The notes below the pieces were generated by a model. It ran no database searches, was not told the DNA's origin, and saw only the letters and a program-made list of their open reading frames with translations. Below, piece by piece: positions 1-43,561 of a DNA stretch of 43,561 nucleotides (the stretch's first letter is position 1; every line of letters starts with the position of its first letter). The stretch is taken from assembly GCF_900489465.1 (NCBI RefSeq), contig NZ_UEFQ01000018.1, forward strand, positions 1-43,561, read 5' to 3'. Source of the stretch: Aequorivita sp. CIP111184 (GTDB lineage Bacteria; Bacteroidota; Bacteroidia; Flavobacteriales; Flavobacteriaceae). The translations under genes were made by a program, and so were the position numbers.

Positions 1-21
1 ACGGAGAAGTCTCTACTCGAC

Positions 22-98
22 CTACTCACTACTCACTACTCACTACTCACTACTCACTACTCACTACTCACTACTCACTACTCACTACTCACTACTCA
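22..98. repeat. 7-bp tandem repeat, 11 perfect copies
   Basis: The unit CTACTCA is repeated 11 times without a mismatch, so all three frames read through without phase. It lies upstream of ppa. Other spacers in this window carry self-similar low-complexity arms as inverted repeats, so this may be one arm of such an element whose partner lies outside the window. Confidence 0.97.
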
Positions 99-103
99 CA
101 TTC

Positions 104-129
104 TGTCATGCTGAGCCTGTCGAAGCACA
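104..129 (+). repeat. Dispersed intergenic repeat, copy 1 (CTGAGC-TGTCGAAG type)
   Basis: It contains GTCATGCTGAGCCTGTCGAA and is closely related to positions 13497-13520, which have TGTCACACTGAGCTTGTCGAA. Both copies are intergenic. This type of short repeat is common between genes in Bacteroidota genomes. Confidence 0.75.
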
Positions 130-158
130 CATACTCCTAAAATCTCCATCAAATTAAG

Positions 159-166
159 TACCTTTG
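159..166 (+). promoter_or_regulatory. Candidate -7 box of ppa promoter
   Basis: TACCTTTG matches the Bacteroidota -7 consensus TAnnTTTG and ends 31 bases before the ppa ATG. No clear -33 TTTG/TTG is visible at the expected distance. Confidence 0.5.
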
Positions 167-197
167 CATCCACAAAAAATAATTTACAGAAAAGATC

Positions 198-710
198 ATG
201 AACAAGACATTCGACGTACTTATAGAAATCCCCAAAGGCAGCCGTAACAAATATGAATACGACTTCAAACTAAAGAAAATCCGCTTTGATAGAATGCTTT
301 TCAGCAGTATGATGTATCCCGCAGATTACGGTTTTATACCAGAAACCCTAGCATTGGACGGCGATCCATTAGACGTATTGGTTTTGGGAGGCGAACCTAC
401 TTTTCCCATGTGTGTAATGGAGGTAAAACCCATAGGCGTTTTCCATATGGCCGATGAAAAAGGTCCGGATGAAAAAGTAATCTGTGTGCCAATTTCAGAC
501 CCAATTTGGAGCAGCTTGAATGACCTTTCAGACATGAACCCACACTTGGTGCGTGAAATAGAACATTTCTTCCAAGTATATAAAGATCTTGAAAAGAAAA
601 AAGTTGATGTTGAAGGTTGGGGTGATGCGAAGGAAGCTATCGAGATATACAACCAATGTGTTAAGCGCTACAAAGAAACACCTGATGTTCAGGGACATTT
701 TAGTATTTAA
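198..710 (+). CDS. ppa: Soluble inorganic pyrophosphatase (family I)
   Basis: Hydrolyses pyrophosphate to two phosphates in the cytoplasm and pulls biosynthetic reactions forward. The 170-aa length is normal for bacterial family I enzymes. The signature DGDPLD is at residues 54-59, whose three aspartates bind the catalytic metals, and YPADYGFIPET just before it (residues 40-50) is the conserved active-site strand. The ATG follows a TAnnTTTG promoter box at a sensible distance. The next gene on the same strand is the membrane-bound pyrophosphatase, so two unrelated enzymes with the same substrate stand side by side. The spacer between them carries an inverted repeat and a separate promoter candidate, so they are probably not a single transcript. 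Identification is secure. Confidence 0.97.
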   Translation: MNKTFDVLIEIPKGSRNKYEYDFKLKKIRFDRMLFSSMMYPADYGFIPETLALDGDPLDVLVLGGEPTFPMCVMEVKPIGVFHMADEKGPDEKVICVPISDPIWSSLNDLSDMNPHLVREIEHFFQVYKDLEKKKVDVEGWGDAKEAIEIYNQCVKRYKETPDVQGHFSI

Positions 711-713
711 TAA

Positions 714-815
714 TAGACGTAAGACCAAAGGACGTAGGACATAGGGCTGATGCGGAACAAATTCTTTAGTCTTACGTCCTATGTCTTATCGTCCTAAGTC
801 TTTTCCTCCTATGTC
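714..815. repeat. Self-similar inverted repeat without a gene inside
   Basis: The left arm (about 714-747) repeats words of the type GACGTAAGAC and GGACGTAGGACATAGG. The right arm (about 766-815) carries the complements (GTCTTACGTCCTATGTC, then GTCCTAAGTC). Aligning GGACG-TAGGACATAGG with the complement of the right arm gives about 16 of 19 matches. The arms are also internally repetitive. It fills the ppa-hppA spacer. Confidence 0.75.
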
Positions 816-847
816 ATTTTCCTGTTTCGTATCCCAAACCATTTCCC

Positions 848-855
848 TATTTTTG
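848..855 (+). promoter_or_regulatory. Candidate -7 box of hppA promoter
   Basis: TATTTTTG fits TAnnTTTG and lies 38 bases before the chosen hppA ATG. A TTTC about 20 bases upstream is a poor -33 candidate. Confidence 0.45.
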
Positions 856-893
856 CAATCGCAAATTTGAAAACCAACCTTAATCTAAAATTT

Positions 894-3428
894 ATGGAAT
901 CAATGATGATTTACGCGCCAATTGTTATGGCGATAGTAGGCTTAATCTTTATGGCCGTTAAACGTTCTTGGGTATTGAAACAAAATCCAGGCGATGGTAA
1001 AATGAAAGAAATAAGCGACCACATTTATGAAGGTGCTTTGGCCTTTCTAAATGCTGAATACAGGTTACTTGCTGTTTTTGTTGTTATCGTTAGTATCGCA
1101 TTGGCAGTAGTGTCTTTCGTTGTTCCAACAACACATATATTAATAGTAATTGCATTTATTTTCGGAGCGTTTTTCTCTGCTTTGGCAGGAAATATGGGGA
1201 TGAAAATCGCTACAAAAACAAACGTTCGTACTACGCAAGCAGCTCGCACAAGCTTACCAGACGCTCTAAAAATATCTTTTGGTGGCGGTACTGTAATGGG
1301 CTTAGGTGTTGCAGGTCTTGCAGTTTTGGGTCTTACGTTGTTCTTTATCATCTTCTTCCACGTTTTTATGAACGGTGTTTGGGAGCCAACAACTATTGAT
1401 GGTATTACCAGAACTCCACAGGAATTAATGACTATCGTGCTAGAAACATTGGCTGGATTTAGCTTAGGTGCAGAATCTATCGCACTTTTTGCACGTGTAG
1501 GTGGTGGTATTTACACAAAAGCAGCAGATGTTGGAGCAGATTTAGTAGGTAAAGTAGAGGCTGGTATTCCAGAAGATGATCCACGTAACCCAGCTACTAT
1601 TGCTGATAACGTTGGTGATAATGTAGGTGATGTTGCTGGTATGGGTGCCGATTTATTTGGTAGTTATGTTGCAACAGTATTAGCAGCGATGGTTTTAGGT
1701 AACTATGTTATAAAAGATATGGGCGGCGCCATTACAGATGCTTTTGGCGGTATTGGTCCAATTTTATTGCCAATGGCAATTGCAGGTACAGGTATCATTA
1801 TTTCCATTATTGGTACTATGCTAGTGAAGATAAAAAATAACGATGCGAAAGAATCGCAAGTTATGGGTGCTTTGAATATCGGTAACTGGGTATCAATAGT
1901 ATTAGTAGCTATTTCCTGTTTTGTACTTGTAAAATGGATGCTTCCAGAAACAATGAATATGAGTTTCTTCGGCGAAGGGCTTCAAGAAATTTCTTCAATG
2001 AGAGTGTTTTATGCCACATTGGTTGGTTTAGTTGTTGGTGCTACAATTTCATCGGTAACTGAATACTACACTGGTTTGGGTAAAAAACCAATTTTAAAAA
2101 TAGTACAACAATCATCAACGGGTGCTGGAACTAACATTATTGCAGGTTTGGCTACCGGGATGATTTCTACTTTCCCTTCAGTTTTACTTTTTGCAGGTGC
2201 TATTTGGGCATCTTATGCTTTTGCCGGCTTTTATGGTGTTGCCCTTGCAGCTTCTGCAATGATGGCTACAACAGCGATGCAACTTGCAATTGATGCTTTC
2301 GGACCTATTAGCGATAACGCGGGTGGGATTGCCGAAATGAGCGAGCAAGAACCTATCGTTCGTGAGCGTACCGATATTTTAGACTCTGTTGGGAATACAA
2401 CTGCTGCTACTGGTAAAGGTTTTGCCATTGCTTCTGCTGCATTAACTTCATTAGCGCTTTTTGCTGCTTATGTAACTTTTACAGGGATTGATGGAATTAA
2501 CATTTTTAAAGCTCCTGTTTTAGCAATGCTTTTTGTGGGTGGTATGATTCCAGTTGTATTTTCTGCCTTGGCGATGAATGCCGTGGGTAAAGCTGCAATG
2601 CAAATGGTAAACGAAGTGCGTAGACAGTTCCGTGAAATTCCTGGAATTATGGAAGGTACTGGCAAACCAGAATACGATAAATGTGTGGCTATTTCAACTA
2701 AAGCTTCTTTAAGAGAAATGTTATTGCCAGGAATTATGACTATTGGTTTTCCACTTGTTATTGCTTTCGTGCCAATGATTTTTGGAATGAATAATATGGC
2801 AATCGCCGAAATGCTTGGAGGTTATATGGCCGGAGTTACCGTAAGTGGTGTGCTTTGGGCTATTTTCCAAAACAACGCTGGTGGTGCTTGGGATAACGCT
2901 AAAAAATCTTTTGAAGCTGGTGTATTGATTAATGGTGAAATGACCTACAAAGGTTCTGATGCGCATAAAGCAGCCGTAACTGGCGATACTGTGGGTGATC
3001 CTTTCAAAGATACTTCAGGGCCATCTATGAACATTTTGATTAAACTTACTTGTTTGATCGGTCTTGTTATCGCCCCTATTCTTGGCGGTCACACAAGTGC
3101 TGTAACGGCTGCGGAAACTTCTTCGGAAGAAGTTTACTTTATTGATGCCAACGGAAATAAAACTATTTTGACTGAAAAGCAAGTTCAATATATTGAAACA
3201 GGAACCACCATTGAAGAAGGTGAAAATCTAAAGGACAAAACGGAAACAACTGTTGAAATGTTGAAAAATGACAACAACGATCAAGTAACTGCGAACGTAA
3301 CTATTATAAAAACAGTTGATGGCGTTGAAACTACAGAGACCAAAACCTTCAAGGGCACAGAAGAAGAAGTTCGTGCACAATTGAAAGATGTTGAGGGTAT
3401 GAAAATTAAAATAAAGGATAAAGAATAG
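894..3428 (+). CDS. hppA: Membrane-bound ion-translocating pyrophosphatase
   Basis: Couples pyrophosphate hydrolysis to pumping of H+ and/or Na+ across the inner membrane. The chain is strongly hydrophobic with many membrane segments. The family signature [11 protein letters not shown] is at about residues 211-221, followed by the acidic [19 protein letters not shown] substrate loop. [10 protein letters not shown] has Ala where K+-independent enzymes have Lys, which by family knowledge points to the K+-dependent subclass; the pumped ion cannot be fixed from sequence. I start at ATG 894 (844 aa) rather than an in-frame TTG at 867, because typical sequences begin near the first membrane helix. 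Oddity: after the last membrane helix (about residue 732) there is a hydrophilic, Glu/Thr/Lys-rich tail of about 110 residues that the core family lacks. A rho-independent terminator follows. Confidence 0.96.
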
Positions 3429-3452
3429 TTTTTCTCTAAACCTATTAAATTA

Positions 3453-3481
3453 AAACCCTGCCTCTCGGTAGGGTTTTTTTA
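3453..3481 (+). terminator. Rho-independent terminator of hppA
   Basis: AAACCCTGCC and GGTAGGGTTT form a stem around a TCTC loop (one G-T pair) and run into seven T residues, 25 bases after the hppA stop codon. Confidence 0.9.
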
Positions 3482-3509
3482 TTTTGAAATTTCACTATCT
3501 TGGTTTGCT

Positions 3510-4511
3510 ATGAAATTGTTTAAAAAAGACCCAATTCAAATTATCACTTTCCGAAGCTACGGAACGTCAACCCATCTGTATGTTAAAGGGCGCGCACTAG
3601 AAGACGAAAATATAGACCTTTCAAAAAAAGGATTTTTCAATCTGTTGTGGAATACATACAAACGTTTTGATACAGATTTAATAAAAAACTCGCCGCTAAT
3701 TTTAACGCTTCCGGATGGTAGAAATATAAAAACCGAAACTGACGATCAAGGCTATTTTTTAATCGATGAGGCAATAGATAATATACTTCCACTAATTGAT
3801 GAAAACGGATGGTTGAAATATGAAATTTCCTTTGCTGAAAAGTTTTCACAAAGAACAATCCAAGAAAATAATAAATTTAGTGGCGAAGTAATGATTACTT
3901 CCGAAACTGCAAAATTTGGAGTAATTAGCGATGTGGATGATACCATTATGCACACGGGACTAACTTCCCGTTTCAAGTGGCAAGTTCTAAAAAATACTGT
4001 TTTTAAACGTGCCGAAAAAAGAATTCCTTTGGAAGGTGCCGCAGCTTTTTATATGAAGCTGAAGAATGGAAAATCGGGCAACGATTGCAACCCCATTTTT
4101 TATGTGAGTCACGGCCCGTGGAATCTATATTTATATTTAGAATTTTTTCTTAGGAAGAACAATTTCCCGAAAGGCCCAATGCTATTGCGTGATTTTGTGA
4201 ATCCATTCGCCAAAAAATACAAACCCGAAAAACCGCAAAAACAAAAGGAGATTATAAATATTTTGAAAACCTACCCTAAGCTGCCTTTTATTTTAATAGG
4301 CGACAGCGGCGAACACGATCCTGATATTTATATTGAAATTGCCGAAGCACATCCAGAAAGAATCCTTGCAATTTATATGCGGAGCGTAAATCACAAAATA
4401 AAAATGCTTCGTGTAAAAGGTCTCTTCAAAAATTATGAAACCGTCCCCGTGTTATTGGTAGAAGACAGCGAAGCTGCATTGGCGCACGCTCAAGAAATGG
4501 GTTTTATTTAA
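3510..4511 (+). CDS. App1-family (DUF2183) phosphatase
   Basis: Related to the catalytic domain of yeast App1 phosphatidate phosphatase, a HAD-superfamily fold. The nucleophile motif DVDDT is at residues 141-145. FYVSHGPWNLY and the later GDSGEHDPDIY supply the other conserved HAD and App1 motifs. Residues 1-130 form a beta-rich N-terminal region typical of bacterial members. There is no signal peptide or membrane segment, so it is probably cytoplasmic or peripheral. The length (333 aa) is ordinary. The physiological substrate in bacteria is unknown; a phosphatidate-like lipid is only an analogy. Its last 8 bases overlap the end of convergent ppk1. Confidence 0.88.
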   Translation: MKLFKKDPIQIITFRSYGTSTHLYVKGRALEDENIDLSKKGFFNLLWNTYKRFDTDLIKNSPLILTLPDGRNIKTETDDQGYFLIDEAIDNILPLIDENGWLKYEISFAEKFSQRTIQENNKFSGEVMITSETAKFGVISDVDDTIMHTGLTSRFKWQVLKNTVFKRAEKRIPLEGAAAFYMKLKNGKSGNDCNPIFYVSHGPWNLYLYLEFFLRKNNFPKGPMLLRDFVNPFAKKYKPEKPQKQKEIINILKTYPKLPFILIGDSGEHDPDIYIEIAEAHPERILAIYMRSVNHKIKMLRVKGLFKNYETVPVLLVEDSEAALAHAQEMGFI

Positions 4512-6543
4512 TAGCGTTCTTAAAATATTCGTAAGTGGCAAGTTGCGACTGAACCTCTTTATTCGAATTTTTCACATATTCATTCTTCTGTTCTGAATCA
4601 ATAATTCGGGCTTTTACGTTGTCTTCCAATTCTATGTTTACAATATCTCGAATGGTCTTTTTGTGGTCTTTATCTAAAATAGGTGCAACAACCTCTATTC
4701 GGTGTGTTAAATTGCGCGTCATCCAGTCGGCAGAGCCTATATAAATCTTTTCATCGCCATCGTTTCCAAATATATAAATCCGTCCGTGTTCAAGAAATCG
4801 ATCCACAATACTGGTGATGTAAATATTTTCGCTCTGTCCTTCAATTCCAGGAATCAAGGAACACATTCCTCTAATTAGCAACCGAACTTTAACTCCGGCG
4901 TTACTGGCTTTATAAAGTTCCTTAATCATTTTTTCATCCTGCAGGCTGTTCATCTTTAAAATAATCAATCCCTTTTTACCTTCATTTGCAAGTTCTATTT
5001 CTTTTTCCACTAAAGCTGTAAACCGCTCACGGGTGGTAAATGGAGAAACTAAAAGTTCTTTAGCTTTTGGAACAATCATATCTCGCTCCAAGACCATAAA
5101 TACTTTTTTGAGGTCTTTAGTAATTTTTTTATGGGCGGTCATCAACCCGAAATCTGTGTAAAGGGTAGCTGTATTTTCATTGAAGTTTCCCGTGGCAATG
5201 TAAGCGTATCGTTTTGGTTTGCCGTCAACTTCTCTTTCAATATAAAGTATTTTAGAGTGTACTTTAATATCCGGATAACTGTAAATAACTCGCGCCCCAT
5301 TTTTTCTGAAAATTGCACCCCATTTTAAATTGTTGTGTTCATCAAAACGCGCTTTAACTTCAATAAAAACAGTAACTTCTTTTCCGTTTTTTGCAGCCAG
5401 TGCGATGGCATCGTTTAAATCAGATTCATCTGCAGCACGATAAATAGTAATCTTTATGGTTTTTACCTTTGGATCATTTGCCGCTTCCTGCATCAATTTA
5501 ATAACAGGTTCAAAACTTTGATACGGGTAATGCAGTAGTTGATCTTTTTTGTTGACTACATCAAAAATTGAATCACAATTTGCCAAAACTGGATGGGGGA
5601 GTGGAGGTAGTTCTTTATTATCTAATTGCTTATCCGTAGGGTTCGGAAATCGCATAAAATCCTTAAAGTTGTGATACCGTCCGCCCAAAACCACATCGGT
5701 ATGATTTACGTCTAACGCCTTCTTGAGGATTTCACGAAAATCTTGTGGCATGGCTGGGTCTATTAAAATACGTGTGGCCTGCCCCGTGTCGCGTTTAGGA
5801 AGTGCAGCTTTTATTTTTTCCATCAAATTACCAGAAAATTCGTCTTCAATATAAAGATCTGCATCACGGGAAATTTTAACGGAATGAAAGATGGTATTTC
5901 TGTTTTCTGAAAATTCCGTTTGCAGACCGAATTTCAGAATATCATCAATAAAAGTGACGTGAAAATTTTTTTCATCTTCTGAAGGGAATAAGAAAAATCG
6001 TGGTTCGGTATCGGGTATTTCCACCATGAAGAATTCATCTTCTCCCGTTTGCGCCGCCAAATAAAGTCTTTCGTTTTTAACAAAAACTGAATGGTCTTCT
6101 GTGCAAGGATTGCAGCTTATTTCAGTTATTTGTTTTAGGCTTTCTTTATAATACTTGGTCGCGATTTTCTTTTGTTCTTCCGAAAAATCCTCGTGGCGTA
6201 TTAAGTGTATTCCTTCCAAAGCCAATTGTGGAATTATCTCTTTGTTGAAAATTCTCCCGAACTCGTTTTGCTGAATATCCACCTTTTCCTTAATCTCTTT
6301 TAAAACCTTGTTTGGCTTAGTGATTAGTTTTTTACGAAGTGGTTTTTCAATGTTTTTAATTTGCCGAATATCTGAAACGCGAACACGGAAGAACTCGTCA
6401 AGATTGGAGGAAAAAATTGCCAAAAACTTGATTCGCTCATAAAGAGGATTGCGTTCATCTGCCGCTTCCTGAAGCACACGATGGTTAAAACGTAGCCAGG
6501 AAAGATCGCGGTGATAAAATGTATTGTTATATAGTGATGCCAT
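4504..6543 (-). CDS. ppk1: Polyphosphate kinase 1
   Basis: Reversibly polymerises the gamma-phosphate of ATP into polyphosphate, usually as a membrane-associated enzyme. The chain is 679 aa, within the usual 680-720 range. The N-terminal YHRDLSWLRFNHRVLQEA and SSNLDEFFRVR stretches are diagnostic. The autophosphorylated histidine is in KVHSK at about residue 429, followed by YIATGNFNENTATLYTD; the second phospholipase-D-like motif (SADWMTRNLTHRIEV) is near residue 612. Its neighbours are two pyrophosphatases and an App1-type phosphatase, giving a local phosphate-metabolism group. The deoxynucleoside kinase lies 84 bases upstream on the same strand. Convergent overlap with the preceding gene is 8 bp. 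Confidence 0.97.
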   Translation of the reverse strand: MASLYNNTFYHRDLSWLRFNHRVLQEAADERNPLYERIKFLAIFSSNLDEFFRVRVSDIRQIKNIEKPLRKKLITKPNKVLKEIKEKVDIQQNEFGRIFNKEIIPQLALEGIHLIRHEDFSEEQKKIATKYYKESLKQITEISCNPCTEDHSVFVKNERLYLAAQTGEDEFFMVEIPDTEPRFFLFPSEDEKNFHVTFIDDILKFGLQTEFSENRNTIFHSVKISRDADLYIEDEFSGNLMEKIKAALPKRDTGQATRILIDPAMPQDFREILKKALDVNHTDVVLGGRYHNFKDFMRFPNPTDKQLDNKELPPLPHPVLANCDSIFDVVNKKDQLLHYPYQSFEPVIKLMQEAANDPKVKTIKITIYRAADESDLNDAIALAAKNGKEVTVFIEVKARFDEHNNLKWGAIFRKNGARVIYSYPDIKVHSKILYIEREVDGKPKRYAYIATGNFNENTATLYTDFGLMTAHKKITKDLKKVFMVLERDMIVPKAKELLVSPFTTRERFTALVEKEIELANEGKKGLIILKMNSLQDEKMIKELYKASNAGVKVRLLIRGMCSLIPGIEGQSENIYITSIVDRFLEHGRIYIFGNDGDEKIYIGSADWMTRNLTHRIEVVAPILDKDHKKTIRDIVNIELEDNVKARIIDSEQKNEYVKNSNKEVQSQLATYEYFKNAIK

Positions 6544-6627
6544 AGAGTTATGGCAAAATAATGGTTTTAAAAGAAAGAAACTGTAAGGGAAACGTTAAGG
6601 TTTGTGTGTAACTGAAGGGAGTTTGGA

Positions 6628-7242
6628 TTAAAACAAGCCGTGCAGTTCAGCATCAATTTTATTGATTACCTGTCCCAAATGCTCGGGATCGTCCACAAAG
6701 TTAATATTATCCACGTCAAAAATTATTAGGTTGCCTTTATCATACCCGTGGATCCAAGCTTCATATCTTTCATTTAAACGACTTAGATATTCTATGCTGA
6801 TGGAGTTTTCATAATCACGGCCGCGCTTGTGTATTTGGTTTACCAAATTCGGGATGCTGCTTCGTAAATAAATAAGCAAATCTGGTCCTTCGGTAACACT
6901 TTCCATCAAATCAAAAAGAGAGCGATAGTTTTCAAAATCGCGGTTGGTCATTAAACCCATGGCGTGGAGGTTTGGCGCAAAAATATAAGCGTCTTCGTAA
7001 ATGGTTCTGTCTTGGATTACATTTTTCCCTTTTTCGCGAATTTCAAGAATTTGGCGGAAACGGCTGTTCAAAAAGTAGATTTGTAGGTTGAAGGACCATC
7101 GCTCCATCTGATTGTAAAAATCATCCAAATAAGGGTTATCTTCCACATCTTCATAATGGGCCTGCCATTTGTAATGTTTTGCTAATAAACGGGTAAGGGT
7201 GGTTTTTCCGGAACCTATGTTTCCTGCAATTGCAACGTGCAT
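6628..7242 (-). CDS. Deoxynucleoside kinase (dAK/dGK type)
   Basis: Phosphorylates salvaged deoxynucleosides to the 5'-monophosphates using ATP in the cytoplasm. The P-loop GNIGSGKTT is at residues 7-15. DVEDNPYLDDFY places the catalytic Glu/Asp region next, and NVIQDRTIYEDA carries the DR-type base-recognition motif near residue 78. The lid Arg cluster is KRGRDYE. At 204 aa it matches bacterial dAK/dGK enzymes; dA versus dG preference cannot be read from sequence. It starts 2 bases after the stop of the upstream secreted-protein gene, so the two are co-transcribed. A role in dNTP salvage is the safe call. Confidence 0.93.
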   Translation of the reverse strand: MHVAIAGNIGSGKTTLTRLLAKHYKWQAHYEDVEDNPYLDDFYNQMERWSFNLQIYFLNSRFRQILEIREKGKNVIQDRTIYEDAYIFAPNLHAMGLMTNRDFENYRSLFDLMESVTEGPDLLIYLRSSIPNLVNQIHKRGRDYENSISIEYLSRLNERYEAWIHGYDKGNLIIFDVDNINFVDDPEHLGQVINKIDAELHGLF

Positions 7243-7244
7243 AG

Positions 7245-8045
7245 TTATTCTTTAGTTGGGATGGTTAGTTTAAATGTGTGCAAATTTTCGCCGTCATAAA
7301 TATACAGGAAATCATTGGTAAGCTGCAAGTCTTTAATTGTTATTTCGGGCAATTGCAGCTTCACGGTTTCATGCGAAATGGCATCATTCCGCTTGGCGAA
7401 ATCAGGAATATAATATAATGAATTTTCCTTTAAAGCGACTAAATTCTCATTCTGTTGAATTATTTTTTCATATCCTTCGGAAGGTGCTTCATTCAAAATA
7501 CTTCCGTAAATATTAAAAGCACGAAGTTTCTTTTCGGTCAAAGTGAAACAATAATTAAAATTACTTGCTTGTGAAAGCAATTTCCCCGGAAATGGTTGCG
7601 ATACCACGGTCTGTAGTTTAGATCCGTAATTATACATTTCCAGTTGCTGGGTATCAACATTAAAAAGCCACAAGCTGTTGCTTCCAGCGTTGGTGGCGGT
7701 GCTCACGTTTAAAAACTGTGGCAGATTATTGAAATTGAGTCTTTCAATTTCATTGAGCTTATTGTCGAGCATTACAACAGTATTCGTGTCCTGAAAAAAA
7801 GCAACCACTTTTAGTGGATTTATAATGTCTAAAGAAGTAATCCGCCCCAATTGCAGATCATTAAAAAGAAAATTACCGTCAGGCCCCTGTTTGTTAATTA
7901 CCCTATCTTTTATAAAATAACTGTTTTTGTAATTGTCTATACCTATAAACCTATCTGCAATAAACGGAACCTCGCTCAAGGGAGCAAGACTTTGCGCAAT
8001 GCCTGGTTGACACAGAAGCAGAAAAAGAAAGAAAAGCTGTTTCAT
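7245..8045 (-). CDS. Secreted protein of unknown function, possible beta-propeller
   Basis: I do not recognise a named family. The 266-aa chain starts with a clear signal peptide (Lys followed by a Leu/Phe-rich core, probable cleavage after IAQS near residue 19). The rest alternates short hydrophobic strands with turns; phrases such as SLWLFNVDTQQLEMYN and FLYIYDGENLHTF recur at roughly 40-residue spacing, which resembles a WD/NHL-like propeller with few conserved residues. There are no catalytic motifs. It sits directly upstream (2-bp gap) of the deoxynucleoside kinase, an association I cannot explain functionally. The start is set by the signal peptide. Confidence 0.8.
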   Translation of the reverse strand: MKQLFFLFLLLCQPGIAQSLAPLSEVPFIADRFIGIDNYKNSYFIKDRVINKQGPDGNFLFNDLQLGRITSLDIINPLKVVAFFQDTNTVVMLDNKLNEIERLNFNNLPQFLNVSTATNAGSNSLWLFNVDTQQLEMYNYGSKLQTVVSQPFPGKLLSQASNFNYCFTLTEKKLRAFNIYGSILNEAPSEGYEKIIQQNENLVALKENSLYYIPDFAKRNDAISHETVKLQLPEITIKDLQLTNDFLYIYDGENLHTFKLTIPTKE

Positions 8046-8275
8046 CTTTATAAGATATTTGAGAAATAGGAAGATGGAATGCCCGAATATACATCCATCG
8101 TTTGGTATTTAAAATCTGTTAATGGCATTTCATAAAGGTGGCAAGTTACAAAATGAAGGTTTTAGTTGAACGAAAAATAATGTAACAGATTGTAAATTGG
8201 TTCGTCTTAGTGTTAACATTCAATTGTTTGTTCAAACAAATTAAACTATTTTTAAACGTTTTAGTCAAAGTATTT

Positions 8276-8283
8276 TAACTTTG
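8276..8283 (+). promoter_or_regulatory. Candidate -7 box of GLPGLI-OMP operon
   Basis: TAACTTTG fits TAnnTTTG and lies 23 bases before the ATG at 8307. Its last three bases overlap the Fur-like palindrome at 8281-8297. Confidence 0.55.
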
Positions 8284-8297
8284 ATAATCATTATCAA
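8281..8297 (+). promoter_or_regulatory. Fur-box-like operator
   Basis: TTGATAATCATTATCAA is a perfect 8-1-8 palindrome. Aligned to the classical 19-bp Fur box (GATAATGATAATCATTATC), the region ending at 8295 matches about 15 of 19 positions, including an unbroken 13-base right part. Bound repressor would cover the -7 box. This suggests iron-dependent repression of the GLPGLI and outer-membrane genes. Confidence 0.65.
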
Positions 8298-8306
8298 TAA
8301 AATTAT

Positions 8307-9191
8307 ATGAAAAGATATACTTTAATTTTTATCCTACTTTTTTCTTTAGGAATCAATGCCCAAAACATTAGTGGACAAGCCTTTTACGAATCCAAAACTA
8401 CAGTAGATATGGATGCATTTGGAGGTGGAAACCGAGAAATGACCGAAGAGATGAAAAAGATGATTGCCGAGCGAATGAAAAGTATGCTCGAAAAAACATA
8501 CATTCTCACCTTCAACAAAGATGAATCTATTTATAAAGAACAGGAAAAGCTGGATGCAGGTCCAATAAACCCCGGTTTTAAAATGATGATGAGCAGCTAT
8601 ACACCCGGAGCCCAATATAAAAATCTGAAAACAGGACAAATTGTTGAAGAGAATGAATTCTTCGGAAAACAATTTTTGGTGACAGATTCCATCCAAACCT
8701 TAGACTGGCAAACAACAAATGAATCTAAGCAAATTGGACAATACATCGCTTTTAAAGCCACTGCTATAAAAAAGGTAAATCCTAACGATTACAGTATGGC
8801 GCGCCCAAAACGTGATAGAAAAGGAAAAGATGAAAAAGAAAATGCAGCAGCTAAAAAAGATACAACCCAACCCCAAGACCCAATGGATATGATTGAAATT
8901 CCAAAGGAAATTGAGGTTACAGCGTGGTTTACACCACAAATTCCAGTCAATAATGGCCCCGGCGAATTTGCTGGTCTTCCGGGACTTATTTTGGAATTAA
9001 ATTTTTACAGAACCACACTTTTGTGTTCCAAAATAGTAATGAACCCAAAGGAATCTGAAAAAATTGAACCTCCAAAAAAAGGAAAAGAAGTTACCCGAGC
9101 CGAATACGTAAAAATTGTAAAAGAAAAAACAGACGAGATTCGCGAGAATTTTAGAGGTGGTGGCAATGGTCGCCGTGGCGGTGGATTTTAA
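8307..9191 (+). CDS. GLPGLI family protein
   Basis: A Bacteroidota family of exported proteins of unknown biochemical role, usually encoded next to outer-membrane beta-barrel proteins. The name-giving motif occurs as EFAGLPGLILELNF near residue 220. The signal peptide spans residues 1-19 (ending INAQ). A charged Lys/Glu/Asp-rich stretch (about residues 165-190) and a glycine/arginine-rich C-terminal tail (last 12 residues) are likely disordered. It is followed after 86 bases by the outer-membrane protein gene. The promoter region carries a Fur-box-like palindrome, so a part in iron or metal acquisition is a reasonable inference, though the family function is not established. Confidence 0.93.
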   Translation: MKRYTLIFILLFSLGINAQNISGQAFYESKTTVDMDAFGGGNREMTEEMKKMIAERMKSMLEKTYILTFNKDESIYKEQEKLDAGPINPGFKMMMSSYTPGAQYKNLKTGQIVEENEFFGKQFLVTDSIQTLDWQTTNESKQIGQYIAFKATAIKKVNPNDYSMARPKRDRKGKDEKENAAAKKDTTQPQDPMDMIEIPKEIEVTAWFTPQIPVNNGPGEFAGLPGLILELNFYRTTLLCSKIVMNPKESEKIEPPKKGKEVTRAEYVKIVKEKTDEIRENFRGGGNGRRGGGF

Positions 9192-9203
9192 TAAAGTATA
9201 GGT

Positions 9204-9263
9204 CTCGACTGCGCTCGACCAGACAAGTTATTATTACTTCGAGCACAGTCGAGAAGTTTTTTT
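9204..9263 (+). terminator. Repeat hairpin with T-tract between GLPGLI and OMP genes
   Basis: CTCGACTGCGCTCGA (9204-9218) pairs with TCGAGCACAGTCGAG (9239-9253), 14 of 15 positions, around a 20-base loop. AAG and eight T residues follow, so it has the form of an intrinsic terminator or attenuator. The left arm is identical (in complement) to a 15-mer inside paaH at 22530-22544, so it is also a dispersed repeat. It could lower expression of the OMP gene relative to GLPGLI. Confidence 0.7.
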
Positions 9264-9277
9264 TGCTTCAACTAAAT

Positions 9278-12037
9278 ATGAAAAAATTTCTAATTTTATT
9301 CCTTTTTTTTACTACAGTCTCCCTTTCCGCGCAAAGCATTAAGGTAAAAGGAACCATTAAAGACAGCATTGGCAACCTGCTGGAATTTGCTAATGTTATT
9401 GCCAGTATCAAAGCTACGGGTAAAACGGAATCTTACGGCATTACCAACTACCAAGGTCGCTATCAGCTTGATCTTCCCAAAGGAAATAATTACGTTTTAA
9501 GGGCAAGTTTTTTAGGGTATGAAACCAAAGAGCAAACGGTAAACGTTTCCACCGATGCCGAAAATATTGATTTGGATTTCATCCTCAAACCTCAGGAAAA
9601 CCAGTTGGATGATGTGGAAATCGTTTACGAAATGCCCGTCACCGTAAAAGGCGATACAATTGTTTACAATGCAGATAGCTTTACAAATGGGGATGAACGC
9701 AAACTTGGCGACGTGATGAAAAAACTGCCAGGCGTTGAAGTAAATGAAGACGGCGAAATACAGGTTGAAGGAAAAACCGTTACCAAAGTAATGGTGGAAG
9801 GAAAAGATTTCTTTGATGGTGATAGCAAACTCGCCACCAAAAACATCCCTGCCGATGCTGTGGACAAAGTAGAAGTGTTGCGAAATTATAATGAAGTAGA
9901 CCAAATGCGCGGCCTTGGAAACGACCGCGATAATGTGGCAATAAACATACGGCTAAAAGAAGGAAAGAAAAATTTCTGGTTTGGAGAAGTTACTGCCGGC
10001 GCGGGCTTAGCAGATGAATATGGTGGAGAAAATGGTCGTTATTTGGTACATCCTAAACTATTTTACTACAGTCCAAAATACAGCATCAACATAATAACAG
10101 ATTTCAACAATATTGGGGAAGTTCCTTTTACGTTTCGGGATTACTTCAACTTTACGGGGGGATTTAAGAATTTCAACAAAGGTGGTGGAACTAATTTTAG
10201 AATTAGCGATAGCGACCTCGGCTTTGCTGTTTCGCAGAATGATCGCGCAAAAAGTATTGACGCAAAATTTATTGCAGGAAATTTTAGTTATGCCGTAAAT
10301 GACAAGCTGGATGTTAGTGGCTTCGGAATATTGAGCGACAACAAAACAAACATTGTTAATAACAGTATTCGTCAATATATTTTGACTGGAATTACAGAAA
10401 ATACAAATACAGAAAACGATCAGCGCAACCAATTGGCAATGTTGAAACTGAGCAGCACTTATAAGCCGAATGCAAACTTTCAGTTGGATTATGATGCGCT
10501 CATTAAAACTTCGAAGCAAACTGAGGATGATGCCACTATTTCGATAGTGGACGGCAACCAAAACAACATTTCTGAAGTAAAAGAGAACAAACCGTTCTCC
10601 ATCAATCAAACTGCAAATGCGTATTACACGTTAAATGACAAGAATATTTTTGCCGCAGAAGTTCAGCATTTATATCAAAACGAAGATCCTTTTTATCAGG
10701 CTGTACAAGATTCTATTCCGTTCCGTGGCGTTTTTACGGTTATAGATCGGCAGCATCCTTTAAATAGCGATTTCGATACTTTTGATCCTTTGGTACAATC
10801 GGACCGTTACAATGTCAATCAAAATAAAACCGTAAAAAGTAATAAATTGGATGGAAAGGTTGATTATTACTATATTTTGAATAATGTTAGCAATCTTAAT
10901 TTCACCGTTGGAACTACTTATAGCAATCAAAAATTTAACTCTAGTATTTTTCAGATTTTGGATAATGGCAACCAAAATAATTTCAACGAGGATGATTTCA
11001 ACAACGATGTAAGCTATACCTTCACAGATGCCTTTTTCGGACTTCACTATAAATTGAAAACTGGAAAATTTATCTTCACTCCGGGTGTTACGCTTCATAA
11101 TTACAGTTTGAAAAACGAACAGTTGGGAACAACTTCAACACAAAATGATTGGATGGTTCTGCCAGATATAAATGTGGTTTTAGAATTGAAGAAAAGTGAA
11201 AACCTGCGTTTCAACTACGCAATTACTTCAGAATATAGCGATGTGAATAATTATGCCCAAGCCTATGTTTTCAATAATTATAACCGACTTTTTCGAGGTA
11301 ACCGGGAGTTGGAAAACTCGCTTTCGCACAGTTATAATTTAACGTATTTCAGTTTCAATCTTTTCAATTATACAAATATTGGCGGAAATTTGAGTTACAC
11401 GCGAAGAATTGACGCTATCAAAACAAATACTGAATTGGTGGGCATAAACCAAGTGAGCAGCCCAATAAATTTTGATAGCAATTTTCCAGATGAAACTTTT
11501 TCGGCAGTGGGAAGATTCAGCAAAACCATAAAAAAAGTTCAGTTTAAGCTGGATGCGGCTGTGTTTTTGAGTAAAACAAACAATACTATAAATAATGAAA
11601 TACAGGAAAGCCAAAGTCTTACACAAAACTACAATGCCAGTGTTTTGAGTAACTTTAAGGATTTCCCAAATTTTGAAGTGGGTTATCGTTTTATGAAGAA
11701 CGATTATGACAACGGAGGTGCCACCCAGATATTTTTCACAAACCGTCCGTATGCAAATGTGAATATTCGGTTTTTAAAAGATTTCAATCTTTTTACAGAA
11801 TGGGATTATTACAAATACACGAACGACGCAAAAACTATTGAAAACAGTTATTCTTTTTTCAACGCAAATTTATACTATAAACACGGAGAAAGTCCGTGGG
11901 AATTTTCGATACAAGCCACAAATATTCTCGATACCGAATCTATAAATAATGACAGTTTCAACGATCAATTTAATACAACTTCGCAGTATTTTGTACTGCC
12001 ACGAATTGTGATGTTCGTTATAAAATATGATTTGTAG
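9278..12037 (+). CDS. Outer-membrane beta-barrel protein with carboxypeptidase-regulatory-like domain
   Basis: TonB-dependent-receptor-like outer-membrane protein of 919 aa. The ATG at 9278 gives a clean signal peptide (MKKFLILFLFFTTVSLSAQS); an in-frame TTG at 9263 lies in the preceding T-tract and is rejected. Residues about 20-110 form a carboxypeptidase-D regulatory-like beta sandwich (KVKGTIKDSIGNLLEFANV, FLGYETKEQTVNV). A plug-like region follows (about 115-230, with LPGVEVNEDGEIQVEGK). The remainder has alternating aromatic beta-strands of the large barrel family seen in Bacteroidota and ends in a phenylalanine- and tyrosine-rich strand (VMFVIKYDL). No TonB box is obvious. The substrate is unknown; the Fur-like operator upstream suggests an iron-regulated transporter. 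Confidence 0.9.
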   Translation: MKKFLILFLFFTTVSLSAQSIKVKGTIKDSIGNLLEFANVIASIKATGKTESYGITNYQGRYQLDLPKGNNYVLRASFLGYETKEQTVNVSTDAENIDLDFILKPQENQLDDVEIVYEMPVTVKGDTIVYNADSFTNGDERKLGDVMKKLPGVEVNEDGEIQVEGKTVTKVMVEGKDFFDGDSKLATKNIPADAVDKVEVLRNYNEVDQMRGLGNDRDNVAINIRLKEGKKNFWFGEVTAGAGLADEYGGENGRYLVHPKLFYYSPKYSINIITDFNNIGEVPFTFRDYFNFTGGFKNFNKGGGTNFRISDSDLGFAVSQNDRAKSIDAKFIAGNFSYAVNDKLDVSGFGILSDNKTNIVNNSIRQYILTGITENTNTENDQRNQLAMLKLSSTYKPNANFQLDYDALIKTSKQTEDDATISIVDGNQNNISEVKENKPFSINQTANAYYTLNDKNIFAAEVQHLYQNEDPFYQAVQDSIPFRGVFTVIDRQHPLNSDFDTFDPLVQSDRYNVNQNKTVKSNKLDGKVDYYYILNNVSNLNFTVGTTYSNQKFNSSIFQILDNGNQNNFNEDDFNNDVSYTFTDAFFGLHYKLKTGKFIFTPGVTLHNYSLKNEQLGTTSTQNDWMVLPDINVVLELKKSENLRFNYAITSEYSDVNNYAQAYVFNNYNRLFRGNRELENSLSHSYNLTYFSFNLFNYTNIGGNLSYTRRIDAIKTNTELVGINQVSSPINFDSNFPDETFSAVGRFSKTIKKVQFKLDAAVFLSKTNNTINNEIQESQSLTQNYNASVLSNFKDFPNFEVGYRFMKNDYDNGGATQIFFTNRPYANVNIRFLKDFNLFTEWDYYKYTNDAKTIENSYSFFNANLYYKHGESPWEFSIQATNILDTESINNDSFNDQFNTTSQYFVLPRIVMFVIKYDL

Positions 12038-12118
12038 AAATTAAATTTCAGTTAAACTGAATATTGCAATTGCCAACTGCCGCCCAAATTTTATATCTTT
12101 CCCCTAAAACTTCCAGCT

Positions 12119-12733
12119 ATGCGAAACATCTTCCTCGGAATTGTAATTTCTTTTGTCATCGTATTTGGTCTGCGTTATTGTGAAAATCGAAAAGATAATC
12201 GCGAACAGCTAGAAGCAAATACAGCGCTTATTCAAAAGGAATTAAAAAATGTTGGCAAACTGATTGTTACTGAAGGAAGCTATGCGCAGGTTTTAACCTA
12301 TAAAAATAACAAGGAAGTATTTTTTGGCTTAGTTCCTTCCGAAAAGAAGGCTATAATTATTGTAAATGCAAAAGCAAATATTGCTTATGATTTAAGCAAA
12401 ATAACTACAATTGTGGATGAAGCTACCAAAACAGTAACAATAACAAATATTCCGGAGCCGGAACTTTCCATCAATCCAAATATTGAATATTATAATATTC
12501 AACAACAAACTTTTAATCAATTTAACGCGGGAGATTACAATAAAATAAAAAAGGATGTTGAAAAATCGCTCCGCAAAAAAATTGAAGCTTCAGAATTACG
12601 AACCAATGCTGAAAACAGACTTATTTCTGAACTTCAGAAAATCTATATTTTGACCAATTCAATGGGCTGGACCTTGAAATACAATAACGAACCTGTTACA
12701 GAGGAAAAGGATCTTCAGAAACTGAAGTTATAG
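12119..12733 (+). CDS. DUF4230 domain protein, membrane anchored
   Basis: A 204-aa protein with an N-terminal hydrophobic anchor (residues 4-19, IFLGIVISFVIVFGLR) followed by a short basic and helical segment. The body (about residues 35-190) matches the DUF4230 pattern: a KNVGKLIVTEGSYAQVLTYK strand, a hydrophobic AIIIVNAKANIAYDLSKI strand, and a later amphipathic helix rich in Lys/Glu. Members are typically anchored by one N-terminal helix with the domain outside the cytoplasm, and their function is unknown. The 3' end overlaps the convergent nuclease gene by 6 bases. The start ATG fits the anchor. Confidence 0.8.
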   Translation: MRNIFLGIVISFVIVFGLRYCENRKDNREQLEANTALIQKELKNVGKLIVTEGSYAQVLTYKNNKEVFFGLVPSEKKAIIIVNAKANIAYDLSKITTIVDEATKTVTITNIPEPELSINPNIEYYNIQQQTFNQFNAGDYNKIKKDVEKSLRKKIEASELRTNAENRLISELQKIYILTNSMGWTLKYNNEPVTEEKDLQKLKL

Positions 12734-13054
12734 CATATATTCCTCAGCATGACCATTCTCTACGAGCCAAAGATTTAAGTCAATTCCGTCAATAATAATG
12801 TTGGCCAAATAACGCCCGTATTTTTCCTGTTTATCTTTATAGGAATTAATAGTCACTTCTTTGTCCAAAATCATAGCACGCACAATGTCGCGGACCACCA
12901 AACCTCGTTCTCTTTCCTCTCCGCGAAGCTCGGGTGTGTCAATTCCATAAAGTCGAAATTTCATTTGCTGAAAATGGTAAAACCCCAAATCAACCATTGC
13001 GGTAACAGTATCACCGTCGTAAACGTCAATAATTTTTGCTTTGTATTGATACAT
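12728..13054 (-). CDS. Thermonuclease (SNase-like) family protein
   Basis: A staphylococcal-nuclease-like OB-fold protein of 108 aa, close to a minimal domain. DVYDGDTVTAMVDLG carries the first calcium-binding aspartates. RLYGIDTPELRGEERE supplies the catalytic Arg, Asp and Glu, and KYGRYLANI contains the second catalytic Arg. There is no signal peptide, so unlike secreted thermonucleases this one probably acts in the cytoplasm; a role in nucleic-acid turnover is inferred. It overlaps the end of the DUF4230 gene by 6 bases. Confidence 0.9.
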   Translation of the reverse strand: MYQYKAKIIDVYDGDTVTAMVDLGFYHFQQMKFRLYGIDTPELRGEERERGLVVRDIVRAMILDKEVTINSYKDKQEKYGRYLANIIIDGIDLNLWLVENGHAEEYML

Positions 13055-13167
13055 AATTTCAGTTTTTTGATTAGCACATGTAAAGCTACAAAAAACTGAA
13101 ATTCAAGCAATTAAAAAAATAAAAATAGTTTTTACTTTCCTTAAAAAGAGGAAGCAAAATATGTTTT

Positions 13168-13473
13168 TTAAAGTTTCTGGCTTAAACTGAACCAACCTCC
13201 GCCGTTCATTGCTTCTATGCCGTTGCTTTTTAAAATCCCCGCGGCACTCGCACTTCGCATTCCGCTGGCGCAGCAAGTTATTACAGGTTTGTTCCATTTT
13301 TTTATTTCGTTCATTTTCGAAGAAATACTAGGCAACGGAATGTTTTTGGAACCCGGAATTGCTCCTCCGTCATATTCGCCTTTACTTCGCACATCAACGA
13401 TAATAGCGCCTCGGCTTTTAAAATCTTCAATTTTCTTTGATTTGTTTCCGAATAAAAAATCTAATACTCCCAT
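13168..13473 (-). CDS. Single-domain rhodanese-like protein
   Basis: A 101-aa cytoplasmic rhodanese domain. AIIVDVRSKGEYDGGAIPGSKNIPL is the conserved first half; the active-site loop CASGMRS places the persulfide-forming cysteine at residue 68, preceded by another cysteine. The length matches GlpE/PspE-like single-domain sulfurtransferases without a signal peptide. Sulfane-sulfur transfer is the family activity; the partner is unknown. It lies 51 bases after the aromatic amino acid hydroxylase on the same strand, separated from it by a dispersed repeat. Confidence 0.92.
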   Translation of the reverse strand: MGVLDFLFGNKSKKIEDFKSRGAIIVDVRSKGEYDGGAIPGSKNIPLPSISSKMNEIKKWNKPVITCCASGMRSASAAGILKSNGIEAMNGGGWFSLSQKL

Positions 13474-13496
13474 TTAATATGAATTTTTCCTCGCCT

Positions 13497-13520
13497 TGTC
13501 ACACTGAGCTTGTCGAAGTG
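13497..13520 (+). repeat. Dispersed intergenic repeat, copy 2
   Basis: TGTCACACTGAGCTTGTCGA followed by AGTG; it matches the copy at 104-129 over most of its length. It fills the short spacer between the hydroxylase and rhodanese genes. Confidence 0.75.
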
Positions 13521-13524
13521 TTAA

Positions 13525-15288
13525 TTAATAATTTTTTTGTTTTATTTTTAATAGTTCTAATCCACCATCAATTAAATGCGACACTTTTGGTTTTTGTTGC
13601 TTTAAATGTAAAAGATGTTTCAAGACTTTTTTCGAAAAATCTGAGTCTGTCTTAGAAGTCAATTCATGAATTTCTAACGGAAGCAGCCAATCTGTTGAAT
13701 GATTTTCTTTTAAAGTTTCAAAAATTTCCTCAAGCTTTGTCGTATCTATTTCTTCAGAATTACGAATTTCCCGAACTTCTTTATAAAGTAGATTTAATTC
13801 TTTTTCATTTTGCGAAAGTTGTGGACGGATTGTTTCGCTTGAAGAAGTGTGCGTTACTAAATCAAATGAATTGTAATCTGCGGCACCTGCAAAAGCTGAA
13901 ACAATTTCCTTGCCCACGGCCATATCAAAATCGCCCATTTCTGGGGAAAATAATACTTCATCTTTATATTTTACTGTACAATCTGTAAATTGAATTAGCA
14001 TCAGTTCACCCCGAAGATTTCGTATACCAGTAACGTTCAAACCTTGCACAGTTATTCCGCTTTCAAACTCAAAAGCAATTTGTTTTCCATCATAAAAATT
14101 ATACGCTTGCAAATCTCTCGGGCCCATATTTTCAATAGATAAATTTATGCCTTTCAATTTCCCCAAAGGCGAACGAAACCCTTTTTTATGCCTACTTATT
14201 CCGTGACCGATTACTTCTTTTTCCCGGTAAGAAAGTGCAGTTTCGCCTTCGGTTTCAAAATAAACCACTTCGTTATCGTCATTTTTGATCATTCGCGAAA
14301 AATGTCCGCTTATTTGAAGTCCGGTGCTAATTTCAATAGTGCCGAGCTGTTTTGATTTTATAAGTTTTTTCAGTCCGCGCCAACCGCCTTTCCGGACGGC
14401 CATGGTATTTGCAAATTCTTCCAAAACTTCTTGTAAATACGCAAAATCTGGCGTTACATAAAGTTGTGGTTGTGGTTTTGTAATATCGAAATCTTGATAA
14501 GCCGCTTCAATGGAATAAGGGATTTTCTTCACTTCATCCTTCATGCACCAAACACTTTCGCCAATGGAAGAAAGCAATCCTGCGCCATAAATCTTTGGGT
14601 TTTTAACCGTGCCAACCATTCCGTATTCCACCGTCCACCAATGTAAATTTCGAATCAAAGAAATCTCGGAAGGTTTCACTTTTTTGTTTTGAAGTTCTTC
14701 CACTCGTGCTTCAGCAGAATTTATTAATTCCTGTGAAATCCCTTCGGCTTCTTTCAAAATGGAAAGTTCGCGAACGGCTTCATACATATCAATATCGTGG
14801 GCGCTAGAAATTGCTTTTGCACCCACCTCGCCAAAACGGCGCAAATACTCTGCATAATCTGGACTTGCAATAATTGGAGCGTGGCCTGCACCTTCGTGAA
14901 TAATATCGGGCGCTGGCGTGTACTCTATATTTTCAAGTTGGCGAATATCGCTGGCAATTACAAGCACTTTATAGGCCTGAAATTCCATAAACGCATTGGG
15001 CGGAATAAAGCCATCAACTGCAACCGCAGCCCAGCCAATTTCCTTTAAAATACGGTTCATCCCGTACATTGAAGGAATTTCATCAATGGAAATACCGGTT
15101 TTTTTAAGACCGCCCAAGTAACTTTCGTGTGCAACCTTTGCCAGATAATCCACATTTTTTCGCATCACATAGCGCCAAACCGCTTGATTTACGGGCGTAT
15201 ATTGCTCATAATTCTGTGGCTTGATGTACTGTTTTAAATGTGGTGGTAACCGGTCCAACAATTCGTTGGTTTCAATATTGCTTTCCAT
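13525..15288 (-). CDS. phhA: Aromatic amino acid hydroxylase (phenylalanine 4-monooxygenase type)
   Basis: A pterin- and iron-dependent hydroxylase, most likely converting phenylalanine to tyrosine. The iron ligands are His131 and His136 in PDIIHEGAGHAP and the Glu of WWTVEYG near residue 219. The catalytic domain occupies about residues 30-310. At 587 aa it is about twice the length of the proteobacterial enzyme; the extra C-terminal part (about 330-587) holds a beta-rich segment and a helical end, as I recall for the Bacteroidota form. There is no ACT regulatory domain at the N-terminus. A TACTTTTG box ends 4 bases before the ATG, which would give a leaderless or nearly leaderless mRNA. It is divergent from the phenylacetate cluster. 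Confidence 0.9.
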   Translation of the reverse strand: MESNIETNELLDRLPPHLKQYIKPQNYEQYTPVNQAVWRYVMRKNVDYLAKVAHESYLGGLKKTGISIDEIPSMYGMNRILKEIGWAAVAVDGFIPPNAFMEFQAYKVLVIASDIRQLENIEYTPAPDIIHEGAGHAPIIASPDYAEYLRRFGEVGAKAISSAHDIDMYEAVRELSILKEAEGISQELINSAEARVEELQNKKVKPSEISLIRNLHWWTVEYGMVGTVKNPKIYGAGLLSSIGESVWCMKDEVKKIPYSIEAAYQDFDITKPQPQLYVTPDFAYLQEVLEEFANTMAVRKGGWRGLKKLIKSKQLGTIEISTGLQISGHFSRMIKNDDNEVVYFETEGETALSYREKEVIGHGISRHKKGFRSPLGKLKGINLSIENMGPRDLQAYNFYDGKQIAFEFESGITVQGLNVTGIRNLRGELMLIQFTDCTVKYKDEVLFSPEMGDFDMAVGKEIVSAFAGAADYNSFDLVTHTSSSETIRPQLSQNEKELNLLYKEVREIRNSEEIDTTKLEEIFETLKENHSTDWLLPLEIHELTSKTDSDFSKKVLKHLLHLKQQKPKVSHLIDGGLELLKIKQKNY

Positions 15289-15292
15289 AATT

Positions 15293-15300
15293 CAAAAGTA
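15293..15300 (-). promoter_or_regulatory. Candidate -7 box very close to phhA start
   Basis: On the minus strand TACTTTTG fits TAnnTTTG and is followed by AATT and then ATG. The predicted start of transcription would coincide with the start codon. The same arrangement precedes the DUF5522-like gene at 39205. Confidence 0.35.
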
Positions 15301-15378
15301 CTGAGTTTTGTTTTATTGAGGAATAGATGGAGAAATAGATATATAATTAATTTCAATTTAATTATATTTGTACTACAA

Positions 15379-15408
15379 TAAAAAACCCACCTGCTCCTGC
15401 AGATGGGT
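15379..15408 (-). terminator. Rho-independent terminator on the minus strand
   Basis: ACCCATCTGC, loop AGGA, GCAGGTGGGT (one mismatch), then six T residues when read on the minus strand. It ends the transcript of the small ORF at 15421-15483 and insulates phhA from it. Confidence 0.75.
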
Positions 15409-15420
15409 CTAAATTAAATA

Positions 15421-15483
15421 CTAACCGTTCAGTTCACGAAGGATTAGGTAAATTAGAAACAAAATTAAATACAACGTATCCAT
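15421..15483 (-). CDS. Possible 20-aa hydrophobic small protein
   Basis: ATG to TAG, 20 codons: Met-Asp-Thr-Leu-Tyr, then a run of Leu/Ile/Phe/Tyr (about residues 6-15), then Arg-Glu-Leu-Asn-Gly. This is one short membrane-spanning segment with a polar C-terminus. A minus-strand TAAATTTG box (15579-15586) precedes it by about 95 bases and a strong minus-strand terminator starts 12 bases after the stop, so a dedicated transcript of about 190 nt is plausible. I do not recognise the family. Against it: tiny ORFs arise by chance, and the plus strand of the same spacer has its own terminator, so a non-coding RNA is the alternative. Confidence 0.4.
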   Translation of the reverse strand: MDTLYLILFLIYLILRELNG

Positions 15484-15514
15484 AGAGTCCAATTTTATGA
15501 AACGTTAATATTAG

Positions 15515-15548
15515 AACCGAGATAGTCGCATATCTCGGTTTCTTTTTT
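15515..15548 (+). terminator. Rho-independent terminator on the plus strand
   Basis: AACCGAGATA, loop GTCGCA, TATCTCGGTT: a perfect 10-bp stem followed by TCTTTTTT. No plus-strand gene ends just upstream, so it implies an unannotated plus-strand RNA from about 15376 (TATATTTG box at 15363-15370) or, in the other direction, a 5' leader hairpin. Confidence 0.7.
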
Positions 15549-15578
15549 AATAACGGATAACTTCATTACCGTTGAAGA

Positions 15579-15586
15579 CAAATTTA
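15579..15586 (-). promoter_or_regulatory. Candidate -7 box for the 15421-15483 small ORF
   Basis: On the minus strand TAAATTTG fits TAnnTTTG. A minus-strand TTTG (15611-15614) lies 24 bases upstream, slightly beyond the usual -33 spacing. Confidence 0.4.
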
Positions 15587-15724
15587 CTGCTATATTGGTG
15601 ATTGTTAAAACAAACTTGTCAACATGTAAATTTTTATCCATATCCTATGCTATTGTTGCGTTTTGGGATTAATTGTATAAAAAAACTAGTGAGATTAATG
15701 TTGATAATTATTAACTTACGGTAA

Positions 15725-16294
15725 ATGAAAACAATTTCCAGAAAACAAGAAATAATCACGGTAGCTTCAAGTCTTTTTAATGAAAAGGGATACAAAGCTG
15801 TTTCTATGCGCGATATAGCAAAGGCAATAGATATAAAGGCTGCGAGTCTTTACAATCACATAAAAAGCAAGCAGGAAATACTTTCTGAAATCATTTTGAA
15901 AGTCGCTGAGGAATTTACAACTGGAATGGAAAATGTTGTTTCTGAAAACATTTCAGCTATAAAAAAAGTTGAAAAAGTTATCGAACTTCATATAGATATT
16001 ACGGTAAATCATTCACAAGCACTTGCAGCCCTAAACAATGATTGGATGCATTTGGAGGAGAAAGATTTAATTGCTTTCGTAAAAATGCGGGAAGATTACG
16101 AAGAGAATTTTCGAAAAATTATAAAACAAGGAATGGATACAGGCGAAATAAAATCCTATCATCCCGAAGTGATACTGTTTTCAATACTTTCCACATTGCG
16201 AACTTTATATTTGTGGTATCAAAAACGCGGAAAAGTGGATGTAAATATTTTGAAAAAAGATATGGTTTCGGTATTGATAAAGGGTATTGTGTGA
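15725..16294 (+). CDS. TetR/AcrR family regulator of the phenylacetate cluster
   Basis: A 189-aa repressor-type protein. The N-terminal helix-turn-helix is typical: IITVASSLFNEKGYKAVSMRDIAKAI, then KAASLYNHIKSKQEILSEI (residues about 9-55). The C-terminal helical ligand domain is unremarkable. It is the first gene of the paa region on the same strand, 82 bases before paaE. A perfect AACTAAC-N4-GTTAGTT palindrome in that gap is the likely operator. PaaR-type TetR repressors in Thermus and Corynebacterium respond to phenylacetyl-CoA, so a PaaR role is inferred from position. A near-palindrome GTTGATAATTATTAAC (15700-15715) just before the gene may be used for autoregulation. Confidence 0.9.
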   Translation: MKTISRKQEIITVASSLFNEKGYKAVSMRDIAKAIDIKAASLYNHIKSKQEILSEIILKVAEEFTTGMENVVSENISAIKKVEKVIELHIDITVNHSQALAALNNDWMHLEEKDLIAFVKMREDYEENFRKIIKQGMDTGEIKSYHPEVILFSILSTLRTLYLWYQKRGKVDVNILKKDMVSVLIKGIV

Positions 16295-16331
16295 GGGGCA
16301 GTTTATCACAAAGTTAATAATTTGCAATTCT

Positions 16332-16349
16332 AACTAACAAGCGTTAGTT
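16332..16349 (+). promoter_or_regulatory. Candidate TetR (PaaR-like) operator before paaE
   Basis: AACTAAC AAGC GTTAGTT: perfect 7-bp half-sites with a 4-base spacer, 27 bases before the paaE start codon and directly after the TetR gene. Size and symmetry fit TetR-family operators. Confidence 0.6.
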
Positions 16350-16376
16350 TTGTTAACCTAATTCGACAAAAGAGAA

Positions 16377-17450
16377 GTGGCAAAATTTCATAAAATAAAA
16401 GTAAAGGACGTTTACAAAGAAACTGACGACTGTTCAGTAATCACTTTTGACGTACCAGAAAATTTGGCCGAAGAATTCCATTTTCGCCAAGGACAGCATT
16501 TAACTCTAAAGGCTGATATTAATGATGAAGACACCCGCCGCTCCTACAGCTTATGTTCCAGTCCCGTTGACGGTGAATGGAAAGTTGCAGTTAAATTAAT
16601 TCCAGGCGGTGCTTTTTCAACTTATGTGAATTCAGAATTAAAAACTGGAGATACGCTCGAAATTATGGAACCCAGTGGAATGTTTGGCGTTGAAGTTGAA
16701 CCTGAAAAAGCAAAAAACTATCTTTTTTTTGCGGCCGGAAGCGGAATTACGCCCGTACTTTCTATGATTAAAACACATTTGGCGTTGGAGCCAAAAGCAA
16801 CTTGCAAACTGTTTTATGCCAATAGAACGGCGAAATCCATTATCTTTAAAGAGGCTTTGGAACAGCTTCGTAACGAATACTTCGGTAGGCTGGAAATCTA
16901 TTATTTTTTAACGAAAGAACGCCGCGATATCGAACTATTTAACGGTCGTTTTGATGATGAAAAGATGAAGGTGTTGACCAAAAACTTTATTGATATCCCA
17001 GATACAAATGAAGTTTTTCTGTGCGGTCCCGAGGAAATGATAAACTATGTTAGCAGTTATCTTATAGACGCTGGCTTGCCCAAAGAATTAATTCACTTTG
17101 AATTGTTCGTAACAGGTTTAACTGAAGAAGATAAGAAACGCGCAGAGCGTTTGGCGCAACAAAATGTAGAGGGTGTTGAAATAACGATTGTTGATGCAGG
17201 AAAGGAATTCCAGTTCACAATGACAAAAGATTTTGACAACATACTCGATGCTGCCTTAGCTGCGGGTGCAGATTTGCCGTTCGCTTGTAAAGGTGGCGTT
17301 TGCAGCACTTGCAAATGTGAAATTTTGGAAGGCAGTGTAGAGATGAAAATAAATTACGCATTAAGCGATAAAGAAGTTTCACAAAACTTGGTATTGAGTT
17401 GCCAAGCTGTGCCAACTTCTGATAAAGTAAAAGTAGATTTTGATGTATAA
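16377..17450 (+). CDS. paaE: Phenylacetyl-CoA epoxidase reductase subunit
   Basis: Passes electrons from NAD(P)H through FAD and a [2Fe-2S] centre to the PaaA di-iron oxygenase. The N-terminal FAD domain has RRSYSLCSSP (residues about 54-63), the nucleotide domain has FFAAGSGITPVLSMI (about 116-130), and the C-terminal plant-type ferredoxin domain has CKGGVCSTCKC and a final LSC (about 303-345) giving four cluster cysteines. The start is GTG at 16377; no ATG fits the conserved N-terminus. The length (357 aa) equals that of E. coli PaaE (named PaaK in some pseudomonad nomenclature). First structural gene behind the operator; paaA follows after 41 bases. Confidence 0.95.
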   Translation: MAKFHKIKVKDVYKETDDCSVITFDVPENLAEEFHFRQGQHLTLKADINDEDTRRSYSLCSSPVDGEWKVAVKLIPGGAFSTYVNSELKTGDTLEIMEPSGMFGVEVEPEKAKNYLFFAAGSGITPVLSMIKTHLALEPKATCKLFYANRTAKSIIFKEALEQLRNEYFGRLEIYYFLTKERRDIELFNGRFDDEKMKVLTKNFIDIPDTNEVFLCGPEEMINYVSSYLIDAGLPKELIHFELFVTGLTEEDKKRAERLAQQNVEGVEITIVDAGKEFQFTMTKDFDNILDAALAAGADLPFACKGGVCSTCKCEILEGSVEMKINYALSDKEVSQNLVLSCQAVPTSDKVKVDFDV

Positions 17451-17491
17451 CTAGTTTTGGGCATACCAACTAAAGCTTAAAGCATAAAATT

Positions 17492-18448
17492 ATGAGCGAA
17501 AAAGAAGTAAAAAACCTAGAAGAAATTTTTGAAGCGAGAATAGCGCGCGACGAAAAAATAGAACCGAAAGATTGGATGCCGGAGAAATACCGTCAAACCC
17601 ATATTCGGCAAATGAGTCAGCACGCCCATTCCGAAATTGTTGGGATGCTTCCCGAAGGAAATTGGATTACGCGCGCTCCTTCATTACGAAGAAAAGCTGC
17701 ATTGCTTGCAAAAGTTCAAGATGAAGCCGGCCACGGTTTATATCTGTATTCTGCCTGTGAAACTTTAGGAATTTCAAGAGATGAACTTTACGAACAGCTA
17801 CATAGCGGCAAGGCGAAATACTCTTCTATTTTCAATTATCCCACGGTAACTTGGGCCGATATGGGTGCAGTTGGCTGGTTAGTAGATGGCGCTGCGATTA
17901 TAAATCAGGTGCCGCTTTGCAACACATCTTTCGGTCCATACGCTCGTGCAATGGTACGTGTTTGCAAGGAAGAAAGTTTTCACCAGAGACAAGGATTCGA
18001 AATTATGCTGACACTTTGCAGAGGTTCCGAAGAACAAAAAGCGATGGCGCAAGATGCGCTAAATCGCTGGTGGTGGCCAAGTTTGATGATGTTGGGACCA
18101 ACCGATGCTGAGTCCATTCACACGGAGCAATCAATGAAATGGAAATTGAAACGAAAAAGTAATGACGAATTACGTCAGCAGTTTATAGATCAAACCGTGC
18201 CGCAAGCAGATTTGTTGGGGCTCACTATTCCAGATCCAGATTTGAAATTCAACAAAGAAACTGGTAGCTATGATTTCGGCGAAATTAATTGGGATGAATT
18301 CTGGCAAGTAGTAAAAGGCCACGGCCCGTGCAACAAAGAACGAATGAGTGCGAGAGTAAACGCTTGGAATAATGGTGAATGGGTTCGCGATGCTGCAATG
18401 GCGCACGCTGAAAAGAACGAAAAAAGAAAAGTAGCAAAAGCAAGTTAA
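17492..18448 (+). CDS. paaA: Phenylacetyl-CoA epoxidase catalytic subunit A
   Basis: Di-iron oxygenase subunit that epoxidises the aromatic ring of phenylacetyl-CoA. At 318 aa it follows the E. coli protein almost end to end: the [18 protein letters not shown] opening, [25 protein letters not shown], the iron-binding region [15 protein letters not shown] (about residues 73-87), and the second ligand helix [13 protein letters not shown] (about 157-169). The YSSIFNYPT segment binds substrate CoA in the family. In most genomes paaB follows within a few bases; here a four-helix-bundle gene between inverted repeats has been inserted, leaving 442 bases between paaA and paaB. Confidence 0.97.
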
Positions 18449-18450
18449 TT

Positions 18451-18481
18451 AAGTATTGAGTATTGAGAAATTAGTAATGAG
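18451..18481. repeat. Left inverted repeat arm flanking four-helix-bundle gene 1
   Basis: Begins AAGTATTGAGTATTGAG, three bases after the paaA stop. It matches the reverse complement of 18855-18885 at 24 of 31 positions, without gaps. Confidence 0.8.
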
Positions 18482-18493
18482 AATCTTACCATT

Positions 18494-18847
18494 ATGAATG
18501 TATTGAATGATTTAAAGGTTTGGAATAAAGCAATGGACATTGCAGTTGAAACTTATAAATTATCTTCAAAGTTCCCAAAAGAAGAAAAATACGGACTGAC
18601 TAGCCAAATAAGAAGAAGTGCTGTTTCTGTTCCGTCAAATATTGCTGAAGGTGCAGGAAGAAATACAAAAGGTGAATTTAAAAATTTCATTAGCATTGCA
18701 AATGGTTCGGCATATGAGCTATTTACTCAATTAATACTTTCACACAAGCTAAATTTAGTCTCAGAAAATTTGGTTGAACCTATTCTTAAAGAAGTAATAG
18801 AAGTACAAAAAATGAATTACGCATTAATTAAATCTTTAGAGAAATAA
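18494..18847 (+). CDS. Four-helix-bundle protein (23S rRNA intervening-sequence protein family), copy 1
   Basis: Member of the S23/IVP family, small all-helical proteins first known from ORFs inside intervening sequences of 23S rRNA genes and structurally related to Avd of diversity-generating retroelements. Diagnostic motifs in 117 aa are LKVWNKAMDIAVETYKLSSKFP, EKYGLTSQIRRSAVSVPSNIAEGAGR and the later ANGSAYELFTQL helix. It interrupts the paaA-paaB junction in the same orientation and is bracketed by 31-bp imperfect inverted repeats, the architecture of an rRNA intervening sequence but in a catabolic operon. There is no reverse transcriptase nearby, so a retroelement role is not supported. 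Function unknown; it probably binds nucleic acid. Confidence 0.93.
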   Translation: MNVLNDLKVWNKAMDIAVETYKLSSKFPKEEKYGLTSQIRRSAVSVPSNIAEGAGRNTKGEFKNFISIANGSAYELFTQLILSHKLNLVSENLVEPILKEVIEVQKMNYALIKSLEK

Positions 18848-18854
18848 TGAATAA

Positions 18855-18885
18855 CTCAATACAAAATACTAACTACTCAAGACTT
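18855..18885. repeat. Right inverted repeat arm flanking four-helix-bundle gene 1
   Basis: CTCAATACAAAATACTAACT continuing to ACTCAAGACTT; partner of 18451-18481. It ends five bases before the paaB start codon. Confidence 0.8.
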
Positions 18886-18890
18886 TATTT

Positions 18891-19175
18891 ATGAAAAAAA
18901 ACTGGCCACTTTGGGAAATATTCGTCCGCAGTAAAAATGGATTGGAACACCGTCATTTTGGAAGTCTTCACGCTGCCGATGCTGAAATGGCAATGGAAAA
19001 TGCTCGCGATGTTTACACGCGTAGAAATGAAGGTGTTAGCATTTGGGTTGTAGAAAGCAAAAATATTACTGCTTCAAATCCAGCAGATAATGGTGAAATG
19101 TTTGAGCCCGCACAGGACAAAGTATATCGTCATCCTACCTTTTATGATTTACCGGATGAGGTGAAACATATGTAA
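18891..19175 (+). CDS. paaB: Phenylacetyl-CoA epoxidase subunit B
   Basis: Small bridging subunit of the PaaABCE complex, needed to couple the AC heterodimers and the reductase. The 94-aa chain shows the family pattern WPLWEIFVRSKNGLEHRHFGSLHAADAEMAMENARDVYTRRNEGVSIWVV at residues 4-53 and ends with HPTFYDLPDEVKHM. Length and motifs match E. coli PaaB. The right arm of the upstream inverted repeat ends just before the ATG, and a palindromic repeat begins 3 bases after the stop. Confidence 0.96.
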   Translation: MKKNWPLWEIFVRSKNGLEHRHFGSLHAADAEMAMENARDVYTRRNEGVSIWVVESKNITASNPADNGEMFEPAQDKVYRHPTFYDLPDEVKHM

Positions 19176-19178
19176 CAA

Positions 19179-19198
19179 ATTCCTGCGAAGGCAGGAAT
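19179..19198. repeat. Palindromic repeat P1 (GAAG loop)
   Basis: ATTCCTGC-GAAG-GCAGGAAT, perfect 8-bp arms. Family members in this window are 20154-20173, 30053-30072, 30416-30435, 30943-30962 and 32666-32685. It lies between paaB and a decayed GIY-YIG gene. Confidence 0.92.
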
Positions 19199-19235
19199 CT
19201 CGTGATTTGAAGACCGAATTGAGTCATAACAGAAT

Positions 19236-19367
19236 ATGAAAAAATGGAATCGTGAATGGAAAATAAAATTAATTGAAGAAATGAATCCTGGTTGGTCTGA
19301 TTTAAACTTAAATTGGAATAATGAGAATTTGATTTATAGAACAAAAAGGTTTCCAACAACAAATTAA
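19236..19367 (+). pseudogene. Truncated GIY-YIG nuclease gene (C-terminal remnant)
   Basis: Forty-three codons read MKKWNREWKIKLIEEMNP, then GWSDLNLNWN. They match the C-terminal third of the intact GIY-YIG protein at 30089-30406 (MKKWKRDWKIKLIEEMNP, then SWSDLSTNWN), and the DNA is also highly similar. The catalytic N-terminal two thirds, including the GIY and YIG strands, are missing and an in-frame stop lies three codons upstream. A palindromic repeat of the same family that flanks the intact gene lies 37 bases upstream. This looks like an internally deleted copy of one element. It ends 3 bases before the paaC ATG. Confidence 0.85.
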
Positions 19368-19370
19368 AAT

Positions 19371-20150
19371 ATGAACAAAGAACTAACAGATTCCCGCCTT
19401 CTCGGGAATTTATATAACTACATCCTCACCATCGCCGACAACTCCCTAATTCTCGCCCAACGTCTGGGTGAACTCTGCGGTCACGGCCCAAGCTTGGAAA
19501 CCGATATTGCACTGACAAATATTTCATTGGATTTACTCGGCCAAACCCGAAGTTATTATCAATATGCCGCAAAAATTTCCGGAGAAAGTAAAACGGAAGA
19601 CGATATCGCTTTTTTAAGGATTGAAAGAGAATATAAAAATTGTCTGCTTGTTGAACAGCCCAATACACATTTCGGTTACGTTATTGGCCGTCAGTTTTTG
19701 TTTGATGTCTATCATTTGATGTTGATGGAAAAATTGCAGAACAGTCCCGATGAAAATTTAGCTGCAATTGCCAAGAAAGGAATTAAGGAAGTGAGTTATC
19801 ATAAACGTTTTTCAAGTGATTGGGTGAAACGTTTGGGTGATGGAACTGAAGAAAGCAACACTAAAATGCAGGAAGCAATCGATGATCTTTGGCGATACAC
19901 CGATGAACTTTTCTTGATGACTGAGGCTGAAAATGCTATGGTAAAAGAAAGCATCGGAATTGATGTTTCATCTTTTAAAGTGAAATATTACAAAGAGGTT
20001 TCCGAAGTTTTAAAAGAAGCCACCCTTATAATCCCCGAAAACAAATATTTCGCCAAAGGTGGAAAAGAAGGAGTTCACACTGAACATATGGGCTATATTT
20101 TGGCTGATTTGCAATATATGCAACGCACTTACCCCAATATGAGTTGGTAA
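19371..20150 (+). CDS. paaC: Phenylacetyl-CoA epoxidase structural subunit C
   Basis: Ferritin-fold partner of PaaA in the epoxidase; it has lost the di-iron function and stabilises the catalytic subunit. The 259-aa chain carries the family segments LGELCGHGPSLETDIALTNISLDLLGQ (residues about 27-53), YQYAAKI, ERE-KNCLLVEQPN-HFGYVIGRQF and SYHKRFSSDWVKRLGDGTEES. The C-terminus GYILADLQYMQRTYPNMSW is typical. The start ATG directly follows the decayed GIY-YIG remnant. A palindromic repeat begins three bases after its stop codon. Confidence 0.96.
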   Translation: MNKELTDSRLLGNLYNYILTIADNSLILAQRLGELCGHGPSLETDIALTNISLDLLGQTRSYYQYAAKISGESKTEDDIAFLRIEREYKNCLLVEQPNTHFGYVIGRQFLFDVYHLMLMEKLQNSPDENLAAIAKKGIKEVSYHKRFSSDWVKRLGDGTEESNTKMQEAIDDLWRYTDELFLMTEAENAMVKESIGIDVSSFKVKYYKEVSEVLKEATLIIPENKYFAKGGKEGVHTEHMGYILADLQYMQRTYPNMSW

Positions 20151-20153
20151 TGA

Positions 20154-20173
20154 ATTCCCGCGAAGGCGGGAAT
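20154..20173. repeat. Palindromic repeat P2 (GAAG loop)
   Basis: ATTCCCGC-GAAG-GCGGGAAT, perfect arms, a C/G variant of P1. Intergenic, paaC-paaD. Confidence 0.92.
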
Positions 20174-20195
20174 CTCTTAAAGTGAAAGAAAAATT

Positions 20196-20696
20196 ATGTT
20201 AACCGAAGCGGCACATATCGAAAAGCATTTAATTCCAGTTCTGAAAACCGTTTCAGATCCTGAGATTCCTGTGCTTTCTGTTTTGGATCTGGGAGTAATT
20301 CGCGAAGCAATTGAAGAAAATGGAATTGTTCACATAAAACTCACTCCAACCTATTCCGGTTGTCCAGCAATGGATGTAATTGGTGATGATCTAAAAAAAG
20401 CCTTTTCAGAAATTGGAAAGAAAGCAGAAGTTGAATTGATTCTTTCACCCGCCTGGTCTACCGATTGGATTTCAGAGGAAGGTTTAAAAAAAATGGAGGA
20501 ATACGGAATTGCCCGTCCGCTTTCAGAAACAGCCGACAAAGATGTTTTGCTCGGCGAAAAAAAACTGGTAAAATGTCCGCAATGCGGAAGCACAAATACC
20601 CATCTAGTTAGTCAATTTGGTTCCACGGCTTGCAAAGCACTTTTTAAATGCGACGATTGCCAAGAACCGTTTGATTATTTTAAATGTTTGAAATAG
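20196..20696 (+). CDS. paaD: Epoxidase maturation protein PaaD (iron-sulfur type)
   Basis: MIP18/SufT-like protein required for the phenylacetyl-CoA epoxidase, probably for metal-centre assembly. In 166 aa the N-terminal domain shows VSDPEIPVLSVLDLGVIREA and the conserved cysteine in YSGCPAMDVI (about residue 54). The C-terminal zinc-ribbon-like part has CPQCGS, a TACKALFKCDDC motif and a final FKC (about 128-165). This four-cysteine tail separates PaaD from generic MIP18 proteins. It is 45 bases after paaC in the same orientation; some authors call the gene paaJ. Confidence 0.95.
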   Translation: MLTEAAHIEKHLIPVLKTVSDPEIPVLSVLDLGVIREAIEENGIVHIKLTPTYSGCPAMDVIGDDLKKAFSEIGKKAEVELILSPAWSTDWISEEGLKKMEEYGIARPLSETADKDVLLGEKKLVKCPQCGSTNTHLVSQFGSTACKALFKCDDCQEPFDYFKCLK

Positions 20697-20714
20697 CGAA
20701 AATAAAAAACCGAA

Positions 20715-20778
20715 AAATGTAAAATTTCAAAGTCAAAAGTAAATTCTTTATTATTGAGACTTTTGCGGTTTTACATTT
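20715..20778. repeat. Intergenic inverted repeat, AATGTAAAA family, copy 1
   Basis: The left arm AAATGTAAAATTTCAAAGTC (20715-20734) pairs with 20758-20778 (complement AAATGTAAAACCGCAAAAGTC), loop about 23 bases. The conserved word ACCGAAAAATGTAAAA at its left recurs at copies 2 and 4, with a variant at copy 3. It occupies the paaD-paaG spacer. Confidence 0.75.
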
Positions 20779-20791
20779 TAAATTTATATAA

Positions 20792-21571
20792 ATGAAAAGC
20801 ATACTAACCCATATAGATAACAAAATAGCAACCTTAACACTAAACCGTCCAGAGGTTTTCAATAGTTTCAACCGCGAAATGGCATTGTTGCTTCAAAACG
20901 AATTGGATGCCTGCGAAAAAAACCCCGACGTCCGTGCAATTGTAATCACTGGAAGCGGAAAGGCTTTTTGTGCCGGACAAGATTTAAAGGAAGTTACTTC
21001 GCCTGAATTGAATCCAGGTTTCAAAAAAATTCTGGAAGAACATTATAACCCAATAATTTCCCGAATTCGAAATATTGAAAAACCTGTAATTGGAGCCATT
21101 AATGGTGTTGCTGCTGGAGCAGGTGCAAATATTGCATTGGCTTGTGATGTGGTTATTGCTTCAGAAAACGCTAGTTTTATTCAAGCTTTTAGCAAAATAG
21201 GATTAGTTCCAGATAGTGCTGGAACCTTCTTTTTACCGCGATTGATTGGTTTCCAAAAAGCTTCTGCTTTAATGATGCTGGGCGATAAAGTTTCCGCAGA
21301 AGAAGCTGAAAAACTTGGAATGGTTTATAAAGTGGTTTCTTCAGAAAATTTTATTGAAGAAGTAAACGCTATTGCAAATACAATGGCAAATATGCCAACA
21401 AAAGCATTGGGATTAACGAAGCGTTTGTTAAACAATTCAATGCAAAACTCTTTGGAAGAACAATTAAATTTAGAAAGCAAACTTCAAATAGAATCTGCAC
21501 AAAGTGAAGATTATGCGGAAGGTGTTGATGCTTTTGTAAATAAAAGAAAACCTGAATTTAAAGGAAGGTAA
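20792..21571 (+). CDS. paaG: 1,2-epoxyphenylacetyl-CoA isomerase
   Basis: Crotonase-fold enzyme that converts ring-1,2-epoxyphenylacetyl-CoA to the oxepin-CoA and also acts as a delta3,delta2-enoyl isomerase later in the route. The 259-aa sequence parallels E. coli PaaG: LTLNRPEVFNSFNREM, the oxyanion loop GSGKAFCAGQDL (residues about 50-61), NGVAAGAGANIALACD, and AFSKIGLVPDSAGTFFLPR containing the catalytic Asp of the PDxxGT motif. The C-terminal DYAEGVDAFVNKRKPEFKGR is typical. It is set in the main operon; inverted repeats of the AATGTAAAA family lie on both sides. Confidence 0.93.
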   Translation: MKSILTHIDNKIATLTLNRPEVFNSFNREMALLLQNELDACEKNPDVRAIVITGSGKAFCAGQDLKEVTSPELNPGFKKILEEHYNPIISRIRNIEKPVIGAINGVAAGAGANIALACDVVIASENASFIQAFSKIGLVPDSAGTFFLPRLIGFQKASALMMLGDKVSAEEAEKLGMVYKVVSSENFIEEVNAIANTMANMPTKALGLTKRLLNNSMQNSLEEQLNLESKLQIESAQSEDYAEGVDAFVNKRKPEFKGR

Positions 21572-21596
21572 AAAAATTGAAAAATGTAAAACCGAA

Positions 21597-21648
21597 AAAT
21601 GTAAAATTTAAAAGTGTTTTTTAAAAATGACTTTTAACTTTTACATTT
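21597..21648. repeat. Intergenic inverted repeat, AATGTAAAA family, copy 2
   Basis: AAATGTAAAATTTAAAAGT (21597-21615) pairs with ACTTTTAACTTTTACATTT (21630-21648), 18 of 19 positions, 14-base loop. Paa spacer paaG-paaH. Confidence 0.88.
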
Positions 21649-21662
21649 ATCATTTAAAATTT

Positions 21663-22835
21663 ATGATTAAAAACGTTGGAATTATAGGAAGCGGAACAAT
21701 GGGAGCGGGCATTGCACAAGTAGCTGCCACAGCCGGTTGCTCGGTAAAATTATACGATACAAAAACGGAAGCCTTGGATAAAGCCAAAGCCGATTTGGAA
21801 AAAATAATGGATCGTTTGGTGGAAAAAGGAAAAATAGATTCTACCGAAAAAGAACGTATTCAAAACAATATAAAATATGTCAGTTCACTTAAAGAATTGA
21901 AAAATTCGGATTTGACAATTGAAGCAATAGTTGAAAATTTAGATATAAAGAAAAATGTGTTTTCAACACTCGAAAAGTTTGTGAGTGAAGACTGTATAAT
22001 CGCGTCAAACACATCTTCTCTTTCTATTGCTTCTATAGCTTCTTCATTGCAAAAACCGAAACGCTGCGTTGGGATTCACTTTTTCAATCCAGCGCCATTG
22101 ATGAAATTGGTTGAGGTGATTCCTGCAATTCAAACTTCCGAAGAAACGTTGAATATTTCAGTAAAAACAATTAAAGATTGGGGAAAAACGGTTGCGGTTG
22201 CAAAGGATACTCCCGGATTTATAGTGAACCGTGTTGCGCGTCCTTTTTACGGCGAAGCGCTCCGGATTTATGAAGAAGGAATTGCTTCTTTCTCCGAAAT
22301 AGATTCCGCGATGAAAGAAATTGGCGGTTTCAGAATGGGACCATTTGAACTGATGGATTTTATTGGTAACGATGTGAATTACACCGTAACCGAAACTGTT
22401 TTTGAAGCATTTTACTTCGATCCGCGTTACAAACCTTCATTTACCCAAAAGCGTTTTTCGGAAGCAGGCTATTTGGGTAGAAAAAGTGGAAAGGGATATT
22501 ATGATTATTCAAGCGAAATGAATGTCTCCTCGAGCGCAGTCGAGAGGTCAATTGATAAAGAAAAATCTGAATCAATATTTAACCGTATTCTCGTAATGCT
22601 AATCAACGAAGCTGCAGATGCACTTTTTTGGAACATCGCTTCCGCAGAAGATATTGACAATGCAATGACCAAAGGCGTAAATTACCCCAAAGGATTATTG
22701 GCGTGGGCAGATGAAAAAGGAATTGATTGGTGCGTTGATAAAATGGACGAACTTTATGATGAATATCACGAAGACCGTTATCGTTGTTCGCCAATTTTAA
22801 GAAGAATGAAAAAAGAAAAAAGAACATTTTATTAA
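21663..22835 (+). CDS. paaH: 3-hydroxyacyl-CoA dehydrogenase
   Basis: NAD-dependent dehydrogenase oxidising 3-hydroxyadipyl-CoA to 3-oxoadipyl-CoA. I start at ATG 21663 (390 aa); an upstream in-frame ATG at 21627 would translate the inverted repeat. The Rossmann motif GSGTMGAGIAQVA is at residues 8-20, and TSSLSIASIA plus IHFFNPAPLMKLVEV give the active-site region. The first C-terminal domain begins at DTPGFIVNRVARPF. A second C-terminal domain (about 300-385, IFNRILVMLINEAADALF) follows. Between them, codons at 22530-22544 read a dispersed DNA repeat (TCGAGCGCAGTCGAG) as part of an SSSAVER linker, just after KGYYDYSSE. The reading frame is unbroken. Confidence 0.93.
   Translation: MIKNVGIIGSGTMGAGIAQVAATAGCSVKLYDTKTEALDKAKADLEKIMDRLVEKGKIDSTEKERIQNNIKYVSSLKELKNSDLTIEAIVENLDIKKNVFSTLEKFVSEDCIIASNTSSLSIASIASSLQKPKRCVGIHFFNPAPLMKLVEVIPAIQTSEETLNISVKTIKDWGKTVAVAKDTPGFIVNRVARPFYGEALRIYEEGIASFSEIDSAMKEIGGFRMGPFELMDFIGNDVNYTVTETVFEAFYFDPRYKPSFTQKRFSEAGYLGRKSGKGYYDYSSEMNVSSSAVERSIDKEKSESIFNRILVMLINEAADALFWNIASAEDIDNAMTKGVNYPKGLLAWADEKGIDWCVDKMDELYDEYHEDRYRCSPILRRMKKEKRTFY
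22530..22544 (-). repeat. 15-mer dispersed repeat inside paaH
   Basis: TCGAGCGCAGTCGAG is the exact reverse complement of 9204-9218, part of the hairpin between the GLPGLI and OMP genes. Here it is translated in frame in the linker between the two C-terminal domains of PaaH. Confidence 0.85.
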
Positions 22836-22907
22836 TGTAAAATGTAAAACCGAAAAACTAAAAATGTAAAAGTGATTGTCCGACTTTCGTCTTTTAAATT
22901 TTACATT
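22834..22907. repeat. Intergenic inverted repeat, AATGTAAAA family, copy 3
   Basis: The left arm AATGTAAAATGTAAAACCGA (22834-22855 in all) pairs imperfectly with 22885-22907 (complement AATGTAAAATTTAAAAGACG). The left arm starts within the paaH stop codon. paaH-paaI spacer. Confidence 0.75.
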
Positions 22908-22923
22908 TATTATTTTAAATTAA

Positions 22924-23328
22924 ATGGAAGGAAACAAAATTCCACATAAAATGTTATCACTTGATGCATTCAGCCAATGGTTAGGTATCGAGGTAATTAG
23001 TTGTCAACTGGGAAAGTGCAAAGTTGCAATGACGGTTCGCAAAGAGATGTTGAACAGTATGAACAAAGCCCACGGCGGTATTAGTTATAGTCTTGCCGAC
23101 ACGGCTTTCGGCTTTGCGGCAAACACCCATGGAAAGTATGCAGTTTCCATAGAGACCTCCATAAATCATATTGAAGCCTTGAATGAAGGAGATTATTTAA
23201 CTGCAGAATCTGTAATAGAAAAAGTAGGGAATAAACTCGGTTTCAATATCGTTGAAGTAAAGCGCGGGGATGAACTAGTTGCGCTTTTTAAAGGCGTAGT
23301 TTATAGAACCAGTAAGGATTGGGAATAG
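22924..23328 (+). CDS. paaI: Hotdog-fold acyl-CoA thioesterase PaaI
   Basis: Hydrolyses ring-hydroxylated or dead-end phenylacetyl-CoA thioesters and frees CoA. The 134-aa chain has the PaaI pattern NSMNKAHGGISYSLADTAFGFAAN (residues about 39-62), with the active-site Asn and HGG and the SLAD helix, followed by ETSINHIEALNEGDYLTAES. Length and motifs agree with tetrameric hotdog-fold PaaI. It is 88 bases after paaH, behind an inverted-repeat hairpin. It is probably the last gene before a 106-bp spacer that holds only a weak GAATATT/AATATTC inverted repeat. Confidence 0.93.
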   Translation: MEGNKIPHKMLSLDAFSQWLGIEVISCQLGKCKVAMTVRKEMLNSMNKAHGGISYSLADTAFGFAANTHGKYAVSIETSINHIEALNEGDYLTAESVIEKVGNKLGFNIVEVKRGDELVALFKGVVYRTSKDWE

Positions 23329-23434
23329 TAAAATTGAATATTGCTGATTTTTGAAGTGATAATATTCAAATTGAAAGCTTAATTTTAAGTCAATAATATT
23401 AAATGATCCATCAACAAATATAAATGTTTAAATT

Positions 23435-24292
23435 ATGAAATGGCAAGGTAGAAGACAAAGCGGTAACTTAGACGATCGTCGCGGTATGAGCAAAGGCAAA
23501 ATGGCCGCAGGTGGCGGAATAGTTGTAACACTAATTGTACTTGCTCTAAATTTTTTCGGAGGAGAAACCGGGCAGCAACTGGCTCCAATCGTGGAGCAAT
23601 TAGGCAATAGCCAAGGTAACCAACAAACCGAGCAAAGGGAACTTACCGCCCAAGAGAAGGAGATGGGAAATTTTATGGCGACTGTTTTAGCCGATACGGA
23701 AGATGTTTGGGGAAAAGTTTTCAGTGATAATAATCTTGGACAATATCAAGATCCCACAATGGTTCTTTTTACTGATGCAGTAAGCACTGGCTGTGGAAAT
23801 GCAAGTTCAGCTTCAGGGCCATTTTATTGTCCAGCGGATCAAAAATTATATATGGATTTGGCATTTTTCGATGAATTGAAAACTCGTTTTGGGGCGCAGG
23901 GTGGCGATTTTGCCATTGCTTATGTAACAGCTCACGAAATAGGTCACCACGTGCAAACATTGCTCGGAACTTCACAAAAAGTAACCAAATTACAACAGCA
24001 AAACAGAAGTGAAGCCAACAGATTTTCCGTAGCATTAGAACTTCAAGCAGATTTTTACGCAGGCGTTTGGGCGCATTATAATCAAGAATATCTCGAGGAA
24101 GGCGATATTGATGAAGCACTGAGTGCGGCCAATGCAGTGGGCGATGACGCTATTCAAAAAAGAACGCAGGGAAATGTTGTCCCCGATAGTTTTACACACG
24201 GAAGCTCAGAACAACGCAAAAGATGGTTTATGAAAGGCTATAAAACTGGCGATATAAAACAGGGTGATACCTTTTCAGAAATATTAAATTAA
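23435..24292 (+). CDS. Neutral zinc metallopeptidase (YpfJ/KPN_02809 type)
   Basis: A 285-aa membrane-anchored predicted metalloprotease. The opening MKWQGRRQSGNLDDRRG is highly characteristic, followed by one hydrophobic helix (about residues 30-47). The zinc motif HEIGHH is at about residues 169-174 (TAHEIGHHVQTLLG). Downstream LELQADFYAGVWAH supplies the third ligand region, and DSFTHGSSEQRKRWFMKGY ends the domain. Substrates are unknown. It separates paaI from paaJ, all on one strand, but has no obvious role in phenylacetate use; it may be a passenger gene. Confidence 0.92.
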   Translation: MKWQGRRQSGNLDDRRGMSKGKMAAGGGIVVTLIVLALNFFGGETGQQLAPIVEQLGNSQGNQQTEQRELTAQEKEMGNFMATVLADTEDVWGKVFSDNNLGQYQDPTMVLFTDAVSTGCGNASSASGPFYCPADQKLYMDLAFFDELKTRFGAQGGDFAIAYVTAHEIGHHVQTLLGTSQKVTKLQQQNRSEANRFSVALELQADFYAGVWAHYNQEYLEEGDIDEALSAANAVGDDAIQKRTQGNVVPDSFTHGSSEQRKRWFMKGYKTGDIKQGDTFSEILN

Positions 24293-24293
24293 C

Positions 24294-24375
24294 GATTGTA
24301 GATTAACGATTGTTGATTGGAGAACTAAAAAGCTAAAACTCATTAATTAAAATCAGCAATCAAAAATCGTCAATC
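24294..24375. repeat. Self-similar inverted repeat (GATTG type), no gene inside
   Basis: The left arm, starting GATTGTAGATTAACGATTG (24294-24318), pairs with 24351-24375 at 19 of 25 positions. Further AATCAAAAATC words continue as direct repeats to 24412, immediately before the paaJ ATG. Confidence 0.8.
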
Positions 24376-24413
24376 AAAAATCAAAAATCATCAATCAAAA
24401 ATCAAAAATCATA

Positions 24414-25622
24414 ATGGAAGCATACATAATTGACGGAATACGAACCCCAATAGGAAGTTATCAAGGAACGCTAAGCGCTATCCGTACGGACGATTTGGCG
24501 GCATTGGTGATTGCTGAAATAGTAAAAAGAAATCCAAATATACCTAAAGAAGCATATGACGATGTTATTCTAGGTTGTGCCAATCAAGCGGGTGAAGACA
24601 ATAGAAATGTGGCGCGAATGGCTGCACTTTTAGCAGGATTGCCTGTAACTGTTCCCGGCGAAACTGTAAATAGACTATGTAGCAGCGGACTTTCAGCAAT
24701 CATTCAAGCCAATAGAGCAATAAAAGCTGGCGACGGCGATTTGTTTATTTCGGGTGGCGTTGAAAATATGACGCGCGGGCCGTACGTGGTTGCAAAGCCT
24801 TCTTCGGCTTTCGGAACCGATGCAAAAATGTACGACTCCAGTTTCGGGTGGCGTTTTGTAAATCCAAAAATGGCCGAAATGTACGGTACCGATGGAATGG
24901 GAAACACCGCAGAAAATTTAGTTGAAAAACATAACATTTCTCGTGAAGATCAAGATGCATTTGCATATCATTCGCAAATGAAAGCTGCAAAAGCACAAGA
25001 AAATGGACGTTTGGCAAAAGAGATTGTTCCCGTAGAAATTCCACAGCGGAAAAAAGATCCGATTATTTTTAAAGATGACGAATTTATTCGCCCCTCAACC
25101 ACTAAAGAGGTTTTGGCGAAATTGCGTCCAGCTTTCAAAAAAGATGGAAGTGTAACCGCAGGAAATTCTTCAGGTTTAAATGATGGTGCCGCGGCAACAA
25201 TAATTGCTTCGGAAGATGCTGTTAAAAAATACGATTTAAAACCTATCGCGCGAATTGTAAGTTCCGCAGTAGTTGGAGTTGAACCGCGAATTATGGGCAT
25301 CGGTCCTGTAGAAGCTTCAAATAAGGCTTTGAAAAAAGCAGGTTTGAAAATGGAAGATATGGATATAATTGAGTTGAATGAAGCCTTTGCATCACAAGCT
25401 TTGGCTTGTATCCGCGAATGGGGATTAAAAGATGATGATCCTCGAATAAATCCTAACGGCGGTTCAATCGCTATCGGTCACCCGCTTGGAGTAACTGGTG
25501 CTAGGCTTGCTTATTCTGCCGCCTTGGAATTACAGGAACAAAACAAACGATACGCTTTGATTACAATGTGTGTGGGCGTGGGACAAGGATATGCGGCGAT
25601 TATTGAAAATGTGAATTTATAA
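24414..25622 (+). CDS. paaJ: 3-oxoadipyl-CoA / 3-oxo-5,6-dehydrosuberyl-CoA thiolase
   Basis: Thiolase that cleaves beta-ketoadipyl-CoA to succinyl-CoA and acetyl-CoA and also acts on the C8 intermediate of the same pathway. The 402-aa length equals E. coli PaaJ. The nucleophile is the Cys of ETVNRLCSSGLSAI (about residue 90), the His is in NGGSIAIGHPLGVTGAR (about 357), and the second Cys is in MCVGVGQGYA (about 388). GTDGMGNTAENL and NEAFASQALA are pathway-thiolase features. It ends 2 bases before paaZ, implying translational coupling. Direct repeats of AATCAAAAATC precede its start codon. Confidence 0.94.
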   Translation: MEAYIIDGIRTPIGSYQGTLSAIRTDDLAALVIAEIVKRNPNIPKEAYDDVILGCANQAGEDNRNVARMAALLAGLPVTVPGETVNRLCSSGLSAIIQANRAIKAGDGDLFISGGVENMTRGPYVVAKPSSAFGTDAKMYDSSFGWRFVNPKMAEMYGTDGMGNTAENLVEKHNISREDQDAFAYHSQMKAAKAQENGRLAKEIVPVEIPQRKKDPIIFKDDEFIRPSTTKEVLAKLRPAFKKDGSVTAGNSSGLNDGAAATIIASEDAVKKYDLKPIARIVSSAVVGVEPRIMGIGPVEASNKALKKAGLKMEDMDIIELNEAFASQALACIREWGLKDDDPRINPNGGSIAIGHPLGVTGARLAYSAALELQEQNKRYALITMCVGVGQGYAAIIENVNL

Positions 25623-25624
25623 TT

Positions 25625-28120
25625 ATGCAAAAAACACAACATTATATATTAGGAAATTGGACGGATGGAAAAGGAGAGGGAAGCCCAATTCTCGATTCTA
25701 TAACCGGAGAACAGTTTACAAGCGTAACTACGGAAGGACTTGATATTCCTTCAATCTTACAATACGGAAGGGAAAAAGGAAATGTACTTCGCAAAATGAC
25801 TTTTCAGGAACGTGGACTATTGCTGAAAAAATTGGCAATGTACCTTACTAAAAAAAAGGAACAGTTTTATGAAATAAGTTATAGAACCGGAGCTACAAAA
25901 ATTGATAGTTGGATTGATATTGAAGGTGGTTTCGGTAATCTGTTTGCCAATGCATCCCTTCGGAAATTATTTCCAAACCAACCTTTTGACGTAGAAGGCG
26001 ACCCGATTGATCTTTCCCGAGGCGGACGTTTTATGGCGCACCACATTATGGTGCCTCGCGAGGGTGTTGCGGTACATATAAATGCTTTCAACTTTCCTGT
26101 TTGGGGAATGTTGGAGAAATGTGCCGTAAACTGGATGGCTGGAATGCCAGCCGTAGTTTTGCCAGCTCCGCAAACTGCTTATTTAACTGAAGCAGTTGTT
26201 CGAGAAATAATCGCTTCAAAAATTCTTCCCGAAGGTTCACTTCAACTTATTTCAGGAACTGCAAAAAACATTCTAGACACTGTAGAATCACAAGATGTGG
26301 TTACGTTTACTGGTTCTGCAAGCACGGGAAAAATACTAAAACAACATCCGCGATTGATTGAGGAATCGGTTCCTTTCACGATGGAAGCCGATAGTTTGAA
26401 TGCCGCTATTTTAGGCGAGGATGCCGTTCCGGGAACTCCCGAATTCGATCTTTTTATTAAGGAAGTCCGAAATGAAATGACCGTAAAATGTGGTCAAAAA
26501 TGTACCGCAATCCGACGAATAATTGTTCCCGAAAAATTGATGGAAGATGTTCAAATCGCTCTCGGGAAGCAGCTCGATAAAGTAACCATTGGTGATCCGC
26601 GTTTGAAAGAGGTTCGAATGGGGTCGTTGGTAAACGACGCACAACGAAATTCAGTAAAAGAGCAGATTTCAAAAATTACAAGTACAGCAAAAATTGTTTA
26701 CGGCGATTTTGATGATTTTAAAGTCACTGGCGCCGATTCAAAAAAGGGATCTTTTATGAAACCTATTTTGCTTCGCGAAGACAATCCGTTGCAAAACGAA
26801 GCAGCGCACATAACCGAAGCTTTCGGCCCTGTGAGTACATTAATGCCTTATAAAAATTTGGAAGAAGCCATTAAGCTTTCCAAAATGGGAAAAGGTTCGT
26901 TGGTAAGTTCCATTATAACCAACGATAATAGAATTGCAAAAGAATACACTGTTTCCGCAGCAACGCATCACGGAAGGATTTTAATTTTGAATAGGGAAAG
27001 CGCCAAAGAAAGTACAGGTCACGGTTCGCCGTTACCAAACCTTATTCACGGTGGACCTGGACGTGCGGGTGGAGGAGAAGAAATGGGCGGTATTCGTGGT
27101 ATAAAACATTATTTACAGCGTTGTGCTATTCAAGGTTCGCCAACAACTTTAACAGAAGTGACAGGTATTTATCAGCCTAATTCAGAATATAAAGAAGCCG
27201 AACAACATCCTTTCAAATACCATTGGGAAGATATCGAGCCGGGAATGTCGCTTAAAACACATAAGCGTACATTTACGGATACAGATATTATAAATTTCGC
27301 CAATCTTACGTGGGATCATTTTTATGCCCATACTGATATAACTTCACTTGACGGAAGTATTTTTGAAAAGCGGACTGCCCACGGTTATTTCATTATTTCC
27401 GCTGCTGCAGGGTTGTTTGTCTATCCAAACAAAGGTCCTGTTGCTGCAAACTACGGTTTGGAAGACTGCCGTTTCCTGCGTCCGTTGTATCATAATGATA
27501 CCGTTTATGTTCGGTTGACTTGCAAACAAAAAGTTGATAGAGACGTCGCTTCCGCAGAGCATCCTAGTGGAATCGTAAAATGGTTTGTTGAGGTTTTTGA
27601 TGCCGAAGATGAATTAGTTGCTTTGGCTACAATTCTCACGATGGTTCAGAAAAAGCAAGAGACTTTTGTTGAAATGACTGATAAAAAAATTCAGGAATTA
27701 TTGAACAAATTGACCGAAGATACAAAACCAAAATGGGGTATTATGACGCCACAACATATGTTGGAACATTTGGAATACACCTATAAAATTGCTTCGGGAA
27801 AGATTCAGGATTTTGAAGTGGCTACTCCCGAAAAAATTTTGGAAAAAGTTCACGCGAGTCTTTATAATTATAAAAAATTTCCAATGAACTCACAATTTCC
27901 ATTGTTGGAAAAAGATATATTGGATACTTTAAGGCATCCTGATTTAGCAATGGCGAAAGAGAAATTTCTTGAAGAAAGGGAAGCCTATAAAACCTATTTC
28001 AAAGAAAACCCAGACGCTAAATTGAACAATTTAGTTTTTGGCGAATTAAACCGTTACGAATGGTATTTGATGGAGCGGAAGCATTTGAATCATCATTTTG
28101 AGCAATTCGGATTACTATAA
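25625..28120 (+). CDS. paaZ: Bifunctional oxepin-CoA hydrolase / aldehyde dehydrogenase with extra C-terminal domain
   Basis: PaaZ opens the oxepin-CoA ring (MaoC-type hydratase) and oxidises the resulting aldehyde (ALDH). Residues 1-515 are the NADP-dependent dehydrogenase: catalytic Cys293 in GQKCTAIRR and general-base Glu254 in FTMEADSLNA. Residues about 530-680 are the R-hydratase, with Asp and His in WDHFYAH near 565. E. coli PaaZ stops at 681 residues; this one continues to 831. The additional 150 residues (TDKKIQELLNKLTEDTKPKW, MTPQHMLEHLEYTY, FGELNRYEWYLMERKHLNHHFEQFG) look like a DUF1569/DinB-type helical metal-binding domain. The fusion is in frame and no frameshift is apparent. It is translated 2 bases after paaJ. 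Confidence 0.93.
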   Translation: MQKTQHYILGNWTDGKGEGSPILDSITGEQFTSVTTEGLDIPSILQYGREKGNVLRKMTFQERGLLLKKLAMYLTKKKEQFYEISYRTGATKIDSWIDIEGGFGNLFANASLRKLFPNQPFDVEGDPIDLSRGGRFMAHHIMVPREGVAVHINAFNFPVWGMLEKCAVNWMAGMPAVVLPAPQTAYLTEAVVREIIASKILPEGSLQLISGTAKNILDTVESQDVVTFTGSASTGKILKQHPRLIEESVPFTMEADSLNAAILGEDAVPGTPEFDLFIKEVRNEMTVKCGQKCTAIRRIIVPEKLMEDVQIALGKQLDKVTIGDPRLKEVRMGSLVNDAQRNSVKEQISKITSTAKIVYGDFDDFKVTGADSKKGSFMKPILLREDNPLQNEAAHITEAFGPVSTLMPYKNLEEAIKLSKMGKGSLVSSIITNDNRIAKEYTVSAATHHGRILILNRESAKESTGHGSPLPNLIHGGPGRAGGGEEMGGIRGIKHYLQRCAIQGSPTTLTEVTGIYQPNSEYKEAEQHPFKYHWEDIEPGMSLKTHKRTFTDTDIINFANLTWDHFYAHTDITSLDGSIFEKRTAHGYFIISAAAGLFVYPNKGPVAANYGLEDCRFLRPLYHNDTVYVRLTCKQKVDRDVASAEHPSGIVKWFVEVFDAEDELVALATILTMVQKKQETFVEMTDKKIQELLNKLTEDTKPKWGIMTPQHMLEHLEYTYKIASGKIQDFEVATPEKILEKVHASLYNYKKFPMNSQFPLLEKDILDTLRHPDLAMAKEKFLEEREAYKTYFKENPDAKLNNLVFGELNRYEWYLMERKHLNHHFEQFGLL

Positions 28121-28139
28121 TTTAAAACCGAAAAATGTA

Positions 28140-28190
28140 AAATTAAAAATGTAAAAGTTGGTTTGAATGATACTTTTACATTTTGCATTT
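28140..28190. repeat. Intergenic inverted repeat, AATGTAAAA family, copy 4
   Basis: AAATTAAAAATGTAAAAGT (28140-28158) pairs with ACTTTTACATTTTGCATTT (28172-28190), 17 of 19 positions, 13-base loop. paaZ-crotonase spacer. Confidence 0.88.
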
Positions 28191-28208
28191 AAAATTTATT
28201 ATTTAAGA

Positions 28209-28967
28209 ATGGATAAACCGTACGTAAACATAAAAACCGAAAACGCAATCGCAACCATTGAATTCTTCCATCCGGCTCATAATAGCCTTCCGGGAGATTT
28301 GTTGGCAAAACTTGCAAATACAATCACCGAAGCTGGAAATAATGACGATGTAAAAGTTATTATTCTGAAAAGTGGTGGCAACAGAACTTTCTGTGCTGGT
28401 GCTAGTTTCACCGAACTCATAAACATTAACGATGCCGAAACTGGAAAAGTCTTTTTCAGCGGTTTCGCAAACGTCATCAATGCAATGCGCAAATGCCCAA
28501 AATTTATCATTGGAAGAATTCAGGGAAAAACCGTTGGTGGCGCCGTAGGACTTGCTTCTGCAACCGATTACTGTATGGCGACAAAATTTGCTGCGATTAA
28601 ATTAAGTGAACTAAATATTGGAATTGGACCTTTTGTAGTTGGCCCAGCCGTTGAACGTAAACTTGGATTGAGCGGAATGAGTCAAATTGCCATTGACGCT
28701 AATTCTTTTTATGAAGCCGAATGGGCGCGACAAAAAGGTTTGTACAATCAAGTGTTTGATTCTTTGGAAGAGTTAGATGAAGCCGTTCAGAAATGTGCAG
28801 AAAATCTGTGCACTTACAATCCAGAGGCAATGAAAGAAATGAAAAAAGTTTTCTGGCGCGGAACAGATGATTGGGATGAATTATTGGCTGAAAGAGCAGT
28901 GATTTCAGGAAGATTGGTGCTTTCGGCATTTACGAAGGAAACATTGAAAAAGTTTGGCGAAGGTTAA
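28209..28967 (+). CDS. Second enoyl-CoA hydratase/isomerase family protein (PaaF candidate)
   Basis: Crotonase-fold protein of 252 aa, most likely acting on 2,3-dehydroadipyl-CoA or a related intermediate. The start is ATG 28209; an earlier in-frame ATG (28167) would translate the inverted repeat. Fold markers are FHPAHNSLPGDLL and the oxyanion loop NRTFCAGASFTEL. In hydratases two glutamates act: here the first site reads VGGAVGLASATD with no Glu, while the second region ELNIGIGPFVVGP retains one. It may therefore be an isomerase or a divergent hydratase rather than a classical PaaF. It is encoded in the main paa direction, between paaZ and the second four-helix gene. Confidence 0.83.
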   Translation: MDKPYVNIKTENAIATIEFFHPAHNSLPGDLLAKLANTITEAGNNDDVKVIILKSGGNRTFCAGASFTELININDAETGKVFFSGFANVINAMRKCPKFIIGRIQGKTVGGAVGLASATDYCMATKFAAIKLSELNIGIGPFVVGPAVERKLGLSGMSQIAIDANSFYEAEWARQKGLYNQVFDSLEELDEAVQKCAENLCTYNPEAMKEMKKVFWRGTDDWDELLAERAVISGRLVLSAFTKETLKKFGEG

Positions 28968-29006
28968 TTGTAGACACGAACGGATCAAATAGTAAAAAGA
29001 CCAAAG

Positions 29007-29035
29007 GATAAAAAGACGAAAAGGACGAAAAAGAT
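29007..29035. repeat. Left inverted repeat arm flanking four-helix-bundle gene 2
   Basis: GATAAAAAGACGAAAAGGAC continuing to GAAAAAGAT. It pairs with 29430-29456 (complement GATAAAAAGATAAATGGACA, then AAAGGAT) with two single-base gaps; the outer ten bases are identical. Confidence 0.75.
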
Positions 29036-29056
29036 GAAAAAATAATGTAGTTTAAA

Positions 29057-29416
29057 TTGGCATTAAAGCATAATTTTAGAAAATTGGCAATTTGGCAGGA
29101 AGCAAGAAAGCTTGTGAGGGAAACCTATACTATTACTTGCAAATTCCCTAAATCTGAAATTTATGGTCTTTCAAATCAGTTGCAGCGTTGTTCTATTTCT
29201 ATTGCATCAAATATTGCAGAGGGTTCGGCCCGAAATTCCGATAAGCATTTCATTCAGTATTTAGAAACTGCTTTGGGTTCTTCATTTGAATGGGAGACAC
29301 AATTGATTTGTGCGTTTGATTTGCAATATATAGACCATATTACATTTGAAAAGAATTTACAAACTATACAAAAATTACAGGCAATGATATCAAATTTTAA
29401 AAATACATTAAACTAA
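29057..29416 (+). CDS. Four-helix-bundle protein (23S rRNA intervening-sequence protein family), copy 2
   Basis: Second S23/IVP-type protein in the window, 119 aa and clearly divergent from copy 1 (both keep IWQ/VW...A, FP..E.YGL..Q..R...S...NIAEG.-RN). Key segment: SEIYGLSNQLQRCSISIASNIAEGSAR. Start problem: the plausible ATG at 29045 is followed at once by an in-frame TAG, so the only start left is TTG 29057, which gives a normal-length protein. It is bracketed by inverted repeats that differ in sequence from those of copy 1. It lies between the second crotonase and paaY. Whether it is still translated is open. Confidence 0.85.
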   Translation: MALKHNFRKLAIWQEARKLVRETYTITCKFPKSEIYGLSNQLQRCSISIASNIAEGSARNSDKHFIQYLETALGSSFEWETQLICAFDLQYIDHITFEKNLQTIQKLQAMISNFKNTLN

Positions 29417-29429
29417 AAACTGTCTCTTA

Positions 29430-29456
29430 ATCCTTTTGTCCATTTATCTTTTTATC
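29430..29456. repeat. Right inverted repeat arm flanking four-helix-bundle gene 2
   Basis: ATCCTTTTGTCCATTTATCT continuing to TTTTATC; partner of 29007-29035. It ends 15 bases before paaY. Confidence 0.75.
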
Positions 29457-29471
29457 AAATAATTTAAAACA

Positions 29472-30077
29472 ATGATTTACAGTTTCAAAGGCCATATTCC
29501 AGTAGTTCACGAAAGCAGTTTCGTCCACCCATTGGCGGCAGTTACTGGAAATGTTATCATTGGAAAAAACTGCTATATCGGCCCAGGCGCTGCTATTCGT
29601 GGCGATTGGGGCGAAATTATTTTGGAAGATGGCGTCAACGTTCAGGAAAATTGTACGGTACATATGTTTCCAGGGAAAAGTATTGTGCTAAAAGAAAGTG
29701 CTCATGTGGGCCACGGCGCAATAATTCACGGCGCTAATTTGGGTCGTAATTGTTTGATTGGCATGAACAGTGTTATAATGGACGATGCCGAGATTGGTGA
29801 TGAATGCATCGTTGGCGCAATGAGTTTTGTAAAAGCTGAAGAGAAATTTCCAAAGCGGAAATTAATTTTAGGGAATCCTGCAAAGGCAATTAAAGACATT
29901 TCAGATGAAATGATTGCTTGGAAAACTGCGGGAACAAGATTATACCAACAATTGCCCAAAGACTGTCACGAAAGTTTAAAAGAGGTGGAGCCGCTTCGGG
30001 AAATTCCCAAGAATAGGCCAAAACAGGAGGATTTTTTTAAAACTTTGAACCAATTTCTGCGAAGGCAGGAATCTTAA
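29472..30077 (+). CDS. paaY: PaaY, left-handed beta-helix thioesterase
   Basis: Gamma-carbonic-anhydrase-fold trimer that hydrolyses ring-1,2-hydroxylated CoA dead-ends together with PaaI. The sequence shows the hexapeptide repeat pattern: ESSFVHPLAAVTGNVIIGKNCYIGPGAAIRGDWG, then VNVQENCTVHMF, then AHVGHGAIIHGANLGRNCLIGMNSVI (metal-site histidines at about 74, 79 and 82 by analogy). The C-terminal helix KTAGTRLYQQLPKDC is PaaY-like. The last residues, FLRRQES, are encoded by a palindromic DNA repeat (30053-30072) that runs into the stop codon, so the native C-terminus has been replaced or extended. GIY-YIG follows 11 bases later. Length 201 aa. Confidence 0.93.
   Translation: MIYSFKGHIPVVHESSFVHPLAAVTGNVIIGKNCYIGPGAAIRGDWGEIILEDGVNVQENCTVHMFPGKSIVLKESAHVGHGAIIHGANLGRNCLIGMNSVIMDDAEIGDECIVGAMSFVKAEEKFPKRKLILGNPAKAIKDISDEMIAWKTAGTRLYQQLPKDCHESLKEVEPLREIPKNRPKQEDFFKTLNQFLRRQES
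30053..30072. repeat. Palindromic repeat P3 (GAAG loop), left boundary of GIY-YIG unit
   Basis: ATTTCTGC-GAAG-GCAGGAAT, one T-G pair in the arms. It is translated as part of the paaY C-terminus. Confidence 0.9.
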
Positions 30078-30088
30078 ACCAAGTATAC

Positions 30089-30406
30089 GTGAACCTTTGG
30101 TATGTTTATATTATGGCAAACAAGGCTAACGGCATTTTGTATGTAGGCTGTACCAATAATATTGAAGAAAGAGTAAAAGAACATAAGTTAAAAATTTATC
30201 CAAACAGTTTCACGGCAAAATACAATTGCGATAAATTAATATATTTTGAAGAATATAATGAAGGCGTTATAGCTTCCAAAAGAGAATTGCAAATGAAGAA
30301 ATGGAAACGTGATTGGAAGATTAAATTAATTGAAGAAATGAATCCGAGTTGGTCTGATTTGAGTACGAATTGGAACTTAAATTTTAATAAACTTAGAAAT
30401 GAGTGA
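30089..30406 (+). CDS. GIY-YIG domain nuclease, repeat-flanked
   Basis: Single-domain GIY-YIG protein of 105 aa of the small UPF0213-like type. The GIY strand is WYVYIMANK (residues 3-11) and the YIG strand ILYVGCTN (about 14-21). The catalytic Arg is in IEERVKEHK (about 25-33) and the metal-binding Glu is in the SKRELQMKKWKRDWK region (about 65-80). GTG at 30089 is the fitting start. It lies exactly between two palindromes of one family, whose loops are in opposite orientations (GAAG on the left, CTGC/CTTC-like on the right). Its stop overlaps the start of the E2 gene (ATGAGTGA). A truncated copy of the same gene sits beside another member of the repeat family at 19236-19367. Mobile-element behaviour is inferred. 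Confidence 0.9.
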   Translation: MNLWYVYIMANKANGILYVGCTNNIEERVKEHKLKIYPNSFTAKYNCDKLIYFEEYNEGVIASKRELQMKKWKRDWKIKLIEEMNPSWSDLSTNWNLNFNKLRNE

Positions 30407-31709
30407 CGAAAAGAGATTCCTGCCTGCGCAGGAATTCAAAATGCCCAAAATGGGCGAAAGTATTACAGAAGGAACGATCATCAATTGGATGATAAACGAA
30501 GGTGATTCTTTTGAAGAAGGCGATATTCTGCTGGAAGTTGCCACTGATAAAGTGGACAATGAAGTTCCTGCGCCTGCTTCCGGAAAAATGCTTGAACATA
30601 AATTTAAAGCAAAGGATATTGTTCCCGTTGGGGAAGTGATAGCGATTTTAGAGCTTTCCGATGAAAAGGGAGTTTCAACATCATCAAAAAAAACTACTGA
30701 AAAAAATATAGTTAAAGATTCTTCCGAAAAAACAAAAGGACAAAAACAAGTCTCAAAACCAGCTTCATTTAAAGTAAACGAAAACGTTTTCATTTCACCT
30801 TTGGTTGATGCCGTTGCCCGTAAAAATCATATAAGTTATGAGGAGCTCGCTCGAATTTCCGGAACAGGAAAAGACGGCCGTCTGCGAAAAAGTGATGTTT
30901 CAAATTATTTGGAAAACGGTCGTCCGTTTCAGTTTGTACAAAATTCCCGCGAAGACGGGAATCCCACATTTCAAATCCCCGATTTAAAATTCGATAAAGG
31001 AAAAGGCAAAATCGTAGAAATGGACCGTATGCGCCAAATGATTGCGGATCATATGGTTTTTAGTGCTAGCACTGCGCCGCACGTTACCGCATACGTAGAA
31101 GCAGATTTGACCGAAATGGTTAATTGGCGAAACAAAAACAAAGTTGCTTTTCAGAAAAAACACAACGAAAAACTTACGTTTACTCCGCTATTTATAGAAT
31201 GTGTTGCAAAAGCAATCACAGATTTTCCAATGATAAATTCCACGCTTGATGGAACAAATATTATTGTAAAAGAGGAAATAAATATTGGGATGGCTACGGC
31301 ACTTCCTTCTGGAAATTTAATTGTTCCTGTCGTGAAAAATGCGGATAAGAAAGATTTAAAGGAACTGGCAAAAACCACAAACGAATTGGTTGGAAAATCC
31401 CGTGATAACAAATTGAAAGGGGATGATACCAAAGGAAGCACTTTTACAATTAGTAACGTTGGAACTTTCGGAAGCTTAATGGGAACACCTATCATCAACC
31501 AACCCGAAGCCGCGATTCTCGCAACGGGAATCATAAAAAAACGCGCTGAGGTTATGGAGCGGGAAGAGGGCGATACTATCGAAATTAGACAGATGATGTA
31601 CCTCTCGCTTTCCTTCGACCATAGAATTGTGGATGGTTATTTGGCAGGTTCTTTTTTACGAAGAATTGCGAATTATATGGAAAAGTTTGATGTAGAAAGG
31701 ACGTTTTGA
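30399..31709 (+). CDS. Dihydrolipoamide acyltransferase (E2) of a 2-oxoacid dehydrogenase
   Basis: Transacylase core of a branched-chain-type 2-oxoacid dehydrogenase. Order: lipoyl domain (about residues 13-88; lipoyl-lysine 51 in VATDKVDNE), a flexible linker, the E1/E3-binding domain (about 128-168, ISPLVDAVARKNHIS), a second linker, and the catalytic domain with LSFDHRIVDGYLAG near residue 408. Two palindromic DNA repeats are translated in frame: one gives RFLPAQEF at the N-terminus before KMPKMGESITEG, the other gives NSREDGN (about 182-188) in the linker before the catalytic domain. The first may also have displaced the original start codon. E1 follows after 62 bases, so the two form an operon. 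E3 is not in this window. Confidence 0.93.
   Translation: MSDEKRFLPAQEFKMPKMGESITEGTIINWMINEGDSFEEGDILLEVATDKVDNEVPAPASGKMLEHKFKAKDIVPVGEVIAILELSDEKGVSTSSKKTTEKNIVKDSSEKTKGQKQVSKPASFKVNENVFISPLVDAVARKNHISYEELARISGTGKDGRLRKSDVSNYLENGRPFQFVQNSREDGNPTFQIPDLKFDKGKGKIVEMDRMRQMIADHMVFSASTAPHVTAYVEADLTEMVNWRNKNKVAFQKKHNEKLTFTPLFIECVAKAITDFPMINSTLDGTNIIVKEEINIGMATALPSGNLIVPVVKNADKKDLKELAKTTNELVGKSRDNKLKGDDTKGSTFTISNVGTFGSLMGTPIINQPEAAILATGIIKKRAEVMEREEGDTIEIRQMMYLSLSFDHRIVDGYLAGSFLRRIANYMEKFDVERTF
30416..30435. repeat. Palindromic repeat P4 (CTGC loop), right boundary of GIY-YIG unit
   Basis: ATTCCTGC-CTGC-GCAGGAAT, perfect arms. It is opposite in loop orientation to P3 and is translated as the N-terminus of E2. 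Confidence 0.92.
30943..30962. repeat. Palindromic repeat P5 inside the E2 linker
   Basis: ATTCCCGC-GAAG-ACGGGAAT, one mismatch next to the loop. It is read in frame as NSREDGN. Confidence 0.85.
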
Positions 31710-31771
31710 TCCAAGGCGAATTATTAGTCTTGATCCCAATCGTCGTGTTTCATCACTCCAAAAAATAAACA

Positions 31772-33826
31772 ATGAATAAAGATATATTAAAAAAAGCCTT
31801 TAAAAATCTCGTCACTGCAAAAGCGATGACAGAAATTTATGAAGAAAATTTCAAGGTTGTTTCAAAATATGTGCACGCCACTTCGCGCGGTCACGAAGTG
31901 ATTCAGACTGCCTTGGGAATGCAGCTTTTGCCGCAGGATTATGTATTTCCATATTATCGCGATGATTCTATTTTATTGGCTATAGGAATGAAACCCTACG
32001 AGCTGATGCTTCAAGTTTTAGCAAAAAAAGACGATCCATTTTCTGGTGGAAGAACATACTATTCGCATCCCAGTTTAAAAGATGATGACAAACCAAAAAT
32101 TCCGCATCAAAGTTCAGCCACGGGAATGCAGGCAATTCCTGCAACTGGTGTTGCGATGGGGTTTTGGTATAAAGAGTCTTTTAAGTCAGAATTCAAAAAT
32201 GAAACGTCAGAACTTCCTATTGTTGTTTGCAGTTTAGGTGACGCATCTGTTACCGAAGGTGAGATTGCCGAAGCTTTTCAAATGGCCGCTTTAAAACAGT
32301 TGCCAATTCTTTATTTGGTGCAGGACAACGGTTGGGATATTTCAGCGAATGCAGCCGAAACTCGTGCCCAAGATGCGTTTGAATATGCCAAGGGGTTTCA
32401 CGGTTTGGAAGCTATTTCAATTGATGGGACTGATTTTGAAGAGAGTTATAATACTATTCAAGATGTAATTTCAAAAATCAGAAAAGAAAGAAGACCGTTT
32501 TTGGTACACGCTAAAGTTCCATTGTTAAATCATCACACTTCCGGAGTTCGGATGGAGTTTTATCGTGATGATTTGGAGGAAGCAAGAAGTCGCGATCCGT
32601 ATCCGAAGTTGAAAAAGTTGTTGTTGGAAAATGGTTTCAAAGATGAGGAGTTAGATGAGGTTGAGACTTCCGCCTTCGCGGAAGTGACAAAAGCGCTGGA
32701 AAAAGCGATGAAAGCCGAGGATCCAAAACCAGAAGATTTATTCACACACGATTTCGCGCCAACTGAAATTACTGAAGAAGTAGGGGAGCGTTCCCCAAAA
32801 GGTGGTGAAAAAGTGGTCATGGTAGATTGTGCCCTTTTTGCTATTGAAGAATTAATGGCGAAACACCCCGAATGTCTATTATACGGACAGGATGTTGGTG
32901 GCCGTTTGGGCGGCGTTTTCCGCGAAGCGGCGACTTTGGCTCAGAAATTTGGAGACAATCGCGTTTTTAATACGCCTATTCAAGAAGCATTTATTGTTGG
33001 AAGTACAGTCGGAATGAGCGCTGTTGGACTAAAACCAATCGTTGAGGTTCAGTTTGCCGATTATATTTGGCCTGGATTAAATCAACTTTTTACTGAGGTT
33101 TCCCGGAGCTGTTATCTATCAAACGGAAAATGGCCTGTTTCTATGGTTTTACGTGTGCCTATTGGTGCTTACGGAAGCGGTGGGCCATATCATTCTTCTT
33201 CCGTGGAAAGCATTATTACAAATATACGCGGGTTAAAAATTGCGTATCCAAGTAATGGCGCCGATTTAAAAGGTTTGCTGAAAGCTGCATATTACGATCC
33301 AAATCCTGTTGTCATTTTTGAACATAAAGGTCTATATTGGAGCAAAGTGAAAGGCACAAAAGGTGCAACCTCATTGATGCCTTCTGAAGATTATATTTTA
33401 CCTTTCGGAAAAGCTTGGGTTTTACAGGAAATCTGGAAACAGGAAGAAACTGAAACACTTTCAATAATTACTTATGGAATGGGGGTGCACTGGGCGATGA
33501 ATGCTTCCGAAGAACTTGGAATGCAGGATAAAATTGAAGTGGTAGATTTACGAACGCTTCATCCTTTGGATTATGAGACGGTTTTCAAAAGCGTGAGGAA
33601 ATGTGGAAAATGTCTTGTAGTTACCGAGGAACCTTCCGAAAATGGTTTCAGTAGAGGTTTGCAGGGCAGAATTCAAGAAGAATGTTTTCAGCAATTGGAT
33701 GCGCCGGTGATGTTGATTGGCTCTGAAAATATGCCCGCAATCCCGCTTAATTCTGTTTTGGAAGAAACGATGATTCCTTCAACTGAAAAAGTGAAGAATA
33801 AAATACTTGAAATACTAAACTATTGA
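31772..33826 (+). CDS. Fused E1alpha-E1beta 2-oxoacid dehydrogenase
   Basis: Thiamine-diphosphate-dependent decarboxylase component, both chains fused in one 684-aa protein. The alpha part (1 to about 330) has SRGHEVIQTALGMQL, the cofactor-binding CSLGDASVTEGEIAEAF near residue 156 and LYLVQDNGWDISANAAE. The beta part (about 345-684) has GQDVGGRLGGVFREA, FNTPIQEAFIVG, VEVQFADY and the closing EEPSENGFSRGLQ. Such fusions are common in Bacteroidota. Codons at 32666-32685 carry a palindromic DNA repeat, read as TSAFAE within a helix at the end of the alpha part. The natural substrate is not fixed: branched-chain 2-oxoacids are usual, phenylpyruvate is possible given the paa context. Confidence 0.93.
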   Translation: MNKDILKKAFKNLVTAKAMTEIYEENFKVVSKYVHATSRGHEVIQTALGMQLLPQDYVFPYYRDDSILLAIGMKPYELMLQVLAKKDDPFSGGRTYYSHPSLKDDDKPKIPHQSSATGMQAIPATGVAMGFWYKESFKSEFKNETSELPIVVCSLGDASVTEGEIAEAFQMAALKQLPILYLVQDNGWDISANAAETRAQDAFEYAKGFHGLEAISIDGTDFEESYNTIQDVISKIRKERRPFLVHAKVPLLNHHTSGVRMEFYRDDLEEARSRDPYPKLKKLLLENGFKDEELDEVETSAFAEVTKALEKAMKAEDPKPEDLFTHDFAPTEITEEVGERSPKGGEKVVMVDCALFAIEELMAKHPECLLYGQDVGGRLGGVFREAATLAQKFGDNRVFNTPIQEAFIVGSTVGMSAVGLKPIVEVQFADYIWPGLNQLFTEVSRSCYLSNGKWPVSMVLRVPIGAYGSGGPYHSSSVESIITNIRGLKIAYPSNGADLKGLLKAAYYDPNPVVIFEHKGLYWSKVKGTKGATSLMPSEDYILPFGKAWVLQEIWKQEETETLSIITYGMGVHWAMNASEELGMQDKIEVVDLRTLHPLDYETVFKSVRKCGKCLVVTEEPSENGFSRGLQGRIQEECFQQLDAPVMLIGSENMPAIPLNSVLEETMIPSTEKVKNKILEILNY
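32666..32685. repeat. Palindromic repeat P6 (CTTC loop) inside the E1 gene
   Basis: ACTTCCGC-CTTC-GCGGAAGT, perfect 8-bp arms. The CTTC loop is the complement of the GAAG loop of the other members. Confidence 0.85.
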
Positions 33827-33882
33827 ATAGCTAAGCTACTTTGAAAAAAGTGTTTATTTAATTAAAAAACTTGTTATTCTTT

Positions 33883-33890
33883 TAGGTTTG
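33883..33890 (+). promoter_or_regulatory. Candidate -7 box of the T9SS cargo gene
   Basis: TAGGTTTG fits TAnnTTTG, 35 bases before the ATG. Confidence 0.4.
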
Positions 33891-33925
33891 TTAATAGCAA
33901 TAAAATTAATTTAAAACACATTTTC

Positions 33926-35536
33926 ATGAAACCAATAATTACTCTTTTCGCACTATTTAGTGTAGCCTTACTACACGCACAATGGACCACAAATACTGAT
34001 TTGAATACGCTAGTAGCAGAATCGGGAGAGCTTGATATGCAGGCTAAAGGAACTAGCGATGGTCAAACCTATGTTGTTTTTTGGAAAAACGTGGGAGCGC
34101 CGACTAATATTGAATTGCGTATGCAGGTTATGGATGCTGATGGCAATCAAAAATTGGGGAGTGACGGAATGCTTGTAAGCGACCAAATCCCAATGAGTAC
34201 TTCTACCGTAATTATGACTACAGTGGTTGATGCAGATAACAATCTTTATATAGGAGCAACGGGAACTGGTGGTGGAGACCCCGCCTATGTTTTTAAAATG
34301 GACACTAACGGAAGCCATTTATGGGGTGCAAATGGGGTAAACGTTGGCAGCGGAAATGTAGTTACCGTGTTGCCTCTATCTGCAGGTGGGGCGATCGTTA
34401 GTTGGTTGTCTAATTCAGGAGCAGTTATGCAAAAATACGATTCAACTGGTGCCGCAGTATGGCCAACTACCAAACCGCTTACAACAGGCGCAGGTAATTC
34501 TGCTCCCGGCAATTTCTTTGAGGTTTCTGGCGGAGAGTATATTGCAGTTTTTCATAAGCTTCTCACGGGTATTAGCTCATTTTTATATGCTCAACGGTAT
34601 GATGTAAATGGGAACCCTGTATGGGCCAATGCAGTTCAAATTGCAGACAGAGCTACGGCTTTTATCAACTCATATCAAGGTGTACAGGAAGGTGATGTAG
34701 TTTATATGGGCTATTTTGCTTCGGCGGGAAATCGTTTTGATTCATATTTGCAAAGAATAAATCCTGATGGAACATTGCCATGGGGCATAAATGGTTCAGA
34801 TTTCGATACCAATGAAACTGATTATGAAATGGAAACTGAAATTGCATTCCAGTCTGGATCCCAATATATATGGTCAGTTTCAACATATAGAAATGCTAGC
34901 CAGAGTGCGCGTGGCGAATATGTTCAAAAATTTGATAAAATTTCAGGAGCACGTGAATTGACGAATAATGCTAAAGTTGTATTTCCCATTGGTGATGATA
35001 AATCACATGCTGGCTCACTTCAATTAAGAAATGACAGTCCTCTATTTCTTATGGAAGAAGGGGTAGACAACGGAGTTTCACCAACTACTTTGAATGTAGT
35101 TTACCTTGATGAGACAGGTGATTTTGCTTGGCCAGAAGAAACACGTCCTGTTGCTACTTTTGCAGCAAACAAAAGTAGAGTGAAGTTTACGAAACCAACA
35201 AATCTGCAAAATGTTGCAGTCTTTATTGAAGACAAAGGAACCGGCATGAAGATATATGCGCAAAATGTTGTTGATGAAACTGCAGGAGTAGAAGAATTTT
35301 CTAATGCAACGGTGTTTTTTGCAAATCCTGTAGATGATGAAATGATTGTAAACAGTAATTCACCAATTGAAGCAATTTCAATATTTAATGCATTGGGCCA
35401 ACAATTGTTTAGTGCTGAATACAAGGGAGAAACTGAAATAAACCTTAATACGCAGAGCTGGAATTCTGGAATTTACTTTATGAATATTTCCACAAAGGAA
35501 GGAATGAAAAAAGGAATAAAATTGGTTAAGCAGTAA
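33926..35536 (+). CDS. Secreted protein with T9SS type A sorting domain
   Basis: A 536-aa exported protein. The signal peptide spans residues 1-18 (ending LLHAQ). The middle (about 30-450) is a beta-rich, propeller-like region with repeated phrases such as YVFKMDTNGSHLWGANG, VMQKYDSTGAAVWPT and YAQRYDVNGNPVWANA, i.e. a recurring Y..DxxGxxxW unit. The last 75 residues (VFFANPVDDEMIVNS, ISIFNALGQQLFS, IYFMNISTKEGMKKGIKLVK) form the type A C-terminal sorting domain for type IX secretion, so the protein is probably released or attached to the outer surface. No enzyme motif is visible; the function is unknown. Confidence 0.92.
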   Translation: MKPIITLFALFSVALLHAQWTTNTDLNTLVAESGELDMQAKGTSDGQTYVVFWKNVGAPTNIELRMQVMDADGNQKLGSDGMLVSDQIPMSTSTVIMTTVVDADNNLYIGATGTGGGDPAYVFKMDTNGSHLWGANGVNVGSGNVVTVLPLSAGGAIVSWLSNSGAVMQKYDSTGAAVWPTTKPLTTGAGNSAPGNFFEVSGGEYIAVFHKLLTGISSFLYAQRYDVNGNPVWANAVQIADRATAFINSYQGVQEGDVVYMGYFASAGNRFDSYLQRINPDGTLPWGINGSDFDTNETDYEMETEIAFQSGSQYIWSVSTYRNASQSARGEYVQKFDKISGARELTNNAKVVFPIGDDKSHAGSLQLRNDSPLFLMEEGVDNGVSPTTLNVVYLDETGDFAWPEETRPVATFAANKSRVKFTKPTNLQNVAVFIEDKGTGMKIYAQNVVDETAGVEEFSNATVFFANPVDDEMIVNSNSPIEAISIFNALGQQLFSAEYKGETEINLNTQSWNSGIYFMNISTKEGMKKGIKLVKQ

Positions 35537-35564
35537 ATATATACTTATTCTCAATTATTTTTAA

Positions 35565-35594
35565 AGCCTTCTCATTTTTTTGGAAGGCTCTTTT
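35565..35594 (+). terminator. Terminator between convergent genes
   Basis: AGCCTTC, 11-base loop, GAAGGCT, then CTTTTATT. It lies between the stop of the T9SS gene and that of the convergent membrane protein, and its tail touches the minus-strand gene's stop. Confidence 0.65.
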
Positions 35595-36132
35595 ATTCAT
35601 CTTCTTTATCACCATCATGAAAAACAAGTGGATGGTCTTTTTCACCCAAGCCTACAATTTTTATCATATTGATTACTGTGTTATAAAGCATTAATATTAC
35701 CGACACAATCCCTCCGCTTAAAAGGGAGGAAAGAAAAAGGGTTGCCCAATAAATGCTCGAATACCAAGTTGTTGGCAATTCATCAGATTCGGTAATGGGA
35801 ATATTGAAAACTTGAAAGAGAATAATGGAAACCACAAAAAGGATTGTATCCAATTTAGCAATAGTCATTACTTGAAGGTAATGCTCTTTTTTTAGCTTAG
35901 AAGATGAGCCAGAACTTAAACCCAATAGTGTCAGCAAAAGAGCCAAGATTGTTGCTGAAGCAAGGGCAATGGTGTTACATAACATATTTATGCCTGGCAG
36001 AGAAGAGGTTATTAAATTTTTTGCTTCGTAGCCTGAAACATTGCCTAAAAGGAAAACGCCAGTTCCAGTAATAATTGCTGCAATCAGTCCTCCATAAAGG
36101 GAGCGCTGATTATATTTTGAAAGTTTTGCCAT
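35593..36132 (-). CDS. Membrane protein of unknown function
   Basis: I do not recognise a family. The 179-aa chain (starting at ATG 36132; a TTG directly before it is rejected) has about four hydrophobic segments: LYGGLIAAIITGTGVFLLG, a second one around ILALLLTLLGL, a third at ILFVVSIILFQVFNI and a fourth near LLSGGIVSVILMLY. It ends with an acidic polar tail (GDKEDE). Probably an inner-membrane protein with no enzymatic motif. It is monocistronic between a terminator and a 350-bp spacer. Confidence 0.78.
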   Translation of the reverse strand: MAKLSKYNQRSLYGGLIAAIITGTGVFLLGNVSGYEAKNLITSSLPGINMLCNTIALASATILALLLTLLGLSSGSSSKLKKEHYLQVMTIAKLDTILFVVSIILFQVFNIPITESDELPTTWYSSIYWATLFLSSLLSGGIVSVILMLYNTVINMIKIVGLGEKDHPLVFHDGDKEDE

Positions 36133-36484
36133 CAATATTTTTAAATCGAATTTATGTAAAACATAAAATTAATTAAAATATGGATATAATCCCGCATTGA
36201 AATAATGAGTATCAAAAATCAACGGTATTTAGTCATTTGAAATATTATTCTAAAACTAAATTTTCTTTTTGTAAATCTTTTTTAAATTGGATTGGTCCGA
36301 ATAATTTTTAAAATCGTTATTCCAGAAAAGGTAGCATTTATCCCGAAAGTAATATTTGTAATGTACCCAGATTACCTTTTCTTATGCTTTTCGAATTACA
36401 TCAATACTCTCATTCGACTAAGAATTATTTTCTGACTACGAAAAGTTTTTCAGAATAAGATTTTGTTAGTAGTGAGGTTTGAGC
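36133..36484. other. Non-coding spacer, 352 bp
   Basis: No ORF or RNA gene recognised. It contains one 10-bp perfect inverted repeat, AGAAAAGGTA (36324-36333) and TACCTTTTCT (36373-36382), spacer 39 bases. It probably holds the promoter of the minus-strand membrane protein. Confidence 0.6.
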
Positions 36485-37024
36485 TTAATTCTTCATAGCT
36501 CCGGGTGGATATTCCGCTAAAATTTTTGCTACTATTTCACGAATGCGTTCTTCCTTTTTGTCTATATCATATGTTACCAAATCTGCACTTCCCATACCTT
36601 GCCATACAAGATTGTTGGTTTTTGCATCAATCAAATCTATATATAATGTGCCTTCAGTTGAACGGGAAACATTGCTTCCTCCATAATAACTGCCGTAATA
36701 CCAAGGATTCCAACCCCAGCCGTAACCAAAATTATTATTGTAGACATCAACGCGCTCGCGCTCTTTGGTAAAAATGCTAACTAACAAATCTGGATTTTCT
36801 GATTTGGACATTCCTTTCATTGTAAGATTTGATTCAATTGCGCGAAGAATGCGTTTCTTGTCTAAATCGCTGATTTCGGCTTTGTCTATCCCAGGCTTAA
36901 AAAAGGCGAAGGAGTTGTACTCATTAAAATTTGCTTCTTTGTCGAAATCCGTCGCCACGCGAACAGTGGAGCAGGAGGTTAAAATAAAAAGAAACAACAG
37001 CGGTAAAAATTTAAGTGCTTTCAT
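36485..37024 (-). CDS. DUF4136 lipoprotein
   Basis: Predicted lipoprotein of 179 aa. The signal peptide ends with lipobox LTSC (Cys18). The rest follows DUF4136: STVRVATDFDKEANFNEYNSFAFF, then a DLDKKRILRAIESNLTMKGM helix, an EGTLYIDLIDAKTNNLVWQGMGSA strand pair, and a KEERIREIVAKILAEYPP helix. A glycine/tyrosine/tryptophan-rich loop (FGYGWGWNPWYYGSYYGG) sits in the middle. It is located in the cell envelope and its function is unknown. It follows hutU on the same strand after 11 bases, but this may be chance. Confidence 0.9.
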   Translation of the reverse strand: MKALKFLPLLFLFILTSCSTVRVATDFDKEANFNEYNSFAFFKPGIDKAEISDLDKKRILRAIESNLTMKGMSKSENPDLLVSIFTKERERVDVYNNNFGYGWGWNPWYYGSYYGGSNVSRSTEGTLYIDLIDAKTNNLVWQGMGSADLVTYDIDKKEERIREIVAKILAEYPPGAMKN

Positions 37025-37035
37025 AGGAGTTATCT

Positions 37036-39018
37036 TTATTTGAATAAATTATCATCAACAAAATTTGGAAGCGTAACTTTTAAATGCGGATTGTTCTCCA
37101 TCGCACGTTTTATTGCGAAAACAGCTTCTTCATTCCGTGCCCAACTGCGTCGTGCTATTCCGTTATTTACATCCCAGAATAGCATATTTTCCAAACGTCG
37201 TTGCGCATCCTCACTACCATCAAGAACCATTCCGAAACCGCCGTTTATTACTTCGCCCCAGCCTACGCCACCTCCATTGTGAATACTGACCCACGTAGCG
37301 CCGCGAAAGCTATCGCCAATCACGTTTTGGATTGCCATATCAGCCGTAAACCTACTTCCATCATAAATATTTGAAGTTTCCCGATAAGGCGAATCGGTTC
37401 CCGAAACATCGTGATGGTCGCGCCCTAAAATAACCGGACCAATTTTTCCTTCCGAAATCGCTTTGTTGAAAGCGGAAGCAATCTGCAAACGCCCATCAGA
37501 ATCTGCATAAAGAATGCGGGCTTGCGAACCCACCACCAGTTTATTTTCCTGCGCACCTTTTATCCAAGTAATGTTGTCCTGCATCTGCTGTTGGATTTCT
37601 TCTGGTGAATTCTTCATTAAATCTTCCAAAACTTTACAGGCTATCTCATCCGTTTTTTGAAGATCTTCTGGCTTGCCAGAAGCACAAACCCATCGAAAAG
37701 GCCCGAAGCCATAATCAAAACACATCGGTCCCATTATGTCTTGAACATAGGAAGGATATCTAAATTCTTTGCTTTTATCTTCGGAAAGAATAGCTGCTCC
37801 CGCACGGGAAGCTTCCAAAAGAAAAGCGTTTCCATAATCGAAAAAGTATGTGCCTTTTGCAGTGTGTTTATTAATAGCTTCCACTTGGCGGCGCAAGCTT
37901 TTCTGTACATCTTTTTTGAATTGTTCAGGATTGTTGGCCATCATTTCATTGGCTTCCTCATACGTCAACCCAACAGGATAATAACCGCCCGCCCACGGAT
38001 TGTGCAGTGAGGTTTGGTCGCTTCCCAAATCAATATGAATATTATCTTCGGCGAATTTTTCCCAGACATCAACAATATTTCCGTCATAAGCTATAGAAAC
38101 GGTTTCTTTATTCTCTATTGCTTCTTTAACCCGTTTTGAAAGCGCATCTAAATCTGAAATTACTTCATCAACCCAACCTTGGCTGTGTCTGGTTTCAGTA
38201 GCTTTTTTGTTTACTTCGGCGCAGACCGTTACGCAACCTGCAATATTTCCAGCTTTTGGTTGTGCGCCACTCATTCCGCCAAGACCTGAGGTTAGGAATA
38301 AACCACCATTTGTTTCTTTTTTAATTTTCCGGAAGCCGTTCAAAACTGTAATTGTAGTTCCGTGAACAATGCCCTGCGGGCCAATGTACATATAACTTCC
38401 CGCTGTCATTTGCCCGTATTGCGTTACGCCAAGCGCATTGAATTTTTCCCAATCATCAGGTTTTGAATAGTTCGGGATCATCATTCCGTTAGTTACAACC
38501 ACCCTAGGTGCATCTTTATGTGAAGGAAATAAACCCATTGGATGCCCAGAATACACTGCCAAAGTCTGCGCGTCAGTCATCTCAGAAAGATATTTCATGA
38601 CTAAAAGATACTGCGCCCAATTTTGAAAGACTGCGCCATTTCCACCATAAGTAATAAGTTCATGTGGGTGCTGTGCCACTGCATAATCCAAGTTGTTTTG
38701 GATCATCAACATTATAGCTTTTGCTTGTTCACATTCTCCGGGATATTCTTCGATGGGTCGTGCATAGATCTTATAATCTGGACGAAAACGGTACATATAA
38801 ATTCGACCGTATTTTTCAAGTTCATCACGAAACTCGGGTAAGAGCGTGGCGTGGTGTTTTGGCTCAAAATAACGAAGTGCATTGCGCAAAGCCAGTTCTT
38901 TTTCTTCTTTTGAAAGAATGTCTTTCCGTTTTGGTGCGTGATTTATAGATGGGTCATAAGGTTTCGTTTCTGGCAAAATTGAAGGAATACCTTGTTGTAT
39001 TTGTTCTTTAAAAGTCAT
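37036..39018 (-). CDS. hutU: Urocanate hydratase
   Basis: Second step of histidine catabolism: urocanate plus water to imidazolonepropionate, with tightly bound NAD+. From ATG 39018 the protein has 660 aa, the longer form seen in Bacteroidota (classical enzymes are about 555). Motifs include HELITYGGNGAVFQNW, YSGHPMGLFPSH, the MTAGSYMYIGPQGIVHGT region, GLGGMSGAQPKAG and CFDYGFGPFRWVCASG (active-site cysteine region), then HNGGGVGWGEVINGGFG. Upstream in-frame ATGs (39069 and 39096) lie inside the preceding small gene and are not preferred. The other hut genes are absent from the window. Confidence 0.94.
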   Translation of the reverse strand: MTFKEQIQQGIPSILPETKPYDPSINHAPKRKDILSKEEKELALRNALRYFEPKHHATLLPEFRDELEKYGRIYMYRFRPDYKIYARPIEEYPGECEQAKAIMLMIQNNLDYAVAQHPHELITYGGNGAVFQNWAQYLLVMKYLSEMTDAQTLAVYSGHPMGLFPSHKDAPRVVVTNGMMIPNYSKPDDWEKFNALGVTQYGQMTAGSYMYIGPQGIVHGTTITVLNGFRKIKKETNGGLFLTSGLGGMSGAQPKAGNIAGCVTVCAEVNKKATETRHSQGWVDEVISDLDALSKRVKEAIENKETVSIAYDGNIVDVWEKFAEDNIHIDLGSDQTSLHNPWAGGYYPVGLTYEEANEMMANNPEQFKKDVQKSLRRQVEAINKHTAKGTYFFDYGNAFLLEASRAGAAILSEDKSKEFRYPSYVQDIMGPMCFDYGFGPFRWVCASGKPEDLQKTDEIACKVLEDLMKNSPEEIQQQMQDNITWIKGAQENKLVVGSQARILYADSDGRLQIASAFNKAISEGKIGPVILGRDHHDVSGTDSPYRETSNIYDGSRFTADMAIQNVIGDSFRGATWVSIHNGGGVGWGEVINGGFGMVLDGSEDAQRRLENMLFWDVNNGIARRSWARNEEAVFAIKRAMENNPHLKVTLPNFVDDNLFK

Positions 39019-39034
39019 TTTCTGAATATATTTT

Positions 39035-39205
39035 TTATTGATGCTTTCCAGTTTTTTTGTCAAATCCATACGGACAATGACGGCAACCACTTTCACAGCA
39101 ATAGCCCCGCTTTAAGTGATATTGCTCCGTGAAGCATTTGTAGCCTTCGGGTGTAAGGTAATAATCGCCCTCTTCGAGCTCTATTTTTTTCTTTGGAAAA
39201 AGCAT
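39035..39205 (-). CDS. DUF5522-like cysteine-rich mini-protein
   Basis: A 56-aa ORF ending 16 bases before hutU. Its C-terminal half has the pattern YHLKRGYCCESGCRHCPYGF (residues 29-48) with four closely spaced cysteines plus Cys24, which fits small metal- or Fe-S-binding proteins of the DUF5522 type; LEEGDYYLTPEGYKCFTEQ precedes it. The start ATG is 4 bases downstream of a minus-strand TACTTTTG box, so the mRNA may be leaderless. It shares its coding region with no other real gene; longer reading frames on this strand are in different frames. It probably forms an operon with hutU. Function unknown. Confidence 0.82.
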   Translation of the reverse strand: MLFPKKKIELEEGDYYLTPEGYKCFTEQYHLKRGYCCESGCRHCPYGFDKKTGKHQ

Positions 39206-39209
39206 AATA

Positions 39210-39217
39210 CAAAAGTA
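39210..39217 (-). promoter_or_regulatory. Candidate -7 box very close to the DUF5522-like start
   Basis: On the minus strand TACTTTTG is followed by TATT and ATG, the same geometry as at phhA (15293-15300). Confidence 0.4.
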
Positions 39218-39278
39218 CGGATTTCAATGCTGAAAGTTTTAAAATAGAACCAAATCCAATGTTTCGGGATTTAAGCTT

Positions 39279-39286
39279 TAAATTTG
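39279..39286 (+). promoter_or_regulatory. Candidate -7 box of era promoter
   Basis: TAAATTTG fits TAnnTTTG, 19 bases before the era ATG. Confidence 0.5.
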
Positions 39287-39305
39287 CAAAATCAATACTA
39301 CAGAA

Positions 39306-40196
39306 ATGACAAAACACAAAGCTGGATTTGTAAACATTATAGGAAACCCAAACGTAGGCAAAAGCACCCTGATGAATGCTTTTGTAGGCGAACGACTTTC
39401 CATTATCACTTCTAAAGCACAAACTACACGCCACCGTATTTTGGGAATTGTGAATGGCGATGATTTTCAAGTGCTTTTGAGCGATACTCCAGGAATTATA
39501 AAACCTGCATATCAGCTTCAGGAAAGTATGATGGATTTTGTTAAATCTGCTTTTGAAGATGCAGATATTCTGTTGTATCTGGTTGAATTGGGCGAGAAGG
39601 AATTGAAGGATGAAGCGTTTTTCAATAAAATAACAAATTCTAAAATTCCAGTTTTACTTCTTATAAATAAAATAGACATCGGTAATGAGGAATTGCTAGC
39701 CGAAGCGCTTAAACTTTGGCAGGAAAAAGTTCCGAATGCTGAAATTTTCGCAATTTCTGCGCTTCAAAATTTTGGGGTTACCCAAGTTTTCAATCGAATT
39801 ATAGAATTACTTCCAGAATCTCCAGCATTTTATCCCAAAGACCAATTGACCGACAAGCCCGAAAGGTTTTTCGTAAATGAAGCCATTCGCGAAAAAATAT
39901 TGATTCACTATAAAAAAGAGATTCCCTATTCCGTTGAAATTGATACAGAGGAGTTTTTTGAAGACGAAACCATCATCCGCATTCGCAGTGTAATTATGGT
40001 GGAGCGTGAAACCCAAAAAGGAATTATTATCGGCCACAAAGGCTCAGCATTAAAACGCGTGGGAATTGAGGCCAGAAAGGATTTGGAAAAGTTCTTCGGG
40101 AAACAAATCCATCTTGAGCTTTACGTAAAAGTGAACAAAAACTGGCGTAGTGACGAACGGCAGTTGCGCAGATTTGGGTACAACAATAAAAAATGA
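39306..40196 (+). CDS. era: GTPase Era
   Basis: Ribosome-assembly GTPase that binds the 3' end of 16S rRNA. In 296 aa the G1 motif GNPNVGKST is at residues 12-20, TTRHRILGI follows, DTPGI is the G3, NKID the G4 and SAL the G5. The KH domain is at the C-terminus (GHKGSALKRVGIEARKDLEKFFG, about 239-261). Length and order are standard. The last four bases (ATGA) overlap the start of the MtfA-like gene, so the two are translationally coupled. Confidence 0.97.
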   Translation: MTKHKAGFVNIIGNPNVGKSTLMNAFVGERLSIITSKAQTTRHRILGIVNGDDFQVLLSDTPGIIKPAYQLQESMMDFVKSAFEDADILLYLVELGEKELKDEAFFNKITNSKIPVLLLINKIDIGNEELLAEALKLWQEKVPNAEIFAISALQNFGVTQVFNRIIELLPESPAFYPKDQLTDKPERFFVNEAIREKILIHYKKEIPYSVEIDTEEFFEDETIIRIRSVIMVERETQKGIIIGHKGSALKRVGIEARKDLEKFFGKQIHLELYVKVNKNWRSDERQLRRFGYNNKK

Positions 40197-40987
40197 TTTA
40201 TTTTATTCTCTTTATTGGCCTAGTGGTCTTTACTGTATATGCTTTCAATAGAAATAAGAAACGCCCCGTAAAAAATTTCCCAGAAAATTGGAAAGCACTT
40301 TTAAATGAACACGTTCATTTTTACAGGGAGCTTTCCTTTCCTGAAAAAGAAAAGTTTCGCCAGCGAATGATGCTTTTTTTAAGTGAAGTATATATTGAAG
40401 CCGTTGAAACCGAAATCGAAGATTTAGATAAAGTGCTGATTGCCGCCAGTGCAGTCATTCCAGTTTTCGGATTTAAGGAATGGCATTATAATAATCTTAG
40501 TGGCATCATAATTTATCCCAACAATTTCAACGGTGACCTAGAGTTTGAAAATGAAGGTGAAAAGCGAATTATTGCTGGTCTTGTAGGTTCGGGTAGATTT
40601 GAAAAACAAATGATACTTTCCAGAAAAGCACTTCATTTAGGGTTTCAAAATGATACGGATAAAGGAAATACTTCCATTCACGAATTTGTTCATCTTATTG
40701 ATAAAATGGATGGTGTGGCCGATGGAATTCCTGAACGCCTTTTACAAAGGCAATATATTACTCCGTGGCTAAAATTGATGCATGAGGAAATGGAAGCCAT
40801 CAATGAAAATAAATCTGATATCCGAAAATACGGTGGTACTAGTGAAGTTGAATTCTTAGCCGTAGCTTCAGAATATTTTTTTGAGCGTCCAAATCTTTTC
40901 AGAAAAAAACATCCTGAAATTTATGAAATGCTTGAAAAGTGTTTTCAACAAAACCCTGCGGATAGAAAAAGAAAAGGTAAAAACTAA
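40193..40987 (+). CDS. MtfA-like zinc peptidase (M90)
   Basis: Predicted zinc-dependent peptidase of the M90 family, 264 aa. One N-terminal membrane helix (residues 2-17, IYFILFIGLVVFTVYAF) followed by a cytoplasmic or periplasmic domain. The metal motif is in TSIHEFVHLIDKMDG (HEFVH at about 164-168), with a downstream Glu in EVEFLAVASEYFF (about 222-234) as likely third ligand. ASAVIPVFGF is a family feature. E. coli MtfA lacks the membrane anchor. It is overlapped by era; the function in this phylum is unknown. Confidence 0.9.
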   Translation: MIYFILFIGLVVFTVYAFNRNKKRPVKNFPENWKALLNEHVHFYRELSFPEKEKFRQRMMLFLSEVYIEAVETEIEDLDKVLIAASAVIPVFGFKEWHYNNLSGIIIYPNNFNGDLEFENEGEKRIIAGLVGSGRFEKQMILSRKALHLGFQNDTDKGNTSIHEFVHLIDKMDGVADGIPERLLQRQYITPWLKLMHEEMEAINENKSDIRKYGGTSEVEFLAVASEYFFERPNLFRKKHPEIYEMLEKCFQQNPADRKRKGKN

Positions 40988-41005
40988 GTGTAAGAATTGG
41001 GATTT

Positions 41006-41494
41006 TCAACCTAGAGTTTGAATCATAAAATTATAAAGCTCCCGCATACCCGGCTTACCCTTTTTCTTTCCCATTGCGCCAGCAAAATAGAGCAGAATCC
41101 AAACCAATATTAAAACAATAGCAATTCCAATTTGAAGAGTTATGGGGTTTCCCAAATTGTAATTAGAATAAAGCCAAGTTAAATCTACCATAAAAAGTAT
41201 TCCAACAGCCACATGCAAAAACATAAACATAGTCCAAACGGTCGGATTAGGTCCAAAAAAACCATGTAGTGAGCAGGAGTTTTTTTCTTTTTCAGCTATT
41301 TCCAAATGCAACTGTGGCGACCAAAAATGCTGTTCTTTATTAGGAAGTTTTATAAAAATATGGTCATCTACACAAGAAACCACAAACTTGTTTTGAGACT
41401 TTTTTACTTCTGCAAATTTCTCAAGCAATTGTGAACAAGGCTGTTCAAACTCCATTTGGAAACGTGGGCGCAATACTATTTCATTTGAAAGCAT
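41006..41494 (-). CDS. Conserved-looking membrane protein, unknown function
   Basis: 162 aa, no family recognised. Residues 1-90 are soluble with a mixed alpha/beta look (ENPxNE-like start LSNEIVLRPRF, CVDDHIFIKLP, HFWSPQLHLEI), then two hydrophobic helices (about 87-108, WTMFMFLHVAVGILFMVDLTW, and about 119-140). The tail is basic (GKKKGKPGMRELYNF). It lies convergent to the MtfA-like gene and divergent from der. The start is the first ATG. Confidence 0.75.
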   Translation of the reverse strand: MLSNEIVLRPRFQMEFEQPCSQLLEKFAEVKKSQNKFVVSCVDDHIFIKLPNKEQHFWSPQLHLEIAEKEKNSCSLHGFFGPNPTVWTMFMFLHVAVGILFMVDLTWLYSNYNLGNPITLQIGIAIVLILVWILLYFAGAMGKKKGKPGMRELYNFMIQTLG

Positions 41495-41551
41495 TCTTTA
41501 CCTTTTATTTTTAAAGCAGTTAAAATAGTATTTTTTCTCCCAACTAAAAGC

Positions 41552-41559
41552 TATTTTTG
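41552..41559 (+). promoter_or_regulatory. Candidate -7 box of der promoter
   Basis: TATTTTTG fits TAnnTTTG, 18 bases before the der ATG. Confidence 0.5.
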
Positions 41560-41577
41560 CACCCTAAAATTAAGATT

Positions 41578-42882
41578 ATGAGCATTGTTGCCGTCGTAGG
41601 AAGACCGAATGTAGGTAAATCCACTTTTTTCAATAGATTGATTCAGCGCAGGGAAGCCATTGTTGACGCGGTGAGCGGCGTTACGCGCGACCGTCACTAC
41701 GGTAAAAGTGATTGGAACGGAAAGGAGTTTTCGTTGATTGATACAGGCGGTTATGTAAAAGGAAGCGATGATATTTTTGAAACTGAAATAGACAAACAAG
41801 TAGAGCTTGCAATTGACGAAGCAGACGCTATAATCTTTATGGTAGATGTGGAAAGTGGCGTTACCGGAATGGATCAAGAGGTTGCAAAACTACTTCGCCG
41901 TTCAAAAAAGCCCATATTTTTGGCCATCAATAAAGTTGATGCAGCCTCTCGAGTAAATGCCGCTATGGAATTTTATTCATTGGGCTTTGAGCAACAATAC
42001 AATCTTTCGAGCATCAACGGTAGCGGTACAGGTGAATTGCTTGACGATTTGGTAAAAGCATTGCCAGATAGGGAAGAACCAGATGATAGTGAGTTACCCA
42101 GATTTGCAGTTGTAGGCCGTCCAAATGCTGGAAAATCTTCTTTCATTAACGCATTGATTGGGAAAGATAGATATATTGTTACGGACATTGCAGGAACAAC
42201 CCGCGATAGTATTGATACCAAATACGACCGTTTCGGTTTTGAATTTAATTTGGTTGATACGGCCGGAATTCGTAAAAAAAGCAAAGTAAAGGAAGATCTG
42301 GAATTTTATTCCGTAATGCGAAGTGTTCGCGCCATAGAGCATTGTGATGTAATCATCCTTGTTTTTGATGCCACCCGTGGTTTTGACGGACAGGTTGAAA
42401 ATATTTTCTGGCTGGCACAGCGCAATAATAAAGGGATTGTTATTCTAGCTAATAAATGGGATTTGGTTGAAGACAAAGACACCAGCAGCGTGAAGGATTA
42501 TGAAAAATACATACGCCAGCAATGCGAACCTTTTGTTGATGTGCCTATTGTTTTTGTTTCTGTATTAACTAAACAACGTATTTATAAGGCTATTGAAACT
42601 GCTGTAGAAGTTTACCAAAATCGAAGCAAAAAAGTAAAAACAAGCGAACTAAATGAAGTTATGCTTCCTATAATTCAAAATTATCCTCCTCCGGCTTACA
42701 AAGCGAAATACGTAAAAATAAAATTTTGTACACAGCTGCCAACGCCGTACCCGAGTTTTGCGTTTTTCTGCAACTTACCGCAGTATGTGAAAGATCCGTA
42801 CAAACGATTTATTGAAAATAAACTTCGTGAAAACTTTGATTTTAGCGGTGTGCCGATTACGGTTTATTTTAGGAAGAAGTAG
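41578..42882 (+). CDS. der: Ribosome-biogenesis GTPase Der (EngA)
   Basis: Tandem-GTPase needed for 50S subunit maturation. ATG 41578 gives 434 aa beginning [21 protein letters not shown]; an in-frame TTG at 41557 is rejected. The first G domain (1 to about 165) has [18 protein letters not shown]; the second (about 177-350) has [18 protein letters not shown]. The C-terminal KH-like domain ends in PITVYFRKK. All canonical motifs are intact and the length is normal. Confidence 0.97.
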
Positions 42883-42928
42883 GGTTGGGTTATATTTTTT
42901 TTCTTAAATACATTGTAGGTATTATGAT

Positions 42929-43444
42929 TTATGGGATATTGCTATTATCCCATATTTTTATTAGTGCGTCAACGCCCAAATCGATTCCTTCGTAATATTT
43001 ATCTTCTTTAAATTTTGGAATCATAACACTATCAATTATTTGCTTGCAGATAGAATCAGTTAAAACTTTTTCTGTTCCATAACCCGTGCTTATTGCAACT
43101 TTTCGGAGTGGCTTCGAAAAAACAATTATAAGTCCATTATCAATATCTTTTTGCCCAACGCCCCAATAATTTCCTAAATCACTACCATATTTTTGAATGT
43201 CATCGTAGGGAGAAATTGAATCTACTGTTACGACTGCTATTTGTCTAGTTGTCTTCTCTCCATATTTAACCAGTTTGTTGGCAAGTTCATAATTTTCTGA
43301 AATTGAAAATATTTGTGAAGAATCAATTACTGCTAAAGAAGGGGTGTTTACTTGAAAAACTGTTGAATAATCTCTGTCGTTAACTTTACAGGAAAGAACG
43401 CAAGTAAGAAGTAAAATTGATGACAATAGAAACTTAAAGTTCAT
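42929..43444 (-). CDS. TPM-domain lipoprotein
   Basis: Predicted lipoprotein of 171 aa: signal peptide with lipobox LSC (Cys19). The TPM domain (about 45-165) shows YELANKLVKYGEKTTRQIAVVTVDS, NYWGVGQKDIDNGLIIVFSKPLRKVAISTGYGTEKVLTD and GIDLGVDALI. The family is membrane-associated or periplasmic, of uncertain function (some members act in photosystem repair). It starts 18 bases downstream of the end of the partial TPM gene on the same strand, so both are one operon. Confidence 0.88.
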   Translation of the reverse strand: MNFKFLLSSILLLTCVLSCKVNDRDYSTVFQVNTPSLAVIDSSQIFSISENYELANKLVKYGEKTTRQIAVVTVDSISPYDDIQKYGSDLGNYWGVGQKDIDNGLIIVFSKPLRKVAISTGYGTEKVLTDSICKQIIDSVMIPKFKEDKYYEGIDLGVDALIKIWDNSNIP

Positions 43445-43462
43445 AATTTTCTCGCTTAAATT

Positions 43463-43561
43463 CTACCAGCCGCCACTAGCGCCACCGCCCCCGAAACCTC
43501 CGCCGCCTCCAAAACCACCGCCTAAGCCACCTAAGCCGAATAAAGCGCCAAGAATAATTAT
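43463..43561 (-). CDS. C-terminal end of a TPM-domain (YgcG-like) protein, partial
   Basis: Open at the window edge: 32 codons and a TAG stop. The peptide is a hydrophobic start (IIILGALFGLG) followed by a Gly/Phe-rich tail ending GGGGASGGW, which is the typical disordered end of YgcG-type membrane proteins with a TPM domain. The following gene also encodes a TPM protein, which supports the call. Confidence 0.75.
   Translation of the reverse strand: MIILGALFGLGGLGGGFGGGGGFGGGGASGGW

Follow-up and report, generated by a model that had tools for sequence, protein, structure and literature searches.

REP sequences are repeats that are common in bacteria. Ssn, a family of GIY-YIG nucleases that cut single strands at specific sites, was reportedly described in Nature Communications in 2025; the targets reported for its members are the dRS3-like NTS of Neisseria and, for other homologues, the repeats that match them. 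As that work reportedly ties a Neisseria GIY-YIG nuclease to such repeats, the link between GIY-YIG proteins and repeats is probably not wholly new.

Two classes of REP are distinguished in the excerpt of PMC3733652 used here: the GTAG class, with RAYT as associated enzyme, and the CGTC class, apparently without a dedicated transposase at the time (2013). Table 1 of PMC3733652, as excerpted, gives no association with transposase genes for the CGTC class, which according to the same excerpt includes Neisseria dRS3 and Rickettsia RPE-4/6. CGTC REPs are described there as having an 8- to 9-bp stem starting with AT, a loop of 4 to 5 nt, a CGTC (or TGTC/CCTC) tag and a CCA-like tail, and as occurring predominantly in HH dimers (PMC3733652, excerpt). 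In a literature search of CC0, CC BY and CC BY-SA papers, GIY-YIG and REPs were not connected in any title or opening of an abstract, and the main text of PMC12306157 had no word beginning with "nuclease" or "RAYT."

Results

The window is a 43,561-nucleotide stretch of DNA from Aequorivita sp. CIP111184 (contig NZ_UEFQ01000018.1). A GIY-YIG gene with two REP palindromes lies between paaY and an E2 gene, with the following features.

29472..30077, + strand: paaY, hexapeptide-repeat protein; its 3' end enters the left palindrome
30053..30072, + strand: left REP palindrome, ATTTCTGC-GAAG-GCAGGAAT, one mismatch, loop GAAG, read into the last paaY codons
30089..30406, + strand: GIY-YIG nuclease gene, GTG start, 105 aa, PF01541 (E 1.2e-15)
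30399..30406, + strand: E2 start codon carried by the unit, ATGAGTGA, overlapping the GIY-YIG stop
30399..31709, + strand: 2-oxoacid dehydrogenase E2, the target gene, with the unit at its 5' end
30416..30435, + strand: right REP palindrome, ATTCCTGC-CTGC-GCAGGAAT, perfect, loop CTGC, inverse orientation, read into the E2 N-terminus

The ORF list and a palindrome scan placed the gene where the preliminary description had put it, between two palindromes of the same family in opposite orientation. Its claim that translation runs through the left palindrome at the end of paaY and through the right palindrome at the start of E2 was borne out by the ORF translations: the C-terminus of paaY (QFLRRQES and a stop) is the translation of the left palindrome, and the N-terminus of E2, MSDEKRFLPAQEF, that of the right palindrome. 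The E2 start codon (30399) was found inside the unit, overlapping the end of the GIY-YIG ORF, which corrects that description.

PF01541 was the only Pfam domain detected in the GIY-YIG protein, and an NCBIfam search gave nothing over the cut-off. Residues Y7, Y18, G20, R28 and E66, which have a catalytic role in the GIY-YIG superfamily, were invariant in an alignment of 14 sequences. Comparison with the gene of another genome of the genus (G017) gave a dN of 0.037 and a dS of 0.46, values that argue for a functional gene. The predicted fold (pLDDT 91) had its best match in UPF0213 1zg2 (E 8.7e-4), followed weakly by Slx1 and the UvrC nuclease domain, and 1zg2 and 1ywl were the nearest solved structures by sequence. 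The window protein is like the UPF0213, Slx1 and UvrC N-terminal GIY-YIG domains in sequence (1zg2, 1ywl) and in predicted fold, but 53 of the 65 GIY-YIG ORFs of the genus, many of them distant paralogues, differ from the window unit in having no palindrome pair. A phage gene was rejected as an explanation, since a search of 50,697 phage records found nothing at 1e-5.

Matches to TTCCTGCNNNNGCAGGAA with up to 3 mismatches numbered 14 in the window, compared with 1.78 expected, and none of 100 shuffles reached 14. The other annotated copies and the gene remnant were as follows.

19179..19198, + strand: left palindrome of a decayed unit, paaB-paaC junction
19230..19322, + strand: GIY-YIG remnant, residues 67-97, 74% identity
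19390..19409, + strand: ATTCCCGCCTTCTCGGGAAT, the decayed unit's right palindrome, within the 5' coding region of paaC
20154..20173, + strand: single palindrome ATTCCCGCGAAGGCGGGAAT, paaC-paaD junction
30943..30962, + strand: single palindrome, in frame in the E2 linker (NSREDGN)

The second unit, at paaB-paaC, has the same architecture, with a gene remnant between its palindromes, and was absent from the preliminary description. None of the 11 relatives with a recovered linker had the E2-linker palindrome; no linker could be obtained from 14 of 26 loci. A known RNA element was also considered and rejected, as Rfam returned nothing above the gathering score for the window. The neighbouring four-helix-bundle gene had no flanking repeats at the settings used.

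A pair was scored when hairpins of the same type were found within 200 bp on both sides of a gene, in either orientation; a single threshold was applied and inversion was not demanded. Among 105 GIY-YIG hits in a non-random family sample of 89 loci from the best matches (29 given and 60 regions fetched, a few overlapping), 57 were flanked by such pairs, corresponding to 52 of 98 distinct places, compared with 0 of 588 control windows; the other 48 hits failed the test. Within the genus, pairs were detected at 12 of 65 GIY-YIG ORFs and at 2 of 2055 windows. Four of these 12 pairs belonged to one tandem tRNA-GIY cassette (L112), two were terminator-like (L097 and L109) and six were REP-like. A CCTGC-type core was present on both sides in 60 of 80 named loci (left, 70; right, 69), compared with 1 of 311 shifted windows, and the left hairpin was of another kind in six of the 80.

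In a plasmid collection, in which some chromosomes were included, a pair was found at 11 of the 16 loci taken from 33 matching records, and all 11 were from Proteobacteria: Sinorhizobium (two), Shinella (two), Neorhizobium, Rhizobium CIAT894, Azospirillum, Novosphingobium, Sphingobium, Aeromonas and N. gonorrhoeae. The controls gave 1 of 960 for shuffles and 32 of 240 for swapped flank partners. The loci of this collection that failed the test were from Planktothrix, Photobacterium, Rhizobium (two) and Spirosoma. The enrichment of the palindrome near homologues expected in the preliminary description was therefore found in the family, genus, named and plasmid-collection sets. Overall, bracketing of the gene by palindromes is real and general.

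The type of palindrome differed among GIY-YIG proteins, and CCTGC, CCCGC, CCGCA, GCGCA and other forms were detected. Protein distance and palindrome distance were correlated (Mantel r 0.51, 53 proteins, 0 of 5000 permutations), a correlation to which shared descent contributes. Of 58 pooled units, 49 had their left and right copies in inverted orientation and 9 in direct orientation, a count that does not include the 16 plasmid-collection loci. The tRNA cassette and the terminator-like pairs had been removed for both figures; with these kept, there were 51 inverted and 13 direct units among 64, and the Mantel r was 0.59 for 59 proteins. Taken as sequence features, the bracketing, the mostly opposite orientation and the co-variation of protein and palindrome are properties of these units.

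Palindromes of the ATTCCTGC type were counted in 143 genomes that had a GIY-YIG match at 1e-12 and in 156 that had none; the mean per genome was 6.2 in the former and 0.78 in the latter. Among the 143 genomes with a match, 45 had at least 5 palindromes and 54 had none of this type. Seven of the genomes without a match at 1e-12 had at least 5; four of these seven had distant GIY-YIG homologues only, and three had none at 1e-3. The reversed ATTCCTGC pattern was found 0 times in all 299 genomes.

Orthologues of the paaY-E2 junction were compared at 26 Aequorivita loci. The GIY-YIG unit was present in three (the window's own genome, G017 and G025, with a decayed gene in G025), and the junction was short and without insert in six. 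An inverted doublet of another palindrome was found in seven, a GCGCCTCTGCGGT-type insert in four, a lone CCCGC-type palindrome in one and other sequence or genes in four; E2 was not found in the remaining one. Relatives without the unit, a check proposed at the outset, are thus on record, and neither this locus without the unit nor the enrichment near homologues contradicts the preliminary description. Its further claim, that the unit had entered a paaY-E2 junction, held in that gene and palindromes behave as one insert, but the place of entry in relatives was the 5' coding part of E2.

The window's own genome also has a gene-less doublet (C35, about 406,950-407,077), situated just before the start of a gene. 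At 27 loci of the genus, both of its palindromes were present in 5, one in 2 and neither in 18, with 2 not comparable; 16 of the 18 were short junctions without a palindrome and 2 were of other lengths. Gene-less doublets were also found in two palindrome-rich genomes, G235 and G313, where neighbours within 150 bp faced inward in 12 of 12 and 7 of 9 cases, respectively (the latter among the 62 of 73 sites listed). Most of these doublets had starts 40 to 53 bp apart and TGTCA...TGACA ends. The left tag was TGTC or CGTC in 15 of 18 G235 and G313 doublets, and such tags were seen at many loci of Proteobacteria (uncounted). The tags of the dimers pointed outward.

Close homologues adjoined nine different downstream-gene clusters and one undetermined context. 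The downstream context changed 17 times on a tree of 103 columns with few firm branches, compared with a minimum of 9 and a shuffled mean of 33.5; the context label "paaC" covers both a paaB-paaC site and paaA-paaB sites, the latter observed for L240, L252 and L255. As contexts cluster on the tree, much of the distribution is due to inheritance at fixed sites, and on this tree the sites of the unit are inherited but have also changed.

At the E2 site, 11 of 16 units were preceded by a copy of the E2-start stretch that adjoins the right palindrome, and these copies finished 0 to 12 bp before the left palindrome. Nine of the 11 passed ATGCC into E2, with the left copy ending near +15 to +24, +27 or +37; in the other two (L295 and L303), the copy ended at -2, before ATGCC, and contained a palindrome. 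No copy was detected in the window's own unit or in L128, L132, L251 and L300. L132 and L251 share sequence, so that the 16 units represent at most 15 independent ones. The copied stretch measured from 27 to at least 82 bp with differing breakpoints, and the target of one unit (L138) was an E2 just 40% identical to that of the window. Units seem to have entered this conserved stretch of E2 more than once. The left side of the window's own unit seems to have lost its copy along with the paaY stop.

Direct repeats beside 64 paired units scored at least 11 in nine cases, compared with 4 of 320 mismatched pairings. Several of these nine were other repeats (L148, L157 and L193), and a general target duplication is therefore not claimed. 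No copied target was evident at the non-E2 sites looked at, and a copied stretch was clear at E2 only.

At all 10 named E2-site loci, an ATG preceding the right palindrome begins an open frame that continues into E2, and at 8 of the 10 this ATG occupies the position seen in the window, inside the end of the GIY-YIG ORF. The palindrome reads RFLPSQ, EIPAFAG or RFPLSW according to frame. With a start codon supplied by the unit and a palindrome frame free of stops, the hit gene stays readable. The presence/absence sites, the copied stretch at E2 and the open frame through the palindrome are, at the level of the alignments, features of the locus.

Discussion

The closest described arrangement is that of REP-RAYT/REPIN systems (REPtrons), in which a nuclease gene is likewise flanked by inverted palindromes and accompanied by dispersed, gene-less, inward-facing doublets. 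The REP-RAYT system has an HUH Y1 transposase (PF01797) and a GTAG-type palindrome, whereas the unit described here has a GIY-YIG protein and a CGTC/TGTC-type palindrome (PMC3733652, excerpt). The unit would work like REP-RAYT but is not a member, as it has no HUH transposase. The likeness to REP-RAYT with a different nuclease fold, raised in the preliminary description, is supported by inverted flanking REPs, gene-less doublets and a protein with PF01541 only. A Y1 transposase was not detected in 11 of 24 genomes searched, including G235 and G313, which have 49 and 61 exact palindromes, respectively; the other 13 had some matches, and the two in the window's own genome were weak and located elsewhere than the unit. 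RAYT was dropped as the mover, as several genomes without a detected Y1 have tens of palindromes. RAYTs are therefore not needed for palindrome abundance, although some genomes may still involve them.

The palindromes share with CGTC REPs an 8-bp stem beginning with AT, a 4-nt loop and in-frame copies in genes, and they seem to share a CCA-like tail and inverted dimers (PMC3733652, excerpt). The two units of the window differ in lacking a CGTC-type tag. Azospirillum lipoferum, a species named in the excerpt of PMC3733652, has CGTC-like palindromes around its GIY-YIG gene. The palindromes fit the CGTC class of REPs, best in doublets; that class is without transposase association in the excerpt of PMC3733652, whereas here a GIY-YIG gene is associated with it.

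The units combine a small single-domain GIY-YIG protein with a cognate genomic palindromic repeat, as is also reported for Ssn, and the nuclease is probably of the Ssn type. Compared with Ssn, what is described here is the structure of the flavobacterial unit, the E2 copy, the portable start codon and the presence/absence sites, all known from sequence alone.

The best explanation, to which we assign a probability of about 0.6, is that of a mobile REP unit run by a small stand-alone GIY-YIG nuclease, a selfish system resembling REP/RAYT. The nuclease would recognise its cognate hairpin, a CGTC-type REP. Two inward-facing copies of the palindrome bracket the nuclease gene, and further copies occur elsewhere as singles and gene-less doublets. 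The hairpin would probably be nicked when single-stranded, on the lagging strand or in incoming DNA, and nicking may let palindromes, doublets and the unit of the nuclease itself enter new places. The unit is suited to the 5' ends of operon genes, as its start codon overlaps the 3' end of the nuclease ORF and its palindrome is free of stops in the frame used, and at E2 a piece of the target is copied to the far side of the unit. Binding, cutting, single-strand specificity and movement caused by the nuclease are what we infer from these arrangements.

An Ssn-like role in defence or in the control of transformation, in which single-stranded DNA that is incoming or exposed is cut by the nuclease at palindromes and recombination is thereby modulated, is an unlikely but serious alternative. 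The bracketed gene would then be a recombination-insulated block, and its spread a by-product of natural transformation and homologous recombination. Ssn nucleases are reported to act on the NTS/dRS3 repeat of Neisseria, and the Neisseria homologue recovered by a search with the window protein (41.9% identity) is also flanked by matching palindromes; furthermore, dRS3 is a CGTC-1 element (PMC3733652, excerpt). Taken alone, however, such a role leaves unexplained the E2-start copies with their different breakpoints, the start codon borne by the unit and a gene-less inward doublet that is absent at most of the orthologous sites compared.

It is improbable that the gene is a free-standing homing endonuclease entering conserved coding sites (the E2 start, MPKMGE codons), with the palindromes as mere end sequences. 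PHROGs matches to homing endonucleases were obtained, and the E2 start was used repeatedly with several breakpoints, including in the 40%-identical E2. Recurrent entry at a conserved coding site is a homing trait and the E2 start recurs, but gene junctions make up many of the other sites; those looked at beyond E2 gave no evidence of a copied target, and palindromes occur genome-wide without the gene. The E2 copies also differ from the fixed-length target duplication of a classical insertion sequence in that their length and breakpoints vary. Least credible, with very little probability, is the reading of the palindromes as ordinary intercistronic RNA hairpins (terminators or stabilisers) and of the gene as a passenger in busy operon junctions. 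The units do lie in operons, intergenic hairpins are common and 2 of 12 genus pairs were terminator-like; against this, the palindrome type follows the protein, the palindromes are translated at E2 and Rfam gave no match above the gathering score in the window. Pairs were rare elsewhere (2/2055, 0/588 and 1/311 windows), and a passenger in an ordinary junction was dropped on this rarity in control windows.

The mobile REP unit run by its GIY-YIG nuclease admits a wider reading, which we advance tentatively and at somewhat less than even odds. The missing enzyme of the CGTC REP superfamily would be a GIY-YIG nuclease, defining a class of mobile units that enter the 5' coding ends of operon genes, copy part of the target and keep the gene alive because their start codon is portable and their palindrome can be translated; the REP doublets without a gene would be its non-autonomous passengers, in Bacteroidota and Proteobacteria alike. 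The GIY-YIG nuclease is a good candidate for the spreader of a large REP class reported without an enzyme of its own. The consistent pairing of gene and palindrome in two phyla provides a candidate enzyme, testable pairs of cognate enzyme and site, and natural empty and filled sites.

Palindromic inserts and neighboring genes at the paa loci

In units (a GIY-YIG gene with its left and right palindromes) upstream of paaB/paaC at the compared loci L240, L254, L255, L259, L288 and L291, the two hairpins differed in type. The left hairpin was CCTCTTTGAAAAAAGAGG or a one-base variant, while the right hairpin was of the ACCTGC, ACCTGT or TCCTGT type, and the ends of these units were therefore unlike.

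Comparison of 26 loci of the genus indicated that the paaY-E2 junction of relatives also holds palindromic inserts of other kinds. The inverted doublet CGAGCGCAGTCGAGG / CTTCGACTGCGCTCAG, or close variants of it, was detected at 7 of the 26 junctions (L039, L047, L048, L050, L051, L058 and L063), and a GCGCCTCTGCGGT-type insert was present at 4 (L044, L045, L053 and L056). Close copies of the following gene, located between ech and paaY, were found at only some of these 26 loci and divergent copies at others.

Window 29057-29416: 23S rRNA intervening-sequence-type four-helix-bundle gene (PF05635)

GIY-YIG genes adjoining tRNA genes

Other GIY-YIG genes of the genus directly adjoin tRNA genes, at L112 and at 7 of 38 further loci scanned, the neighbor being tRNA-Val at L100, L103, L106 and L109 and tRNA-Arg at L108, L113 and L127. 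L112 belongs to G005, a genome of the same genus.

L112 (G005:C1:1924164-1933496), positions 3885-5349: tandem cassette of tRNA and GIY-YIG gene

The cassette is 357 bp long and is repeated 4.1 times in tandem. A normal tRNA-Val(tac) is followed by copies that a tRNA scan assigns to tRNA-Gln(ttg), at 4240-4319 and 4955-5034. In the one tRNA copy read, the hairpin CCCGAACTTGCTTCGGG occupied the expected place of the anticodon arm.

Further repeats in the window

Window 8-113: 14-bp tandem repeat CTACTCACTACTCA
Window 9203-9254: inverted pair TCTCGACTGCGCTCGA / TCGAGCACAGTCGAGA
Window 20714-22916 and 28117-28199: several inverted repeats, rich in A/T and based on AATGTAAAA

The TCTCGACTGCGCTCGA / TCGAGCACAGTCGAGA pair is possibly a second REP family in the same genome.
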